Shown in pieces: positions 1 through 64,000 of a DNA stretch of 64,000 bases. The position numbers and the translations under genes were made by a program. Position 1 is the stretch's first letter, and every line of letters begins with the position of its first letter. Below the pieces are notes generated by a model. That model had not been told where the DNA came from. It did no database searches and worked only from the letters and a program-made list of their open reading frames with translations. Source of the stretch: Clostridium sp. (GTDB lineage: Bacteria; Bacillota; Clostridia; Clostridiales; Clostridiaceae); contig JARLHR010000042.1 in NCBI GenBank assembly GCA_031292145.1, forward strand, positions 59,451 through 123,450, given 5' to 3'.

Positions 1-1
1 T

Positions 2-313
2 GTTTTTGTTGGAAAAGGAGCAATTGTTAATGCTAAAGCTGTAATAGCAAAACAATGCATTATAAATTCAGGTGCTATAGTTGAACATGATTGCAATATA
101 GGTGAATTTGTTCATTTAGCACCTGGTGCAACATTAAGCGGAGGCGTTAATATCGGAAAAAGGACTCATATAGGAACCAATTCCACAATCATTCAAAATA
201 TTAATATAGGAAATGACGTAATTGTAGGAGCAGGCTCTGTTATTGTAAAAAATATTAGGGCGAATGCTAAAGTATATGGTAATCCAGGACGAGAGATAAA
301 CGATAATGAATAA
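2..313 (+). CDS. Sugar O/N-acyltransferase, C-terminal end (LegH/PglD/NeuD-like), partial
   Basis: Only the last 103 codons are in the window. The reading frame is a run of hexapeptide repeats (I-G-x-x-x-x spaced every six residues: NIGEFVHL, NIGKRTHIG, NIGNDVIVGAGSVI) that folds as a left-handed beta helix, followed by a short tail ending AKVYGNPGREI, typical of PglD/NeuD/LegH sugar acetyltransferases. The known family acetylates an amino group on a UDP- or GDP-linked deoxy sugar. The gene lies 128 bp before a LegC-type aminotransferase, so acetylation of the 4-amino sugar in the legionaminate route is the likely role. The upstream LegB dehydratase would be outside the window. Substrate is inferred, the fold is seen. 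Confidence 0.8.
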   Translation, partial: VFVGKGAIVNAKAVIAKQCIINSGAIVEHDCNIGEFVHLAPGATLSGGVNIGKRTHIGTNSTIIQNINIGNDVIVGAGSVIVKNIRANAKVYGNPGREINDNE

Positions 314-316
314 TAT

Positions 317-408
317 TTAGGCACATGAAAGGAAATAATAGACCAAATTAATGCATATTTCGTATCAGGCAATGAGGCAAATTCTGGTCATAGCGGGCCT
401 ATTATTTA
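317..408 (-). repeat. Truncated copy of the dispersed structured repeat (copy F)
   Basis: The stretch starts with the repeat end TTAGGCACATGAAA, continues with AATAATAGACC, the inner motif GTATCAGGCAATGAGGCAA, and the apical motif TCATAGCGGGCCTATTATT, and then stops. Compared with copies at 20783 and 37318 it is in the opposite orientation and lacks the distal half. It lies directly after the acyltransferase stop codon and may act as its terminator. Confidence 0.7.
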
Positions 409-441
409 GATATTTAATATAGTTAGCATATGGAGGTAATT

Positions 442-1590
442 ATGATACCACTATCTGTTCCAAATTTAAAAGGAAATGAAGAAAAATATGTACTAAATGC
501 TATAAGAAATGAATGGATCTCAACAGCAGGCAGTTATGTAAATGAGTTTGAAAATGACTTGAAAAAATATTTAAATATAGATAATGTTGCTGCATGCCAA
601 AGTGGTACAGCCGCAATTCATTTAGCATTGAGATTATCAGGTGTTACTGCTAATAGTGAGGTTATAGTTCCAACGTTGACATTTATAGCAGCAGTAAATC
701 CAGTTAAATATTTAGGTGCGGAACCTATATTTATGGATTGTGATGATGGCTTAAATATGGATTGTAATAAACTTGAGGAATTCTTAAAAAATGAATGCAT
801 ATTTACAAACGATGGATTGATGAATAAAAGTACTAATAGAAATATTAAAGCATTGGTTATAGTTCATATATTTGGAAATATGGCTAATGTTGAAAAAATA
901 AAAGAATTGACAGATAAATATAATATAAAATTAATTGAAGATGCTACTGAAGCGTTAGGAACTTATTATACTAATGGAAAATACAATGGAAAGTTTGCAG
1001 GTACAATAGGTGACTTTGGCGCATATTCATTTAATGGAAATAAAATCATAACAACTGGGGGAGGTGGAGTTTTAGTAGGACACTCCTCAGAAGACATAAA
1101 AAGAGCCAAATATTTATCAACTCAAGCTAAAGACGATGAGTTGTATTATGTTCATGATTATATAGGATATAATTATAGAATGACCAATCTGCAAGCTGCG
1201 CTTGGAGTGGCCCAACTTGAAAAAATAGAGGAATTTATAAAAATTAAAGTTAAAAATTATGAATTATATAAATCGAATATAAATAATATAAATGGATTAA
1301 AACTCCTAGAGTATAATAATAAAGCAAGAAATAATTATTGGTTTTATTCTCTATTAATAAATGATTATAAGTTAGATAGAGATAACTTGTTGAAATATTT
1401 ACTAGAAAATAATATTCAGACAAGACCTATTTGGAAATTAATACACACCCAAAAGCCTTATAGAAATAATCAAGCATATAAAATAGAAAAAGCAATTAAT
1501 TATTACAATAAAATATTGAATATACCATGTAGTACCAATTTAAAGCAAGAAAGCATAGAATATATCATAGACACACTGAAGAAAGTGTAA
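442..1590 (+). CDS. legC: LegC-type PLP-dependent sugar aminotransferase (DegT/DnrJ/EryC1 family)
   Basis: A 382-residue fold-type I aminotransferase. It has the family signature SGTAAIHLAL, the PLP-phosphate region, DATEALG, and the Schiff-base lysine at about residue 201 in SFNGNKIITTGGGG. LegC and relatives move an amino group from glutamate onto C4 of a 4-keto-6-deoxy nucleotide sugar. I chose the ATG at 442 rather than the in-frame ATG at 430, because the GGAGG at 432-436 sits six bases before 442 and would be inside the gene otherwise. It is flanked by the acyltransferase end and a CBS-guanylyltransferase 20 bp downstream, which is the order seen in legionaminic acid loci. Exact sugar is inferred. 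Confidence 0.82.
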   Translation: MIPLSVPNLKGNEEKYVLNAIRNEWISTAGSYVNEFENDLKKYLNIDNVAACQSGTAAIHLALRLSGVTANSEVIVPTLTFIAAVNPVKYLGAEPIFMDCDDGLNMDCNKLEEFLKNECIFTNDGLMNKSTNRNIKALVIVHIFGNMANVEKIKELTDKYNIKLIEDATEALGTYYTNGKYNGKFAGTIGDFGAYSFNGNKIITTGGGGVLVGHSSEDIKRAKYLSTQAKDDELYYVHDYIGYNYRMTNLQAALGVAQLEKIEEFIKIKVKNYELYKSNINNINGLKLLEYNNKARNNYWFYSLLINDYKLDRDNLLKYLLENNIQTRPIWKLIHTQKPYRNNQAYKIEKAINYYNKILNIPCSTNLKQESIEYIIDTLKKV

Positions 1591-1610
1591 GAAATTGAAG
1601 GAGTGTTTTT

Positions 1611-2654
1611 GTGGATATTCAAACGCTTTTTATAAATAAAGATACATCAATACGACAAGCAATTGAAAAGTTAGACAAAACTGCAAAAAAGATTCTTATT
1701 GTAGTAGAAGATAACAAATTAATTGGTGTAATTACAGATGGAGATATAAGAAGATGGATTTTAAAAAGTGGAGATCTTTCATCTTCAGTAAATATGATAA
1801 TGAATATAAATCCTATATATTTAAGGGAAAGTAATAAATTTAAAGCAAATGAAATGATGAAAAGATATCGTATTGAAGCTATACCGTTGGTAAATGAATA
1901 CAATAAAGTTATAGACATAATATTTTGGAATGATTTATATGACAATGAGTTTAATTATTCAAGCACTAAGAATATACCAATAGTTATAATGGCTGGCGGA
2001 AAAGGTACAAGATTATATCCATATACAAAGATTATTCCTAAAGCACTTATTCCAATTGGGGATGTACCAATAATAGAAAGAATAATAAATAAATTCTTAG
2101 AATTTAAATTTGATAATTTTTATATTACTATCAACGATAAAAAGGAAATAATAAGAGCATATTTCAATCAAGAACTATCATATAAAGTATCATTTATTGA
2201 AGAGGAAAATCCTCTTGGGACTGCTGGAAGCCTAAGCTTAATAAAAGATAGAATAATTAATACTTTTTTTGTGAGTAATTGTGATATTTTAGTTGATGCT
2301 AACTATTCTAAAATTTTAGAATATCATAAAAGCCATAAAAATAGAATAACAGTAATTACAGCTTTAAAGAATTATGTAATTCCATATGGAGTTTTTAGTT
2401 TGAATGAGAATGGAGATATAAAATCAATAGATGAAAAGCCAAATTGCGAATTTTTAGTTAATACAGGGATGTATGTATTAGAAGCAGATGTATTAAAATA
2501 CGTTCCTAAGAATGCATATTTTAATATGACTGATTTAATAAATGAATGTTTATTAAAAGATGAAAAAATAGGAATATACCCTATAACCGATAATAACTGG
2601 TTAGATATGGGGGAATTTAAAGAATTGAAAAATATGATAGAAAGATTAACCTAA
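1611..2654 (+). CDS. ptmE: CBS-domain sugar-1-phosphate nucleotidyltransferase (PtmE-like)
   Basis: The protein has 347 residues. Residues 1-115 form a CBS pair (ITDGDIRRWIL is a typical CBS motif), and residues about 123-347 form a nucleotidyltransferase domain starting IVIMAGGKGTRLYP with the lysine of PKALIPIGD. This architecture is that of PtmE, the glucosamine-1-phosphate guanylyltransferase that begins legionaminic acid synthesis in Campylobacter, where GDP-sugars are used. GTG start, with AAGGAG seven bases upstream. It follows legC by 20 bp, so the two are probably cotranscribed. The nucleotide (GDP rather than UDP) cannot be proven from sequence alone. Confidence 0.8.
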   Translation: MDIQTLFINKDTSIRQAIEKLDKTAKKILIVVEDNKLIGVITDGDIRRWILKSGDLSSSVNMIMNINPIYLRESNKFKANEMMKRYRIEAIPLVNEYNKVIDIIFWNDLYDNEFNYSSTKNIPIVIMAGGKGTRLYPYTKIIPKALIPIGDVPIIERIINKFLEFKFDNFYITINDKKEIIRAYFNQELSYKVSFIEEENPLGTAGSLSLIKDRIINTFFVSNCDILVDANYSKILEYHKSHKNRITVITALKNYVIPYGVFSLNENGDIKSIDEKPNCEFLVNTGMYVLEADVLKYVPKNAYFNMTDLINECLLKDEKIGIYPITDNNWLDMGEFKELKNMIERLT

Positions 2655-2690
2655 TGTTAGAATATGATAAACATAAAAAATAGAACTTTT

Positions 2691-2918
2691 TTAGGCTGCA
2701 ACTCTAGCTATTAATCTACATTTGTAAGTAACTATGTAATTGATAGAAAAATGCAGTCTTTTTCTAATGTACCAATTTCCAATATATTTAAAAATTGAAA
2801 TATTAACTTTTGGTGGTATCTTGTATTCAGCATAACTATTTTTCCTATTGCATATAGGTATATAAGAAATAACTGCATTAAAGTTGTCTATGAGGATTAG
2901 TTTTACTGAATCGTTAAA
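2691..2918 (-). pseudogene. Possible decayed coding remnant on the minus strand
   Basis: Between ptmE and rfbF (361 bp without a recognised gene) the minus strand stays open for 75 codons, which is long for DNA this A+T-rich. The reading ends with residues like IGNWYIRKRLHFSINYIV and RLIARVAA then a stop. It has no methionine start and I do not recognise the family. It may be the tail of a lost gene or chance. The rest of the gap up to 3000 is A+T-rich and presumably holds the rfbF promoter; no clear -35/-10 pair was found. Confidence 0.25.
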
Positions 2919-3015
2919 TTAATTGATTATTTTTGAATTTGAGAAATTTTGTTTTTTAAACACAATTAATATAATAATAGAAAATTTTATATAAATATTA
3001 ATAAAGGAGTTAAAA

Positions 3016-3789
3016 ATGAAAACTGTAATATTAGCGGGTGGATATGGAACAAGAATTTCAGAGGAAAGTCATTTAAGACCAAAGCCAATGATTGAGATTG
3101 GAAATATGCCCATTCTGTGGCATATTATGAAGATATATTCGTATCATGGATACAATGATTTTATAATTTGTTGTGGATATAAAGCCCATATGATTAAAGA
3201 ATATTTCTCAAATTATTACTTATATGCAAATGATGCTACATTTGACTTTAGTAAAAAAAACAAGATGACTGTACACAGTAATTATTCAGAGCCTTGGAAA
3301 GTTACATTAGTTGATACAGGTCTTAATACCATGACAGGAGGACGTATTAAAAGAATACAAAAATACATCGATAATGACTCGTTTATGCTTACATATGGAG
3401 ATGGAGTTAGTGATGTTAATATTGCTGAACTTATCAAGTTTCATAAATCTCATGGAAAGATAGCTACTATGACAGCAATAAATGTTGAGCAAAGATTTGG
3501 TGTTCTTGATATTGACAAGAATAATTCAATTAATTCTTTTAGTGAAAAAAATGATAACTGTGGCAGCATGATTAATGGAGGATTTATGGTACTTAATTCT
3601 GAGATTTTTGATTATCTTGAAGGAGATAGTACGGTATTTGAAAAAGCTCCACTAGAAACAGTTGCTAAGATTGGGGAGCTCATGGCATATAAGCATAAAG
3701 GATTTTGGAAGTGCATGGATACTCAAAGAGATAAGCAGCAACTTGAAGCATTATGGCAAAGCGGGGAGGCGCCATGGAAAAAATGGTGA
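3016..3789 (+). CDS. rfbF: Glucose-1-phosphate cytidylyltransferase
   Basis: A 257-residue nucleotidyltransferase, the usual RfbF length. It opens with MKTVILAGGYGTR and has RPKPMIEIGN and the RfbF-specific IICCGYKAHMIKEYF, plus DGVSDVNI with the metal-binding aspartate and a C-terminal FWKCMDTQRDK. It makes CDP-glucose from CTP and glucose-1-phosphate, the entry to CDP-3,6-dideoxyhexoses. AAGGAG lies seven bases before the ATG. It overlaps the next gene (rfbG) by 16 bp and heads the cassette rfbF-rfbG-rfbH-yerE-like-SDR. Recognition is firm. Confidence 0.93.
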   Translation: MKTVILAGGYGTRISEESHLRPKPMIEIGNMPILWHIMKIYSYHGYNDFIICCGYKAHMIKEYFSNYYLYANDATFDFSKKNKMTVHSNYSEPWKVTLVDTGLNTMTGGRIKRIQKYIDNDSFMLTYGDGVSDVNIAELIKFHKSHGKIATMTAINVEQRFGVLDIDKNNSINSFSEKNDNCGSMINGGFMVLNSEIFDYLEGDSTVFEKAPLETVAKIGELMAYKHKGFWKCMDTQRDKQQLEALWQSGEAPWKKW

Positions 3790-4844
3790 TAAACTTGCAA
3801 TTCTATAAAGGAAAAAAAGTTTTAGTTACGGGCCATACTGGATTTAAAGGATCTTGGCTCTGCAAGATACTTATCAAAGCGGGAGCTGAAGTTGTAGGAT
3901 ATTCTTTAAATCCTCCTGCAAAGCTAAATTTGTTTAGGATTTCTGGAATTGAAAAAGAAATGAACACTGTAATTGGTGATATCAGAGATTTAAAAAGATT
4001 AATGGATACAATTAATAAGCATAAACCAGAAATAGTCTTTCATCTTGCAGCTCAGCCTATTGTTCGTCATAGCTATAAAGAGCCTGTTTACACATATGAA
4101 ACTAATGTTATGGGGACTGTAAATATACTTGAGTGTGTTAGAAAAAATTCGTGTGTGAAATCATTTTTAAATATTACAACAGATAAAGTTTATAAAAATA
4201 ATGAGTGGGAATGGGGATATCGTGAAAATGAACAATTAGATGGATTTGATCCATATTCAAATAGTAAATCCTGTTCAGAACTTGTTACTCATAGCTATAA
4301 GAACTCTTTCTTTAGAGAAGTACAAGTTGCTATTTCTACAGCTAGAGCTGGTAATGTAATAGGAGGAGGGGATTTTGCTCAGGATAGAATTATTCCAGAC
4401 TGTATTAGGGCGGCAGAAAAAAAAGAAGCTATTATAGTAAGGAATCCTTATTCTATCAGACCTTATCAACATGTTCTTGAACCTTTGAGTGCATATCTTA
4501 TGATTGCTCAAAAACAATTTGAGGATATAAATTATGCAGGTTATTATAATATTGGTCCTAATGAAAGTGATTGTATAACGACAGCAGCTTTGGTGGAGAT
4601 GTTTTGTAAAAAATGGGGACAAAATATGATTTGGAAAAACAAATTTACTGGAGGGCCACATGAAGCTAACTTCTTAAAATTAGATTGTTCTAAAATTAAA
4701 ACGATATTTGGATGGAAACCTAGATGGAGTGTGGAAACAGCAATAGAAAAAACTGTCCAATGGACAAAATGTTATCTTGAGCATAAAGATATGAATAAAT
4801 TTATGAATGAGCAGATAATAGAATTCTTTGAAGAAGGAGAATAA
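3774..4844 (+). CDS. rfbG: CDP-glucose 4,6-dehydratase
   Basis: An extended short-chain dehydrogenase of 356 residues. The NAD loop VTGHTGFKGSW is near the N-terminus, LAAQPIVRHSYKEP and ITTDKVYKN match the RfbG branch, and the catalytic Y-x-x-x-K is in PYSNSKSCSE. It converts CDP-glucose to CDP-4-keto-6-deoxyglucose. Three starts are possible (3753, 3774, 3783); I chose 3774 because GGGGAGG at 3763-3769 is just upstream, though spacing is short. The start lies inside the end of rfbF, suggesting translational coupling. Next gene begins 3 bp after the stop. Confidence 0.92.
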   Translation: MEKMVINLQFYKGKKVLVTGHTGFKGSWLCKILIKAGAEVVGYSLNPPAKLNLFRISGIEKEMNTVIGDIRDLKRLMDTINKHKPEIVFHLAAQPIVRHSYKEPVYTYETNVMGTVNILECVRKNSCVKSFLNITTDKVYKNNEWEWGYRENEQLDGFDPYSNSKSCSELVTHSYKNSFFREVQVAISTARAGNVIGGGDFAQDRIIPDCIRAAEKKEAIIVRNPYSIRPYQHVLEPLSAYLMIAQKQFEDINYAGYYNIGPNESDCITTAALVEMFCKKWGQNMIWKNKFTGGPHEANFLKLDCSKIKTIFGWKPRWSVETAIEKTVQWTKCYLEHKDMNKFMNEQIIEFFEEGE

Positions 4845-4847
4845 AGC

Positions 4848-6182
4848 ATGTCAGATAACTTAAATCAGGAAAAAGACAAAGAGATAATTTTAAAGCTTGT
4901 AAGTGAATATTTTGATAAGTATCATAAAAAAGCTGGCTATGTAGAAGGACAAAGAATCCCTTATGCATCAAGAGTTTATGATAAAGAAGAAATGATTAAT
5001 CTTGTAGACAGTTCTCTTGAATTCTGGCTTACATCTGGAAGATATACAGTTGAATTTGAAAATGAATTTGCTAAATATTTAAATATAAAATATTGTAGTC
5101 TTGTTAATTCTGGTTCTAGTGCTAATTTAATTGCTTTTATGACATTGACATCACTACTTTTAGGAGATAAAGCAATTAAAAGAGGTGATGAGATAATTAC
5201 TGTTGCGGCAGGATTCCCTACTACAGTTACACCTATGATTCAATTTGGTACGGTACCTGTTTTTGTGGATGTTACAATTCCACAATATAATATTGATGTA
5301 ACAATGTTAGAAAAAGCTTTATCAGATAAAACTAAGGCTGTTATGATTGCTCATACTCTAGGTAATCCTTTTGATTTAAGTGCTGTTAAAGCATTCTGTG
5401 ATAAAAATAATTTATGGCTGATTGAAGATAATTGTGATGCTCTTGGTTCTAAATATACAATAAAGAGAGAAGAAAAATTCACTGGTACAATTGGCGATAT
5501 CGGAACTTCAAGTTTTTATCCACCACATCACATGACTATGGGGGAAGGTGGGGCAGTATACACAAATAATTCATTGCTCCACAAAATAATTCGCTCATTT
5601 AGAGATTGGGGAAGAGATTGCATTTGTCCTTCTGGAATGGATAATTTATGTAAACATCGTTTTGATAAGCAATATGGCGAATTACCTATTGGATATGACC
5701 ATAAATATGTATATTCACATTTCGGATATAACTTAAAAGCTACTGATATGCAGGCAGCTATAGGGTGTGCACAGCTTAAAAAAGTACACTCCTTTGCTAA
5801 AAGAAGAAAAGAAAATTTTAAAAGATTAATGGAGGGTTTGTTAGAAGTCGAAGATAAACTTATTTTACCTGTTTCTTGCAAGAATTCTGATCCCAGCTGG
5901 TTTGGGTTTCCTATTACTTGTAAGGAAAGCGTAGATAGAAATAAGGTCGTTCAATATGTTGAAAGTAAGGGTATTCAAACAAGAATGTTATTTGCAGGAA
6001 ATTTAATAAAACATCCTTGTTTTGATGAAATGAGAGCTAGTGGAAAAGGATACCGCGTTGTTGGTGACTTAACAAATACAAATAAAATCATGAATGATAC
6101 TTTTTGGATTGGAGTGTATCCAGGAATGAACGACAAAATGGTAGATTACATTGTTAAGGTAATAAGAGAAGTTGTTAAATAA
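4848..6182 (+). CDS. rfbH: CDP-4-keto-6-deoxyglucose 3-dehydratase (E1, RfbH/DdhC)
   Basis: A 444-residue member of the aminotransferase fold that has become a dehydratase. The usual PLP lysine is absent: the motif is SFYPPHHMTMGEGGAV, with histidine 227 at the lysine position, as in Yersinia E1. The four cysteines for the [2Fe-2S] cluster are visible as C196, C258, C260 and C268 (spacing x61, x1, x7; the last two spacings equal those of E1). It removes the C3 hydroxyl via a PMP intermediate, and needs an iron-sulfur reductase (E3, DdhD) that is not found in this window. Strong GGAG upstream of the ATG. Confidence 0.93.
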   Translation: MSDNLNQEKDKEIILKLVSEYFDKYHKKAGYVEGQRIPYASRVYDKEEMINLVDSSLEFWLTSGRYTVEFENEFAKYLNIKYCSLVNSGSSANLIAFMTLTSLLLGDKAIKRGDEIITVAAGFPTTVTPMIQFGTVPVFVDVTIPQYNIDVTMLEKALSDKTKAVMIAHTLGNPFDLSAVKAFCDKNNLWLIEDNCDALGSKYTIKREEKFTGTIGDIGTSSFYPPHHMTMGEGGAVYTNNSLLHKIIRSFRDWGRDCICPSGMDNLCKHRFDKQYGELPIGYDHKYVYSHFGYNLKATDMQAAIGCAQLKKVHSFAKRRKENFKRLMEGLLEVEDKLILPVSCKNSDPSWFGFPITCKESVDRNKVVQYVESKGIQTRMLFAGNLIKHPCFDEMRASGKGYRVVGDLTNTNKIMNDTFWIGVYPGMNDKMVDYIVKVIREVVK

Positions 6183-6211
6183 ATTTAAGTAATTATGAAA
6201 GGAATTGTAAT

Positions 6212-7942
6212 GTGAAATTAAGTGATTACATTGTAACTTTTTTTATTAAAAAAGGAATTACTGATGCATTTGGTTATCCTGGGGGAATGGTAACACATCT
6301 TATGGATTCATTTGATAAGTACAAAGATTCCATTTCAGCACATGTAAATTATCATGAGCAAGGGGCTGCGTTTTGCGCTTGTGGATATGCTCAAATATCA
6401 AAAAAACCTGGAGTCGCATATGCTACGAGTGGACCAGGTGCAACAAATCTTATTACAGGGATTGCAAATGCTTACTTTGATTCTATACCATGCATTTTTA
6501 TTACTGGGCAAGTTAATACCTATGAATCAAAGGGAGACTTGCTTGTTAGGCAAAAAGGATTTCAAGAAACTGATATTGTAAGCATTGTAAAACCAATTAC
6601 AAAATATGCTGTAAAAGTTAATGATGAAAACAATATTAGGTATGAACTTGAAAAAGCCTATTATATAAGTTGTAACGGTCGGCCAGGTCCTGTGCTTATT
6701 GATATTCCAATGGATATTCAAAGAGCTGATATTATTCCTAAAGATTTAAAGCGTTATGAACTTAAGAAAGATGAAGAAAATAATTGCTATTATGAGAATA
6801 TTAAAAATATTATTTTAAAAGCGTTAAAATCTTCTAAAAAGCCTGTTATTTTAGCCGGGAATGGCATCAATACTGCAAATGTTGCGAATCAGTTTAGAAA
6901 CTTTGCTGATTTAATAGGTATTCCAGTTGTTACAAGTATGATTGGAAGAGATGTATTACCAAGCAATGTTAAAAACAATTTTGGATTTATAGGTGCTTAT
7001 GGAAATAGATGTGCCAATTTTATTATATCCAATAGCGATCTAATTTTAAGCCTTGGTTCTAAAATTGATTGTAGACAAACTGGAAGTAACCTGAAAGTTT
7101 TTGCAACAGATGCAAAAGTTATACGACTAGATATTGATAGTGGTGAGCTCACAAATAAAATAAAAGATGATGAAATATCCTTCATTGTTGATTTAAAGAA
7201 AATAATGCCAATGTTATATTCAGAAAAATTTAAAGTAAAAGATAACTTTAAAAAATGGATAAACGCATGTAAAAGAGTAAAAACGGAACTTAAGCGTATT
7301 GATTTACAATATGAAAATAATATTATAAAAGTATTTTCTCACATGGTTCCAGATAACTCTATTATAACAACTGATGTTGGTCAAAATCAGGTATGGATAG
7401 CACAATCTTTTATTTTAAAAAACAATCAAAAGATGCTTTTTTCTGGAGGGCATGGTGCAATGGGATATTCACTTCCAGCTGCCATTGGTGCATATTATGG
7501 TGGTAAGGAAAAAGTAATTTGTTTCAATGGAGATGGCGGATTACAAATGAATATCCAAGAGCTTCAGTTTTTGGCAGGGAAAAATATTCCTATTAAAGTT
7601 ATATTACTTAATAATAAATCATTAGGAATGATTCGTCATTTTCAAGAAATGTACTTTGAATCTAATTTTGTACAAACTAAAAAAGAATGCGGTTATACGA
7701 CCCCTGATTTTGAAAAGATTGCATTTGCTTATGGTTTAAGATATATAAATATAAATTCTTTAGAGGAAATTTTTAAATGTGAAAATATGTTAGTAGATGA
7801 TAAACCTTGCTTTATAGAGATAAGCTTAACTGATACTACTTACCTTTATCCTAAGCTTGCTGTTGGCAGGCCAATTCATGATCAAGATCCACTTTTAGAT
7901 AGAAGTTTATTTAATAGGTTAATAGAAATTTGTAATATTTAA
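6212..7942 (+). CDS. ThDP-dependent acetolactate synthase-like enzyme, YerE-like
   Basis: A 576-residue ThDP enzyme with the three domains of the acetolactate synthase family: N-terminal Pyr domain with catalytic glutamate 49 in NYHEQGAAF, a central domain, and a C-terminal PP domain with NGDGGLQMNIQEL and NNKSLGMIRHF. Its place right after rfbH matches YerE of Yersinia, which transfers an acetyl unit from pyruvate to C4 of CDP-3,6-dideoxy-4-keto-glucose, giving the yersiniose skeleton. A biosynthetic acetolactate synthase is less likely because no small regulatory subunit or ilv gene is nearby. GTG start, AAAGGA eight bases upstream. Enzyme class is seen, substrate is inferred. Confidence 0.75.
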   Translation: MKLSDYIVTFFIKKGITDAFGYPGGMVTHLMDSFDKYKDSISAHVNYHEQGAAFCACGYAQISKKPGVAYATSGPGATNLITGIANAYFDSIPCIFITGQVNTYESKGDLLVRQKGFQETDIVSIVKPITKYAVKVNDENNIRYELEKAYYISCNGRPGPVLIDIPMDIQRADIIPKDLKRYELKKDEENNCYYENIKNIILKALKSSKKPVILAGNGINTANVANQFRNFADLIGIPVVTSMIGRDVLPSNVKNNFGFIGAYGNRCANFIISNSDLILSLGSKIDCRQTGSNLKVFATDAKVIRLDIDSGELTNKIKDDEISFIVDLKKIMPMLYSEKFKVKDNFKKWINACKRVKTELKRIDLQYENNIIKVFSHMVPDNSIITTDVGQNQVWIAQSFILKNNQKMLFSGGHGAMGYSLPAAIGAYYGGKEKVICFNGDGGLQMNIQELQFLAGKNIPIKVILLNNKSLGMIRHFQEMYFESNFVQTKKECGYTTPDFEKIAFAYGLRYININSLEEIFKCENMLVDDKPCFIEISLTDTTYLYPKLAVGRPIHDQDPLLDRSLFNRLIEICNI

Positions 7943-7947
7943 GTATG

Positions 7948-7978
7948 GCAGAACTAGTGGTAACAATTCTAGTTCTGC
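7948..7978 (+). terminator. Stem-loop between the YerE-like gene and the SDR gene
   Basis: A perfect ten-base stem GCAGAACTAG / CTAGTTCTGC with an 11-base loop lies five bases after the stop codon. There is no strong T run, so it may be a weak terminator or a transcript-stabilising hairpin inside the operon. Confidence 0.5.
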
Positions 7979-8018
7979 TAATTTGAAAGTTAATAAATAG
8001 AAAGAGGAATAATGAGTT

Positions 8019-8951
8019 ATGAAAAATGTGGTGGTAACTGGTGCGACTAGTTTTATAGGCATGCATCTAATTAAGGAATGTCTTAAAAATAACTGTGTAG
8101 TTATAGCTGTAGTTAGACCTAATTCTAAAAATTTAGATAGATTACCTAAAAACAATTTTTTAACAATCTTAGAAATTGATATAAAAAAAATTGAAAAAAT
8201 TATAGACAAAATTGAAATTAAGAAAATTGATGTATTTTATCATTTAGCATGGGATGGTGTAAGGTTACCATATCGTAATGATACTATTTTACAGAATGAA
8301 AATTATAATTGTGCTGTAAATACTATGAAAGCGGCTAAACTACTTGAATGTGATACATTCATAGGAGCTGGATCGCAGGCTGAGTATGGTAAATGCGTTG
8401 GTAAGATTAATGAAAGTTACCCTGCAAAACCAATTACTGAATATGGTAAAGCTAAATTAAAAACTTATCAAACGCTTAGAAAAATAGCTAAAGAAAATAG
8501 TATGAAATTTATTTGGGCAAGAATATTTAGTGTTTATGGTATTTATGATTATAGGGGAACGCTTGTTATGTCAACATTAGAAAAGATGATAAAAAATGAA
8601 AGCATACAATTAACCAAATGTGCACAGAATTGGGATTTTATCTATGTTGAGGATTTGACACGAGCAATGTATTTACTTGCAAATACTTCATGTATAGATG
8701 GAATATATAATATTGCAAGTGGTGAAAGCAGGCAACTTAAAGAGTTTGTAATTGATATGAAGAATATTTGTAAATCAAAGAGTGAATTACAATTCGGTGC
8801 AATACCTTATAATAGCGAAGGGGTGATAAGTTTTGAACCAATTGTAGATAAATTAAAACAAAATACAGGATGGTCTTGCAATGTAGCTTTTAAGGAAGGA
8901 ATTAAAAAAATATTAGAATTTAATACTTTGGAGCCCCTACTTAATGAATAG
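8019..8951 (+). CDS. NAD-dependent epimerase/dehydratase family sugar reductase (YerF-like candidate)
   Basis: A 310-residue extended SDR. It has VTGATSFIGMHL for NAD(P) binding, the conserved HLAWDG after the beta-4 strand, and the catalytic Y-G-K-A-K at about residue 148. Known relatives act on nucleotide sugars as epimerases, dehydratases or 4-ketoreductases. As the last gene of the CDP-sugar cassette it would fit the reductase step (YerF) that reduces the acetyl side chain or an epimerase acting on the product. The ATG at 8019 has AAAGAGG upstream; an earlier ATG at 8012 is out of frame. Function within the family is inferred from position only. Confidence 0.7.
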   Translation: MKNVVVTGATSFIGMHLIKECLKNNCVVIAVVRPNSKNLDRLPKNNFLTILEIDIKKIEKIIDKIEIKKIDVFYHLAWDGVRLPYRNDTILQNENYNCAVNTMKAAKLLECDTFIGAGSQAEYGKCVGKINESYPAKPITEYGKAKLKTYQTLRKIAKENSMKFIWARIFSVYGIYDYRGTLVMSTLEKMIKNESIQLTKCAQNWDFIYVEDLTRAMYLLANTSCIDGIYNIASGESRQLKEFVIDMKNICKSKSELQFGAIPYNSEGVISFEPIVDKLKQNTGWSCNVAFKEGIKKILEFNTLEPLLNE

Positions 8952-8984
8952 GTATAATGTTAATTTTGTTCATACTAATATTAT

Positions 8985-9028
8985 GCTTAAAAAAGAGGAT
9001 TCAGATTTATGAGTCCCCGTTTTTAAGC
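8985..9028. terminator. Bidirectional terminator between convergent genes
   Basis: Outer stem GCTTAAAAA / TTTTTAAGC with an inner stem GGATTCA / TGAGTCC (one G-T pair). The A and T runs at the foot let it work on both strands, for the SDR gene (plus) and the glycosyltransferase (minus). Confidence 0.8.
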
Positions 9029-9084
9029 TAATATCAAATTTATTTTCGACAAATCACTTTTAGTTTAATATACAGCAAATTAAA

Positions 9085-10950
9085 TTATTGCCTAAATTTT
9101 TGGTTACATTGCCTTATATAATTAGTAATATATTGTACTATATCTTCATCAAGATTTATATTCAATTTAGATATCCCTTGTATACAGCAAGTATATATTT
9201 CATCATAAATTTTATCCCAATCATAATCAGATTTAATATAGATATCTTTTATAACACTTGTTAAAAAGTTAGTTTTCCAGCATAGTTGCATATAAAGGGA
9301 AATACGAGTTTTGTGATTATTAATTGGCAATTGGTTAATGAGATCAATCCAAGATTTGTGTTGCTCTATCCTAGATTGATAAGAAGAATGTATAGGTATA
9401 TTATTTAATTTAGCTAAAATAAAAAATTTATCTTCTTTAAGAGTATTTTCAGATAAAGCATCAGTTTGAGATTGTAGTTCCTGTGTACCTTCAATACATA
9501 GCATAGTAGCTTTTTGCATAAAATCTGCGTGAACTAGTATTGCAGAATCTAACCACATATGAGGATATAATATACAAGATAAATTATTTTCATTATTAGT
9601 AATAAAATTAATAAGATTATATTTCTGTATTATTTCTCTATTATATATAATTCCAGTAAGGTAGTTATTTCTTACGAAGAAATTTAATATAGCATCGTCA
9701 CCAGCTTTTATATACAAGTCTTCATTTATATGTGAATAATACTGTTTAGTTTTGGATCTTAATACACCAAAAGTTTGATTACTATTTAGGATACTCATAT
9801 ATTGAGGTAATATTTCATTAACAACCATATCTTCATCACTAACAAGCAAAATAAATTTACCAGAAGCTATTTTTAAAGTATTGCAAAAATTTTTAAAGAA
9901 GCCTTGATTTGATTCAAATTTAAAATAAGTAATTCTAGAATCAGAATGGCTGAGCTTTTCAATTTCGTCATAATATTCAGTAGTTTTTTTAGAACCGTTG
10001 TTAGAAATCAAAAATTCAATTTCAGAATCATATTTAAGTTTCATGAGACTTTTTATGCATTCAAGGGCCCTATGGCCTCTATTCCAAGTAGGAATACAAA
10101 TGCTAAGTAAAATATTATTAGAGTATCTCCCGTTAATTGAAAGTCTGTAGCTATGCTCTTGATTAATTAATTCTTGCACCTCTTTTTCACGCTGTTTTAA
10201 AATTTCAATATCGCCAGCTAAAATAATATGAGGTAAATAAATGTTTCGATGTTTTCTAAAAAATTTAGAAAGCATATCTTTTGATTCAAAGAGAACAACA
10301 TTATTCAAATATTCATCTAATATATTAGGTATTTTAAAAAAAGAAAGCATTTTTAATGGTGATTCACATAAATAATAAATTACCTTATCTTTAGCAGTAT
10401 TCATTACAGGTTTTATATTGCTTAAATTCCATTCATCAATAATCAATATATCTGAAAAATCATCATCAAATTTAAATTTTTCTTCATCTGAAATATTTTC
10501 TTCACTAAAATCTATAAATCCATTAAATTGGTCTAGTTCTTTATCATATATATAATATTTATTATCAGTTATTGGAATAAAGTCTAATAATAAGTCTTCA
10601 TATTTATATTTAGAAATATTTATATGATCAGAATTATATTGATTTAAGTTATCTTCATAAGCTATTTTAAATTCTGTTAGCTTGGTGGTAATAAAATGGT
10701 TATAAATTAAATCTTTAATTTCCTTTTTTTTATAATTTAGATTGTAGGCATGATTAAACATATATAAACTTTCCTCATACCAATAAGTTTCAAATAATAA
10801 TAGTGCATATTCATAATATGCAAATGCTAAATTTTCATTTTTAGTTAATTCCAATTGGAGTATTAATTTTTCAAACTCAGCATAAGCTTTTTTTATATTT
10901 TTTTTAGCAAGCGATTTTATAATTTGAAGCTTTATTTCTATAAGCGTCAT
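9085..10950 (-). CDS. Family 2 glycosyltransferase with a large N-terminal extension
   Basis: A 621-residue protein. Residues 1-80 are helical and TPR-like (YAYYEYALLLFETYWYEES). Residues about 100-260 match nothing I recognise. Residues about 270-480 form a GT-A domain: LSICIPTWNRGHRALECI, LISNNGSKKTTEYY, and the metal-binding acidic motif SDED. The C-terminal 140 residues are helical. It should transfer a sugar from a nucleotide donor in the cytoplasm; there are no membrane segments. The ATG is preceded by AGGAGG on the minus strand. Its position between the two halves of the nonulosonate pathway suggests it decorates a surface or flagellar protein with one of the sugars made here; that is inference. 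Confidence 0.72.
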   Translation of the reverse strand: MTLIEIKLQIIKSLAKKNIKKAYAEFEKLILQLELTKNENLAFAYYEYALLLFETYWYEESLYMFNHAYNLNYKKKEIKDLIYNHFITTKLTEFKIAYEDNLNQYNSDHINISKYKYEDLLLDFIPITDNKYYIYDKELDQFNGFIDFSEENISDEEKFKFDDDFSDILIIDEWNLSNIKPVMNTAKDKVIYYLCESPLKMLSFFKIPNILDEYLNNVVLFESKDMLSKFFRKHRNIYLPHIILAGDIEILKQREKEVQELINQEHSYRLSINGRYSNNILLSICIPTWNRGHRALECIKSLMKLKYDSEIEFLISNNGSKKTTEYYDEIEKLSHSDSRITYFKFESNQGFFKNFCNTLKIASGKFILLVSDEDMVVNEILPQYMSILNSNQTFGVLRSKTKQYYSHINEDLYIKAGDDAILNFFVRNNYLTGIIYNREIIQKYNLINFITNNENNLSCILYPHMWLDSAILVHADFMQKATMLCIEGTQELQSQTDALSENTLKEDKFFILAKLNNIPIHSSYQSRIEQHKSWIDLINQLPINNHKTRISLYMQLCWKTNFLTSVIKDIYIKSDYDWDKIYDEIYTCCIQGISKLNINLDEDIVQYITNYIRQCNQKFRQ

Positions 10951-10972
10951 TATTTACCTCCTAATAATATTA

Positions 10973-12859
10973 AATAGTCTCTCGGCAATCGCCGAGGGTT
11001 GAGTTTCAAGGCTTCCCTCAAAACTCTTTTATATCAATCCGCCTACTTTTGTGGGAGGATTTTTTGATTTTAGTCTATATAAAATAGAAATTTGTACACA
11101 CTTAAATATTTCTTATAAAAACACTTGACTTTTTGAAAGTGCCCCCATAATCGATAAAAAAGGTAAATTTCTACCTTTTAAAAATAATGGAGGGTTGTTT
11201 ACATGAAACCCATACTAATTTCTCATTCTATATATCAAGACTTTGTTCTTGAACAGCTTCGCATTCATTATTCTGGCGCAATCTTTGTCGTCGTCAATCG
11301 TGACTGGCCTATCATCACAAAATTTTGGATGACCGATTTATCTTGCTTAACTACTTTACTTCAAAATTTTTACGACCCGAAGGGTCCGATTCCTCGTGAT
11401 CCGGCATCTATGCTTCGCTCATTTCTTCTTTTTCTTATGACCAAGCCTGAGATGGGACTTACAAAATGTGTTGATGAAATGAAGCGTATTCCACTTTACG
11501 ACATCGTCAGTGGCTTTGAACCAGGAAATATCCCTGGCGTTGGCACTTTTTACGACTTTTTCAAACGCCTTTGGGCATCAAGTGAAAATAATCTTAAACC
11601 ACAAAAGCAGAAGAAACGTAAATCTAAAATTAAAAAAGGAAAAAAGGGTGAAAAAGCACCAACTACAACACCTGGGAAAATCAAACGTTTAGTCGCTTGG
11701 ATGATTCGTCATACGGATACAAAAACTTCACTTCCATCTGATAGACTCTTTGATTTTTTTCAATCTCAAATTCTTTCTGTTTCAGCAAGTCTAGGGTTAC
11801 TAGGAGATATTAACTCACTAAGCGTTGCAGGCGATGGAACACCTGTTGAAACCTCAGTCTATCCTAGAACTAAATCAACCTGTAATTGCCGTGCCCAAGG
11901 CATTACTGATTGCAATCACCCTAGAATCTATTCCCAACCCGACTGCAACTCAGGTTGGGATAGTTCAAGAGAAAAATATTTTAATGGCTATCACTTATAT
12001 ATGCTTTCTGCTGCTGATAGCTCTTATGATTTACCGTTATATCCAAGATTACAACCCGCTTCCAGGCACGATGCTGTTAGCTTAGTAGTCAGTTCTTGTG
12101 AATTCAGGCAACGCTTTACTTTGGGCACGATAGATAGAATGTTGCTTGATGCAGCTCATGATGCTGATGCTATTTATCATCTGTTAGATCATCAAAAAAC
12201 TGAACCTTTTATTGATTTAAACAATCGCAGTAAGAAAAATACTCCAACAAAAAGCGATATTAGTATTTCACCAAAAGGTATCCCTATTTGTGCACTTAAT
12301 TTAGAAATGAAGCCTAACGGCACGGATAAAGCACAATCAAGACGAAAATGGAGATATATTTTATCTAAGGGGACTAAAAATTCCTGCCCCACACTTTGTT
12401 CTAATGCTAAATACGGACGCACATTTCATACACATTTCAAAGATAACTTAAGACTTTTCCTTAAGACTTCTCGTGAGTCAAAAAAGTGGAAAATCATTTA
12501 TAAACGAAGAACTTCCATTGAACGCTCTAATAAACGAGAAAAAATCGATTATCAATTGGAATCTGGAAGGCATCGCTCAACTAAAATGTGGTACATTCGG
12601 ACATATGGAATTATGATTTGACAGCACATAGATGCTTGGTTTACTCACTTAAAAGACAGCTACGCTGACTTAAAATCATTTATTTTCCCTGAAAAATAAA
12701 ACATTACATTTTTTAACAATTAATATTGTGATGCTTATTTGTTATGCTCATTTTTAAATATGCTCACTTTCTTTACCACTCTATTGTTGTAACTTTTAAA
12801 TTCCCAGTTAATTATTGTAAATAATTCCTTCCCAAACTTCTGATTGCCGAGACCCTATT
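10973..12859 (+). mobile_element. Insertion sequence with DDE transposase (about 1.9 kb)
   Basis: The ends form an imperfect inverted repeat: TCTCGGCAATC at 10980-10990 and GATTGCCGAGA at 12842-12852, extendable outward to AATAG/CTATT (16 of 18 match). ATTA occurs on both outer sides (10969-10972 and 12860-12863), a possible 4-bp target duplication that could be chance in this sequence. Codon use is richer in G+C than the neighbours. The left end carries an internal palindrome CTCGGCAATCGCCGAG, and a hairpin GGTAGAAATTTACC lies before the gene. Family not assigned with confidence (IS4/IS5/IS1182-like by its DDE layout). Confidence 0.75.
11203..12699 (+). pseudogene. DDE transposase with a premature stop near the C-terminus
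   Basis: Open for 472 codons to a TGA at 12619-12621, then the same frame goes on for 25 more codons (QHIDAWFTHLKDSYADLK...) to TAA at 12697. The TGA probably replaces CGA (MIRQHIDAW). The DDE triad is present: D211 in GDGTP, D316 in LLDAAHD, and E440 in RRTSIERSNK. There is a lysine-rich linker at 133-150 and a cysteine cluster (CNC, DC, DC) at 227-248. The 5' end is intact, with GGAGG before the ATG. All catalytic residues lie before the stop, so a shortened but active enzyme cannot be excluded. Confidence 0.75.
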
Positions 12860-12863
12860 ATTA

Positions 12864-13180
12864 TAGTTATATAAAAATATATTCATTAAATTCAAATGGA
12901 TGATTTTTTCTTACGTGTTTTATAAAGTTTTTTATAGCACTTGTATTTAGATAAAATGTTATAGAACTAAAATAAATTTACCAAAACTTTGTATTTATAT
13001 AATTTGATAAAAAATTTTAAGGAATAAGCATAGTTTGATAGTAATTCTTCTAAAGTTTAGAATATGTTTAAATTAATAACCATAAAATAACAGTAATTGA
13101 AGATCTTAATAAGAGAAAAGGTAAAGTAGTTTAAATAATAATTGTAAGTTTATTGATAATATGCGAATGGAGAAATGGAT
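12864..13180. other. A+T-rich gap before neuB, no gene seen
   Basis: From the insertion sequence end to neuB there are about 320 bases of very A+T-rich DNA with scattered stop codons in all frames. I see no gene, repeat end or clear promoter. The neuB promoter should be here if the upstream operon was cut by the insertion. Confidence 0.5.
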
Positions 13181-14179
13181 ATGAATAAAGTATTTATAAT
13201 AGCAGAAGCTGGTGTTAATCATAATGGAAGTATAGAGTTAGCTAAAAAATTAATTGATGTAGCTGTTGAAGCTAAGGTAGATGCTGTTAAATTTCAAACT
13301 TTTATAAGTGAAAAGGTAATATCACAAAATGCTAAAAAGGCAAAATACCAAATTGAAGTGACAGGAATAGAGGAAAGCCAATTAGAAATGGTTAAAAAAT
13401 TAGAGTTATCCTTTAAACAGTTTTACGAGTTAAAAAAATATTGTGATACAAAGCCAATAATGTTTTTATCCACTCCATTTGATTTAGAAAGTATTGATTT
13501 TTTAAATCAATTGGATATGAAAATATTTAAAATCCCATCTGGAGAAATAACCAATTATCCATATTTAAAGAAAGTTGGCAAGTTTAATAAAAAAGTTATT
13601 TTATCTACAGGAATGAGTTACTTAAAAGAAATCGAAGAGGCTATTAAAGCTTTAAGAGAAAATGGAACTACTGATATAACAGTCTTACATTGCAATACAG
13701 AATATCCTACACCATTTGAGGATGTAAATTTAAATGCAATGAATACGATAAAAGAAAAGTTAAATGTGGAAATTGGATATTCAGATCACACAATAGGAAT
13801 TGATGTTTCTATTGCAGCTGCAGCAATGGGGGCAAAGGTAATAGAAAAACATTTTACATTAGATAAAAATATGAATGGTCCAGATCATAAAGCAAGTTTA
13901 GAACCAAGTGAACTTAAAGAAATGGTAAGGGGAATAAGAAATGTTGAAAAAGCAATGGGAAGCGGAGAAAAAACTCCTTCAAAATCAGAAATTAAAAATT
14001 TAAATATTGTAAGAAAAAGTATTGTTGCTAATAAATTTATAAAAAAAGGTGAGGAATTTACAGAAGAAAATTTAACTTGTAAAAGACCTGGAGATGGGTT
14101 GTCACCAATGAGATGGGAAGAGGTTATAGGAAAGATAGCTAAAAAGGATTTTTATGAAGATGAGATGATAGAATTATGA
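13181..14179 (+). CDS. neuB: Nonulosonic acid synthase (NeuB/LegI family)
   Basis: A 332-residue protein. Residues 1-265 form the NeuB TIM barrel: FIIAEAGVNHNGS, DAVKFQTF, FKIPSGEITNYP, GYSDHTIGID and KVIEKHFTLDK. Residues about 275-332 form an SAF (antifreeze-like) domain. It condenses phosphoenolpyruvate with an N-acylated hexosamine to make sialic or legionaminic acid. The start at 13181 is preferred over 13175, because GGAG at 13169-13172 is eight bases from 13181 but only two from 13175. It overlaps neuC by 4 bp (ATGA). Given legC and ptmE upstream, legionaminate is the likeliest product, but pure sequence motifs do not separate NeuB from LegI with certainty. Confidence 0.9.
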   Translation: MNKVFIIAEAGVNHNGSIELAKKLIDVAVEAKVDAVKFQTFISEKVISQNAKKAKYQIEVTGIEESQLEMVKKLELSFKQFYELKKYCDTKPIMFLSTPFDLESIDFLNQLDMKIFKIPSGEITNYPYLKKVGKFNKKVILSTGMSYLKEIEEAIKALRENGTTDITVLHCNTEYPTPFEDVNLNAMNTIKEKLNVEIGYSDHTIGIDVSIAAAAMGAKVIEKHFTLDKNMNGPDHKASLEPSELKEMVRGIRNVEKAMGSGEKTPSKSEIKNLNIVRKSIVANKFIKKGEEFTEENLTCKRPGDGLSPMRWEEVIGKIAKKDFYEDEMIEL

Positions 14180-15342
14180 AAAAAGTTTGTATGATTACAG
14201 GGACAAGGGCAGAATATGGATTACTTAAGCTTTTAATAAGAAGAGTTAGTGATGATATTGATTTAAAGTTACAGCTACTTGTAACAGGCATGCATTTATC
14301 GCCTGAATTTGGGCTTACATACAATGAAATTATAAACGATGGATTTAAAATAACAGAAAAAGTAGAAATACTTTTAAGTTCAGATACTGAGGTAGGAATT
14401 TCCAAATCAATGGGACTTGCTATGATTAGTTTTTCAGAAGTATTTCAAAGGATAAATCCAGACTTATTAATAGTTTTAGGGGATAGATATGAAATATTTG
14501 CAGCAGCAGCGACAGCAATGATTGCAAGAATACCTATAGCTCATTTGCATGGTGGGGAAACCACAGAAGGTGCTATTGATGAAGCTATAAGACATTCCAT
14601 AACTAAAATGAGTTATCTACATTTTTCCAGTAATGAAAGTTATAGAAAGAGAGTAATACAGCTAGGCGAGGATCCATCACGAGTGTTTAATGTTGGAGCT
14701 TTAGGCGAAGAGGCGATTAAAACTTTGGACTATATAAAAAAGAATGACTTAGAAAAATTTCTGGGAATAAAATTTGATAAGAAAACAGCACTAGTAACAT
14801 TTCATCCTGTAACCCTTGAAGATAATTCTTCACAGGAACAGTTTGAAAATATTTTAGGCGCGTTAGACGAATTTAGTAATTTAAAAATCGTATTTACTAA
14901 AGCTAATTCGGACACGAATGGAAGAATAATAAACAATATGATAGATGATTATTTATTAAAAAATTCTGGGAGATGTGTGGCATTTGCTTCACTTGGACAA
15001 TTAAGATATTTAAGTACAATGAAATATTGTGATGTCGTAATTGGAAATTCATCAAGTGGAATAATGGAAGCACCTATATTAAGAAAACCAACAATAAATA
15101 TTGGATACAGGCAAAAGGGACGATTGCAAGTTGAGTCAATAATAAATTGCAGTCCAATTAAGGAGCAAATAGTTCAAAGTATTAATAAAGCATTATCAAA
15201 AGAATTTCTTGAATCGATTAAGAAAAATTTAGTAGTGGATAAAAAAGAGGCAGTTTCAGAAAAGATCATTGCAATTATAAAAGAATACCTGATAAATAAT
15301 AAAATTACTTTAAAAAAAAGATTTTATGATATAGAAAGATAA
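14176..15342 (+). CDS. neuC: Hydrolysing UDP/GDP-sugar 2-epimerase (NeuC/LegG family)
   Basis: A 388-residue GT-B fold epimerase. It starts CMITGTRAEYGLLK, has LVTGMHLSPEFG, VLGDRYEIFAAA, HLHGGETTEGAIDE and GNSSSGIMEAP, all characteristic of NeuC/LegG. It frees the nucleotide and inverts C2, giving the mannosamine-type substrate of NeuB. Start codon overlaps the neuB stop (ATGA), so translation is coupled. The C-terminus has a short basic extension (KKRFYDIER). Confidence 0.9.
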   Translation: MKKVCMITGTRAEYGLLKLLIRRVSDDIDLKLQLLVTGMHLSPEFGLTYNEIINDGFKITEKVEILLSSDTEVGISKSMGLAMISFSEVFQRINPDLLIVLGDRYEIFAAAATAMIARIPIAHLHGGETTEGAIDEAIRHSITKMSYLHFSSNESYRKRVIQLGEDPSRVFNVGALGEEAIKTLDYIKKNDLEKFLGIKFDKKTALVTFHPVTLEDNSSQEQFENILGALDEFSNLKIVFTKANSDTNGRIINNMIDDYLLKNSGRCVAFASLGQLRYLSTMKYCDVVIGNSSSGIMEAPILRKPTINIGYRQKGRLQVESIINCSPIKEQIVQSINKALSKEFLESIKKNLVVDKKEAVSEKIIAIIKEYLINNKITLKKRFYDIER

Positions 15343-15399
15343 ATTTATTATTTGAAAATTTATGTATAAATTTTTCAATAATATTGTAAAGGTGAGGAT

Positions 15400-16104
15400 A
15401 TGAATGAAAAGATTTTAGCTATGATACCAGCTAGAAGTGGATCTAAAGGTATTAAAGACAAAAATATAAAAGACTTAAATGGTAAACCATTAATTGCATA
15501 TACAATAGAAGCAGCTATTAAAAGCGGAGTTTTTCAAGATATAATTGTATCTACAGATTCAGAAAAATATAAAAAAATTTCCGAAGAATATGGTGCATGG
15601 GTTCCATTTTTAAGATCAAAAGAATCAGCGAAAGACGCATCATCCACAAATGATGTAATTGAAGAGGTATTATTAAAATTACAAGGTATAGGTAAAGAAT
15701 ATGATTCTTTAATGTTATTACAGCCTACATCACCCTTAAGAGATGAAGAAGATATAAAAAATGCAGTGAAATTGTTTTATAATAAAAAAGCTAATGCTGT
15801 AGTTAGTATGTGCCAATGTGAGCATTCACCGTTATTAACTAAAGCATTAGATGATGAAATGAGGCTGGACGGATTTTTAGCAACTTTAAATAAATTCAGA
15901 AGGCAAGATTTGAAAAGGTTCTATAGGCTAAATGGAGCTATATATTTAATGAAAGCAAAGTACTTTTTAAAATATAAAGACATTTATAAACAAAATAGTT
16001 ATGCTTTAGTTATGGACAAAATATCATCTATAGACATTGATGACATGTATGAATTTGAATTTGCACAATTCATTATGAATAATATGACATATAAAAGAAA
16101 ATAA
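15400..16104 (+). CDS. neuA: CMP-nonulosonate cytidylyltransferase (NeuA/LegF family)
   Basis: A 234-residue cytidylyltransferase. It has the N-terminal nucleotide loop IPARSGSKGIKDKNIKDLNG, LQPTSPLRDEEDI with the conserved SPLR, and SIDIDDMYEFEFA with acidic metal ligands. It activates the free nonulosonic acid as CMP-sugar for transfer. Start ATG has AAGGTGAGG upstream. It is 57 bp after neuC and completes the neuBCA group. Confidence 0.9.
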   Translation: MNEKILAMIPARSGSKGIKDKNIKDLNGKPLIAYTIEAAIKSGVFQDIIVSTDSEKYKKISEEYGAWVPFLRSKESAKDASSTNDVIEEVLLKLQGIGKEYDSLMLLQPTSPLRDEEDIKNAVKLFYNKKANAVVSMCQCEHSPLLTKALDDEMRLDGFLATLNKFRRQDLKRFYRLNGAIYLMKAKYFLKYKDIYKQNSYALVMDKISSIDIDDMYEFEFAQFIMNNMTYKRK

Positions 16105-16144
16105 CAAGGTAAAGGTGTTATTTGAATTTCGTAAAATTAGTAAG

Positions 16145-16188
16145 TAGGTGTGTTCAAATAATAGTAATCTATTAAGTGAACATGCCTA
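16145..16188. terminator. Arms-only hairpin of the dispersed repeat, after neuA
   Basis: TAGGTGTGTTCAAATAATAG pairs with CTATTAAGTGAACATGCCTA (about 16 of 20). It is the outer arm pair of the repeat without the core and closes the nonulosonate operon. The rest of the 284-bp gap carries a TATAAT at 16348-16353 that may serve hisC. Confidence 0.6.
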
Positions 16189-16388
16189 ATGTTGTTTGAA
16201 AAAAATATAAAATTAAACAAGTATTATAAATGCTATGTTATTATAAAATGCATAATAGAAAATAAAAAATAGTATGGCGAAAAATTCTTAATATGAAGAA
16301 TTAAAAGAAGATTATAATTATAAATAGAACATACCATAAATTTAAGGTATAATATACTAAAAGTAAAACAATACTAGGGGGCAATTAA

Positions 16389-17447
16389 ATGAGCAAATAT
16401 TGGAACGGAAAAGTAAAAGAAATAGAACCTTATGTGCCAGGGGAGCAGCCTAAGGATAAAAAGTACATAAAATTAAATACAAATGAAAATCCATATCCAC
16501 CATCTAATAAAGTTTTAGAAGCTATGAAAAATGCTGTTAATGGCGATTTAAAGCTTTATCCAGATCCTACTTGCAGTGATCTTATAAATGAAATAGCCAA
16601 ATATTATAATTTAAACAATGATGAAGTATTTATTGGAAATGGTTCAGACGAAATTTTGGCATTTTCATTTATGACATTTTTTTCGAAAGATAAGCAAGTT
16701 CTTTTTCCTGATGTAAGTTATACTTTTTACAAAGTATACGCAGAACTTTTCAATTTAGATTATAGATTGGTAAAATTAGATGAAAATTTTAATATACCAT
16801 TAGATGAATTAAAGGATAATAATGGTGGAGTAGTAATACCTAATCCTAATGCTCCAACAGGAAAATATATTGACACAGAAGATTTAAGAAGGTTAGTTGA
16901 AGCAAATAAAGATACTGTTGTTATCATAGATGAGGCTTATATAGATTTTGGTGGGGAATCAATGGTTAAATTTATAAAAGATTATGATAATCTTTTAGTT
17001 ATTCAGACATTATCGAAATCACGTTCTTTAGCAGGACTTAGAGTTGGTTTTGCACTTGGACATAAGGATTTAATTGAAGGATTAAACAGAATTAAAAATA
17101 GCATTAATTCATATACAATAGATAGGGTTGCTCTTGCTGGGGCTAAAGAAGCAATAAAGGGTCAGGAGTATTTTGAAGAAATAACTGAAAAGATAATTAA
17201 TACAAGGGAAAGAGTTGTTAAAGAATTAGAAACCTTAGGATTTGATGTTTTGGAATCAAAATCAAATTTTGTTTTTGCCAGTCATAATAAAGTAAGTGGT
17301 AATTATCTTTATGAATCATTAAAAGAACATGGAGTATTAGTTAGATATTTTAACAAGGAAAGAATAGACAATTTCTTAAGAATAACTATTGGAACAGATA
17401 AAGAAATGGATATTTTATTGGAAAAATTAGAATTAATATTAAACTAA
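16389..17447 (+). CDS. hisC: Histidinol-phosphate aminotransferase
   Basis: A 352-residue class II aminotransferase with LNTNENPYPPS, PNPNAPTGKY, IIDEAYIDFG, the PLP lysine K210 in TLSKSRSLAGLRVGF, and the substrate-phosphate arginine in FLRITIGT. It makes histidinol phosphate from imidazole-acetol phosphate. Length is normal. It stands alone, away from other his genes, so it may serve another amino-acid pathway (aromatic aminotransferase activity is known in the family). AGGGGGC lies eight bases upstream of the ATG. Confidence 0.85.
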   Translation: MSKYWNGKVKEIEPYVPGEQPKDKKYIKLNTNENPYPPSNKVLEAMKNAVNGDLKLYPDPTCSDLINEIAKYYNLNNDEVFIGNGSDEILAFSFMTFFSKDKQVLFPDVSYTFYKVYAELFNLDYRLVKLDENFNIPLDELKDNNGGVVIPNPNAPTGKYIDTEDLRRLVEANKDTVVIIDEAYIDFGGESMVKFIKDYDNLLVIQTLSKSRSLAGLRVGFALGHKDLIEGLNRIKNSINSYTIDRVALAGAKEAIKGQEYFEEITEKIINTRERVVKELETLGFDVLESKSNFVFASHNKVSGNYLYESLKEHGVLVRYFNKERIDNFLRITIGTDKEMDILLEKLELILN

Positions 17448-17475
17448 TGCATATTTGAAAGAGAGATGTAGGCTT

Positions 17476-18519
17476 ATGGAATTAAATATTAATAAAAATT
17501 ATGTTTTGGACACAGCTAAAGAGATATTACAATTCGACAGTCCAACAGGGTTTTGTTTTGAAATAATGGATAAGATAAAAAACATTGCAGAAGGCTTTGG
17601 ATATGATTTTGAAACTACTAATAAAGGCTGTGGAATAATAACAATAAAAGGAAAATCGGAAGAAAAAATAATAGGATTATCTGCTCATGTAGATACATTA
17701 GGAGCTATGGTTAGATCAATAACTTCTGACGGGAAGCTAAAATTTACTTTACTTGGTGGTCCAATAGTTCCAACTTTAGATGGGGAATATTGTACTGTAA
17801 GAACAAGAGATGGTAGAAAATATACAGGAACATTTTTAAGCACGAGTCCAGCAGCACATGTTTTTGAAGATAGTTCAAGTAAGACTAGAGATCCAAAGAA
17901 TATGGAAGTAAGAATAGATGAAAATGTGAAATCAAAGGAAGAAGTTCAAAGTTTAGGTATATGTCCTGGAGATTTTATATTTATAGACCCTAAAACAACA
18001 ATTACTGAAAGTGGTTTTATAAAATCAAGATTTATTGATGATAAAGGTAGTGTAACATGCCTTTTAGGATTATTAGAATTATATAGCAGAGAAAATATTG
18101 TTCCAAACTTTACGACTAAAATATTAATTTCAAATTATGAAGAAGTAGGTCATGGCGCTTCATACATACCAAGTGATATAACTGAAATGATTTCAGTAGA
18201 TATGGGATGTATTGGGGATGATTTGAGCTGCTCTGAATATGATGTATCAATTTGTGCAAAAGATTCAGGTGGACCATATGACTACAATATGGTTACGGAC
18301 TTAGTTAATTTAGCAAAAGATAATGAACTTAAATATGTTGTAGATATTTATCCATTCTATGGTTCCGATGTAGGAGCCGCATTAAAAGGTGGAAATGATA
18401 TTCGTGGGGCACTTATAGGTCCAGGAGTCCATGCATCTCACGGAATGGAAAGAACCCATTATAGTGCCTTAGAAAGTACAATTAAACTTTTATATTTGTA
18501 TTTAGGCACAATCAAATAA
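17476..18519 (+). CDS. M42 family metallo-aminopeptidase
   Basis: A 347-residue cytoplasmic di-metal peptidase. Motifs: LSAHVDTLGA, RFIDDKGSVT with bridging aspartate, NYEEVGHGAS with catalytic glutamates, VDMGC, and HASHGMERTH with the last histidine ligand. M42 enzymes take residues from peptide N-termini. I use the ATG at 17476; a TTG at 17455 in frame has no ribosome site. The last codons (GGC ACA ATC AAA TAA) lie inside repeat copy A, so the native C-terminus was replaced or extended by the repeat end. It lies 28 bp after hisC. Confidence 0.85.
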   Translation: MELNINKNYVLDTAKEILQFDSPTGFCFEIMDKIKNIAEGFGYDFETTNKGCGIITIKGKSEEKIIGLSAHVDTLGAMVRSITSDGKLKFTLLGGPIVPTLDGEYCTVRTRDGRKYTGTFLSTSPAAHVFEDSSSKTRDPKNMEVRIDENVKSKEEVQSLGICPGDFIFIDPKTTITESGFIKSRFIDDKGSVTCLLGLLELYSRENIVPNFTTKILISNYEEVGHGASYIPSDITEMISVDMGCIGDDLSCSEYDVSICAKDSGGPYDYNMVTDLVNLAKDNELKYVVDIYPFYGSDVGAALKGGNDIRGALIGPGVHASHGMERTHYSALESTIKLLYLYLGTIK

Positions 18520-18666
18520 ATAACAAGTCCATTTGCTAGCCTATTTTCCATCATCCTACGTCGGCAAATTGACCTAATAGGCCCACTATGAGGGCAATTC
18601 ACCTCCTTGCCTGATGAAAAATATCCATAGCAACTTTGGACTTGTTATTTATTTTCATGTGCCTTA
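18502..18666 (+). repeat. Dispersed structured repeat, copy A
   Basis: 165 bp bounded by TTAGGCACAATCAAATAAAT and ATTTTCATGTGCCTTA. Outer helix AACAAGTCC / GGACTTGTT. Inner helix CATCA...GGCAA / TTGCC TGATG, interrupted on the left side by the conserved bulge TCCTACGTC. Next helix AATTGACC / GGGCAATT, and apical TAATAGGCCCACTATGA (18575-18591). It begins inside the coding end of the M42 peptidase. Confidence 0.88.
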
Positions 18667-18792
18667 AGTAAATAAAAGATATTAGGATTAAATTATCCTG
18701 AAAAAGCATCTGTCAAATAATCGTCAAGAATCATATTATTTATTGTAATTTTTAGATAAGTATTACAATGATATATATAAGGAGTTAGAGAT

Positions 18793-18891
18793 ATGTCAAA
18801 AGTTTTAAAGGCAATAAAGTATTTATCAATAGTTGCAGTATTTTTTGTTTTAATTTATATATTCATGTATTTTTCAATGATAAAAATATAA
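18793..18891 (+). CDS. Small single-pass membrane peptide (32 aa)
   Basis: ATG preceded by AAGGAGT at good distance. The peptide starts MSKVLKAIKY, continues with a hydrophobic stretch (LSIVAVFFVLIYIFMYF) and ends SMIKI. One membrane helix with a basic N-terminus. I do not recognise a family. The strong ribosome site and the perfect terminator-like hairpin 45 bp downstream argue that it is a real monocistronic gene. Confidence 0.6.
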   Translation: MSKVLKAIKYLSIVAVFFVLIYIFMYFSMIKI

Positions 18892-18936
18892 AGTAATTTT
18901 GCTACATATTTTCTTGCAATTTTTGTTATGAAAAGT

Positions 18937-18968
18937 ATGCTTTCAATAATTTAAATTATTGAAAGCAT
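18937..18968. terminator. Perfect 32-bp palindrome after the small membrane peptide
   Basis: ATGCTTTCAATAATTT followed directly by AAATTATTGAAAGCAT. A 16-bp perfect inverted repeat without spacer. It is a probable terminator or operator; there is no T run. Confidence 0.55.
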
Positions 18969-18986
18969 GTGTAAAAAGTTGCTTAG

Positions 18987-19106
18987 AAGTTTGTTGTAGG
19001 GAAATTAAAATTACGAGATTATTTTAAATATTTAGTAAGTGGAGAAGAAGTTGACAAAGGAAAGCTAGCACCAGATATCTATATCGAAACTTCTAAAATA
19101 ATTTAA
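18987..19106 (+). pseudogene. Remnant of a HAD-family phosphatase (beta-phosphoglucomutase-like)
   Basis: A short open stretch with no start, ending in TAA at 19104. It reads DYFKYLVSGEEVDKGKLAPD then IYIETSKII. HAD enzymes of the beta-phosphoglucomutase/phosphatase group have the same block, (S)G-E/D-E-V-x-x-G-K-P-A-P-D-I-(F/Y)-L-x-A, with the motif III lysine. The rest of the gene is missing on both sides, so this is a leftover fragment. Confidence 0.6.
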
Positions 19107-19231
19107 AAAGGTACCATTTATTGAAAACATGATATGTATATGTATATAGTGTTATAAAATGACTAAAAGTATAAAATTTTACTATAAAGATATACAGTAA
19201 AATTCTAAAATAAATATTTTTTTAGAATAAT

Positions 19232-19260
19232 TTGAGATTATGCGTATAAAATGGTATAAT
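19232..19260 (+). promoter_or_regulatory. SigA-type promoter of the wall-binding amidase
   Basis: TTGAGA at 19232-19237, a 17-base spacer, and TATAAT at 19255-19260; the start codon is 33 bases further on. Confidence 0.6.
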
Positions 19261-19292
19261 ATATATGGAAAAAAATAAGGGGAGACGATTAG

Positions 19293-20768
19293 ATGCGACA
19301 TAATAAATTAAAAAAATTAGCAATAATAACTACATTTCTTTGTATTAGCAGTGTTCCAGTAGTAACTTATGCAGCAGATTCTATAATAAATGGAGGCATA
19401 ACACAACAAAATAACATTGAAATTCAAGATAACTGGCTTACAGAAGAAGTGGCCAAGCAATTGAATAAAAATGTACGAGATCTTACGGATCAAGATTTCT
19501 TAAATATAAAGAAAATTGACTTTAGATACGAGAAGATTGAGAGTGAAATACCACAGGAGATCCAACTATTAAAAAATCTTGAGTATTTAGACTTGAATTA
19601 CTGTAGATTAGATAAACAAATTCCTGAATATCTAGGTGCTTTACCTAAGTTAACCCATCTTGACTTAGGTGACAATAAATTTGAGGAATTACCTGATAAT
19701 ATTAAACAAAAAATTATTAATGGGAATTATACATATTGTGATGTAGAAGGAAATAAATTTACTCTTGATGAAGGTTGGTACTTCTTAAAAGGTAAATGGT
19801 GTTATTTAGATAGACATGGAAAAAGAATTACAGGAACTCAAACTATTGGTGGCAAACAATATGAATTTACTGAAGATGGTAATGTACGAGAAGGTTGGGA
19901 AAGTGATAAAGATAATAATTGGTACTATTACGACAGAAATAGCGGTGAAGTAAAAGATGATTGGAAACAAATTTCTGGCATCTGGTATTATTTTAATAAA
20001 GATGGAATAATGCAAAAAGGATTGCAAACTATTAAAGGAGTTAAATTTTATTTTAATGATAAGGGAGCAATGATTACAGGTTGGCAAAAGATAGATAATG
20101 ATAGTTATTATTTTTCAACAAGTGGTGGGATGGAATATGGTTGGTTATCTTTAGGGGACAAAACATTTTATCTCGATGAAGCTACAGGTGTTATGGCTTC
20201 AGGTGAAAAGATTATAAATGGTAAAAAGTATGAATTTTCTAGCGATGGTTCTCTAATTAAAAATATATGGATAGATAATTATACATATGTTCAACCTAAT
20301 GGACAAACTGTAAACACCTATTATAATTATTCTCATTCAAACACAAATTATCAATTATTTAAATATATGACTAATACAAGTAATCAATTAAGTGTTGATA
20401 GCGCTGCACTTGCATTACATGGAGGTAATACAAGTAATAACTGTGTATATTTCTCTTCAGAAGCATTGAGAAGAATTGGTGTTAACATTCCAGTTTCAAC
20501 AGCTAATACTTATCAATTTGAGAATATATTAAAGAGTATGGGATTTACATATAGCTATGACTTTTCGCAAATAAAACCAGGAGACATCGTATTTACTAAT
20601 GGATATACCCACGTATATATTTTTATGTGTTGGGATACCGATGGGTATGCATATATTGTTGATAATCAAGGGACAAGCTTTGGGAATCAAGTTCTTCATA
20701 GAAGATTAGTGCTTCAAGATACAGCTACTACTGATAGAGCAACACATTTCTTCTATTATCCATATTAA
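19293..20768 (+). CDS. Secreted wall-binding protein with leucine-rich segment and cysteine amidase domain
   Basis: 491 residues. Residues 1-27 are a signal peptide with cleavage near VTYAADS. Residues about 85-140 hold leucine-rich repeats (LKNLEYLDLNYCRLD, LTHLDLGDNKFEEL). Residues about 155-330 hold seven or eight choline-binding-type wall repeats (GWYFLKGKWCYLDRHGKRI, NWYYYDRNSGEVKDDW, IWYYFNKDGIMQKG). Residues about 335-491 look like an amidase_6/NlpC-like domain with candidate catalytic Cys384 (NNCVYFSSEALRR) and His440 (YTHVYIF). It should act outside the cell, bound to wall polymers, cutting peptidoglycan peptide or amide bonds. GGGGAG precedes the ATG. It is a lone gene with its own promoter. 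Confidence 0.8.
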   Translation: MRHNKLKKLAIITTFLCISSVPVVTYAADSIINGGITQQNNIEIQDNWLTEEVAKQLNKNVRDLTDQDFLNIKKIDFRYEKIESEIPQEIQLLKNLEYLDLNYCRLDKQIPEYLGALPKLTHLDLGDNKFEELPDNIKQKIINGNYTYCDVEGNKFTLDEGWYFLKGKWCYLDRHGKRITGTQTIGGKQYEFTEDGNVREGWESDKDNNWYYYDRNSGEVKDDWKQISGIWYYFNKDGIMQKGLQTIKGVKFYFNDKGAMITGWQKIDNDSYYFSTSGGMEYGWLSLGDKTFYLDEATGVMASGEKIINGKKYEFSSDGSLIKNIWIDNYTYVQPNGQTVNTYYNYSHSNTNYQLFKYMTNTSNQLSVDSAALALHGGNTSNNCVYFSSEALRRIGVNIPVSTANTYQFENILKSMGFTYSYDFSQIKPGDIVFTNGYTHVYIFMCWDTDGYAYIVDNQGTSFGNQVLHRRLVLQDTATTDRATHFFYYPY

Positions 20769-20782
20769 GATATTAATAAAGT

Positions 20783-20946
20783 TTAGGCACATTCAAAAAA
20801 ATAACAAGTCCATCTGCCAGCCTATTTTCCATCATCCTGCGTCGGCAAAATACCATAATAGGCCCGCTATGATGGTACTTTGTCTCCTTGCCTGATGAAA
20901 AATAATCATGGCATTTTGGACTTGTTATTTATTTTCATGTGCCTTA
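20783..20946 (+). repeat. Dispersed structured repeat, copy B
   Basis: 164 bp from TTAGGCACATTCAAAAAAAT to TTTTCATGTGCCTTA, 15 bases after the amidase stop. Same outer helix as copy A (AACAAGTCC/GGACTTGTT) and same bulge (TCCTGCGTC), but the helix below the apical hairpin is ATACCAT / ATGGTAC instead of AATTGACC / GGGCAATT, a compensating change. Apical TAATAGGCCCGCTATGA is at 20856-20872. Confidence 0.9.
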
Positions 20947-20960
20947 TATAAAAGAAAACA

Positions 20961-21024
20961 TCCGTAATTAATAACAAATTATTAATTATGGATATTTTTT
21001 TATGCTTACAATAAGCATAAAAAA
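20961..21024. terminator. Two adjacent terminator hairpins
   Basis: First: TCCGTAATTAATAA / TTATTAATTATGGA followed by seven Ts. Second: TTTTTTATGCTTA / TAAGCATAAAAAA with a 3-base loop, symmetric and usable on both strands. Together with copy B they isolate the wall amidase from the CobW operon. The rest of the gap to 21207 holds A+T-rich DNA with likely promoter elements. Confidence 0.75.
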
Positions 21025-21207
21025 AGAATGAGTCAACATGCTGGCTTGTGCAGTGAAGAATATATATATCGCCATGGATTTATCATTTTATTTCATATGT
21101 CTAAAATAATGTAACTAAATTTATTCATATATAAGGATTAAATATAGTATAAATAAGAATATGAATATAGTTGATATAATGTATATGAAAGAAAGGAAAG
21201 AAGTTTA

Positions 21208-22149
21208 ATGAAAGTTAAAGTTGATATATTTTCAGGATTTTTGGGAGCTGGAAAAACAATGCTAATAAAGAAATTACTAATTGAAAAGGCTTATGATAAA
21301 AACACGGTTATTATAGAAAATGAATTTGGTGAAATTGGAATAGATGGGCAGATATTAAAAGAGTGTAACATTGAAATAAAAGAAATTAATTCTGGATGTA
21401 TATGCTGCCAGGTTTCGGGAAATTTTGGAGAAGCAGTGATGGAAATCATAAATAAATATAATCCAGAGAATATAATAATTGAGCCGTCAGGAGTAGCTAA
21501 ATTAAGTGAAATACTAAATATTTTACAAGGAGCAGCTTTTCAACATAAAATTGAAATCAGAAATATATTTACTTTAGTTGATATAAGAAACTATAACATG
21601 TATTTAATAAACTTCAAAGAATTTTATGAAAATCAAATTAAAAAAGCTAATAAAATTGTATTAAGTAGAAGTCAACTAGTAGATGATAATATAATAAAAG
21701 CTACAATAAATTCCATTAAAAAACTTAATAATAAAGCTGAAATTATATTTAAACCATGGAATAAACTAAATGCAAAAAACTTCTTTGATGGAAATAGTGT
21801 ACAAGACAAGGCGGAAGTTTCCTTAGTAAAAGATAATATCAACAAAGTTTTAAGGAAAGAAGCAAATCACAATGCTAAAGAAATATTTGAAAGCTATCCA
21901 ATAGACATTATGAGAAATGTAAACATACAAGAGATTAAGAAAAAATTTGAAATCATAGATAAGAACGAAAACTTCGGTAGGATAATAAGGGCAAAAGGTG
22001 TCATAAGAGGAACTGATGGAGTATACTATCAATTTGATTACGTACCAAATGAATTTAAAAGTAGAATTATAAAATGGTCCAATGTAAAAGTTGTATCGAT
22101 TATTGGAAGTCAGTTAAATAAGAAGGAATTAATGCAATTATTTAGTTAG
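21208..22149 (+). CDS. COG0523 (CobW/P47K) GTPase, putative metallochaperone
   Basis: 313 residues. Walker A GFLGAGKT at 10-17, ENEFGEIGIDG, and the metal-binding CxCC motif at C64-I-C66-C67. EPSGVAKLSEIL and a GTP-specificity region follow, and a C-terminal CobW_C-like domain (residues about 235-313, GRIIRAKGVIRG). COG0523 proteins use GTP to deliver a metal (zinc, cobalt, iron or other) to a client protein. Here it starts an operon with a second, shorter GTPase, a permease and a TIGR03943 protein. Metal not determinable from sequence. AGAAAGGAAAG precedes the ATG. Confidence 0.85.
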   Translation: MKVKVDIFSGFLGAGKTMLIKKLLIEKAYDKNTVIIENEFGEIGIDGQILKECNIEIKEINSGCICCQVSGNFGEAVMEIINKYNPENIIIEPSGVAKLSEILNILQGAAFQHKIEIRNIFTLVDIRNYNMYLINFKEFYENQIKKANKIVLSRSQLVDDNIIKATINSIKKLNNKAEIIFKPWNKLNAKNFFDGNSVQDKAEVSLVKDNINKVLRKEANHNAKEIFESYPIDIMRNVNIQEIKKKFEIIDKNENFGRIIRAKGVIRGTDGVYYQFDYVPNEFKSRIIKWSNVKVVSIIGSQLNKKELMQLFS

Positions 22150-22256
22150 TAACATAGCAAAGGATGATTAAATTTAAGGAAATCCTAGAAGGATTTTATA
22201 ATCAACTGTAAACTGCTAATTGTTAACTGTTAAATGAACAAAGGGGTGGTGCAAAA

Positions 22257-22892
22257 TTGAAAATACATATTGAAATTGTAACAGGATTTTTGGGAGCAGG
22301 AAAGACTTCGTTTATAAATTCCCTATTAAGTGAAAGTCAAGTAGAAGGGGAAAGGGTTTTAGTTTTTCAATTGGAACATGGAGAAAAAAAAATTATACAA
22401 TCAAGTAATAAAAACTTTTCTATAATTGTACAAGCGATAAATCAAGTACATGAATTAAAAGAGCAAATGATATATGCAATAAAGGAATACAATCCTAATA
22501 GAATTATCATTGAATATAATGGAACTGTAAATTTAAATGATTTACTTGACATATTAAATGAAAGAATTTATAAAGAATGCTGTAAAATTACTACAATATT
22601 TTTTGTGGCAGATGGTAATAATTTAAGGCAATATATTGAGAACATAGGAAGTTTTATGATTCCGTTCATTCAAAATGCACACATGATAGTTGTCAATAAT
22701 ACAGGAATTTGTAAAAAAGAAGTTCTAGAGGAGAGCATGCGAAAAATAAAAAATATTAATCCTAAGGCTTATATTTTGAAGGTTGATAATAAGTATATTT
22801 TAAGATCAATTCTTAGAGAAGCAAAAGTCTTAGACAATGGATACATTAAGAAATTAAGAATTAAATTAATAAATCACAAGAAGGATTATTAA
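22257..22892 (+). CDS. Short CobW-like GTPase lacking the CxCC motif
   Basis: 211 residues with Walker A GFLGAGKTSFIN near the N-terminus, then FQLEHGEKKII where other members have ENEFGE-like sequence. The CxCC metal motif is absent, and the C-terminal CobW_C domain is missing. IIIEYNGTVNLNDLLDIL corresponds to the EPSG block of the first protein. TTG start at 22257, supported by AAGGGGTGG eight bases upstream. Likely a duplicated, diverged partner of the preceding GTPase, perhaps forming a heterodimer; or it is degenerating. The stop codon is at the start of a repeat end (TTAAGGCACAATT). Confidence 0.75.
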   Translation: MKIHIEIVTGFLGAGKTSFINSLLSESQVEGERVLVFQLEHGEKKIIQSSNKNFSIIVQAINQVHELKEQMIYAIKEYNPNRIIIEYNGTVNLNDLLDILNERIYKECCKITTIFFVADGNNLRQYIENIGSFMIPFIQNAHMIVVNNTGICKKEVLEESMRKIKNINPKAYILKVDNKYILRSILREAKVLDNGYIKKLRIKLINHKKDY

Positions 22893-22937
22893 GGCACAAT
22901 TAAGAAAATAAAATTAGGAGGAAATAAGTAAGGGTGT

Positions 22938-23936
22938 ATGAAAAATTGCAATAACAAAATTTTGTTTTTTCTTATGATGAGTGTAACTACAATAATAATT
23001 TATATTTTAAATAAATATGATTCCAATTTATTCAATAAAGAAATGGGAGATTTTGCAAGCATATTTACAAGTATAGTTCTTGAAGCAATCCCATTTATTA
23101 TTATAGGAGCTTTAGTTTCTGCAATCATTCAAACATGTGTATCGGAAAAATTTATATCTAAAATAATACCTAATAGTAATATATTAGGGTATTTTGGAGC
23201 AGCATTAATAGGACTTGTTTTTCCAGTTTGTGAATGTGCTATTGTTCCTATAACGAGGAGATTAATAAAAAAGGGTGTACCAGTGGGGTTCGGAGTAACC
23301 TTTATGCTTGCAGTACCAATAATTAATCCAGTTGTAATAATGTCTACTTATTATGCATTTTACGATAAGCAAGTTATGGTGTTACTTAGGGTAATTGGAG
23401 GATTTATAGGTTCAATTTTAATTGGAATAATTGTAAATACTCTTGAGAAAAACAATCCTTCAATAGTGTTGGATTTTATTCAAAATGATACTTACTGTAA
23501 TTGTGGTTGCACTTTTTATAATGAAAGTCAAAATAAATTTAAAGCCATAATTCAACATGCAAACAGAGAATTTTTAGACATTATGGGATATCTAATCTTT
23601 GGAGCTTTTATTTCTAGTGTATTTCAAATTCTTGTATCTAATGGAAACATAACCTTTATTTCGAATAATAAAATATTAGGAATAATTATAATGATGCTTC
23701 TTGGATTCTTTTTATCTCTTTGTTCAGAAGTAGATGCATTTGTTGGTAGGAGTTTCTTAGTCAATTATTCACTTAGTGGAGTAGTAGCATTTTTAATTCT
23801 AGGACCTATGCTTGATTTAAAGAATTTTATTCTACTTATAGGAGCCTTCAAAAAAAGTTTTGTGCTCAAATTGAGTATAACTACAATATGTATTGTATTT
23901 TTAATCTCTTTTTTATTTATGATATGTGGATTATAA
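22938..23936 (+). CDS. UPF0718/DUF318 (YcgR/ArsP-like) permease
   Basis: 332 residues and about eight membrane helices. The core motif PVCECAIVPITRRL places a C-x-C in a membrane helix, followed by AVPIINPVVI, and the second half has LCSEVDAFVGRSF. A cytoplasmic loop carries CNCGC. The family includes ArsP organoarsenical exporters and YcgR-type proteins. The neighbouring GTPases and TIGR03943 protein suggest transport or handling of a thiophilic metal. Start ATG 22938; AGGAGG is 16 bases off, with a closer AAGGG, so the site is a little unusual. Confidence 0.8.
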   Translation: MKNCNNKILFFLMMSVTTIIIYILNKYDSNLFNKEMGDFASIFTSIVLEAIPFIIIGALVSAIIQTCVSEKFISKIIPNSNILGYFGAALIGLVFPVCECAIVPITRRLIKKGVPVGFGVTFMLAVPIINPVVIMSTYYAFYDKQVMVLLRVIGGFIGSILIGIIVNTLEKNNPSIVLDFIQNDTYCNCGCTFYNESQNKFKAIIQHANREFLDIMGYLIFGAFISSVFQILVSNGNITFISNNKILGIIIMMLLGFFLSLCSEVDAFVGRSFLVNYSLSGVVAFLILGPMLDLKNFILLIGAFKKSFVLKLSITTICIVFLISFLFMICGL

Positions 23937-23949
23937 GAGGATATTATCG

Positions 23950-24113
23950 TAAGGCACATTCAAAAAAATAATAAGTCCATCTGCCAAGCCTATTTTCCAT
24001 CATACTGCGTCAGCAGCTTGCCCTAATAGGCCCACTATGAGACCAATCTGCATCCTTGTCTGATGAAAAATAATCATGGCATTTTGGACTTGTTATTTTC
24101 TTTCATGTGCCTA
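23950..24113 (+). repeat. Dispersed structured repeat, copy C
   Basis: 164 bp, 13 bases after the permease stop and 42 bases before the next start, thus inserted between two genes that usually sit together. Outer helix AATAAGTCC / GGACTTGTT, inner CATCA / TGATG, bulge TACTGCGTC, apical TAATAGGCCCACTATGA. Confidence 0.9.
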
Positions 24114-24155
24114 AAGGTAGGATATTCTTAGTACAGAGAGGAGGCCAAAACATAA

Positions 24156-24932
24156 GTGAAAAGATTTAATTTTGATGAATTTTTGTGGTTCATAGTATTA
24201 ATATTGTTAGATTTATTTCTAATTTATTTAGTATTTACAAAAAAGATAAATTTTTATATAGGGAAAGACATGATTAAATACATTTATATTTCTATAATAA
24301 GTATATCAGTGATTGCAATTTTTCAAATAAGAAATATATGTACACCTAAAAGTTCAATTAATATTAAAATAAAATTACTGCCTATTATATTAGCAATATT
24401 ATTAGGTATAATTTCTGTTAACAAACAACAATCATTTAAGCATTTTGAATTAAATAATGAGCTTAGAGGAAATACGGCAAAAAGTATAGATAAGCAATCC
24501 TTATATGAACATGAGTTAGATATTGACATAAATAAAGGTAATATAAATTTGAGCAAAGATAGTAAAAATATTTATGAAGACGTTACTCAAAAAATCATAG
24601 TTGTAAATGAAAGTAATCCTATGATACTTGAAGATATAAGGTTAAATCCAGAAAAATACATAGGAAGAGAATTAGAAGTAAAAGGATTTGTTTGTAAGGA
24701 AGATTATTTAAATAACAACCAGTTTATAATAGGAAGGCTGATAATGACATACGGTGCAGCAGATTCTAAAGTAGTTGGAATAATAGGAAAATATGATAAG
24801 ATAAGTGATTTGAGTGAAAGCCAGAATGTAGATGCAAAGGGCGTGATTGGAATTTCAACTATGAATGATGATAATGGTGTTAGTCATAATGTGCCAGTAC
24901 TTATTATAAAAGATTTAAAGATAAGCGATTAG
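24156..24932 (+). CDS. TIGR03943/DUF1980 family membrane protein (YcgQ-like)
   Basis: 258 residues. Three N-terminal hydrophobic segments (about 10-30, 40-60, 70-88) are followed by an extracytoplasmic domain with NPEKYIGRELEVKGFV and RLIMTYGAADSKVVG, an OB-like fold of this family. It normally lacks the conserved C of the longer family members but keeps the MTYGAADS block. Family members occur with the permease upstream. GTG start with AGAGGAGG 11 bases before. Function unknown; a metal-linked role is inferred from context. Confidence 0.75.
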   Translation: MKRFNFDEFLWFIVLILLDLFLIYLVFTKKINFYIGKDMIKYIYISIISISVIAIFQIRNICTPKSSINIKIKLLPIILAILLGIISVNKQQSFKHFELNNELRGNTAKSIDKQSLYEHELDIDINKGNINLSKDSKNIYEDVTQKIIVVNESNPMILEDIRLNPEKYIGRELEVKGFVCKEDYLNNNQFIIGRLIMTYGAADSKVVGIIGKYDKISDLSESQNVDAKGVIGISTMNDDNGVSHNVPVLIIKDLKISD

Positions 24933-24944
24933 GGATCTGAAATA

Positions 24945-24983
24945 AAATAACAAGTCACAAATAGGTTGGACTTGTTATTTTTT
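24945..24983. terminator. Terminator (arms-only form of the repeat) between convergent genes
   Basis: AAATAACAAGTC / GACTTGTTATTT with a 12-base loop, then a T run. The stem equals the outer helix of repeat copies A and B. It ends the CobW operon (plus) and the ABC operon (minus). Confidence 0.85.
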
Positions 24984-25002
24984 TATTGTACCTTAATTGA
25001 TT

Positions 25003-26772
25003 CTAGGCATCTTGCTTAAGAAAACTATACTGAGCTGAATATAACTTATAATAATAGCCATGACTTGCAAGAAGTTCATCATGAGTGCCGGACTCAACTA
25101 TTTTTCCATGAGAAAGAACAAAGATTTTATCGCAATCCCTTATTGTGGAAAGTCTATGTGCTATTACGATAGAAGTTCTTCCTTCCATGAGTTTTTTGAT
25201 ACCAGATTGAACCAATAATTCAGTTTCTGTATCAATATTTGCAGTAGCCTCATCTAATATTAATATCCTTGGATCTGCAATTAATGCCCTTGCGAAAGCT
25301 ATTAATTGCCTTTGCCCAAGGGAAAGTCTTGAACCTCGTTCATTCACTTCAGTATCATAACCATCTTCAAGACTTTCAATAAATTCATGGGCATTAGCAG
25401 CCTTAGCCGCTTGCATTACTTCCTCATCAGTTGCATTTAATTTACCATAGCGTATATTTTCTTTTATAGAAGTTGAGAATAAAAATGAATCTTGGAGCAT
25501 TATTCCCATTTGGCTTCTTAAACTTTCAATAGAAACGCCCTTTATATCTATTTCATCGATCTTTACACATCCAAAAGTTGGATCATAAAATCTACTTATT
25601 AAATTAGTTATTGTTGTTTTTCCAGCACCAGTTTCGCCAACTAAAGCTATTTTTTCACCGGCATTTAATTTAAACGATGTATCCTTAAGAGCTGCAACTT
25701 CTCCATTGGCATATGAAAAAGTAACATGATCAAATTCAATATCACCTTCAATAGTTGGAAGGTTTTTTATTGAGTCTTCGTCTACAATATCACTTTTTGT
25801 ATCTAGGATATCAAAGATTCTTTCACCAGCAGACATACTAGTAACAAATGCATTGTAAAAAGAAGAAAGATTTATTATAGGTCTCCAAAGCATTTCTATA
25901 TACATGAAGAATGCCATTAAAGTACCTAAGCTTAAATTTCCTTGTTTATTTAACATATACCCGGAAATTAATAAGATAACCATGCTTAAGCCACGAAATG
26001 AAGTCAAAAAAGGCCAGAAAAAATCTTGAGTAAAAACAGCTGTCATAAAACCTGTAGCATGTTTTCCTATATGACTATCAAATTTATCTTTAGCGTAATA
26101 CTTTTTGCTAAAGCCTTGAATTACCTTCATGCCAGACAAAGATTCATGAGTATATCCAATTAAAGAAGAACGATGTTCTCTGAAAACCTTCCATTTATTA
26201 TCTGCTTTAATTTGGATAAAAAGCATGGTAAAGAGCAATAACGGCATTGTGATTAGGCAAACTCCTGCAAGCTCTGGATTTAGAAAGAGCATTACGCAAA
26301 TTACTAATATAATAGTAAATATATTTGGAATTAAATTTACAATACTATTATTGAATAAGTTTTGAAGTGCATTTACATCCCCAACAACTCTAGAGATAAT
26401 TTTCCCGACAGGCCGATTATCAAAAAAGTTAAAGCTTAAAGTTTGAATATGAGTATATAAACTATGTCTAATGTCTACTAGTATTTGATTTGTAATTTTA
26501 GACATAGCTATGGCTCTAATTCCAGAAAGAACCATAGAGAATACATTAATTAGTATTAAACCAGTACCAAGAAGTAACAGAGCTTTAACATTTTTTTGTG
26601 CGACAAAAGTATCTATTGATAATTTCATTAGATAAGGTGTTAAAGTGCTGCAAGCCATTACAACAAGTAACAGGAATACTACCAATATAACTCTTATCTT
26701 ATATGGTTTAACATAAGTTAATAATCTTTTTATTATTTGAATCTTAGAAGATTCGTGTAAAATATCATTCAT
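25003..26772 (-). CDS. ABC exporter subunit, catalytic-site partner (BmrD-like)
   Basis: 589 residues: membrane domain with six helices (about 25-310) and an ATPase domain (about 340-589) with Walker A GETGAGKTT, a variant signature LSLGQRQL, Walker B ILILDEATANID with the catalytic glutamate, and the H-loop IVIAHRLS. Start at 26772 is chosen because GGAGG lies nine bases before; a longer reading to 26832 has none. It begins one base after the stop of the partner gene. Together they form a heterodimeric exporter of the BmrCD/LmrCD/PatAB type, which expels drugs or lipophilic peptides. The substrate is unknown. Confidence 0.88.
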   Translation of the reverse strand: MNDILHESSKIQIIKRLLTYVKPYKIRVILVVFLLLVVMACSTLTPYLMKLSIDTFVAQKNVKALLLLGTGLILINVFSMVLSGIRAIAMSKITNQILVDIRHSLYTHIQTLSFNFFDNRPVGKIISRVVGDVNALQNLFNNSIVNLIPNIFTIILVICVMLFLNPELAGVCLITMPLLLFTMLFIQIKADNKWKVFREHRSSLIGYTHESLSGMKVIQGFSKKYYAKDKFDSHIGKHATGFMTAVFTQDFFWPFLTSFRGLSMVILLISGYMLNKQGNLSLGTLMAFFMYIEMLWRPIINLSSFYNAFVTSMSAGERIFDILDTKSDIVDEDSIKNLPTIEGDIEFDHVTFSYANGEVAALKDTSFKLNAGEKIALVGETGAGKTTITNLISRFYDPTFGCVKIDEIDIKGVSIESLRSQMGIMLQDSFLFSTSIKENIRYGKLNATDEEVMQAAKAANAHEFIESLEDGYDTEVNERGSRLSLGQRQLIAFARALIADPRILILDEATANIDTETELLVQSGIKKLMEGRTSIVIAHRLSTIRDCDKIFVLSHGKIVESGTHDELLASHGYYYKLYSAQYSFLKQDA

Positions 26773-26773
26773 A

Positions 26774-28507
26774 TTAATTCGCCTCCAATGCAAGGGTTTC
26801 AAAATCCTGGAATTGGTGAGAATAAACATCATAATAATAGCCCTTAGCTTTTACTAATCCTGAGTGGGTACCTTTTTCTACAACTCTGCCATCTTTCATA
26901 AAGAGAATAATATCTGCATCTTTAACACCGGATATTCTATGGGCAATTATAAAGGTTGTTGTTTTTCTCTTATCATTTTTCAAATTTTGAAGAACCTTAA
27001 ATTCAGTTTCCATATCAAGAGCTGAAGTTGAATCATCAAGAATTAGTATAGGTGATTTTCTAATCATTGCTCTTGATATAGCAAGTCTTTGTTTTTGACC
27101 TCCAGATAATCCAAGGCCTCTTTCACCAATGATAGTGTCAAAGCCTTCAGGCATTTCTTTAATAAAAGAGTAAGAAGTACTGTCCTTAACAGCTTTAATC
27201 AATGCACTCTCAGATTTATTACTTCCAAAATCAATATTATTCTTTATTGTATCTGAAAATAAGAAAGTATCTTGAAAGACAACAGACATATTAGCTCTTA
27301 AAGTTTCTAAATTCCAGTCTTTAACATTAACATTATCAACTAAAATTTCACCATTGGTTACATCATAATATCTTCCGATTAGTGAAAGCAGTGTACTCTT
27401 ACCACAGCCGGTAGTTCCCATTATGGCAACAGTGCTGCCATGAGGAATATTTAAATTTATAGCATGTAAAACTTCTACATTGTTATAAGAAAAGCTTACA
27501 TTTTTAAAGATAATATCTCCTTTAACTACAGTAGGGTTATAGGAATTTTCTTTAGAGACAATTTCTGATTTTCTATTTAATATATCAGAAATCTTACTCA
27601 TAGAAGCCTTATTTTGTGAAAGCAAGTTTATAAAAAATCCTAAATTCTTTACGCACCAAGAAAGGTTGAATATATAGCTAGTAAAAGCAACTAGACTTCC
27701 AAAACTTAAATTTCCTTGAATACATAAATAGCCTCCATATACAAGCATTAAAATTGGAGCGGAATTTGTTAAAAATTCAATTAAGGGGCCATAAGTACCA
27801 ACAATTTTTGCTTGTTCAACATTCAAATCAAAGAATTTTTTATTTACTTTTAAAAATTTCGATATTTCATGTTTCTCGCGAGCAAAAGCTTTTACAAGTC
27901 TAATACCAGAAACATCTTGTTGAACTATAGAATTAATTTCTGCGGTCTGGTCACTAATTTGAGAATATACAGACCAAAATTTCTTGTCCATAATTGTTCC
28001 AATATAAGCTACAGGTAATAAAACAGTTAAACATATTATTGTTAGAGTTTTATTAATACTAAACATTATAGTAGCAGAGATTGAAAAAAGTATTATAGCT
28101 TCTAGGAGTAATCTCATTCCAAAAGCTAGTGTATCCCAAACAACATCCACATCTTCAATAATTCTTGAAAGTAATTCTCCAGTATTATTATTATCAAAAA
28201 ATGAGAATTCAAAAGATTGAAATTTGGAATATAGGTCTTGTCTTAATTTTTTACAAACAACAAGAGCAAATTTATCAAATAAATACTCATTTAAATATGA
28301 AAATAAACCATGAAACAAAGCAACTAAAACTATAATTACTAAAAAAATAAATAAATAATTATCCATACTACCAAGAATAATGTTGTCAATAAATATTTTT
28401 TGAAAATAAGGATAAGAACTATCTGCACAGATACATCCAATCATCGCAAAAATAGGAATAATAAACAAATTCCACTGTTTTGCAATGTAATTTTTAAATA
28501 AAGTCAT
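26774..28507 (-). CDS. ABC exporter subunit with degenerate ATP site (BmrC-like)
   Basis: 577 residues, same layout. Walker A GTTGCGKST, canonical signature LSGGQKQRL, and Walker B ILILDDSTSALD, where aspartate takes the place of the catalytic glutamate. That is the known mark of the degenerate site in heterodimeric exporters, and it pairs in space with the variant signature (LSLGQ) of the other subunit. AGGAGG precedes the ATG. The 220-bp leader upstream contains a short coding leader and a terminator (see 28727-28816 and 28652-28688), the same order as bmrB-bmrC-bmrD in Bacillus. Confidence 0.9.
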   Translation of the reverse strand: MTLFKNYIAKQWNLFIIPIFAMIGCICADSSYPYFQKIFIDNIILGSMDNYLFIFLVIIVLVALFHGLFSYLNEYLFDKFALVVCKKLRQDLYSKFQSFEFSFFDNNNTGELLSRIIEDVDVVWDTLAFGMRLLLEAIILFSISATIMFSINKTLTIICLTVLLPVAYIGTIMDKKFWSVYSQISDQTAEINSIVQQDVSGIRLVKAFAREKHEISKFLKVNKKFFDLNVEQAKIVGTYGPLIEFLTNSAPILMLVYGGYLCIQGNLSFGSLVAFTSYIFNLSWCVKNLGFFINLLSQNKASMSKISDILNRKSEIVSKENSYNPTVVKGDIIFKNVSFSYNNVEVLHAINLNIPHGSTVAIMGTTGCGKSTLLSLIGRYYDVTNGEILVDNVNVKDWNLETLRANMSVVFQDTFLFSDTIKNNIDFGSNKSESALIKAVKDSTSYSFIKEMPEGFDTIIGERGLGLSGGQKQRLAISRAMIRKSPILILDDSTSALDMETEFKVLQNLKNDKRKTTTFIIAHRISGVKDADIILFMKDGRVVEKGTHSGLVKAKGYYYDVYSHQFQDFETLALEAN

Positions 28508-28651
28508 AAAAATTCCTCCTTCTTAGGTATAATAATTTTAAATTGTTAGCTGTAAACTATGAACTGAATCAAGTGTATGATGTTTAAAAGACTTAAACTT
28601 ATAAAGTACTTCATATACTTTACATAAAAGGTATTTTATAAATTTTTAAAC

Positions 28652-28688
28652 GCAAAAAAACACAGCTATTCAGAGCTGTGTTGAGCGC
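28652..28688 (-). terminator. Attenuator-type terminator in the leader of the ABC exporter operon
   Basis: Read on the minus strand: AACACAGCT, six-base loop, AGCTGTGTT, then a run of Ts. It lies 40 bases after the leader peptide stop and 145 bases before the first ABC gene, so it would stop transcription of the exporter unless prevented. Confidence 0.8.
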
Positions 28689-28726
28689 AAAATAATATAA
28701 AAGTTAAATGTGTAATGTAAAAAATA

Positions 28727-28816
28727 TCACATACAACGTATTTCACGAGGTTTCACAGATGAATGAATAAATATATTTAATTTTGCAAAAGTAGTAAATA
28801 TTCTATTTGTATTCAT
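28727..28816 (-). CDS. Leader peptide (29 aa) of the ABC exporter operon
   Basis: On the minus strand, AAGGAGG then seven bases and ATG. The peptide begins MNTNRIFTTFAKLNIF and ends IHSSVKPREIRCM, then TGA. It is too short and hydrophilic for a structural role, has one of the best ribosome sites in the window, and precedes a terminator and a heterodimeric exporter. In Bacillus, BmrB works this way: ribosomes stalled by an antibiotic in the leader stop the terminator from forming. I could not resolve the competing antiterminator by eye. Confidence 0.7.
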   Translation of the reverse strand: MNTNRIFTTFAKLNIFIHSSVKPREIRCM

Positions 28817-28989
28817 AGCTAAACCTCCTTAAAATTTATTTTTTAAACATCATGTTGTAAATATACTATAATTTAACATAAAAGGCAAGGGAAAAATTAA
28901 AATATTTAAATGAATAAGAATAATAAAATTAAAAGATGTTTCAATACATCAATACATAAAGTTTTAATTTGTGAAAATATTATCTATTA

Positions 28990-29018
28990 TTGCACACGTG
29001 TGCGTGATGTAATATAAT
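28990..29018 (+). promoter_or_regulatory. Promoter with GCACACGTGTGC operator before the 81-aa gene
   Basis: TTGCAC (28990-28995), 17 bases, TATAAT (29013-29018). The palindrome GCACACGTGTGC (28992-29003) overlaps the -35 box, so the bound protein should repress. The same sequence is repeated in front of the GH105 operon at 57282. Confidence 0.75.
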
Positions 29019-29057
29019 TAGGTTATAATAATAAAAAATACAAGGGGGACAAATGAA

Positions 29058-29303
29058 ATGGGCAGAGATAATACAATAAAATTCGAAACTATTAATGAGG
29101 AAAAAGAAATGCTTGCAGTATTAAAAGCAAGTGTAGTTAATGGACATGAGGTAGAGTCAACATTGTTAGGGATATATGGAGATGAAAAAGAATTAATAAA
29201 AGATAAAATGAATTTGGAGTTAAACGGACATAAAACTGTTGTAAGAGTCAAAGTAAAGGTAGAACCTATTGAATATATGGGTGATATTGAAAACCTAAAA
29301 TAA
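29058..29303 (+). CDS. Uncharacterised 81-aa protein
   Basis: A charged, soluble protein starting MGRDNTIKFETINEEKEML and ending PIEYMGDIENLK. The centre (ESTLLGIYGDEKELI, then NGHKTVVRVKVKVE) predicts alpha then beta structure. No signal peptide or membrane helix. I do not recognise the family. AAGGGGG is upstream of the ATG and a well-formed promoter with operator precedes it. Monocistronic, closed by a hairpin at 29352. Confidence 0.65.
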   Translation: MGRDNTIKFETINEEKEMLAVLKASVVNGHEVESTLLGIYGDEKELIKDKMNLELNGHKTVVRVKVKVEPIEYMGDIENLK

Positions 29304-29351
29304 GATGATTTTAGCATTAATCGCACGTAAATAGTTAGGTATTTGTATAAA

Positions 29352-29396
29352 GCACACTTAAAAATAGATGAAAATATTTATTTTTAAGTGTGCCTA
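29352..29396. terminator. Bidirectional terminator, arms-only repeat type
   Basis: GCACACTTAAAAATA / TATTTTTAAGTGTGC, a perfect 15-bp stem with a 12-base loop, between convergent genes. The GCACA...TGTGCCTA ends resemble the dispersed repeat termini. Confidence 0.8.
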
Positions 29397-29401
29397 TTTG
29401 T

Positions 29402-30331
29402 TTAATAACTATTTTTAGATTTAAATATATTTTTATGGATTGAGAATATATTTAAGTTAACACCATTTTCAGATACATAAACGCCAAGAAAAATAAAAAG
29501 TGCTCCAAGACCTGAATAAATAGTGATTTTTTCATGAAGAATAAAAATAGAAAATGCCAATGTAAATGCAGGAATAAGATAAATATAGTTATTAGTCTTT
29601 ATTACTCCTAATTTATCAACAGTAAAATTCCATATAACATAACAAAGACTGGAAGCAATTGCTCCCAAAAACAAGAGATTTAAAATAACATTAAATGTTA
29701 ATAAATTATTAATATTAAAATTAAATTCTGAAGTACATAAAAGTGGGAGCATGGTAAGTAAGGCATAGAAAAATATTTTTCTTGTTAAGTATAAATGGTT
29801 ATATTTACCGCCAAATTTCTTTGTTGTTATAGAATAAATAGACCAAGATACTGCAGCACATAAAGCAAGAATGTCTCCTGCAGGATTTAACTTCAACATA
29901 AAGCTGCCATTAAACATTACTAAGAAAACTCCAGAAATCGCAATAATAAAACCATAGATTAAATTCCTATTAAGTTTTTCGCCATTAGTAAAAAAATGAG
30001 CAAGAAGTGCTGTAATTATTGGTGCTGTTGCAACAATTAGTCCAACATTTGATACTTGTGAAATCTGTACGGCAGAATTTTCAGTAAAAAAATAAAGGGA
30101 TCCGCCTGTTATTCCAGATAGCAAAAACATAAATTCTTCTTTTAATGAATCGACTTTATGAAATTTGGGATGGATTATAAGTAATAAAATATATGCGATT
30201 ACAAATCTAAAAAACATAACCTCAACAGGAGTAAATATATTTAATAATATTTTACTAGAAATAAATGTAGTGGACCAAATAATTACTGTGATTAAAGCTA
30301 ATAAGTTTAGAAAAATTTTATTGTTAGTCAT
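29402..30331 (-). CDS. EamA/DMT family permease
   Basis: 309 residues with ten predicted membrane helices in two EamA repeats (first WSTTFISSKILL, second half starting near LALCAAVSWSIYSI). This superfamily exports metabolites such as amino acids or takes up various small solutes; no substrate can be named. AGGGAG is eight bases from the ATG on the minus strand. Divergent from the HAD gene at 30518. Confidence 0.82.
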   Translation of the reverse strand: MTNNKIFLNLLALITVIIWSTTFISSKILLNIFTPVEVMFFRFVIAYILLLIIHPKFHKVDSLKEEFMFLLSGITGGSLYFFTENSAVQISQVSNVGLIVATAPIITALLAHFFTNGEKLNRNLIYGFIIAISGVFLVMFNGSFMLKLNPAGDILALCAAVSWSIYSITTKKFGGKYNHLYLTRKIFFYALLTMLPLLCTSEFNFNINNLLTFNVILNLLFLGAIASSLCYVIWNFTVDKLGVIKTNNYIYLIPAFTLAFSIFILHEKITIYSGLGALFIFLGVYVSENGVNLNIFSIHKNIFKSKNSY

Positions 30332-30517
30332 AATATATCTCCCTTTATGGCTTATTTAACTAATATAGTATACAATAACTAGTTGCTAAAATAAATATTA
30401 ATTAAAAACTAAATAAGACTAACCTTAATTAAGTGTGGTAAAATTAAATTACAATAGAATTAATTATTTTTTAACTTAATTATATAATTTAATTATTAGT
30501 AAAGTATGAGGTACATT

Positions 30518-31324
30518 ATGAGTAATAAATTTAACGGATTTGTAATAATAACAGATTTAGATGGAACATTATTGGATAGCAATAAAAATATTTCTAAAGA
30601 AAATATTGATGCGATAAACTATTTTATTGAAAACGGAGGGGATTTTTCAGTTGCAACAGGAAGAGTTATAGAAGCTACTGAAGGATATCTTACCAATATA
30701 AATGTAAGTTTACCTATAATTGTTTATAATGGTGGAATTATCTATGATTACAATAATAAAAAGATTTTAATGGAAAAATATATCAATAATAAAGAAAAAC
30801 AGGTTACAAAGAGAATATTAAGAGATTATATAAATATAGGAATAGAAATATATGCTGATAGAAAATTATATGTTCTTAAAGATTCTGGACATTCAAAGCG
30901 GTCCGCAACAGAAATGTTAGATATAATTTATGATGTTAATGAAGACTTATTTTTAGCTGACTGGAATAAAGTATTAATTGTTGGCGAACGTGATGTAATA
31001 GATAATATTGAGAATACTTTTTATGATAAATATAAAGTAAGAGGGACTAGAAGTGGAAGAACATCTTTTGAGATTTTACCAGAAAATGAATCAAAAGGGC
31101 AAGCTCTAAAAAGCATAATAAAAATGTTTGATTTAAATTCTAAAAAAGTTATTTGCATTGGTGATAATATGAATGATTTAGAATTGCTAAAAGAGGCTGC
31201 ATTTTCATTCTGCCCTGAAAATGGATCGGAAGAATTAAAGAAATATGCCAATTATATAGCTCCAAGTAACGAAGAACATGTAATAAAACACATAGTTGAA
31301 TGGCTGGAGCAAAAGGATAGATAA
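30518..31324 (+). CDS. Cof-type HAD sugar-phosphate phosphatase
   Basis: 268 residues, HAD subfamily IIB. Motif I is ITDLDGTLLDSN, motif II SVATGR, the motif III lysine in NESKGQALKSI, and motif IV IGDNMNDLELLKEAA. Cof-like enzymes dephosphorylate sugar phosphates, FMN or PLP. I take the ATG at 30518, six bases after GAGG; the in-frame ATG at 30506 has no site. A terminator follows at 31405. Confidence 0.87.
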   Translation: MSNKFNGFVIITDLDGTLLDSNKNISKENIDAINYFIENGGDFSVATGRVIEATEGYLTNINVSLPIIVYNGGIIYDYNNKKILMEKYINNKEKQVTKRILRDYINIGIEIYADRKLYVLKDSGHSKRSATEMLDIIYDVNEDLFLADWNKVLIVGERDVIDNIENTFYDKYKVRGTRSGRTSFEILPENESKGQALKSIIKMFDLNSKKVICIGDNMNDLELLKEAAFSFCPENGSEELKKYANYIAPSNEEHVIKHIVEWLEQKDR

Positions 31325-31404
31325 AATATAGAAATTTTTATAGAAAATAGATTAGCATATTGACTTGTTCTTTTTTGAATGGCCTTAAATTTAAATTACA
31401 AACC

Positions 31405-31445
31405 AAAGGACACTCTAAGCTTGAAAATAGAGTGTCCTTTTTATT
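31405..31445. terminator. Bidirectional terminator
   Basis: AAAGGACACTCT / AGAGTGTCCTTT with a 12-base loop, A run before and T run after, between the convergent HAD gene and DEAD-box helicase. Confidence 0.88.
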
Positions 31446-31479
31446 ATGGCATATTTGATGTTATTTTGTTTGACTAAAA

Positions 31480-32703
31480 TTATTTATGGAATTTAGATTT
31501 AGTAAACTTATTATTGAAAGACTTATTACTTGGCTTATCTTGCTTTGATTCAGGAGTATATTTGTAATCTTCTAAAATGCCACCAAACACTTTCTTTTGC
31601 TTAAATTCAATCTTGAATTCTTGTGCATATTTTTTTATTATATTAAGTTGTTTAATAGTAGCTAAACATATAGAAGTGCCATACGCATCACCTCTAGCAG
31701 TTCTTCCTGATCTATGTAAATATTCATTTAGTTTTAATGGTAAATCTAAGTGGAATACATGGGTTACTCCTTCAACATCGAGACCTCTTGCAGTAACATC
31801 AGATGAAACTAATATTTTAATTTTTCCATTTCTAAAACTTTCGATTGCAAGCTTTCTATCTTCTTTAGATATTTTACCAGTCATAGCAAAACAATCCTTA
31901 CTATGATAATTAAGCTTAACTGTAGTTAATTCAATATCATCATTATCATTAACAAAAATTATTGCTTTTTCAGGTTTAACAGCTACAAGAAGTTTTCTTA
32001 AAGTTTCAAATTTATCTCTTCTTTCACATACAACATACATATGGTCAATGTTAGGATTAATTGAAGGTTTATCTTCAGTTTTTAAAATTACAGGCTCTTT
32101 CATTAAAGCTTTGGCAGTTTCTAAAGTTTCAGGCTTTATTGAAGCTGAAAATACCATAAGTTGTCTATCTCTCATAGTTGTTTTTATTATGTTTTTAGTA
32201 ATATCAGCTCTTTTAGGATCTAATAAATTATCTCCCTCATCAATAACAATTGTTTTAATGGTGTGAGCAGTTATTTTTTTCTTTTGAATAAGATCAAGAA
32301 TTCTTCCTGTTGATCCAACAATTATGTGAGGCTTAATATCCTTTATTTTTTTTATTTGATTATTTATATTAACATCTCCAATAATAGATAAAGATGTTAC
32401 AGGAACATTAGAATTTTCAGCAAGAAGTTTAATTTGATCTTCTATTTGTATAGCAAGTTCATGAGTTGGAGCCAAAACTATTCCCTGCATTTCTCTTTTT
32501 GTAGTATCTATTTTATGAAATAGAGGTATTAAGTAAGCTAAGGTTTTTCCACTTCCAGTAAAAGCTTCACCTATTACATCTTTGTTTTCAAGAGCAGGAA
32601 TTATAGCTGAAGACTGAATAGCAGTTGGAACAGTTATTCCTTGCTTTTTAAGTCCTTCTATTATATTTGAGTTTAAATTTAAATCATTAAATGAATTATT
32701 CAT
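31480..32703 (-). CDS. DEAD-box RNA helicase with DEGD motif
   Basis: 407 residues, two RecA-like domains. Q motif FNDLNLNSNIIEGLKKQGI, motif I AFTGSGKT, PTHELAIQ, GSTGRILDL, motif II VIDEGDNLLD (DEGD instead of DEAD), motif III SAS, and motifs V-VI ARGLDV and HRSGRTARG. The C-terminal tail is short, basic and asparagine/serine-rich (NKSFNNKFTKSKFHK), which may bind RNA. AAAGGAG seven bases before the ATG at 32703 decides the start. A long A+T-rich leader precedes it. Likely role in RNA unwinding or ribosome assembly. Confidence 0.87.
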   Translation of the reverse strand: MNNSFNDLNLNSNIIEGLKKQGITVPTAIQSSAIIPALENKDVIGEAFTGSGKTLAYLIPLFHKIDTTKREMQGIVLAPTHELAIQIEDQIKLLAENSNVPVTSLSIIGDVNINNQIKKIKDIKPHIIVGSTGRILDLIQKKKITAHTIKTIVIDEGDNLLDPKRADITKNIIKTTMRDRQLMVFSASIKPETLETAKALMKEPVILKTEDKPSINPNIDHMYVVCERRDKFETLRKLLVAVKPEKAIIFVNDNDDIELTTVKLNYHSKDCFAMTGKISKEDRKLAIESFRNGKIKILVSSDVTARGLDVEGVTHVFHLDLPLKLNEYLHRSGRTARGDAYGTSICLATIKQLNIIKKYAQEFKIEFKQKKVFGGILEDYKYTPESKQDKPSNKSFNNKFTKSKFHK

Positions 32704-32742
32704 TAATTTCTCCTTTATAGTTAAAATTTTTGATTGAAACAA

Positions 32743-33130
32743 ATCTATGTAATAAAAATAAGCATCTTAAAAAGTAATTAAAGATGCCATATCTATACAT
32801 TGTCAATTAATTATATCCTTATTGTGTTCATTTTTCTAGTTTTATATTTTTATTCTTTTCTTTAAAACTAGATTTACATAAAAATATGTATCTATAAATC
32901 TAGTTTCATAGAAATATTTTTAAATATAAATATATGAAAATATGTACATAGAAAGATATAAAAATATAAATATATAAAAATAGTTATATAGAAAAATATA
33001 TAAATATTTATTGTTATAATGCGGGTTTGGGAGCAATGTGACTTTATAAAATTTTAAAATGCAACTAATAGTTAGCAAAAGTATGTTCCACAGTTGATAG
33101 CAATAAAAATAGAACTTTGTTACTATATTA
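32743..33130. other. A+T-rich divergent intergenic region with a 12-bp inverted repeat
   Basis: AAACTAGATTTA (32864-32875) and TAAATCTAGTTT (32895-32906) form a perfect stem over a 19-base loop. From 32920 to 33010 there are degenerate direct repeats of ATATAAAAATATAAAT. The region feeds both the helicase (minus) and the XRE regulator (plus). No gene seen. It may hold a long structured 5' leader of the helicase, as is common for cold-induced helicase genes. Confidence 0.4.
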
Positions 33131-33147
33131 AATAGAGGTGAATGAAA

Positions 33148-33837
33148 ATGGGGTTTCCGGAAAATCTACAAAGGCTGAGAAAAGCAAATAAACTATCGCA
33201 AGAAAAATTATCGGAAATAATGAATATTTCTAGACAAGCTATTGCTAAATGGGAATGTGGGCAATCACTTCCGGATATTAACAAACTTATAATTTTAAGT
33301 GATTTATTTCAAGTTACTATTGATGAATTGATTAAGGTCAATGAAATAGATCCATGTGAACCGAAGGGAGAAATTTGTGAAAATGGAGGTTTTATTTTGG
33401 ATAAAAAAATTATAGATTTTTTATGCAGAGGAAAGAAGGCTGCTTATGCTGGGAATAGTGAAGAAGTAATTTCTTCTAGAACTAATTCACATGATTACGA
33501 ATATATAGAAGGAAATTTAAAATATATTGACACATACTTAGGAGGAGAGAAATTTGCAGGCGAGGAAGGCTTATGGAAAGATAATATTCCTTTTTGGGCA
33601 ATGAATTATGTGGGAAGAATTCTTAAAGAAGGTTTTTCAGGGAAGTTTTTAAAAGAAGTATTATCATTGGTGCCAGAAGAATATCCTTACCGAGGGCCAT
33701 TACAATATGAAAACGGTGTATATAAATATAAATGTGCTATAGAAGGAAATTTTATATGGTTTACAGGCCATGAAGAAATTTATAATAATGAAGTAAGGGT
33801 ATATGAATGTAATTTTCACGGAGGGTTAATCAAATAG
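33148..33837 (+). CDS. XRE-family regulator with DUF5680-like C-terminal domain
   Basis: 229 residues. Residues 1-65 form a helix-turn-helix (NLQRLRKANKLSQEKLSEIM, SRQAIAKWECGQSLPD). Residues 90-229 match the DUF5680 type: FLCRGKKAAYAG, SHDYEYIEGNLKYIDTYLGG, EEIYNNEVRVYECNFHGG. The second domain probably senses a ligand or modifies small molecules; the function is not known. Start at 33148 is chosen because GAGGTG is seven bases away; the ATG at 33142 is only one base from it. Confidence 0.8.
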   Translation: MGFPENLQRLRKANKLSQEKLSEIMNISRQAIAKWECGQSLPDINKLIILSDLFQVTIDELIKVNEIDPCEPKGEICENGGFILDKKIIDFLCRGKKAAYAGNSEEVISSRTNSHDYEYIEGNLKYIDTYLGGEKFAGEEGLWKDNIPFWAMNYVGRILKEGFSGKFLKEVLSLVPEEYPYRGPLQYENGVYKYKCAIEGNFIWFTGHEEIYNNEVRVYECNFHGGLIK

Positions 33838-34010
33838 AATAATCGATATAAGGCACATTCAATAGATAGGTAATTTTAGATGAAGAGAAATTTAGAAATT
33901 TTATTATTTTTTTATGAAAAATAAGTAGTGAATTTGAGATTGACATAATGTTCATAATGGTAAGTTGATGAAACTAGATAAAAAGTATAACTGAAAAAGA
34001 GGTATAAAAT

Positions 34011-34421
34011 ATGATAAAACCAATTGTAAAAGATATATTGTTTTTAGGACAAAAATCAGAAGAGGCAACTAAAAATGATATGGTAGTAATTGATGATTTA
34101 ATAGATACATTAAGGGCAAACTTAGAGTATTGTGTTGGATTGGCTGGTAATATGATTGGAGTAAAAAAGCGTATATTGGTATTTGCTGTAGGCAATCTTA
34201 TTGTGCCAATGATAAATCCAGTTATATTAAAGAAGGAAAAGCTTTATGAAACAGAAGAGAGTTGTTTATCTTTAATTGGCTTTAGAAAAACAAAGAGATA
34301 TGAAATGATAGAGGTGGAGTATCTTGATAGAAATTTTAAGAAGCAAAAGCAAGTGCTTACTGGATTTACAGCACAAATAATTCAACATGAAATGGATCAT
34401 TTTGAAGGTATAATAATCTAA
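34011..34421 (+). CDS. Peptide deformylase-like protein with altered motif 1
   Basis: 136 residues. Motif 3 HEMDH (126-130) and motif 2 EESCLS (Cys85) keep the metal ligands. Motif 1, normally G-x-G-L-A-A-x-Q, reads CVGLAGNMIG, with methionine 48 where the conserved glutamine should be. Deformylases remove formyl from N-terminal methionine. The altered motif suggests weak or changed activity and that another, standard enzyme exists in the genome. AGAGG before the ATG. It is a stand-alone gene. Confidence 0.8.
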   Translation: MIKPIVKDILFLGQKSEEATKNDMVVIDDLIDTLRANLEYCVGLAGNMIGVKKRILVFAVGNLIVPMINPVILKKEKLYETEESCLSLIGFRKTKRYEMIEVEYLDRNFKKQKQVLTGFTAQIIQHEMDHFEGIII

Positions 34422-34526
34422 TTGATTTTGTATGTTTTAAAAATAGAGAACCATGGTATAATAAGAAAGATTTATATAATTACTAATGAATAAATATGTA
34501 ATTTTAGATGAGGAGAATTTTAAACA

Positions 34527-35978
34527 ATGAATAGTGAATTTAGTGAATTTAGTAAATTTAAAATAGGAGAAGAACTTCTGAAATCCATAGAAGGCCTTGG
34601 ATATAAAAAGCCATCAGAAGTTCAAGAAAAGGTTATACCAGAGATTCTTTTAAATAAAGATGTTATAGTTAAATCACAAACAGGAAGCGGAAAGACAGCT
34701 GCCTTTGCTATTCCACTATGTGAAAAGATTGATTGGGATGAAAATAGCCCACAAGTTTTAATTCTAACACCAACAAGAGAACTTGCAGTTCAAGTAAGTG
34801 AAGATATATCTAATATAGGAAGATTTAAAAGAATAAAAGCTGTTGCTGTATTTGGAAAAGAGCCAATATCAGAACAAGAAAGAAAGTTGAAACAAAAAAC
34901 TCATATGGTAGTAGGAACTCCGGGGAGAGTTTTAGATCATATAGATAGAGGCAGTCTTAATGTATCAAAGATAAAATATTTTGTATTGGATGAAGCTGAT
35001 GAAATGCTTAACATGGGCTTTATAGGGCAAGTTGAAGGTGTTATTAGGAGAATTCCTAAAAATAAGGTTACTATGTTATTTTCAGCAACAATTCCAGATG
35101 AAATAAAAGATTTATGTGAAAAACATATGGATAGACCAGTAGATATTAGTATAAAAAGTCAAAAACTTATCACGAATAATATAGAACACAATTTATATTA
35201 TGTAGATTATGAGAAAAAGTTAGAAGCATTAAATGATATACTAATATGTGAAAAACCTGAAACGGCTGTAATATTCGCAAAGACAAAAGAAAATGTAGAT
35301 AATGTTTTTGAGTATCTAAGATTGAAAGGATATTCAACTAATAAAATTCATGGTGGAATGCTTCAAAAAGAAAGACTAAGCACTATGGAAAGTTTTAGAC
35401 GCGGCAATTGTAGATTGCTAGTTGCTACAGATTTAGCATCTAGAGGAATTGATATTGAAGGAATTACACATGTAATAAATTTTGATCTTCCTGTAGAAAA
35501 GGAAGCTTATGTACATAGAATAGGGAGAACAGGGCGAGCAGGAGCAAAGGGTAAGGCAATAAGTTTTTGTGCTAATGAGGGAAACAAATTATTAAAGGAT
35601 ATTGAAGAATATATAGGATTTAATATTCCAATTTATAATTTTCCAAGTGATGAGCAGATAAAGAATGAGTATACACAGAGTATAGAATTACTTAAAAGTC
35701 AACCTAAAAGAAAAAAAGAAAAAGCTAAAATTATTAACACGGATATAACGAAAATTTATTTGAATGGCGGTAAGAAAAAGAAGATTCGAGCAGGGGATAT
35801 AGTTGGCGCTATTTGCAATATTGAAGGGTTAACTGCAGAAGATATTGGAATAATAGATGTACAAGATTCTGTATCTTATGTAGATATTTTAAATGGAAAA
35901 GGTAAAAAAGTTATAGAGCAATTAAAAAATGTAACAATTAAAGGTAAAAAGATTAATGTTGAAAAAGCTAAAAAGTAA
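34527..35978 (+). CDS. DEAD-box RNA helicase with DbpA-type RNA-binding domain
   Basis: 483 residues. Motifs: SQTGSGKTAAFA, PTRELAVQ, GTPGRVLDH, VLDEADEML, SAT, ASRGIDIEG, HRIGRTGRAG. Residues about 405-480 form the DbpA RNA-binding domain (TKIYLNGGKKKKIRAGDIVGAI... IGIIDVQDSVSYVDI). Such helicases act in 50S ribosome assembly, often on 23S rRNA. GAGGAG is upstream of the ATG. A T-run hairpin at 36066 ends the gene. Confidence 0.9.
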   Translation: MNSEFSEFSKFKIGEELLKSIEGLGYKKPSEVQEKVIPEILLNKDVIVKSQTGSGKTAAFAIPLCEKIDWDENSPQVLILTPTRELAVQVSEDISNIGRFKRIKAVAVFGKEPISEQERKLKQKTHMVVGTPGRVLDHIDRGSLNVSKIKYFVLDEADEMLNMGFIGQVEGVIRRIPKNKVTMLFSATIPDEIKDLCEKHMDRPVDISIKSQKLITNNIEHNLYYVDYEKKLEALNDILICEKPETAVIFAKTKENVDNVFEYLRLKGYSTNKIHGGMLQKERLSTMESFRRGNCRLLVATDLASRGIDIEGITHVINFDLPVEKEAYVHRIGRTGRAGAKGKAISFCANEGNKLLKDIEEYIGFNIPIYNFPSDEQIKNEYTQSIELLKSQPKRKKEKAKIINTDITKIYLNGGKKKKIRAGDIVGAICNIEGLTAEDIGIIDVQDSVSYVDILNGKGKKVIEQLKNVTIKGKKINVEKAKK

Positions 35979-36065
35979 TTAATAATTTAGATAATAAATA
36001 GTTACAATATGCAATGATTGATATATAATGTTATAGGAAGTAAATTATGGAGTATATGATAATTA

Positions 36066-36091
36066 TTCTAAGCAATAGGCTTAGTTTTTTA
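36066..36091 (+). terminator. Terminator of the DbpA-type helicase gene
   Basis: CTAAGC / GCTTAG with a five-base loop and a T run. Short stem, moderate confidence. A solo repeat end (AAGGCACAATCAAAAAAA) follows at about 36113. Confidence 0.5.
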
Positions 36092-36217
36092 TTGAAAATC
36101 TATATTACATTAAGGCACAATCAAAAAAAGAATTTTAAAATAAGTTTTATATAATGAAGTTTAAAATCTATAATTTATTAAAAAAGATATATAATTTAGA
36201 AGAGGTGTTAATCAGAG

Positions 36218-37087
36218 ATGAGTTTGGATAGAAATTCAAAATGTTGGTGTGGAAGTGGCTTAAAGTATAAAAAATGTCACTTAGAATTTGATGAAAAAAT
36301 AGAAAGTTATAGACATAAAGGGCATATAGTACCATCAAAAGATATAATAAAAAGTCCACTAGACATAGAAGGAATTAGAAAAAGTGCTAAAATAAATAAT
36401 GAAGTTTTAGATTTAGTTGAAAGCAAGATTAAAGCTGGGATGAGTACAGCAGAAATAGATAAATTAGTATATGATTATACTACAGAACATGGTGCGATTC
36501 CTGCACCCTTGAATTTTGAAGGTTTTCCTAAGAGTGTATGTACATCAATTAATAATGAAGTTTGTCATGGTATACCTGATGAAAATATTATTTTAAGAGA
36601 TGGAGATATTGTAAATGTAGATGTTTCTACAATATTAGATGGTTATTATTCAGATGCTTCAAGAATGTTTATGATTGGTGAAGTTAGTGAAGAAGCAAAA
36701 AGATTGGTAACAGTTGCTAGAGAAACTATGATAAAAGGAATTGAAGCTATAAAGCCATGGGGATTTTTAGGTGATATTGGAGAAGCTTGTGAGGAACATG
36801 CTCATAAGAATGGCTATAAAATAGTTAGAGCTTTAGGAGGTCATGGAGTCGGTAACCAATTTCATGAGGATCCATTTGTTCCACATATAGGTAAAAAGGG
36901 AACAGGTATGTTACTTGTCCCAGGAATGGTTATTACTGTGGAACCAATGGTAAATGAAGGCACTTTTGATGTTTTTGTTGATGAAGTAAACGAATGGACT
37001 ATTTATACAGCAGATGATAAGTTATCCGCTCAATGGGAGCATACAGTATTGATTACTGAAACAGGTGTTGAAATTTTAGCTAAGTAG
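36218..37087 (+). CDS. map: Type I methionine aminopeptidase with N-terminal SEC-C motif
   Basis: 289 residues. Residues 1-25 hold a SEC-C zinc motif (CWCGSGLKYKKCH). The pita-bread domain carries all five metal ligands: D in VNVDVST, D in SDASRMF, H in GGHGVGNQFHEDP, E in ITVEPMVNEG and E in QWEHTVLIT. It removes the initiator methionine from new proteins. SEC-C in front is known in a clostridial and some other MetAPs and may aid ribosome contact. AGAGGTG before the ATG. A terminator follows at 37114. The gene shares the general theme of protein maturation with the deformylase-like gene upstream, but the two are not in one operon. Confidence 0.9.
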   Translation: MSLDRNSKCWCGSGLKYKKCHLEFDEKIESYRHKGHIVPSKDIIKSPLDIEGIRKSAKINNEVLDLVESKIKAGMSTAEIDKLVYDYTTEHGAIPAPLNFEGFPKSVCTSINNEVCHGIPDENIILRDGDIVNVDVSTILDGYYSDASRMFMIGEVSEEAKRLVTVARETMIKGIEAIKPWGFLGDIGEACEEHAHKNGYKIVRALGGHGVGNQFHEDPFVPHIGKKGTGMLLVPGMVITVEPMVNEGTFDVFVDEVNEWTIYTADDKLSAQWEHTVLITETGVEILAK

Positions 37088-37113
37088 GATTTTGAATATG
37101 CCTTATAATATTA

Positions 37114-37146
37114 AAAATAGGATTGAGCTTTATCAGTCCTATTTTC
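37114..37146 (+). terminator. Terminator of map
   Basis: AAAATAGGATTGA / TCAGTCCTATTTT, 13 bp with one mismatch, 6-base loop, then T-rich. Confidence 0.8.
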
Positions 37147-37159
37147 ATTTCATAAAGTA

Positions 37160-37223
37160 TTAGGCATAATCAAAAAAATAAAAGACAAGAATACTGAGCT
37201 AATATTTTATTTCATGTGTCTTA
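37160..37223. repeat. Arms-only copy of the dispersed repeat
   Basis: TTAGGCATAATCAAAAAAAT to ATTTCATGTGTCTTA over 64 bp; both termini are present while the conserved core is missing. First of three related copies in the 536-bp gap before recQ. Confidence 0.65.
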
Positions 37224-37317
37224 ACAAAAATTACAGCATATGAAAGAAAATATTATAGATAAATTTTAAGTGATTAAGATTTGTGTAATTGCGTCAATAA
37301 TATATGATAGTATAACA

Positions 37318-37521
37318 TAAGGCACATTCAAAAAAATAATAGACCAGTATGATTGTCTATTTCGCGTCATACTGCGTCAGCAAATTGCGCTAATAGGCCT
37401 GCTATGAGCGGAATTTACTTCCTTGTCTGACACGAAATATACACATTAAGAAAGAGCAGCTATGCTGCATATAAGAACATCTCGTCACATCTTTGGTCTA
37501 TTATTTTCTTTCATGTGCCTA
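37318..37521 (+). repeat. Dispersed structured repeat, copy D (longest, 204 bp)
   Basis: Termini TAAGGCACATTCAAAAAAAT and TTTCATGTGCCTA. Outer helix is AATAGACCA / TGGTCTATT in place of AACAAGTCC / GGACTTGTT in copies A and B. Inner helix is GCGTCA / TGACAC instead of CATCA / TGATG. Bulge TACTGCGTC and apical TAATAGGCCTGCTATGA are conserved. An extra 40-base hairpin-rich insert (AGCAGC...GCTGCAT area) lies in the right arm near 37452-37490. Confidence 0.88.
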
Positions 37522-37531
37522 ATTAAAATTA

Positions 37532-37590
37532 TAGGGCATATGAAAGAAAGTCTACCAGAATGATGACTTATTATTTTGGGAATATGCCTA
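37532..37590. repeat. Short degenerate copy of the dispersed repeat
   Basis: TAGGGCATATGAAAGAAAG ... TATTATTTTGGGAATATGCCTA. Arms with a small centre, 59 bp, ending 35 bases before recQ. Confidence 0.6.
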
Positions 37591-37624
37591 ATTATTAAAT
37601 TAATTAATTTAAGGAGAACAATTA

Positions 37625-40075
37625 ATGAATGACTTAGCACATGGGGTTTTAGAAAAATATTACGGATATAAGACTTTTAGAAAAGGTCAAGAAGATATTA
37701 TACAAAAGATAATAAATGGTGAAGATGTACTAGCCATAATGCCAACTGGAGGAGGTAAATCCATATGTTATCAAATTCCAGCCCTTATATTAGAAGGTAT
37801 TACAATAGTAATTTCACCTCTTATATCACTAATGAAGGATCAAGTAGATACATTAAAGGATATGGGGATTAAAGGGGCTTTGATTAATAGTACTCTAAGT
37901 TCTGCAGAGGAAAATGAAATAATAAGAAATCTTGAAAATGGCCAGGTGAAAATTCTTTATATTGCACCAGAAAGACTGGAATCGTTCGAATTTTTAAATG
38001 TGATTTCAAGATGTAATATATCTCAAATTGCAGTAGATGAAGCCCATTGTATATCTCAGTGGGGGCATGATTTTAGGGTAAGTTATAGAAAAGTATCTTA
38101 TTTTATTAGTATGCTTCAAAAAAGACCTATAGTAACAGCTTTTACAGCAACAGCATCTGAAGAAGTGCGAGAAGATATAGTTAGTCTTCTTAAATTGCAG
38201 AACCCAAAAGTTTTTATTACAGGTTTTGATAGAGAAAACTTACTTATAAATGTTATTAAGAGCGGAAGCAAGAAAGAATATTTATTTGAATATGTTCAAA
38301 ATAATAAGGAAGTTTCAGGAATAATATATGCTGCTACTAGAAAAGAAGTCGATACAATTTATGAGCTATTACAATCTAAAGGATATAATGTAACCTATTA
38401 TCATGCGGGATTACCGGAAAAAACCAGAAAAGAAAACCAGGAAAATTTCATATATGATAAAACTGATATTATGGTTGCAACTAATGCGTTTGGGATGGGT
38501 ATTGATAAACCTAATATAAGATATGTTATTCATTATAATATGCCAAGAAACCTAGAAAGCTATTATCAAGAAATTGGGAGAGCAGGAAGAGATGGAGGGA
38601 ATAGTGAATGTGTTTTGTTATTTGCTCCCCAAGATGTACAAGTACAGAAATATCTAATTGAAAATTCTATAGAAGACATGGATAGAAAAAATAATCAATA
38701 TAGAAAACTTCAACAAATGATGGATTTTGTATATAGCAACGATTGTTATAGAAAATATATTTTGGAGTATTTTGGAGAAACCTATAATGAAGAATGTAAT
38801 AATTGTAGCAATTGTTTAAGTGAAGGTGAGCTTGTAGATAAGACTATAGAAGCGCAAAAGGTATTATCATGTATATATAGAATGAAAATTAAGTTTGGTA
38901 TTGGTATGCTTGTGGATGTACTTAGAGGTTCTAAAAATAAAAAAGTCATCCAGTTTCATTTTGATGAACTATCAACCTATGGCTTAATGAAAGAATATTC
39001 AGCTGAAGAACTGAAGACATTCATTAATACGCTGATTTCTCATGGATATATAAGTGTTATAGAAGGCACCTATCCTGTACTCAGTTTAAATGAAAAATCT
39101 AGAAGAGTGCTAACATCTAAAGAAAAAGTAGAATTAAAGGAATTTAAAGTAGAAAAGAAGGTTAAAGAAGATAATCAGTTATTTGAAATTCTTAGAGTTG
39201 TAAGACAAGAATTAGCAAGAGAAAATAATGTCCCACCGTATATTATCTTTGGTGATGTAACCTTAAAGGAAATGGCTGCTAAATTTCCGATAAATAAAGA
39301 AGCAATGCTAAAGGTTTCAGGGGTTGGGGAAGTTAAGTATAATAAGTACGGAAAAGAGTTTGAAGATGCAATAATAAGATTTGCTAAAGAAAATAATATT
39401 GAAGTTCCTGATTATAGATTAGAGGAAGATATAACCCAAATACCTGATAATAATGGTGAAGATCTTAAGTTAGAAGTAACTACAGATTTAGAGCTGTATA
39501 TGAGATTGGATAGCCAAAGAAAAGAATTTGCTAAAAAAGAAGGCACATTACCTCAAGCAATTATGTCTATGAATACTTTAAAAGAAATAAGTGGGAGATA
39601 TCCAGATACTTTAGAAAAATTAAAGGATATAAGCGGTATGGGGCCTAAAAAATTAAATTCATATGGGAATGCTATAATAGAAATAGTAAATGAGTATATA
39701 TTAGAAAATAGCATAGAAGTATCATGGGCAGATAGAAAAAGAAAGAAAGTTATTATAGATGGTGAGTCTAGAGAAAATAATCAAATTGCGATTGATATGC
39801 TCAAGGAAAAAGTTAATATACATGAAGTGTCCGAAAAAATAGAACTTTCAGTTTCGACTATTTTAGGATATGTAACAGATTATATTAAGGAATTTGGAGA
39901 GAATGTATTCAATATAAACTTAGAAGAATTTTATATTGAAGAGGATGAAAAATTAATTGTAAATGCTTGCGAAAAGAATGGATATGATAAAATAAATATT
40001 TTAAAAAAGGAACTTCCATCTCATATAAAATATGAAAGTATAAGGGCAGTTATCTTAAAGAAATATTTTTTATAA
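37625..40075 (+). CDS. recQ: RecQ family ATP-dependent DNA helicase with two HRDC domains
   Basis: 816 residues. Helicase core 1-340: FRKGQEDII, MPTGGGKSICYQ, VDEAHCISQWGHDFR, TATA, FGMGIDKPNIR, and QEIGRAGRDG. Zinc-binding region with C-x-x-C (ECNNCSNC) about 390-400, winged helix about 410-510, then two HRDC-type helical domains (about 525-605 and 640-710, each with a G-x-G-x-x-K-x-x-x-Y-G pattern) and a C-terminal helix-turn-helix of about 100 residues. It unwinds DNA during recombination and fork repair. AAGGAG precedes the ATG. Confidence 0.9.
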   Translation: MNDLAHGVLEKYYGYKTFRKGQEDIIQKIINGEDVLAIMPTGGGKSICYQIPALILEGITIVISPLISLMKDQVDTLKDMGIKGALINSTLSSAEENEIIRNLENGQVKILYIAPERLESFEFLNVISRCNISQIAVDEAHCISQWGHDFRVSYRKVSYFISMLQKRPIVTAFTATASEEVREDIVSLLKLQNPKVFITGFDRENLLINVIKSGSKKEYLFEYVQNNKEVSGIIYAATRKEVDTIYELLQSKGYNVTYYHAGLPEKTRKENQENFIYDKTDIMVATNAFGMGIDKPNIRYVIHYNMPRNLESYYQEIGRAGRDGGNSECVLLFAPQDVQVQKYLIENSIEDMDRKNNQYRKLQQMMDFVYSNDCYRKYILEYFGETYNEECNNCSNCLSEGELVDKTIEAQKVLSCIYRMKIKFGIGMLVDVLRGSKNKKVIQFHFDELSTYGLMKEYSAEELKTFINTLISHGYISVIEGTYPVLSLNEKSRRVLTSKEKVELKEFKVEKKVKEDNQLFEILRVVRQELARENNVPPYIIFGDVTLKEMAAKFPINKEAMLKVSGVGEVKYNKYGKEFEDAIIRFAKENNIEVPDYRLEEDITQIPDNNGEDLKLEVTTDLELYMRLDSQRKEFAKKEGTLPQAIMSMNTLKEISGRYPDTLEKLKDISGMGPKKLNSYGNAIIEIVNEYILENSIEVSWADRKRKKVIIDGESRENNQIAIDMLKEKVNIHEVSEKIELSVSTILGYVTDYIKEFGENVFNINLEEFYIEEDEKLIVNACEKNGYDKINILKKELPSHIKYESIRAVILKKYFL

Positions 40076-40160
40076 ATTAGTACTATTATTTTTTTGAAGA
40101 TACCTAAATACTTAGAATATTAATAACATTTGTAAATATATTTAATAGTGAAATAAATGT

Positions 40161-40298
40161 TAAGGCATATGAAATATAATAATAAGTCTGTGATGCGATT
40201 TATATTTCCCCACAGACGAGGAAGTGTATCTCACTAATAGGAGCCTATTAGGAAAACATACTATCATGCTGACTTATCATTATTTTGAATATTCCTAA
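40161..40298 (-). repeat. Dispersed structured repeat, copy G
   Basis: 138 bp between TAAGGCATATGAAATATAAT and TATTTTGAATATTCCTA. It is inverted relative to copies A-D: reverse complement shows CTAATAGGCTCCTATTAG as the apical element and TTCCTCGTCTGTGGGGAAAT in the conserved right arm. Most diverged of the long copies. Confidence 0.7.
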
Positions 40299-40318
40299 TA
40301 TAGAGAGGTGTTATTAAG

Positions 40319-40822
40319 TTGGATCCTTATAAAGTTTTAGATATTGATATAACTGCATCTGAGGAAGAAATTAAAGATAAATTCAAATATATGGTTGAAG
40401 AATATTCTCAAAATCAGGATGTAGAAACTAAACAAAAAATTTTAACTCTCAGTGCAGCATATGAGAAGATTATTAATGGCAATTTATACAAGGAAATTAG
40501 AGACTTAATTGATAATAAAAATTTTTCAGAAGCTGAAGCAAAATTAAATTTAATAAATAATGCAAACTCAGCAGAATGGAATTACCTTCAAGGATTTATT
40601 TCAGTTCAAAAGGGATGGTTTGAAAGTGGGCTTAATTATTTAAAAAATGCAGTGCAATTAGAGCCAGATAATTATGAATACTTAAATAGCTTAAATAGCT
40701 TACAGTCAAGGATTATTGAGTATATGAAAAAATATTCTGATAAAAAAGTAAAACAACCTAACTCAAATAATATGAATCCTTGCGGTGGAGATAATAGCAA
40801 TAATAGTGGAGGCATGTGCTAA
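40319..40822 (+). CDS. J-domain-like protein without HPD, with TPR and cysteine tail
   Basis: 167 residues. Residues 1-50 resemble a J-domain (YKVLDIDITASEEEIKDKFK, LSAAYEKIING), but the HPD tripeptide that activates DnaK is replaced (EEYSQNQD). Residues about 60-130 are TPR-like (AEWNYLQGFISVQKGWFESG, LNYLKNAVQLEPDNYEYLN). The tail is short, asparagine/glycine-rich with two cysteines (NPCGG...GGMC). TTG start, AGAGGTG eight bases upstream. It probably binds a partner protein but cannot stimulate DnaK in the usual way. Confidence 0.75.
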   Translation: MDPYKVLDIDITASEEEIKDKFKYMVEEYSQNQDVETKQKILTLSAAYEKIINGNLYKEIRDLIDNKNFSEAEAKLNLINNANSAEWNYLQGFISVQKGWFESGLNYLKNAVQLEPDNYEYLNSLNSLQSRIIEYMKKYSDKKVKQPNSNNMNPCGGDNSNNSGGMC

Positions 40823-40909
40823 GAAATATATTAAGTTTTTAATTTAAGTTGATATTATATGCTATTTATGTTATTATAAATATGCAGTTGGTACGTAAAG
40901 TGCTAATGT

Positions 40910-40953
40910 GGAGCTTAGAGTGTCCTTCGCCGGTCTCTAAGCTCCTTTTGTTT
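40910..40953 (+). terminator. Terminator after the J-like gene
   Basis: GGAGCTTAGAG / CTCTAAGCTCC, 11 perfect base pairs, 14-base loop, then TTTTGTTT. Confidence 0.85.
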
Positions 40954-40998
40954 GCGTTTAATCTTATATATTTACATAATAAGGCAGGTGAAAAATAG

Positions 40999-43900
40999 AT
41001 GAAAATATCTGAATTAGAAAAAATAATATTAGAAAAAACCACTAAAATTAATTTATCTAGAGGGAGAGAAATTTTAAAACGTGGTGATTTAATTAAAGTT
41101 AACATTAATAAAATTGATAATTTTTATAACATCTATGGTAGCTTTAAATGTGACAACAAGTCGAAGTTATATAATTGTCATTTGAAAATAAATTTTAAAG
41201 ATAAAGAAATACCGTTAGGAAAATGCGATTGTGAGATATTTTTAAAATCTGAGTCTCAAAGCAGTATATATCTTTGTGAGCATCAAGTTGCAGCAGCTTT
41301 AAGTTTTGTTAATCAAGTAAAAAAGAAACTGAATGAAAAAGTTGGAAATAAACAGATTTTAAGAAAAGACAAAGAACTATTACATGAATTATATAAAATA
41401 TACAATTTAAAATTAAATACAGAGAGAATTTCAGATGAATTTAATTTGAAGTATGAAAGAAAACAACTCCAATTAAATATTTCGGTAAAAGAGGTTAGAG
41501 AAGATTCTAATTATTTTGATATTTACTTGTTCGTAGAAGATGGAAGTACTTACCCTATTACAAATATGGAAGAATTTATTGTAAGCATAATTAAATCAAC
41601 AAAATATCATATAGGTAAAGGATTGATTTATAATCCTAATGAATATTATTTTTCTAAAGAAGACAAGGACATTATTGAATATATTTATGAATATATATTA
41701 ATTTCTAAAGATAAAAATAAAGGTAATTATATAAGACTTAATAAGGAAATTTCTCGAAGATTTTTTGAGAAAAGTGTATTAAAAAAAATAAAATTTAATT
41801 ACAATTATCAAACTTATATTATTGAAATAAAAAATCAAGATTTGCCGATTTCCTTTACATTAAAAGAAAGCAAAGATGAATATATGTTGACTACTAAAGC
41901 AATTTTACCAATACCATTAAACGAAAAGATGGATTTATTCTTTTTTGATAGAAAAATTTATATTCCATCTGAAAGTCAGATAGAATTATATAAACCATTT
42001 TATAATATTTTAAAGGAAAATAGAAAAATTATAATATATAAAGATGTACACGTTAATCATGTTATTAATTTAGTATCATGTATTAATGCAATATCTGAAG
42101 ATGTGTCATTAGACGATGGAATAATAAGTATGTTAGAGAATTGTATAAAGGTAAATTTTGATTTTGAGAAAAAGGAAAGTAACTATTATTGTAACGTTAA
42201 GTTACTTTATGATAAACAAGAAATGTCCTATAAACAAGCGATAAATTCACACAGTCAAGTTTTAAAAAAATCAAAGAAAATGAGAATAATAGAAAGTGAA
42301 TTAAATAAGAATAGATTTTATTATAAAGATGGAGCATTTGTATTTTATGGTACGGATGAAGAATATTATAATTTCTTGAAAGAAAAATTTGAAGGATTAA
42401 AGAAAATAGGAGAAGTTAATATTTTAGAAAACAGTAATAAATATTTTAAACTTCAAGATTGGAGTTACGAAGCCTATATAAGTGAAGATAAAGATAATAA
42501 TTTTAATTTTTCGTTTAAATTAGGACAACTTGAAAATAAAGATGTAAGTGATATTACAAATGCCTATAAGAATAGGAAGAGTTATATTAAACTTAGTGAT
42601 AGTACTTTTGTTGACTTAGAAAGTAAGGAGTTAACAGATTTTATTAACATGTTAGAAAATCTAAATTTAGATATGACAAAGGCAGATACTAAAAATAAAC
42701 TTGAATTAAATAAAATATACTATTTAAATAACATTCTAGATAGCAATAAAATAAATATAGTCAGTGGAAATGAAAAATTGGCTAAAGTTTTAAAAAGATT
42801 ACATGGATTAACAGAGCATTGCTATGAAATTCCAAAAGACCTTAAAGCTTCGCTAAGAGAGTATCAAATAAAAGGATTTAACTGGCTTAAAAATTTAAGT
42901 TATTTAGGATTTGGAGGGATTTTAGCTGATGAAATGGGGCTTGGAAAAACAGTTCAAACAATAGCATTTTTGTTATCTGAAAAGGGTAAACATTCATTAA
43001 TAGTCACACCAACTTCTCTCATATATAACTGGAAACAAGAATTTGATAAATTTGCACCAAAATTAAATGTCGGAATTATTCATGGAGACAAAAATGACAG
43101 AATTGAAGTGCTAAATAGAATTTATGATTATGATATTATATTAACAACATTTGGTACCCTAAAAAACGATATAATAGAATATGAAAAAAACATATTTGAC
43201 TATCTAATAATAGATGAGGGACAAAATATAAATAATCCAGAATCACAAAATGCAAAATTCGTAAAAATGATTAGATCAAATAATAGATTTGTTTTAACAG
43301 GGACACCAATAGAGAATAATTTAATGGAATTATGGGCTTTATTTGATTTCATAATGCCAGGTTATCTTTATTCTAAACAAAGATTCGACCATGAATTTAT
43401 AAACAAGGCAAACGCAGTAGAAGATTTGAAAATTTTAATAAGTCCATATATTTTACGAAGAACAAAAAAAGATGTAATTAAAGAAATGCCGGAAAAAATA
43501 GAAAATAAATTGATTGTTGAAATGACAAATCCTCAAAAGCAGGTATATAAAGAATTTATTAAAGAAATTCAAAATAATCTTAAAAATAATAGTTTAGATA
43601 ATAGTAACATAACTATATTTTCTTATTTAACAAAACTTAGACAGATTTGCTTAGATCCATCCATAATAATTGATGATTATAGTGGAGGAAGTGGTAAAAT
43701 TACTATAGCCAAAGAGATTATATCTCAAAAAATGAATAATCATAAGATTTTACTATTTTCTCAATTTACATCTGTTTTAACTAGATTTGCTGATGAATTG
43801 CAGACTGAAAATATAAAATATTGTTATTTAGATGGTAATATTTCTTCAAAAAATAGAGTTAAGCTTGTAGATGAATTTAATAACAATGAGAATATAAGAA

Positions 43901-44211
43901 TATTTTTAATTTCATTAAAAGCAGGGGGAACTGGTTTAAATCTAACTAGTGCTGATATTGTTATTCATTTTGATCCCTGGTGGAATTTAGCGGCTGAAGA
44001 CCAAGCAACGGATAGAGCACACAGAATAGGTCAAAAACATATGGTTGAAGTAATAAAATTAATAGCTAAGAATACAATTGAGGAGAAGATATTACTTCTT
44101 CAAAATGATAAGAAACAACTTATAGAAGATGTAATAACAGGTGAATTAAAAGATGAGAATATAATAAATAAGTTGAAAACGGATGAATTATTAAATTTAT
44201 TTTCCAGTTAA
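40999..44211 (+). CDS. SWIM zinc-finger SNF2 family helicase
   Basis: 1070 residues. Residues about 55-100 hold a SWIM finger (CDCEIFL...LCEHQVAAAL, C-x-C-xn-C-x-H). The middle 500 residues are a variable region. Residues about 620-1070 are the SNF2 ATPase: LADEMGLGKTVQT, TPTSLIYNWKQEF, motif II IIDEGQNINN (DEGQ where most have DEAH/DEAQ), LTGTPIENNLMELW, KAGGTGLNLTSADIVIH and DRAHRIGQ. It is a DNA translocase that probably moves proteins on DNA; bacterial members are linked to transcription and repair. The ATG has AGGTG upstream. Confidence 0.9.
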   Translation: MKISELEKIILEKTTKINLSRGREILKRGDLIKVNINKIDNFYNIYGSFKCDNKSKLYNCHLKINFKDKEIPLGKCDCEIFLKSESQSSIYLCEHQVAAALSFVNQVKKKLNEKVGNKQILRKDKELLHELYKIYNLKLNTERISDEFNLKYERKQLQLNISVKEVREDSNYFDIYLFVEDGSTYPITNMEEFIVSIIKSTKYHIGKGLIYNPNEYYFSKEDKDIIEYIYEYILISKDKNKGNYIRLNKEISRRFFEKSVLKKIKFNYNYQTYIIEIKNQDLPISFTLKESKDEYMLTTKAILPIPLNEKMDLFFFDRKIYIPSESQIELYKPFYNILKENRKIIIYKDVHVNHVINLVSCINAISEDVSLDDGIISMLENCIKVNFDFEKKESNYYCNVKLLYDKQEMSYKQAINSHSQVLKKSKKMRIIESELNKNRFYYKDGAFVFYGTDEEYYNFLKEKFEGLKKIGEVNILENSNKYFKLQDWSYEAYISEDKDNNFNFSFKLGQLENKDVSDITNAYKNRKSYIKLSDSTFVDLESKELTDFINMLENLNLDMTKADTKNKLELNKIYYLNNILDSNKINIVSGNEKLAKVLKRLHGLTEHCYEIPKDLKASLREYQIKGFNWLKNLSYLGFGGILADEMGLGKTVQTIAFLLSEKGKHSLIVTPTSLIYNWKQEFDKFAPKLNVGIIHGDKNDRIEVLNRIYDYDIILTTFGTLKNDIIEYEKNIFDYLIIDEGQNINNPESQNAKFVKMIRSNNRFVLTGTPIENNLMELWALFDFIMPGYLYSKQRFDHEFINKANAVEDLKILISPYILRRTKKDVIKEMPEKIENKLIVEMTNPQKQVYKEFIKEIQNNLKNNSLDNSNITIFSYLTKLRQICLDPSIIIDDYSGGSGKITIAKEIISQKMNNHKILLFSQFTSVLTRFADELQTENIKYCYLDGNISSKNRVKLVDEFNNNENIRIFLISLKAGGTGLNLTSADIVIHFDPWWNLAAEDQATDRAHRIGQKHMVEVIKLIAKNTIEEKILLLQNDKKQLIEDVITGELKDENIINKLKTDELLNLFSS

Positions 44212-44259
44212 TTTGATTAAAAATAAATCTAATACATGATATAATAGTGATTAGAAATG

Positions 44260-44278
44260 ATCATTATCAAATAATGAT
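44260..44278 (+). terminator. Weak stem-loop after the SNF2 gene
   Basis: ATCATTAT / ATAATGAT with a three-base loop, then AAAAATTT. It may end the SNF2 transcript. The remaining bases up to 44444 hold the sigI promoter region, not resolved by eye. Confidence 0.4.
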
Positions 44279-44444
44279 AAAAATTTGATAAATAAATATA
44301 TGGTAGATATAATATGTGAAAACATATTATATGCAAATGTTAAATTAAGACTTTATATTAAAGTTTTTCATTCATTCAATAAAAAGTACCAAAAAGTATA
44401 TTTTGTATTGTATATTATAATGACCGGGGAAGGGAGCGTATGGA

Positions 44445-45110
44445 ATGCTCGAATGTGTTTTAATAGATTTAAATGTTAATGAGAACACAACTGTAAATGG
44501 ACTTATAGAAAATCATATGCCTTTTATTATAAAAAGTATTTCTGATGTTACTGGAAGATATGTATCATGTGAAAATGATGAAGAATTAAGCGTTGGATTA
44601 CTTGGATTTCATGAGGCTATTGAGAGATATGATAATGAGAAGGGGCATTTCTTATCTTATGCAAAGCTTGTTATAGCAAGTAGGATTAAAAATTATCTGA
44701 AAAGCGAAAATAAACATCAACATTCGTCTCTAGAAGAATTATTAGATAAGGGTATAGACATAAAAGATGAATATTTTGAACCTGAAGAAGATAATAGCAT
44801 ATTATTAGAAGAAATAAACAAGCTAAAAAACGAAATAAGTTCATTTGGTTTTACGTTGGAAGATTTGGTAAATGAGGCTCCCAAGCAACAAGCAACAAGG
44901 AAAAATGCAATTAGTTTATCAGAAGAAATAAGTAATGATGAGGAATTCACTTCTTTTATGTACTTGAAGAAAAGATTGCCAATAAAAAGAATTGTTTTAA
45001 AATTCTCAGTTACGGAAAAAGTAATAAAAAGAAGTAAAAAGTTTATTATTTCGGTGGTAATAATAATTGATAAAAACCTAAGTGCTTTGAGAAATTGGAT
45101 CAGAAAGTAG
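44445..45110 (+). CDS. sigI: RNA polymerase sigma factor SigI
   Basis: 221 residues, a little short for the family. Region 2 is visible as HMPFIIKSISDVTGRYV, ELSVGLLGFHEAIERYD and GHFLSYAKLVIASRIKNYL; the C-terminal region has the SigI-type helix-turn-helix (KRIVLKFSVTEKVIKRSKKF). SigI directs a small regulon, for heat and wall stress in Bacillus and for extracellular polysaccharide sensing in cellulolytic clostridia. AAGGGAG nine bases before the ATG. The anti-sigma gene starts eight bases after the stop. Confidence 0.88.
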   Translation: MLECVLIDLNVNENTTVNGLIENHMPFIIKSISDVTGRYVSCENDEELSVGLLGFHEAIERYDNEKGHFLSYAKLVIASRIKNYLKSENKHQHSSLEELLDKGIDIKDEYFEPEEDNSILLEEINKLKNEISSFGFTLEDLVNEAPKQQATRKNAISLSEEISNDEEFTSFMYLKKRLPIKRIVLKFSVTEKVIKRSKKFIISVVIIIDKNLSALRNWIRK

Positions 45111-45118
45111 GTGAAAAA

Positions 45119-46285
45119 ATGAATAAGGGAATAATAATGGAGGTAAAAAAGAATTATGCTATAGCCATGAATGATGTAGGGGTAATGGATAAAATAGTAT
45201 TTAAGGATAATATGAAAGTTGGTCAAAAAATATTTTATTTCGAGGATGATATTGTCAAGAATACTACTAAAAATGTTTATAGGTATCATAATTTTATAAA
45301 ATCATTTGGATCAATTGCTGCATTAGTTTTAATTGTATTCACCTTCTTTAATATAATAAAACCACAGGAAGCATATGCAGTTGTTAGTTTAGATATAAAT
45401 CCTAGTATCCAAATTGAAGCAGATAGTAAGCTTAACATCATTAAGGTAGAAGGTGTTAATGATGATGGCAAGAATATGGATTTCAGCGATATTAAGAATA
45501 TACCTCTTGAGAGTGGAATACAAAAAATAAAGGATAAACTACAAGAAAATAATTACTTAGTTAGTAATAAAGATGTATTAGTTGGTTATGCTTTCGTGCA
45601 AAAGGGAGAAGATAATAGTGCTTATGAAAAAGATTTGATGGGTGCCATTAATTCTACATTTAGCACAGAAAAAGTAACTTATGTTCCAGGTGACAAAGAA
45701 GATGTTAATAAAGCTAAGGAACAAGGAATAAGTTTAGGAAGATATGAAGCTGCATCTCGAGTTGCAGATCAAGATATAAAGAATAAGATAGGTACAGCAC
45801 CAGTAAAAGATATTACTGCAAGCATAAAAGATAGCGAAAGTGCTACAGAGTGGAAAGCACAAGACCAAAAAGATACTAATGCTCCAGCTATAAATGAAAC
45901 GCCGGAAGTTAAACCTGAAAAGCCAGCAACAGATAGTGTGAGACCTAATGCTTCTACTGATACTACAGAATCTAGCAGTGATTTAAGTAATGGGAATAAT
46001 AATATCACTAATAAATCTGATAATAGCAACGAAGTTTTAAGTTTACAACCTGATGTACCAGCTAAAAGTGGAGATAATAATAACGGTGGAAATAATAGTA
46101 GCGGTGGAAGTAGTAGTAATAGTAATAGTACGGTACCAACTACACCAAAAGATAATACTATTAATATAGCACCAAACAATGGAACTATTGAAAATAGCAC
46201 AACTCCTAGTAAAATCAAGGATGATTCTAATAAGGTGATAACACCTGATTCAACAAAAACAACAGATAAAAACGCTAAAAATTAA
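45119..46285 (+). CDS. rsgI: Anti-sigma factor RsgI with low-complexity extracellular tail
   Basis: 388 residues. Residues 1-55 are the cytoplasmic RsgI_N domain (GIIMEVKKNYAIAMNDVG), residues about 62-82 a membrane helix (FGSIAALVLIVFTFFNII), residues about 90-220 the conserved periplasmic-side domain (VVSLDINPSIQIEADSKLNI), and residues 225-388 a Ser/Asn/Thr/Pro-rich tail with no recognisable carbohydrate module. AGGTG before ATG 45119 decides the start; the reading at 45095 would overlap sigI. In cellulolytic clostridia this tail carries a sugar-binding domain; here it does not. RsgI holds SigI inactive until an outside signal. Confidence 0.85.
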   Translation: MNKGIIMEVKKNYAIAMNDVGVMDKIVFKDNMKVGQKIFYFEDDIVKNTTKNVYRYHNFIKSFGSIAALVLIVFTFFNIIKPQEAYAVVSLDINPSIQIEADSKLNIIKVEGVNDDGKNMDFSDIKNIPLESGIQKIKDKLQENNYLVSNKDVLVGYAFVQKGEDNSAYEKDLMGAINSTFSTEKVTYVPGDKEDVNKAKEQGISLGRYEAASRVADQDIKNKIGTAPVKDITASIKDSESATEWKAQDQKDTNAPAINETPEVKPEKPATDSVRPNASTDTTESSSDLSNGNNNITNKSDNSNEVLSLQPDVPAKSGDNNNGGNNSSGGSSSNSNSTVPTTPKDNTINIAPNNGTIENSTTPSKIKDDSNKVITPDSTKTTDKNAKN

Positions 46286-46302
46286 ATTATTGAAAAACAA
46301 AA

Positions 46303-46338
46303 ATAGATTTGTCTATAAGTAGATAAATCTATTTTTTT
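46303..46338 (+). terminator. Terminator of sigI-rsgI
   Basis: ATAGATTTGTCT / AGATAAATCTAT, 12 bp with one mismatch, 6-base loop, seven Ts. Confidence 0.88.
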
Positions 46339-46427
46339 CGGGAAAAATAATAAAGTAATACTATACGAACAGCGTTGATTTAATATAAAAATGAGGACGA
46401 GAGAAGATTTTTATAGTATACTTTATT

Positions 46428-46493
46428 TTAGGTATATTCAAAAAAATAATAAATCTATGATGTTTTTTGATTATTATTTTCTTTTATGTGCCA
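46428..46493. repeat. Arms-only copy of the dispersed repeat
   Basis: TTAGGTATATTCAAAAAAAT to TTTTCTTTTATGTGCC, 66 bp, outer helix only (AATAATAAATC / GATTATTATT). It lies 34 bases before the methyltransferase start codon. Confidence 0.7.
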
Positions 46494-46527
46494 AAGTATT
46501 ATTAATAAAAAATTGGGGAGATTAAAA

Positions 46528-48312
46528 ATGATAAAAGATTATTTACAAAATAATGTATTAATATTTGATGGGGCAATGGGTACGTATTATTCAGAGATAA
46601 CAGGAAACGATGTGTCTTATTGTGAATTTGCAAATTTGAATGATAGGGATACTATTAAAAAGATACATAATGAATATATTAAAGCTGGTGCAAAGTTAAT
46701 TAGAACTAATACCTTTTCAGCTAATACATATGATCTTGGAGTATCTTTAGATAAGTTGAAAGATATAATAAAATCGGGCGCTGATATAGCAAAGGAAGTT
46801 ATAAAAGATGCATCAGTTTATATTGGGGCAAGTATTGGACCTATAAAAGTAGATAACTTAAATGAAACAATGGATGATATATTAAATGAATACAAATTTA
46901 TAATTGATTGTTTTTTTGATAATAATATTAATATTTTTGTATTTGAAACCTTTAGTAATTACATTCACCTTGAAGAAATCAGTAAATATATTAAAAGCAG
47001 AAATAAAGATAGTTTTATCTTAGTGCAATTTGCAGTTAAGCCTGATGGCTTTACAAGGGATGGGATAAGTGTAAATAAATTATTAAAGGCAGTTAAAGCA
47101 ATAAAAGAAATAGATGCTTATGGATTCAATTGTGGATCAGGACCAACACATATATCAGAAATTATTAGAAAAATAGATATTGAAAATGATATTGTTTCAG
47201 CATTGCCAAATGCTGGATTTCCAGAATTGATTCATGAAAGAACTGTATACCCTAATAATCCTAAATATTTCGCAAGGAAAATTAATGAAATAAAAGCATA
47301 TGGAGTATCTATAATTGGTGGATGTTGCGGAACAAATCCAAACTATATTAAGGAAATTAGTTCATTAATTCAGGAAAATTCTAAGGCAATTAAAGTTACT
47401 AGTGTTAATCGCGTAGAAACACATAATGAAAATGAAAGAAAAATAGAAAATTCATTTAAAACTAAGTTGGATAGAAATGAGTTTGTAGTTGCTATAGAAT
47501 TATCTGCACCTGTAGACACAAACATATCAAAACTCATAGAAGGAGCTAAAATATGTAAGGCTAATAATATTGATTTAGTAACAGTTCCAGATTCACCTAT
47601 GTCAAAGGTAAAAGCTGACTCGTCAATAATAGCAGCTAAAATCAAAAGGGAAATAGGTATAGACGCTATGCCTCATCTATGTTGTAGAGATAAAAACACA
47701 AATGCTATAAGGTCGACATTGATAGGTTTACATATTGAGAACATTCGTAATATATTAGCAATTACAGGAGATCCAGTATCAGATGCAAGTAAAGTTGAAA
47801 CAAAAAGTGTTTTTAACTTAAATTCTTTTAGATTGATGGAACTTATTAAAGATATGAATGAAGAAATATTTGAAGAAGATAATATCCTTATAGGAGGGGC
47901 ATTAAATCTAAATGTTTTAAACAAAGAAGTAGAATTTAATCGTATGTTAAAGAAAGTAGAAAAGGGTGCTAAATTTTTCTTAACTCAACCTATATATGAC
48001 GATGAAGCAATAGACTTTTTGAAGAAAATTAAAGAAAGAACAAATGTTAAAATATTAGCAGGATTACTTCCAGTAGTTAGTTATAGAAATGCTGTCTTTT
48101 TAAATAATGAACTACCAGGAGTGACTATTCCTGATAAATATGTTAAAATGTTTTCGGAAAATATGAGTAAGGAAGAAGCTCAAGAAGTTGGCGTAAATAT
48201 TACCGTTGAAATTGGAAAAAAATTAAAAGGTGTTAGTGATGGATTGTATTTTATAACTCCATTTAATCGTGTAAACATGTTAATTGAAATTATAAAACAA
48301 ATAAGAGCATAG
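46528..48312 (+). CDS. Bifunctional homocysteine S-methyltransferase / methylenetetrahydrofolate reductase
   Basis: 594 residues. Residues 1-300 are an S-methyltransferase barrel (FDGAMGTYYSE, FNCGSGPTHI, GGCCGTNP with the paired zinc cysteines). Residues about 315-594 are MTHFR (VAIELSAPVDTN, DSPMSKVKADS, LAITGDPV, FFLTQPIYD). Same fusion as YitJ of Bacillus. It makes methyl-THF and moves methyl groups to homocysteine. GGGGAG before ATG 46528 sets the start. No S-box/SAM riboswitch is visible upstream, unlike yitJ. Confidence 0.9.
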   Translation: MIKDYLQNNVLIFDGAMGTYYSEITGNDVSYCEFANLNDRDTIKKIHNEYIKAGAKLIRTNTFSANTYDLGVSLDKLKDIIKSGADIAKEVIKDASVYIGASIGPIKVDNLNETMDDILNEYKFIIDCFFDNNINIFVFETFSNYIHLEEISKYIKSRNKDSFILVQFAVKPDGFTRDGISVNKLLKAVKAIKEIDAYGFNCGSGPTHISEIIRKIDIENDIVSALPNAGFPELIHERTVYPNNPKYFARKINEIKAYGVSIIGGCCGTNPNYIKEISSLIQENSKAIKVTSVNRVETHNENERKIENSFKTKLDRNEFVVAIELSAPVDTNISKLIEGAKICKANNIDLVTVPDSPMSKVKADSSIIAAKIKREIGIDAMPHLCCRDKNTNAIRSTLIGLHIENIRNILAITGDPVSDASKVETKSVFNLNSFRLMELIKDMNEEIFEEDNILIGGALNLNVLNKEVEFNRMLKKVEKGAKFFLTQPIYDDEAIDFLKKIKERTNVKILAGLLPVVSYRNAVFLNNELPGVTIPDKYVKMFSENMSKEEAQEVGVNITVEIGKKLKGVSDGLYFITPFNRVNMLIEIIKQIRA

Positions 48313-48348
48313 CATAACTTTATTAACTAAAGGGCAAGAGGGATATTT

Positions 48349-48897
48349 ATGAGAATAGGTATTATAAGGCATTTTAAAGTTGATTATAAGAAAAATTATT
48401 TTATGACATCAAAAGAATTTAAAAAATGGGAAGAAATTTATAACAAAAGTAGTGTTATAAAAAAAGATATTGAACTTATGGGGATAAACTGGGATAAATG
48501 TTATTCTAGTAGTCTGATAAGGGCACTTATCACTGCAAAACATGTGTATAAAGATTCTATAGTTCAAAATGATTTGATTAGGGAAACAATAATTGATCCC
48601 ATATTTAAAAGCAATTTGAAGTTGCCATATTGGTTCTGGGCTGTTAGCGGAAGAATTGCTTGGTATTTCAATCATAAATCTCAGCAGGAGATTAAAAGCA
48701 TAACTAGAGAAAAAGCTAAAAAATTTGTTAACTTATTATTAAGTGAAGCAAAAGAAGAAGGAAATAATAATATTTTAGTAGTGACACATGGCTTTTTTAT
48801 GTATAGCCTTCAAAAAGAACTTAAAAAAAGAGGATTTGTAGGTAAATTAAAATATAGCCCTAAAAATGGAGCATTGTATTTATATAAAAAAGAATAA
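48349..48897 (+). CDS. Histidine phosphatase superfamily protein
   Basis: 182 residues. Catalytic histidine in IIRHFKV near residue 8 (RHF, where RHG is the standard), CYSSSLIRALITAKHVY supplies the second arginine, and VTHGFFM the second histidine. The substrate is unknown; family members cut phosphate from sugars, nucleotides or cobalamin intermediates. GGGATATTT precedes the ATG. It may share a transcript with the preceding gene (36-bp gap). Confidence 0.75.
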   Translation: MRIGIIRHFKVDYKKNYFMTSKEFKKWEEIYNKSSVIKKDIELMGINWDKCYSSSLIRALITAKHVYKDSIVQNDLIRETIIDPIFKSNLKLPYWFWAVSGRIAWYFNHKSQQEIKSITREKAKKFVNLLLSEAKEEGNNNILVVTHGFFMYSLQKELKKRGFVGKLKYSPKNGALYLYKKE

Positions 48898-48953
48898 AGA
48901 ACATGAAACAAAATAGGATTGCAGGTGGACTTGTTATTTTTATGAATGTGCGT
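48897..48953. repeat. Arms-only copy of the dispersed repeat
   Basis: AAGAACATGAAACAAAATAG ... GGTGGACTTGTTATTTTTATGAATGTGCG. Starts at the stop codon of the phosphatase gene. The right arm shares GGACTTGTTATTT with copies A and B. Confidence 0.6.
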
Positions 48954-48970
48954 AATATTCCACAGTATAA

Positions 48971-49005
48971 TAAAAGTCATAGTATTTATGACTTTTATTT
49001 TTTTA
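48971..49005 (+). terminator. Terminator of the phosphatase gene
   Basis: AAAAGTCAT / ATGACTTTT with a 7-base loop, then a T-rich tail. Confidence 0.85.
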
Positions 49006-49158
49006 TGAATCATGGTAAAGTGTATATTGCATGAGAATATATATTAACTTAAGTACAATTTCTTTCAAAAAACATCATTTGATAGTTTTAAAAAATATAT
49101 TTAGTTGAAATAGGAATTGAAATAAGTTAGTATAAAGATAAAAAGGAGGAACTTTTAG

Positions 49159-50394
49159 ATGAATGAGATATTATTAGATGAAGCAAATAGATGTCTACTA
49201 TGTAAAAAACCTCGATGCAAAGAAAATTGTCCAATAAATACTTCAATACCAGAAGTTATTAATCTTTATAAAGAAGGTAAGCTTAAGGAAGCAGGAGAAA
49301 TTTTATTTAACAATAATCCACTTTCTGCTGTATGCGCTTTAGTTTGCATTCACGAAGATCAATGTAAGGGGAATTGTATCAAAGGAATAAAAGGAGAACC
49401 AATAAAATTTCATGATATTGAGCAAGAAATATCAAGAAAATATTTAGATGAAATTAAGTTCGAGAATGTTCCTAAAGATAAAGATAGAATTGCAATAATT
49501 GGAGGAGGACCAGCTGGAATTACAATTGCATTTATTTTAGCTATGAAGGGATATAATATAACTATTTTTGATGCACACGTGAAAGTAGGAGGTGTATTAA
49601 GATATGGTATACCAGAATATAGATTACCAAAAAAATTAATCGATAAAATTGAAGATAAACTTATAGAACTTGGAGTTAGAATTAGACCAAATACTCTTAT
49701 CGGTCCAGTTATAACCTTGGATAGGCTATTTGAAGATGGATATAAGGCTGTATTTATTGGGACAGGTGTATGGAATCCTAAAACATTAAATATTAAAGGA
49801 GAAACTCTTGGAAATGTTCATTTTGCTATTGATTATTTAAAATCACCTGAAAATTATAAATTAGGAGATAGAGTGGCAGTAATAGGCGCAGGAAATGTAG
49901 CAATGGATGCGGCTAGAAGTGCTAAAAAGAATGGTGCCAAGGATGTAACAATAATTTATAGAAAAGGTTTTGACCAAATGTCTGCAACCAAACAAGAGAT
50001 AAGAGAAGCTAAAGAAGATGGCATAAATTTTGAGCTATTTAAGTCTCCAATTGAATTAACAGAAGCTGGTGTAAAGTTAGTTATTACAGAAAAGATAACA
50101 GATTCTGAAGGTAAAGTACAAACTAGAGTTATTGATAGTGGAGAAGAATTTTTTGACTGTGACTCTATAATTATAGCTGTCAGTCAAACACCTAAAGCGA
50201 ATATAGTTTCAAATACCACACAACTAAATACAAATAAGTGGGGACTATTAATTACAGATGAAAAAGGAAACACAACTAAAAAAGGAACCTTTGCATCAGG
50301 AGATGTAGTTACAGGAGCGAAAACAGTAGTTGAAGCAGTCGTACAAGCGAAAATTGTTGCTAAAACCATAGAAGAATATTGTATAAACAACTAG
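49159..50394 (+). CDS. GltD-like FAD/NAD(P) oxidoreductase with N-terminal [4Fe-4S] domain
   Basis: 411 residues. N-terminal cysteine clusters CLLCKKPRCKENCP and CALVCIHEDQCKGNC, FAD loop IGGGPAGITIA (about 114-124), and NAD(P) loop VIGAGNVAMDAARSA (about 240-254), ASGDVVTGAKTVVEAV at the end for FAD. This is the glutamate synthase small-subunit / NfnB / DPD-N module. Standing alone, it may be a ferredoxin-NADP reductase subunit or serve an unlinked partner. No glutamate synthase large subunit is nearby. AAAAGGAGG before the ATG. Confidence 0.85.
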   Translation: MNEILLDEANRCLLCKKPRCKENCPINTSIPEVINLYKEGKLKEAGEILFNNNPLSAVCALVCIHEDQCKGNCIKGIKGEPIKFHDIEQEISRKYLDEIKFENVPKDKDRIAIIGGGPAGITIAFILAMKGYNITIFDAHVKVGGVLRYGIPEYRLPKKLIDKIEDKLIELGVRIRPNTLIGPVITLDRLFEDGYKAVFIGTGVWNPKTLNIKGETLGNVHFAIDYLKSPENYKLGDRVAVIGAGNVAMDAARSAKKNGAKDVTIIYRKGFDQMSATKQEIREAKEDGINFELFKSPIELTEAGVKLVITEKITDSEGKVQTRVIDSGEEFFDCDSIIIAVSQTPKANIVSNTTQLNTNKWGLLITDEKGNTTKKGTFASGDVVTGAKTVVEAVVQAKIVAKTIEEYCINN

Positions 50395-50537
50395 AGGTAT
50401 ATACATATTGTAAGCAAGAAATGAATGATGTTATTGTTAATTTGGCTGATTATGGAATAAAAATTAATTACAGGTTAAGTATTAATGATATTGCAACATT
50501 ATTTTAAATATGTTTTTATGAAAGAGAGTTGAGAAAA

Positions 50538-51536
50538 ATGAGTGTTACAATAAAGGATATTGCAAAACTAGCTAATGTTTCGCATACCACAGTGTCAAGA
50601 GCACTTAACAATAGCCCATATATAAATGAGGAAACAAAAGTAAAAATCAAGGCATTAGCGAAAGAATTGAACTATGTTCCAAATTACAGTGCTAAAAGTT
50701 TAGTTTTATTAAAATCATATGTTATCGGAGTTTTCTTTTCATCAATTAGTGAAGGGACATCTGATACATTTTTTCATGAAATTGTGAAAGGAATAAATAA
50801 GGTTATAGATAAGGAATATAACTTGGTTATTAGAGGAATAGATGATTATCAAAACTCTCATCCAATAGATAATAAGAACTTTGATGGAATAATTGTAGTT
50901 AGCCAAAGTAAAAATGACGATAAATTCATAGAAACAATAATTGAAAAAAACATTCCAATTGTAGTTATAAATAGAAATATTGAAAAAGAAGGATTAGTAA
51001 ATATAATGTCGGATGACACAAAAGGTGTTTATGATGCAGTCACATATCTGATTAAGAATAATCATCAAAAAATTGCATTTATTGAAGGGAATAAAGAATT
51101 TGAATCTAGTGCATATAGAAAGAAGGGATATTTAAAAGCTTTAGAAGAAAATGATATTCCGATAAATGAAAATTATATCATAAGTGGAAGATACGATTTG
51201 TTAAGTGGATATAAAAGTATGAAAAAGGTATTAGAATTAGATGATATACCTACTGCTGTATTTTGTTCAAATGATGACATTGGAGTTGGAGCAATGAAGG
51301 CAATTTTTGATAAAGGATTAAGTGTTCCCGGAGATATATCTGTGATAGGTTTTGATGATAGTAACTTTTGTAATTATGTAACCCCGCCTTTAACGAGTGT
51401 AAGAAAAGATTCACTAACTATGAGCGAATATGGTGGCAAAAATTTATTGAATATAATAAAGAATCAAGAAGTAGATAAAGAGAAAATATATATAAAATCA
51501 AATCTTGTAGTAAGAAAATCTGTTAGAAAACTATAA
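50538..51536 (+). CDS. LacI family transcription regulator of the uronate genes
   Basis: 332 residues. Helix-turn-helix TIKDIAKLANVSHTTVSRAL, hinge NYSAKSLV, then a periplasmic-binding-protein-like sensor domain (GVFFSSISEG, VVINRNIEKEG, SVIGFDDSNF). Start ATG 50538, AGAGAG nine bases upstream; a TTG at 50529 is in frame but inside the ribosome site. The neighbouring palindromes with a central CG (TTGTTAACGTTAACAA) are the kind LacI proteins bind, so it probably represses the HIT gene and uxaC until a uronate or KDG-like inducer appears. KdgR-like role is inferred. Confidence 0.85.
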   Translation: MSVTIKDIAKLANVSHTTVSRALNNSPYINEETKVKIKALAKELNYVPNYSAKSLVLLKSYVIGVFFSSISEGTSDTFFHEIVKGINKVIDKEYNLVIRGIDDYQNSHPIDNKNFDGIIVVSQSKNDDKFIETIIEKNIPIVVINRNIEKEGLVNIMSDDTKGVYDAVTYLIKNNHQKIAFIEGNKEFESSAYRKKGYLKALEENDIPINENYIISGRYDLLSGYKSMKKVLELDDIPTAVFCSNDDIGVGAMKAIFDKGLSVPGDISVIGFDDSNFCNYVTPPLTSVRKDSLTMSEYGGKNLLNIIKNQEVDKEKIYIKSNLVVRKSVRKL

Positions 51537-51550
51537 TATATTCTAAAAAT

Positions 51551-51587
51551 AATAATTAGCTTTTAAGTTGCTAATTATTATTTTTAA
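51551..51587 (+). terminator. Terminator of the LacI gene
   Basis: AATAATTAGC / GCTAATTATT, 10 bp, 9-base loop, then ATTTTT. Confidence 0.85.
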
Positions 51588-51588
51588 A

Positions 51589-51604
51589 TAGTTAACGTTA
51601 ACAA
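51589..51604. promoter_or_regulatory. LacI-type operator, upstream site of the HIT promoter
   Basis: TAGTTAACGTTAACAA, with the 12-bp palindrome GTTAACGTTAAC, nine bases before the -35 box at 51613. Confidence 0.8.
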
Positions 51605-51612
51605 AAAAGATA

Positions 51613-51641
51613 TTGCATTATTTTTATATAGTATTTATAAT
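51613..51641 (+). promoter_or_regulatory. SigA-type promoter of the HIT gene
   Basis: TTGCAT, 17 bases, TATAAT. An operator lies on each side. Confidence 0.75.
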
Positions 51642-51672
51642 ATAAATGTGAACAAATATATTATAAATACTA

Positions 51673-51688
51673 TTGTTCACGTTAACAA
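51673..51688. promoter_or_regulatory. LacI-type operator, downstream site of the HIT promoter
   Basis: TTGTTCACGTTAACAA, one base from a perfect palindrome, about 32 bases after the -10 box; it would block elongation or allow looping to the upstream site, 84 bases centre to centre. Confidence 0.78.
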
Positions 51689-51734
51689 GGTTACAGATAA
51701 TTATTAAATAAATTGTAAGAAAGAGGGTAGTACA

Positions 51735-52169
51735 ATGGAAAGAGATATAAATTTTGATGAAAGTTGTTTTTATTGTTCAAGGAATCAAGAACTGGATTCT
51801 TTAATGATTAAAATATGTGATTTAAATGTATCAACTGTATATTTATTTAAGGAACAAACATATAAAGGTAGATGTAATGTAGTTTATAAGGAGCATAAAA
51901 GCGAAATCTCAGATTTGACTGAAAATGAAGCTGCTGATTTTATAAATGATGCTCGTAAAGTAGCAAAGGCAATTCATAAAGCATTTAATCCAGATAAAAT
52001 TAATTATGGAGCATTTGCCGATACGATGAAACATCTTCATCTTCATATAGTACCAAAGTATGAAGGGGGACCATCTTGGGGAAAAACTTTTGAGATGAAT
52101 CCACAAAAAGTTTTATTAGATGATATACAATATAATGATCTAATATCAAAAATAAAAAGTAATTTATAA
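51735..52169 (+). CDS. HIT family protein (histidine triad)
   Basis: 144 residues. The triad is HLHLHIVP, and CFYCSRN near the N-terminus may bind zinc. HIT proteins hydrolyse or transfer nucleotide groups on AMP-like substrates. Here the gene has its own promoter bracketed by two LacI operators of the same type as uxaC, so it belongs to the uronate regulon, an unusual partner. GAGGG before the ATG. Confidence 0.83.
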   Translation: MERDINFDESCFYCSRNQELDSLMIKICDLNVSTVYLFKEQTYKGRCNVVYKEHKSEISDLTENEAADFINDARKVAKAIHKAFNPDKINYGAFADTMKHLHLHIVPKYEGGPSWGKTFEMNPQKVLLDDIQYNDLISKIKSNL

Positions 52170-52300
52170 AATTCAATTAGATAAAAAGAAATATTAAATA
52201 ACAGATAGGGATAGAACATTATCAATTCCGATATAAAAATATAGATTATAATATAAGAATTCCAAAAAGGGAGAAAATATATTATATTTATAAAATATTA

Positions 52301-52316
52301 TTGTTAACGTTAACAA
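52301..52316. promoter_or_regulatory. LacI-type operator, upstream site of the uxaC promoter
   Basis: TTGTTAACGTTAACAA, a perfect 16-bp palindrome seven bases before the -35 box. Confidence 0.85.
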
Positions 52317-52323
52317 AAAAGTA

Positions 52324-52352
52324 TTGCATTTTTAAATAAATAATATTATAAT
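52324..52352 (+). promoter_or_regulatory. SigA-type promoter of uxaC
   Basis: TTGCAT, 17 bases, TATAAT; same -35, spacer and -10 as the HIT promoter. Confidence 0.78.
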
Positions 52353-52370
52353 TTATTTAAATCATAGAAA

Positions 52371-52386
52371 TTGTTCACGTTAACAA
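52371..52386. promoter_or_regulatory. LacI-type operator, downstream site of the uxaC promoter
   Basis: TTGTTCACGTTAACAA, identical to the site at 51673. Centres of the two uxaC operators are 70 bases apart. Confidence 0.83.
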
Positions 52387-52424
52387 AAGTATTAATATGA
52401 ACAAATAGGAAAGAAGGAATTACG

Positions 52425-53825
52425 TTGAAGAAATTTATGGATGAGAATTTTTTATTATCAAATAAAACATCGGAAACATTATATCATGAATATGCTAAGG
52501 AAATGCCTATAATAGATTATCATTGTCACATCAATCCTAAAGAAATATTAGAAGATAAAAAGTTTACTAATATATCACAAGTATGGCTTTATGGCGATCA
52601 CTATAAATGGAGACAAATGAGATCTTTTGGTATAGATGAAAAATATATCACTGGTGATGGAAGTGATTATGAAAAGTTCTTAGCTTGGGCGAAAACTATT
52701 TCGCATGCAATAGGAAATCCACTTTATCATTGGACACACTTAGAGCTTAAGAGATTTTTTGGAGTAGATGAAGTTTTAAATGAAAAAACTGCATCAGCTA
52801 TTTGGGATAAGGTAAATAATATGTTAAATAGCGATGAATTTACTGTAAGAGGACTTATTAAAAAAGCAAATGTTAAGGTGATTTGTACAACAGATGATCC
52901 AATTGATTCTTTAGAATATCATTTGGCAATAAAAGAAGATAAGAGTTTTGATGTAAAAGTGTTACCAGCATTTAGACCAGATAAAGCATTAGGAATTAAT
53001 AATGAAACATTTAAGGAATGGTTCAATAAATTGGAGGAAGTTGTTGGATCAAAAATCACAAATTATGATGAGTATTTAGATGCATTGAAGAAAAGAGTAG
53101 AATTTTTCCATGAGGTTGGATGCAGAGTATCCGACCATGCATTAGACTTTGTGCCAGTTGGTAATGCATCATTGGACGAAATGAGAGAAATATTTAAAAA
53201 TGTTTTAAAAGTCGGACAAGTATCTTTTGAAGAAGAAAATAAATTTAGAGCATTTACATTAAAGTATCTTGGAAAATTATATCATGATTTAAAATGGACA
53301 ATGCAATTGCACATGAATTGTGTTAGAAATAATAATTCTGCTATGTTTAATAAATTAGGCCCAGATACTGGATTTGATTCATTAAATGATACAGAAGTTG
53401 CAATTCCACTTTCAAGATTATTAGATTCATTAAATAATGAAAAATCATTACCAAAAACAATTATTTATAGTTTAAATCCAAATGATAATTCTACTATAGG
53501 AACATTAATAGGATGTTTCCAAGGAGATGGCATTAAAGGTAAAATGCAATTTGGATCAGCATGGTGGTTTAATGATCACAAAATTGGAATGCAAGATCAA
53601 CTTAGAACACTAGCTAACTTAGGAATGTTGAGCACATTTGTTGGCATGCTTACAGATTCAAGAAGTTTCTTATCTTATACAAGACATGAATACTTTAGAA
53701 GAATACTTTGCAATGTAATTGGTGAATGGGTTGAAAATGGAGAATTACCTGATGATATAGAACATTTAGGTCAAATTGTATCAGATATTAGTTACAATAA
53801 TGCTGAAAAATATTTTGATATGTAA
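52425..53825 (+). CDS. uxaC: Glucuronate isomerase
   Basis: 466 residues, the usual length. Motifs: IIDYHCHINPKEI with the metal histidines, LYGDHYKWRQMRSFG, CTTDDPIDSLEYH, VLPAFRPDK, SDHALDF, MQLHMNCVRNNN and SFLSYTRHEYFRRILC. It turns glucuronate into fructuronate and galacturonate into tagaturonate. TTG start with GAAGGAA upstream; ATG at 52437 is an alternative. First gene of uxaC-uxaB-uxaA, under the double-operator promoter. Confidence 0.93.
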   Translation: MKKFMDENFLLSNKTSETLYHEYAKEMPIIDYHCHINPKEILEDKKFTNISQVWLYGDHYKWRQMRSFGIDEKYITGDGSDYEKFLAWAKTISHAIGNPLYHWTHLELKRFFGVDEVLNEKTASAIWDKVNNMLNSDEFTVRGLIKKANVKVICTTDDPIDSLEYHLAIKEDKSFDVKVLPAFRPDKALGINNETFKEWFNKLEEVVGSKITNYDEYLDALKKRVEFFHEVGCRVSDHALDFVPVGNASLDEMREIFKNVLKVGQVSFEEENKFRAFTLKYLGKLYHDLKWTMQLHMNCVRNNNSAMFNKLGPDTGFDSLNDTEVAIPLSRLLDSLNNEKSLPKTIIYSLNPNDNSTIGTLIGCFQGDGIKGKMQFGSAWWFNDHKIGMQDQLRTLANLGMLSTFVGMLTDSRSFLSYTRHEYFRRILCNVIGEWVENGELPDDIEHLGQIVSDISYNNAEKYFDM

Positions 53826-53853
53826 ATAAGTTAATAGCTTATTATATATATAA

Positions 53854-53976
53854 CACAGTTCTCAAAAAAAAGACACTAGCATATGCTTTTTAAGTAATGC
53901 TGAACTTCTTTAATCAGATATTTCGTATACTATAATTTATTAAAAATTTTAAGTTAACCATATTTTGAGAACTGTG
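53854..53976. repeat. MITE-like element with perfect 14-bp terminal inverted repeats
   Basis: CACAGTTCTCAAAA at 53854-53867 and TTTTGAGAACTGTG at 53963-53976, 123 bp in all, with an A+T-rich, non-palindromic interior and no open frame. It fills most of the gap between uxaC and uxaB. Different from the main dispersed repeat. Could be a small non-autonomous transposon or a long-range terminator stem. No second copy in the window. Confidence 0.6.
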
Positions 53977-54051
53977 CATTAATTATAAATTAAATTATAT
54001 AATTAGAAAATTTATCATGATGTAAAAAATCAGAATTTTGGAGGAATAATT

Positions 54052-55500
54052 ATGAAATTAAATAAAGAAACATTTAAAGAATTTAAAACTTATCCAGAAA
54101 GAGTTATTCAATTTGGAGAAGGTAATTTTTTAAGAGGATTTGTTGATTGGCAAATAGATGAAATGAATGAAAAAGCAGATTTTAATGGAAGTGTTGTAGT
54201 TGTTCAACCACAAGAAAATGGATTAATACATATGTTAAATGAGCAAGACGGCCTTTATACATTATATTTACAAGGGATGCAAAATGGTAAAGCTGTAAAA
54301 ACTCATAAGGTTATAAATTCTATTAGCAGAGGGGTTAATCCATATATTAATTACGAAGAATATTTAAAATTAGCGGAAAATCCAGAAGTAAGATTCATCG
54401 TTTCAAATACTACTGAAGCAGGAATTGCTTTTGATGAAAATGATAAACTAAATGAAGGATGCCAAAAAAGTTATCCTGGAAAATTAACAGCACTCTTATA
54501 TCATAGATTTAAAACTTTTAATGGAGCTAATGATAAAGGATTTATAATAATACCATGTGAACTTATAGATAGAAATGGTGAAAAACTTAAAGAAATAATA
54601 TTGAAATATTCAGAAATTTGGAACTTAGGGCAAGGGTTTGTTGATTGGATAAATAATGCAAATATTTTTTGCTGTAGCCTTGTAGATAGAATAGTTCCAG
54701 GATATCCAAGAGATACAATCGATGAAGTTAGAGTTGAACTTGGATATGATGACAATTTAGTTGATGTAGGAGAAATATTCCACTTATGGGTAATTGAAGG
54801 CCCACAATCATTAAAAGATGAGTTACCAATAGAAAAAGCAGGATTAAATGTAAAAGTTGTCGATGATATGACACCTTATAGAACTAGAAAAGTTAGGATA
54901 CTTAATGGACCACACACAGCAATGGTACCAGTAGCATATCTTTATGGATTAGAAACTGTAGGAGAATCAGTAGATCATGAAGTAATAGGAAAATATGTAC
55001 ATGAATTAATATATGATGAAATTATACCAACTTTAGACCTTTCTCATGAAGAATTAGTAGAATTTGCTGATGCAATAATAGAAAGATTTAGAAACCCATA
55101 TGTTAAACATTATTTAATGAGCATTGCATTAAATTCAATGTCAAAATATAAGACAAGGGATTTACCAAGTTTAACTGAATACTTAAAGAGAAAAGGTGAA
55201 CTTCCTAAAAAATTAGTATTTTCTCTTGCAGCGTTGATTGAATTCTATAAAGGAAAAAGAGATAAAGAAGATATTAAACTAGCTGATGATAAAGATATTT
55301 TAGAATTATATAAAGAATTGTGGTCAAAATATGATGGAGGCAATCAATGCTTAAAAGATATAGTTACATCAGTTTTAGCATATGAGAAGAATTGGGGAAT
55401 GAACTTAAATGAAATTCCAAATCTAACTGATGAAGTAACAAGATATTTAATTTTAATAGAAAAATTAGGAATGAAGGAAGCTGTTAAAGAAGTTCTTTAA
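54052..55500 (+). CDS. uxaB: Tagaturonate reductase (altronate oxidoreductase)
   Basis: 482 residues of the mannitol dehydrogenase family. NAD loop region [16 protein letters not shown], conserved [21 protein letters not shown], and the substrate region [19 protein letters not shown] with the catalytic lysine. It reduces tagaturonate to altronate with NADH. GGAGG before ATG. It has no promoter of its own that I could see, so it may depend on uxaC transcription through the 123-bp element. Confidence 0.92.
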
Positions 55501-55538
55501 CATATAGACAAAAACTCATAATCAAATTTTATATAAAT

Positions 55539-55579
55539 TTCTATGTAAAGTTTAACTTAATATTAAACTTTACATAGAA
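55539..55579. terminator. Strong stem-loop between uxaB and uxaA
   Basis: TTCTATGTAAAGTTTA / TAAACTTTACATAGAA, 16 perfect base pairs and a 9-base loop. No T run. May reduce read-through or protect the upstream mRNA end. Confidence 0.65.
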
Positions 55580-55633
55580 GCCCTAAATATATTGTTAAAG
55601 ATATACAATGATTGATGGAAGTAGGGAAGAACA

Positions 55634-57121
55634 ATGAAAGAAATTATAAAAATTAATGAAAAAGATAATGTTGTAGTAGCTCTTAAAGATTTATCAAAAA
55701 GTGAAATTATTGAAATAAATAATACTAGGATTGAAATAAAAGAGGATGTAAAAAGAGGACACAAAATTGCTATAAGCAATTTTTCAGTGGATGAAGATGT
55801 AATCAAGTACGGGTATCCTATAGGACATGCAATAAAGAATATTGAAATTGGAGAATGGGTACATACGCATAATATAAAGACTAATCTAGTTGGAATTAAA
55901 GATTATACGTTCAATCAAGATTTAATGGAATGCCAATCAAGCGACAGAAAAATAACATTCAAAGGTTATGAAAGAAAAAATGGAAATGTCGGAATTAGAA
56001 ATGAATTATGGGTAGTTCCAACTGTTGGATGTGTTAATGGAATAGGTGAAAGAATCATAGAAAGATTTAAAGAAGAAGTGAAACCTGAAGGTATTGATGC
56101 TATTGAAGTATTTAAGCATAACTATGGTTGTTCACAATTGGGTGATGATCACGCTAATACAAGAACAATGCTTGGAAATTTAGTAAAGCATCCTAATGCA
56201 GGTGGAGTACTAGTTCTTGGACTTGGTTGTGAAAATAATACAATGCCTGAATTTATAGAATCATTAGGTGATTACGATGAAGAAAGAATTAAATTTTTAG
56301 TTTCTCAAGAAGTATCTAATGAAATTGAAAAAGGCGTGAAAATATTAAAGGAACTTTATGAGAATATGAAAAATGATGCAAGGGTATCTATTCCTGTATC
56401 TAAGTTAAAAGTTGGATTAAAATGCGGAGGTTCTGATGGACTTTCTGGAATAACTGCAAATCCGCTTGTAGGAAGTTTTTCAGATTTATTAATATCTCAA
56501 GGTGGAACTACAATTCTTACTGAAGTACCAGAAATGTTTGGCGCAGAAACTATTCTTATGAATAGAGCAAAAGATGAAGAAACATTCAATAAGACTGTAC
56601 ATTTAATTAATGACTTTAAAGAGTATTTCATGTCTTATAATCAACCAATATATGAAAATCCATCACCAGGTAATAAAGCAGGTGGTATTACAACCCTAGA
56701 AGATAAATCATTAGGTTGTACACAAAAATCGGGAAATGCTACAGTTGTAGATGTTCTAAAATATGGAGAAACTTTAAAGATTAATGGATTAAATTTATTA
56801 AGTGGACCTGGTAACGATTTGGTGGCTGCATCAGCACTTGCAGCCGCAGGGTGTCATCTTGTATTATTTACCACTGGGAGAGGTACTCCATTTGGAACTT
56901 TTGTGCCTACAATAAAAATATCAACAAATACACCATTATATAATTTGAAACCTCATTGGATGGATTTTAATGCTGGATCTTTAGTTGAAGATAAGAATTT
57001 GGAGGACGTAACAGAAGAATTGTTGAATTATATACTAGAAGTTTCAGGCGGAAAACTTATAAATAATGAAATTAATAAATTTAAGGAAATAGCAATTTTA
57101 AAAAAAGGTGTGACATTATAA
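55634..57121 (+). CDS. uxaA: Altronate dehydratase
   Basis: 495 residues, full length. N-terminal SAF-like domain (about 1-100, IGHAIKNIEIGEWVHTHNIKT) and C-terminal catalytic domain (about 110-495: GYERKNGNVGIRNELWVVP, HNYGCSQLGDD, LGLGCENNT, KCGGSDGLSGITANP, TTGRGTPFG). It removes water from altronate to give 2-keto-3-deoxygluconate. GGGAAG before the ATG. Ended by a palindromic terminator at 57147. Confidence 0.93.
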   Translation: MKEIIKINEKDNVVVALKDLSKSEIIEINNTRIEIKEDVKRGHKIAISNFSVDEDVIKYGYPIGHAIKNIEIGEWVHTHNIKTNLVGIKDYTFNQDLMECQSSDRKITFKGYERKNGNVGIRNELWVVPTVGCVNGIGERIIERFKEEVKPEGIDAIEVFKHNYGCSQLGDDHANTRTMLGNLVKHPNAGGVLVLGLGCENNTMPEFIESLGDYDEERIKFLVSQEVSNEIEKGVKILKELYENMKNDARVSIPVSKLKVGLKCGGSDGLSGITANPLVGSFSDLLISQGGTTILTEVPEMFGAETILMNRAKDEETFNKTVHLINDFKEYFMSYNQPIYENPSPGNKAGGITTLEDKSLGCTQKSGNATVVDVLKYGETLKINGLNLLSGPGNDLVAASALAAAGCHLVLFTTGRGTPFGTFVPTIKISTNTPLYNLKPHWMDFNAGSLVEDKNLEDVTEELLNYILEVSGGKLINNEINKFKEIAILKKGVTL

Positions 57122-57146
57122 TTTAAGTAATATTCAGTTGGTTATA

Positions 57147-57178
57147 TTTTTACCTGTTTAATATTAAACAGGTAAAAA
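57147..57178. terminator. Bidirectional terminator after uxaA
   Basis: TTTTTACCTGTTTAAT directly followed by ATTAAACAGGTAAAAA, a perfect 32-bp palindrome with T and A runs at its feet. Confidence 0.85.
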
Positions 57179-57238
57179 CTAGTTTTTGTTATAAAATAAA
57201 AAAGTATAACTTTTATGTAAAGTTTTTCTATAAAACGC

Positions 57239-57267
57239 TTGTAATAGATTTCAAATTGATGTATAAT
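57239..57267 (+). promoter_or_regulatory. SigA-type promoter of the GH105 operon
   Basis: TTGTAA, 17 bases, TATAAT (57262-57267). Confidence 0.65.
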
Positions 57268-57281
57268 TAATTATAGGTCAA

Positions 57282-57293
57282 GCACACGTGTGC
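57282..57293. promoter_or_regulatory. GCACACGTGTGC operator 1 of the GH105 operon
   Basis: Perfect 12-bp palindrome with central CG, 14 bases after the -10 box, thus over the expected transcription start. Confidence 0.8.
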
Positions 57294-57302
57294 AAACTAA
57301 AT

Positions 57303-57314
57303 GTACACGTGTGC
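57303..57314. promoter_or_regulatory. Operator 2 of the GH105 operon
   Basis: GTACACGTGTGC, one mismatch to site 1; centres of sites 1 and 2 are 21 bases apart, two helical turns, so both could be bound on one face of DNA. Confidence 0.75.
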
Positions 57315-57375
57315 AGATGTGAAATTATTTTAATTTTAGTTTGTCCATACTAAAAATTATTTTTTTACAATAATT

Positions 57376-57387
57376 GAACACGTGTGC
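57376..57387. promoter_or_regulatory. Operator 3 of the GH105 operon
   Basis: GAACACGTGTGC, one mismatch to site 1, 73 bases from site 2, giving three sites within the leader. Confidence 0.75.
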
Positions 57388-57455
57388 ACCTCGAACATAA
57401 ATAATCAATAATTTAGAAGTTTAGAACAGGACATTAAAGCTTAGGAGGAGTAGAT

Positions 57456-58541
57456 ATGAAAGATTATGCAAAATGGATGGCTGATTCAGTCATAGCGAGA
57501 AAAACAGATTTAACTAGCTATTGGGCTTATGAATTTGGACTAACATTGGATGGGATTGCAGAAGTTTGGAAACAAACTAAGGAAAGAAAGTATTTTGATT
57601 ATATAAAAGAATGTATGGATACTTTTGTAGAAGAAGATGGAACTATTAAAGGATATAAAGTTGATGAATATAATATTGATCATTTAAATAACGGGAAAAT
57701 ATTATTAACAATATACCAAGAAACTAAAGAGGAAAAATATAAAAAGGCTTTACTCTTATTAAGATCACAAATTGATAAGCATTCACGAACAAGAGAAGGA
57801 GTTTTCTGGCATAAAGAAATATATCCTGAACAAATATGGCTAGATGGCTTATATATGGGAGCAACATTTTATGCAAAGTTTGTAAACGAATTCGGGAATG
57901 TTTCAGAATTTGATGATATAGCAAAACAATTCGTTATAGCTAGAAATCATTTGATAGATGAAAAAACAGGTTTATTATATCATGCTTATGATGATGCAAG
58001 GACTCAACCATGGGCGAATAAAGAAACTGGTTTATCAGCACATTTTTGGAGCAGATCCATGGGATGGTATGTTATGGCTTTAGTTGATACATTAGAACAA
58101 CTACAAGAAGATAATAAGTATAAACCAGAAATACTTAAAATATTTAATGATTGTATACAAGCTCTTATAAAAGTTGCTGATAAAGAAAGTCATGTATGGT
58201 ATCAAGTATTAGACCAAGGTAATAGAAAAGGTAATTATTTAGAAGCATCTGGATCATCAATGATAGCTTATGCTATGTTTAAAGGAATTAGAAAAGGATA
58301 TTTACCTGAAGAATTAAGAGAATTTGCTAAAGAATCTTATAAAGGTTTAATAGATGAATTTATTTTAGAGACAAGAGAAGGACTTATAAACTTAAATAAA
58401 ATATGCTTTGTAGCAGGTCTTGGTGGGAAAGATAATAGAGATGGTTCTTTCACTTACTACATAAGTGAACCAATCGTATGCAATGAGCCAAAAGGTCTTG
58501 GACCATTCATATTAGCAGCTGCAGAAGCAAATCTACTATAA
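57456..58541 (+). CDS. GH88/GH105 unsaturated rhamnogalacturonyl hydrolase (YteR-like)
   Basis: 361 residues forming an (alpha/alpha)6 barrel. Catalytic aspartate near D130 in IWLDGLYMGATF, HAYDDARTQPWANKETG, FWSRSMGWYVMAL, and YLEASGSSMIAYAMFKG. It removes the unsaturated galacturonyl residue from oligosaccharides made by pectate or rhamnogalacturonan lyases. No signal peptide, so it acts in the cytoplasm on imported sugars. TAGGAGGAG before ATG; the next gene, a symporter, is 18 bp downstream. Confidence 0.9.
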   Translation: MKDYAKWMADSVIARKTDLTSYWAYEFGLTLDGIAEVWKQTKERKYFDYIKECMDTFVEEDGTIKGYKVDEYNIDHLNNGKILLTIYQETKEEKYKKALLLLRSQIDKHSRTREGVFWHKEIYPEQIWLDGLYMGATFYAKFVNEFGNVSEFDDIAKQFVIARNHLIDEKTGLLYHAYDDARTQPWANKETGLSAHFWSRSMGWYVMALVDTLEQLQEDNKYKPEILKIFNDCIQALIKVADKESHVWYQVLDQGNRKGNYLEASGSSMIAYAMFKGIRKGYLPEELREFAKESYKGLIDEFILETREGLINLNKICFVAGLGGKDNRDGSFTYYISEPIVCNEPKGLGPFILAAAEANLL

Positions 58542-58559
58542 AACTAGGAGGAAAAAATA

Positions 58560-60095
58560 ATGAATGAAAAAATTAAATTAAGAAATATACTTGGTTATTC
58601 AAGTATAAACTTTTTGGGGAGTGGAGCTCAAGGCTTAATGTCTGCATGGTTATTGTTATTTTATACTACTGTTTGTGGACTTGATCCAATAAAAGCATCA
58701 TCCATTTTCGGAATTGCAAGACTTATAGATGCCGTTGGAAATCCATTGCTAGGATTTATAAGTGATAGTTTTGGACAAACAAAATTAGGTAGAAGATTTG
58801 GTAGAAGAAAACCATTCATAGCAATTGGGATAGTTGGAATAGCTATTATATTCCCATGCTTATGGGTAGCAGGACAATCTTTCGCTTATTACTTCGCTGT
58901 TAATATGATATATGAAATATCATATACTTTAATATTTGTACCTGGGACAACTCTTCCAGCTGAAATGACTCAAAATGCTGCTGAAAAAGCAAAACTTATT
59001 GGTGGTAAACAATATTGTGGTACTTTATCAGGATTTATATCAGGTTTATTAACTGCATGGATTTTTAGTACTTTTGGAAAAGCTTCAGCTCAATCTTATT
59101 GGTATATAGGACTTTCTTGGGGAATTATAACTACATTATCTTTACTATTCTTCATATTTAATGTATATGAAAGAGATCCTGGAACAGCTGTTTATGAAGA
59201 TGCTGCCGGTTCGCTTGGTGAAGTGTTTAAAAAAATTGGAGTGGATTTAGTTTCTTGCATGAGACTTAAAGCATTTAGACTTCACAGTGTAATGTGGTTT
59301 TTAGGTAGTGTTTACAAACAACTTGCAGGAGGAGTTCTCACTTTCTTTGCAATTTATGTTTTAAGTTTAACAACAGTTGATGTATCAGGAGTAAACAGTG
59401 TCTCTTCAGGAGTTTCACTTGTAGCTATATTCATATATATAATACTTGCATATAAATTTGGTGGTCCAAGGACTTTCAAACTAGGTATTGGAATAATCTT
59501 AGTTTCCCTTTTAGGTTATGTATATCTTGTATTTACAGGACATAACTCAATGACTTTAACTTTATTCGTAATTTTCTCAATAGCTAATATCGTAGGTAAA
59601 GCAGCAGTTGACTATATACCAACGTACCAAATGGGATTCGTTGCAGATATAGATGAAGCACTTACTTTAAAGAGAAGAGAAGGTATCTACAACGGAATAA
59701 ATGGTTTATTTGGTAAGCTTGCAACATCAATAGAATCATTTGTACTTGGAATTGGTTTATCAGCATTTGGGTTTATCAGCACAACTGCAAAAGATAAAGT
59801 TGTAGAACAACCAGCTAGTGCAATAACAGGTATATCTGTAGTTACAATTGTGTTCCCAATAGTATTACTTGCTATAACTTGGATTGCAGCTTCAAAATAT
59901 AAACTTACAAAAGAAACTCATAAATTATTGGTAGATGAAGTAAATAGAATTAAAGCTGGTGGTTTAATGGATGACGTGACTCCAGAAGCTAAAGCAGCTG
60001 TTGAAGTTTTAACAGGTTGGAAATATGAAAAATGCTTTGGAAACAATAACGTAGCATATACAAACAAAAATGAAAGTTTTCACATAACTGCTTAA
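58560..60095 (+). CDS. GPH-type sugar/uronide:cation symporter (MFS)
   Basis: 511 residues with 12 predicted membrane helices. Family marks are NFLGSGAQGLMSAWLLLFYT, RLIDAVGNPLLGFISDSFG, LGRRFGRRKPFIA and VPGTTLPAEMTQ. The glycoside-pentoside-hexuronide family takes up sugars with Na+ or H+. Between GH105 and GH28 it should import unsaturated galacturonides or rhamnogalacturonan fragments. AGGAGG precedes the ATG. Ended by a terminator at 60121. Confidence 0.85.
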   Translation: MNEKIKLRNILGYSSINFLGSGAQGLMSAWLLLFYTTVCGLDPIKASSIFGIARLIDAVGNPLLGFISDSFGQTKLGRRFGRRKPFIAIGIVGIAIIFPCLWVAGQSFAYYFAVNMIYEISYTLIFVPGTTLPAEMTQNAAEKAKLIGGKQYCGTLSGFISGLLTAWIFSTFGKASAQSYWYIGLSWGIITTLSLLFFIFNVYERDPGTAVYEDAAGSLGEVFKKIGVDLVSCMRLKAFRLHSVMWFLGSVYKQLAGGVLTFFAIYVLSLTTVDVSGVNSVSSGVSLVAIFIYIILAYKFGGPRTFKLGIGIILVSLLGYVYLVFTGHNSMTLTLFVIFSIANIVGKAAVDYIPTYQMGFVADIDEALTLKRREGIYNGINGLFGKLATSIESFVLGIGLSAFGFISTTAKDKVVEQPASAITGISVVTIVFPIVLLAITWIAASKYKLTKETHKLLVDEVNRIKAGGLMDDVTPEAKAAVEVLTGWKYEKCFGNNNVAYTNKNESFHITA

Positions 60096-60120
60096 AATAG
60101 AAAAATATAAACAAATTCAT

Positions 60121-60153
60121 AAAAACCATGACATCACTGCCATGGTTTTACTT
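60121..60153 (+). terminator. Terminator after the symporter
   Basis: AAAACCATG / CATGGTTTT, 9 perfect base pairs, 10-base loop, then TACTTT. Partial read-through into GH28 is likely as the promoter for GH28 is not evident. Confidence 0.75.
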
Positions 60154-60215
60154 TATAGATAGCTAAAAATTATTTATAATGAATATTATGACAAATTGAG
60201 AAGGAGAAAATATCA

Positions 60216-61742
60216 ATGACTATGTTAAAATGGAATGAAGAATTATATAAGGAAGTTGAAAATAAAGTAAATGAAAATATGCCAATATTAGGATATAAAA
60301 ATGAATATGATATTCTAGATGAAAAATATTTATACTTAGTAAAGAATGTTGAAGAAGAATATCTTGTTCACCCAAATGGACCTTATAAGGGTACTAAAAG
60401 TGAAATGAAAAAAGACAGTGAGTATATCAGTAAATCTCTGATAAGAAAAACTAGAAATATACAATATTATGGAGATGTTATACAAAAGGCAATAAATGAT
60501 GCTGCATTCAATGGTGGTGGAAAAGTTGTTATTAGAGGCAGTAGTGATTCACAAAATCCTAATATATATTATACAGGGGCAATATATATTAAGAGTAACA
60601 TAGAATTACATATAGAAGAAAATGCAGTATTAAAATTTATGAGGAATAAAACCAACGAATTTTACCCATTAGTGTATACTAGATGGGAAGGAATTGAAAT
60701 GATGAATTTTTCTCCATTCATTTATAGTTATGAAGAAAAGAATATTGCAATAACAGGTAAAGGAATATTGGATGGATGTGCAGATGAATTTAACTGGATG
60801 CCATGGAAATTTGGATATTTTAATGAAGAAGATCAACAAATTCAAAGAGAAAGATTATTTAATTTAGGACAGGAAGGTGCTGACGTAAGAACTGAAAGAA
60901 TATTTGGAGACGATATTTCAACCATAAGACCACCATTTATACAACCATATAAAACTAACAATATAATAATTAAAGATATAACAATATTAAATTCACCTTT
61001 CTGGGAGATAAATCCTGTTCTTTGTGAAAATATAAAAGTGAGTGGTATAAGAATAGATACCAATTTATATAATAATGATGGAGTAGATCCTGAATCATGT
61101 AAGGATATGATAATCGAAAATTGTTATTTCCTAACTGGTGATGATTGTATAGCTATAAAGTCAGGAAGAAATAATGAAGGGAGAAGAATCGGTATTCCTA
61201 CGTCAAATATTATTATAAGAAATAATGAGTTTAAAGATGGACATGGTGGAATAACAATAGGAAGTGAAATCTCAGGAGGCGTTAATAACATATTTGGGCA
61301 TGATAATTTCTTTGACAGTAAAGAATTAGATTATCCAATAAGATTTAAGACAAATGCTGAAAGAGGAGGTAAACTTGAAAATATTTATATTAAAAATAGT
61401 ACTGTAAGCAAATCTAAAATTGCTGTTATACATGCAGATTTCTTTTATGAAGAAGGAACAAATGGAAATCATAAGCCGATATTAAGAAATATCATGATTT
61501 CTAATATTAAAACTGTTTCTGGTAGTAGTATAGATGCAAAGAATGCTTTATATTTAAAAGGATTTGAAGATGCACGAATAGAAAACATAGTATTAGAAGA
61601 TGCTATATTAAATGGAGTAAAAGGAGAAGCAATATTACAAAACATTAAAAATATTACTTTTAAAAATGTCTATATAAATGGGAATAAACTGGAGGATAGC
61701 ACATTTGATGTAGATAATGACTTCAATATCAAAGAAATATAG
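60216..61742 (+). CDS. GH28 polygalacturonase/exo-galacturonidase, cytoplasmic
   Basis: 508 residues; a right-handed beta helix from about 75 on. The GH28 active-site blocks are NNDGVDPESC, GDDCIAIKSG, GHGGITIGSE and RFKTNAERGG. There is no signal peptide, so it should act inside the cell as an exo-enzyme on short galacturonides, in step with the GH105 gene and the symporter. AAGGAG nine bases before the ATG at 60216; ATG 60222 is also possible. Confidence 0.88.
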   Translation: MTMLKWNEELYKEVENKVNENMPILGYKNEYDILDEKYLYLVKNVEEEYLVHPNGPYKGTKSEMKKDSEYISKSLIRKTRNIQYYGDVIQKAINDAAFNGGGKVVIRGSSDSQNPNIYYTGAIYIKSNIELHIEENAVLKFMRNKTNEFYPLVYTRWEGIEMMNFSPFIYSYEEKNIAITGKGILDGCADEFNWMPWKFGYFNEEDQQIQRERLFNLGQEGADVRTERIFGDDISTIRPPFIQPYKTNNIIIKDITILNSPFWEINPVLCENIKVSGIRIDTNLYNNDGVDPESCKDMIIENCYFLTGDDCIAIKSGRNNEGRRIGIPTSNIIIRNNEFKDGHGGITIGSEISGGVNNIFGHDNFFDSKELDYPIRFKTNAERGGKLENIYIKNSTVSKSKIAVIHADFFYEEGTNGNHKPILRNIMISNIKTVSGSSIDAKNALYLKGFEDARIENIVLEDAILNGVKGEAILQNIKNITFKNVYINGNKLEDSTFDVDNDFNIKEI

Positions 61743-61763
61743 TTATAGAGATATATAATTAAA

Positions 61764-61924
61764 TAGGAACATGAAAGAAAATAATAAATAAAAGATGCGA
61801 CTTCTATTTTGTGTCAGACATGGAAACAAATTCTGCTCATAGCTAGCTTATTAGTATAATTTGCTGATGGAGTATGACACCAAATGGAGAAGCATGTGGA
61901 TCTATTATTTTTGATTGTGCCTTA
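61764..61924 (-). repeat. Dispersed structured repeat, copy E
   Basis: 161 bp, inverted: TAGGAACATGAAAGAAAATA ... TTGATTGTGCCTTA. The reverse complement shows bulge TACTCCATC, inner helix GTGTCA / TGACAC and apical TAATAAGCTAGCTATGA, where loop bases changed but the hairpin arms ATA/TAT remain. It lies 21 bases after the GH28 stop. Confidence 0.85.
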
Positions 61925-61925
61925 A

Positions 61926-61985
61926 GCATATTAAAACTGATTTGGAAATATTTAATGATAAAATCAGCTTTAATATGCATTTTTT
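61926..61985 (+). terminator. Strong terminator after GH28 and repeat copy E
   Basis: GCATATTAAAACTGATTT / AAATCAGCTTTAATATGC, 18 bp with one mismatch, followed by ATTTTTT. Confidence 0.88.
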
Positions 61986-62126
61986 ATGATAATTTTTTAT
62001 TTAATATAGAAATATTTGCTTGATATGAATGTTAAGACTATAATCAGTAATGTATTTAAAAATATTGTTAAAACCAGAATATTAATAAATAATATGTAAA
62101 TTATTAAAATAAAATTAGGAGGAAAT

Positions 62127-62972
62127 ATGAAAAAACCTATAAAACGAGTCGCTACAATACATGATTTGTGCGGAATAGGGAAAGCTGCATTAACTAATGT
62201 GATTCCTGTTTTATCAGCATTGGGAATTGAGGTATGCCCTATACCTACTATGATATTAAGTACACATACTGGAGGATTTGGAACGCCTAATATTATTAAG
62301 TTAGATGGATATATTAACAAGGCAATTGAACATTATAAAAGCTTAAATATTAATTTTGAAGGAATATTTATTGGATATTTAGGCAGTAATGAAAATATAG
62401 AAGATACTATTGGATCAATAGAATTAATTAAAAATGATGATTCATTGATTGTATTTGACCCTATTTTTGCAGACAATGGGTGTTATTACAGCAATTTCGA
62501 TAAAAGCTATTCAGATAATTTAACAAAAATAATGAAATATGCTAATATAATAACTCCTAATTTTACAGAAGCATGTATCTTATCACAAGAAAAAATTATG
62601 AGTGAAGTAAGTGAAGATGAATTGCTATTAATCTGTAGGAAACTAAATAAGAAAGGATGTAATGATATAGTTATTACAAGTGTGCCCCTTAAAAATAAGA
62701 ATAAAATAGGAATAGCAGTATATCATGGAAAGGATGATTTGATGGAAATAATAATTCGTGATAAGCTTCAAAATTCTTATCCAGGAACTGGAGACATATT
62801 TACATCAGTATTAATTGGGTTAATATTAAATGGACTAACATTAAGGGAAGGTGTGCAGAAGGCTTGCGTATTTGTAGAAAGATGCATTATTGAAAGCAGC
62901 AAACATGATTACCCAATAAAAGAAGGAGTTCTACTTGAACCAGTCTTAAATGAATTTAAAAATGTGTTATAA
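62127..62972 (+). CDS. Pyridoxamine/pyridoxal kinase-like (PfkB-type ribokinase fold)
   Basis: 281 residues. VATIHDLCGIGKAALTNVIPVLSALG, CPIPTMILSTHTGGFG, VFDPIFADNGCYY, TPNFTEACILS and the catalytic NSYPGTGDIFTSVLIG are of the PdxK/PdxY type. It phosphorylates vitamin B6 vitamers. Lone gene between the pectin cluster and the DeoR-fruK operon. AGGAGG before the ATG. Some clostridial genomes carry a standard PdxK elsewhere, so a different substrate remains possible. Confidence 0.82.
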   Translation: MKKPIKRVATIHDLCGIGKAALTNVIPVLSALGIEVCPIPTMILSTHTGGFGTPNIIKLDGYINKAIEHYKSLNINFEGIFIGYLGSNENIEDTIGSIELIKNDDSLIVFDPIFADNGCYYSNFDKSYSDNLTKIMKYANIITPNFTEACILSQEKIMSEVSEDELLLICRKLNKKGCNDIVITSVPLKNKNKIGIAVYHGKDDLMEIIIRDKLQNSYPGTGDIFTSVLIGLILNGLTLREGVQKACVFVERCIIESSKHDYPIKEGVLLEPVLNEFKNVL

Positions 62973-63114
62973 ATGAGAAATAACAAAATTCAATCATAAA
63001 AAATCAAGATTGCATAATACATTTATTGAAAATGAAAAAAAATAAATTATTTTGAAAGAAAATGATTGATTTTTATTTTGATATAGGTTATTATGATTAC
63101 AAGGAGTGGTGATA

Positions 63115-63885
63115 ATGTTTACAGAAGAAAGATTTAATATCATTCTTCAGGAACTAAAAATTAAAGGAATAGTATCAGTCGTTGACCTGGTTAAATTATT
63201 GGAAGCTTCCGAATCTACCGTTAGGAGAGATTTGAATACATTAGATAGTGAAGGCCTTTTAAAGAAAATTCATGGTGGTGCAATTTCAATCGATGAAAAC
63301 ACATCTAAACATGATTATAAAGTTAATGTTAGGCAGTCTTTAAATGTAGATGAGAAATGTGAAATAGCAAAATATGCAGCAGCATTAATTGAAGAAGATG
63401 ATGTGATATATTTAGATGCTGGCACAACAACTGAACTATTAATTAATTTTATAGAAGCAAAAAATATAACTGTTGTTACAAATGGAATAGGCCATGCTAA
63501 GAAACTTTTAGAAAAAGGATTTAAAACTTATATTCTAGGAGGTGAAGTGAAATCTGTTACTGAAGCAGTTATAGGAAACACTACAATTGAAGAACTTAAA
63601 AAATATAATTTTTCGAAAGGCTTTTTTGGGGTAAATGGTGTAAGTAATCAAAGTGGATATACAACTCCAGATGCAAATGAAGCCATGGTAAAGTCTCAAG
63701 CAATTAAAATGTGTCAGAAATCTTATGTGTTAGCAGACACATCTAAATTAGATAAAATAAGCTTTGTAACTTTTGGAGCAATAACAGATTCAACACTAAT
63801 AACAATTAGAATAACTGGTAATAATAATAGTTATGATACTGATGTAATAGAGGTGATAAAAAATGATTCATACAATAACTCTTAA
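63115..63885 (+). CDS. DeoR/GlpR family regulator (FruR-type)
   Basis: 256 residues. DeoR helix-turn-helix VSVVDLVKLLEASESTVRRDLNTLD cut short here as the signature SESTVRRDL and IHGGAI; sensor domain with DAGTTTELL, VVTNGIGHAKKL, GVNGVSNQSGYTTPD and SYVLADTSKLD. It should sense a sugar phosphate, fructose-1-phosphate if it controls fruK. Start ATG 63115, AAGGAG eight bases away; GTG at 63106 overlaps that site. The end overlaps fruK by 23 bp. Confidence 0.87.
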   Translation: MFTEERFNIILQELKIKGIVSVVDLVKLLEASESTVRRDLNTLDSEGLLKKIHGGAISIDENTSKHDYKVNVRQSLNVDEKCEIAKYAAALIEEDDVIYLDAGTTTELLINFIEAKNITVVTNGIGHAKKLLEKGFKTYILGGEVKSVTEAVIGNTTIEELKKYNFSKGFFGVNGVSNQSGYTTPDANEAMVKSQAIKMCQKSYVLADTSKLDKISFVTFGAITDSTLITIRITGNNNSYDTDVIEVIKNDSYNNS

Positions 63886-64000
63886 TCCTTCTTTAGATTA
63901 TATTGTAAAGGTAAATTCTTTTAAAGTTGATTCCTTAAATAGAACTGAAGAAGAACAAATTTATGCAGGTGGAAAGGGAATTAATGTTTCCATAGTATTA
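63863..64000 (+). CDS. fruK: 1-phosphofructokinase, N-terminal part
   Basis: Open to the window end. ATG with AGGTG upstream, inside the end of the DeoR gene. The first 46 residues include HTITLNPSLDYIVKV and YAGGKGINVSIVL, diagnostic of FruK/LacC-type PfkB kinases. It adds phosphate to fructose-1-phosphate. The fru PTS gene probably follows outside. Confidence 0.85.
   Translation, partial: MIHTITLNPSLDYIVKVNSFKVDSLNRTEEEQIYAGGKGINVSIVL

Follow-up and report, generated by a model that had tools for sequence, protein, structure and literature searches.

We consider the dispersed repeat in this 64,000-nucleotide stretch of Clostridium sp. DNA (the window) to be almost certainly a family of mobile MITEs, i.e. 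non-autonomous inverted-repeat transposons. Its inner core shows the kind of evolution expected if one strand has to fold, an indication that the element carries a structured RNA, and our overall reading, a new MITE family with a core maintained as structured RNA, appears likely. The main form is 158-159 bp long, encodes no protein and has the borders TWA/GGCACA…TGTGCC/TWA, i.e. terminal inverted repeats flanked by 3-bp direct repeats. The six long copies and one half copy of the initial annotation all lie at the positions given there, whereas four short forms and isolated element ends in the window (e.g. at 22890, 36111 and 40107) had been missed:

18502..18666, + (strand of the initial annotation; the opposite one probably bears the constrained fold): copy A, full-length 159-bp element, target duplication TTA/TTA
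18505..18529, +: terminal inverted repeat at the left end of copy A, GGCACAATCAAATAAATAACAAGTC
18639..18663, +: terminal inverted repeat at the right end of copy A
18534..18632, -: structured inner part of copy A (positions 33-131 of the alignment), site of the covariation and of most of the A·C excess
18575..18591, +: apical motif of copy A, TAATAGGCCCACTATGA, which forms a short hairpin itself
20783..20946, +: copy B, full-length, TTA/TTA
23950..24114, +: copy C, full-length, TAA/TAA
37318..37522, +: copy D, full-length plus an additional small-hairpin module, TAA/TAA
37448..37482 (approximate), +: small-hairpin module within copy D, containing GCAGCTATGCTGC
40161..40298, -: copy E, internally deleted element, TAA on both sides
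61763..61924, -: copy F, full-length, diverged, without a preserved target duplication
317..405, -: half copy, right half alone
24929..24995, no strand assigned: short form (ends only), TTA/TTA
37160..37223, no strand assigned: short form, TTA/TTA
46428..46495, no strand assigned: short form, duplication not preserved
48895..48955, no strand assigned: short form, TAA/TAA

The outermost three bases on each side are a 3-bp target duplication rather than a continuation of the pairing. Identical triplets flanked 28 of the 31 copies with both ends intact among the first 35 copies listed, and in 1.23 Mb of the same genome the middle base was common to 69 of 78 T.A-flanked pairs (T/T 35, A/A 33, C/C 1), a count in which the end-pairing step gave identical triplets a bonus. 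Since T opposite T and A opposite A are unable to base-pair, the triplets are direct repeats and not stem. Copy A was absent, with a base-level empty site, from all eight orthologous genes found in the 10 genomes searched, and removing it in silico together with one TTA left a gene end resembling those of the orthologues; in all five aligned relatives the two genes that flank copy B have no copy between them. Long forms carry two additional modules, and short forms (end-only derivatives of ~55-70 bp) retain only the element ends. Twenty of the latter, chosen for having duplications, were collected, and because forms without the inner domain also bear duplications, this domain is not needed for movement. 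Of the earlier proposal that a mobile repeat is copied by a trans-acting enzyme, the duplications, absent sites and short derivatives thus bear out the mobility, whereas the enzyme was sought and not found.

No autonomous partner with matching ends emerged from the loci and genomes searched. Thirty PF01609 loci scanned for these ends gave none, and an apparently bracketed one (L091) proved to be a separate insertion sequence inside a member of the family, with its own inverted repeats. PF07592 was found in 0 of 13 genomes, in a search where the control was silent, so that this family may still be present, PF13359 in 0 of 14 and PF13586 in 2 of 14, with other ends; none of the three PF13936 loci examined had these ends. 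The long units bracketed by matching ends in scans of 1.23 Mb and 0.8 Mb proved to be ordinary genes adjoining end fragments, e.g. seryl-tRNA synthetase. IS30 elements have ends with an ATTCAA motif, and IS30 as a partner is not supported. Members of IS200/IS605 and REP/RAYT produce no target duplication, and membership in either is contradicted by the duplications present here. The IS5 superfamily (IS1031 and ISL2 groups) and the eukaryotic PIF/Harbinger-Tourist MITEs duplicate TWA or TNA and have ends starting with GG. The element shares this 3-bp TWA/TNA duplication trait of the IS5 superfamily (ISL2/IS1031 type) as well as the GG ends, although no such transposase with these ends was present in the genomes searched. 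In agreement with the earlier remark that no named family fits, Rfam gave 0 matches in the window at the curated score, and with loose thresholds there were only chance-level matches, none of them close to it.

The end pattern (≤3 mismatches) matched the genome 685 times, compared with 7 matches for the reversed pattern, so the repeat is not due to chance. We found 80 places with the element in the 1.23 Mb of its own genome, from which we estimate several hundred copies by extrapolation, a figure that leans high because the sampled contigs were already known to contain matches. Of 35 further genomes from the genus, 13 matched the element, with C. beijerinckii among the matches listed. The 17-base apical motif also occurs in at least four records from outside Clostridium, and the four listed fail to match the model, as does a weak match outside the genus, and the phages, plasmids and viral contigs searched gave no match.

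The paired arms had been described as changing together between copies, and the changes are indeed compensatory: 20 of 52 pairs changed on both sides among 24 copies, and none of 500 shuffles reached the observed covariation. Against a tree-based null, a covariation test found seven of the 52 pairs significant (E<0.05) and not a single one of the other pairs. The centres of the copies, which had been named as a weak point should they prove unrelated, are homologous and covarying. Several details needed correction. The inner helix GTGTCA/TGACAC, assigned to copies D and E, belongs to the copy at 61763; in the copy at 37318 the TGACAC arm is right and its partner is GCGTCA, and in the copy at 40161 most of the region is absent. 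That unpaired parts stay fixed is true only in part, as ATAG/CTAT pairing makes the apical motif a short hairpin, and the left bulge is as changeable as the inner stems (7.1 vs 5.9 changes per site). The sets of 99 and 118 copies used below leave out interrupted, composite and short copies and count identical copies once. Of the copies from relatives, some (L149-L193) were retrieved through the apical motif, so that its conservation in them is a matter of selection.

The structured-RNA reading of the initial annotation gains from the covariation and the strand skew, but it was probably drawn on the wrong strand. On the strand drawn, paired positions in all 118 copies drifted to A·C and G·T in a ratio of 154:72, and, A·C there being a G·U wobble on the other strand, the excess places the constrained fold probably on the complementary strand. 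In the 99-copy set, changes from Watson-Crick (WC) pairs to A·C outnumbered those to G·T by 106 to 47 (p 2e-6), or by 30 to 10 when counted by pairs (p 0.002), all changes being counted by parsimony, with those in related copies treated as independent events. The skew is seen separately in the own genome and in the relatives, and 19 new copies from a second species gave 49:27 (p 0.015). T to C changes at paired sites oppose the unpaired spectrum. G to A changes also outnumber C to T changes there, but not beyond what the unpaired spectrum shows (p 0.14), and mutation may therefore account for part of the skew. The inner domain (107:44) and the ends (47:28) did not differ significantly (p 0.23). 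On the complementary strand the inner loops are 66% purine, and a 3'-end T-run of six or more is found in 82 of 118 copies, compared with 8 of 118 on the strand first drawn. The complementary strand also had the lower folding energy in 96 of 99 copies; as shuffled inner domains reproduce -5.1 of the -8.8 kcal/mol difference, which is thus mostly a matter of base composition, we dropped this as main evidence for the strand. Judging from these patterns of change, we lean towards an RNA constraint acting on one strand. The A·C versus G·T skew on dispersed-hairpin copies is a new observation here.

All 59 classified long copies are intergenic, and many lie some tens of bases or less from a stop codon. 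A role as host terminator would predict a bias in orientation, which is absent (20 co-directional and 23 antisense among the 59 classified). Promoters in the region were not conspicuous (41 sites vs 45.6 expected). A link between skew and transcription (82:28 vs 42:33, p 0.011; p 0.055 without the first sample) was tested only after the first sample had been inspected.

As a mechanism, we propose that a transposase acting in trans, possibly of the DDE type, would cut out the element and insert it at TWA, duplicating three target bases, with ~25 bp at each end as its putative recognition sites. The ~100-nt inner domain between them, dispensable for movement, may be kept as a single-strand fold of the complementary strand, most likely as RNA in read-through transcripts, as the wobble skew suggests, together with the purine-rich loops and 3'-terminal T-run of that strand. 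The likeliest role of such an RNA would be to shape, end or stabilise the host transcript and so render insertions tolerable. More tentatively, the inner domain could be a functional RNA cargo and the element a new class of mobile structured RNA, working from one strand in read-through transcripts, giving tolerance or acting on host genes, and accepting RNA modules (75-nt and 40-nt) at fixed places.

An ordinary MITE with a hairpin kept as DNA only, in which the arms are matched to each other through cruciform extrusion and template switching, is the rival we take most seriously, although we regard it as rather unlikely. Movement needs the ends only, as the short forms indicate, and the 118-copy tree holds 75 WC-to-WC double changes on single branches, blocks of the kind that palindrome correction yields. 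The skew would also be expected if one strand passed through a single-stranded DNA intermediate; arm correction, however, has no cause to favour A·C over G·T on one strand (154:72), since the copies lie in both gene orientations. Plain bidirectional terminators with unrelated centres, spread by a transposon, would fit both the T-run that comes after the stem on the complementary strand and the intergenic positions near stop codons. We find this improbable, given homologous, covarying centres and no excess of the orientation in which the T-run would follow the upstream gene (20 vs 23); nor did a terminator scan of 18300-24400 mark any copy, its loop limit excluding such long hairpins.

An RNA-mediated (retro) element served by a reverse transcriptase in trans would combine a one-strand RNA constraint with a 3-bp duplication and agree with the lack of a DDE partner among the families and genomes searched, but symmetrical inverted ends and end-only forms better suit a DNA transposase, and we hold this to be very improbable. 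Hardly any credence is left for a structured non-coding RNA family with many copies and no transposon involved: it would explain the significant covariation and the strand skew, but not the direct TWA repeats at both ends, the end-only derivatives or the lack of orientation preference relative to genes, and the target duplications and orthologues with absent sites refute it as a full explanation.

If the one-strand constraint of the MITE core holds, a single structured RNA would be present hundreds of times in the intergenic regions of a Clostridium species group that includes C. beijerinckii, inside many transcripts, and counting A·C versus G·T drift at paired positions would provide a cheap test of RNA selection, and of its strand, in bacterial MITEs. 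As far as the cited accounts go, whether the hairpins of such elements act as RNA has been settled in few cases, e.g. ERIC and Correia (PMC2229807, PMC10969869). IStrons and other RNA-bearing transposons, in what is described of them, likewise combine mobile DNA with a structured RNA, but our element is far too small, has a TWA duplication and no Rfam group I intron match. ERIC and Correia/NEMIS are described in the portions cited as small MITEs with a transcript that is a long stem-loop, the effects of ERIC on mRNA depending on orientation and Correia transcripts being cut by RNase III (PMC2229807, PMC10969869); they belong to other phyla and have other ends, and the working strand of our element is deduced from the wobble skew. 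Intergenic, multicopy, MITE-like and tightly folded repeats with paired ends are also described in Streptococcus pneumoniae, namely BOX, RUP and SPRITE; BOX, a modular repeat of 67-637 bp, is transcribed and shows target duplications (PMC3049150). They differ from our element in sequence and host, and RUP targets TA whereas the element described here targets a 3-bp TWA.

The structure of this dispersed intergenic element has been shaped by selection, as the paired arms reveal. In an alignment of 24 copies, 93.7% of cells pair, and both partners vary in 20 of the 52 pairs. None of 500 shuffles reached this level of pairing or of two-sided changes, which bears out the compensatory arm changes proposed in the initial annotation, and the covariation signal was lost when the partner column was slid by 1-3 bases. 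Covariation was also significant on a tree of 99 copies, at E<0.05 for 7 of the 52 pairs and for none among the remaining pairs, against a null of our own in which each column kept its number of changes, placed randomly on the tree in 60 rounds. In these 99 copies, changes per site were lowest at the ends (2.9), with 5.0 in the apical region, 5.9 in the inner stems and 7.1 in the left bulge.

All six long copies first reported in the window, and the half copy, were confirmed at their positions; to these we add four short forms as well as some isolated ends. The host genome is a 6.34-Mb draft in 282 contigs, in which the end pattern of the element has 685 matches versus 7 for the reversed pattern used as a control. 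The covariance model that the initial annotation had suggested, built from the 24 copies, gave at least 150 matches in this genome; in 1.23 Mb of it, the same model found 122 matches at 80 distinct places, 38 approximately full length, 10 longer and 32 shorter. Extrapolation gives about 400 copies, a number that leans high because the sampled contigs were chosen for known matches. All 59 classified long copies are intergenic.

The element is a MITE. Intact copies read GGCACA...TGTGCC between triplets TTA...TTA or TAA...TAA, and once TAG...TAG. Both ends are intact in 31 of the 35 copies listed, with identical flanking triplets in 28 of the 31 (the others being window 61763, L006 and L016). In a larger sample, 78 pairs of ends had T.A triplets on either side, and the middle base agreed in 69 of these, although the end-pairing procedure gave preference to identical triplets; an initial scan of another genome, free of this preference, yielded 12 pairs, 7 of them with identical triplets, and several of the 12 are not real elements. 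Since T..T and A..A cannot pair, the triplets are direct repeats, a target duplication of 3 bp. Copy A occupies the end of a gene for an M42 aminopeptidase. This gene is present in 8 of 10 genomes searched, and all eight lack the element; removing copy A and one TTA gives a gene end ...LLYLYLSK in the window versus ...LLYLYLTK in the relative G032. As it stands, copy A replaces the final residues and supplies the stop codon (window 18502-18519). Copy B is absent between the same two genes in all five relatives aligning there, where the spacer has diverged too far to define the site base by base.

Judging from the pattern of substitutions, the element is probably selected as RNA on the strand complementary to the one first folded (the reader's strand). 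On the reader's strand, Watson-Crick pairs changed to A.C 106 times and to G.T 47 times (counted on the tree, 99 copies; p 2e-6). An A.C pair read on one strand corresponds to G.U on its complement, so these are tolerated wobbles on the complementary strand. The excess is seen by pair (30 versus 10, p 0.002), for all four starting pairs, and separately in the own genome and in relatives; 19 further copies from one previously unused species gave 49:27 (p 0.015), and all 118 copies together 154:72. A partly mutational origin of the skew would be favoured by the share of G to A at paired sites, which lies within the unpaired spectrum (p 0.14), but a mutational origin is argued against by the copies standing in both orientations and by T to C exceeding A to G at paired sites, opposite to the prediction from the unpaired spectrum. 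The skew is larger inside the element (107:44) than at its ends (47:28), a difference that is not significant (p 0.23). Selection on the complementary strand is in keeping with its inner loops, which are 66% purine, and with a run of at least six T after the outer stem in 82 of 118 copies versus 8 of 118 on the reader's strand. Folding energy favours the complementary strand in 96 of 99 copies, mostly through base composition.

Counted on terminal branches, the skew reaches 82:28 if the element is read into from the gene lying upstream of its complementary strand, versus 42:33 in all other cases (p 0.011); this test was prompted by a 22-copy sample and gives p 0.055 without it, so that a tie between skew and transcription into the element is a lead. 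The likeliest candidate role of the RNA would be as part of read-through transcripts; no promoters above chance were found in the region.

Length classes are about 54-70, 112, 158-159, 200 and 225-268 bp. Short forms are internal deletions retaining the ends (20 listed with identical triplets), and long forms carry an extra unit of approximately 75 nt at the left bulge and, near positions 38 and 126, a small hairpin unit with GCAGCTATGCTGC. This small palindrome has 15 copies in the 1.23 Mb, every one of them within 350 bases of an element end. The longer unit consists of two small hairpins, CAAATCATAGATTTG and CGCTTACTCAGCGAACG, and also occurs solitary in several Clostridium genomes. These modules were located as follows.
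Window 37448-37482, also loci L013, L027 and L063: small hairpin module with GCAGCTATGCTGC, occupying two fixed sites in the element
Loci L271 1501-1574, L272 1501-1573 and L273 59-131: repeat of about 75 nt
Inside locus L234 2661-2931: repeat of about 75 nt nested in the element, one place

We found no transposase bearing the element's ends in the genomes searched. Window 11203-12621 encodes a protein of 472 aa that weakly matches DDE_Tnp_1 and has inverted repeats around TCTCGGCAATC on its flanks; the ends of this insertion sequence are unrelated to those of the element. Another insertion sequence, whose DDE_Tnp_1 transposase has 444 aa, apparently sits inside a family member (L091, G000:C75:27790-31542). 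Two inward-facing element ends, each with TTA, enclose a seryl-tRNA synthetase gene (L209, G000:C146:94086-96348); the two are probably unrelated end fragments.

A full-length copy used as query matched 13 of the 35 other genomes searched within the genus and 1 of 23 outside it, the latter a weak match that does not fit the covariance model and was rejected as a family member. Among the matches listed, the apical motif occurs in C. beijerinckii, C. chromiireducens, C. uliginosum, C. puniceum and C. neonatale; none were found for the element in phages, plasmids or viral contigs. Rfam holds no match, our literature searches returned no publication on this Clostridium family, and the main text of two reviews of bacterial MITEs (PMC2229807 and PMC10969869) does not mention Clostridium. 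As far as these searches reach, novelty lies in the family, in its modular build including a separable unit of 75 nt, and in the strand evidence, while the element itself is of a known kind, like BOX, ERIC and Correia.
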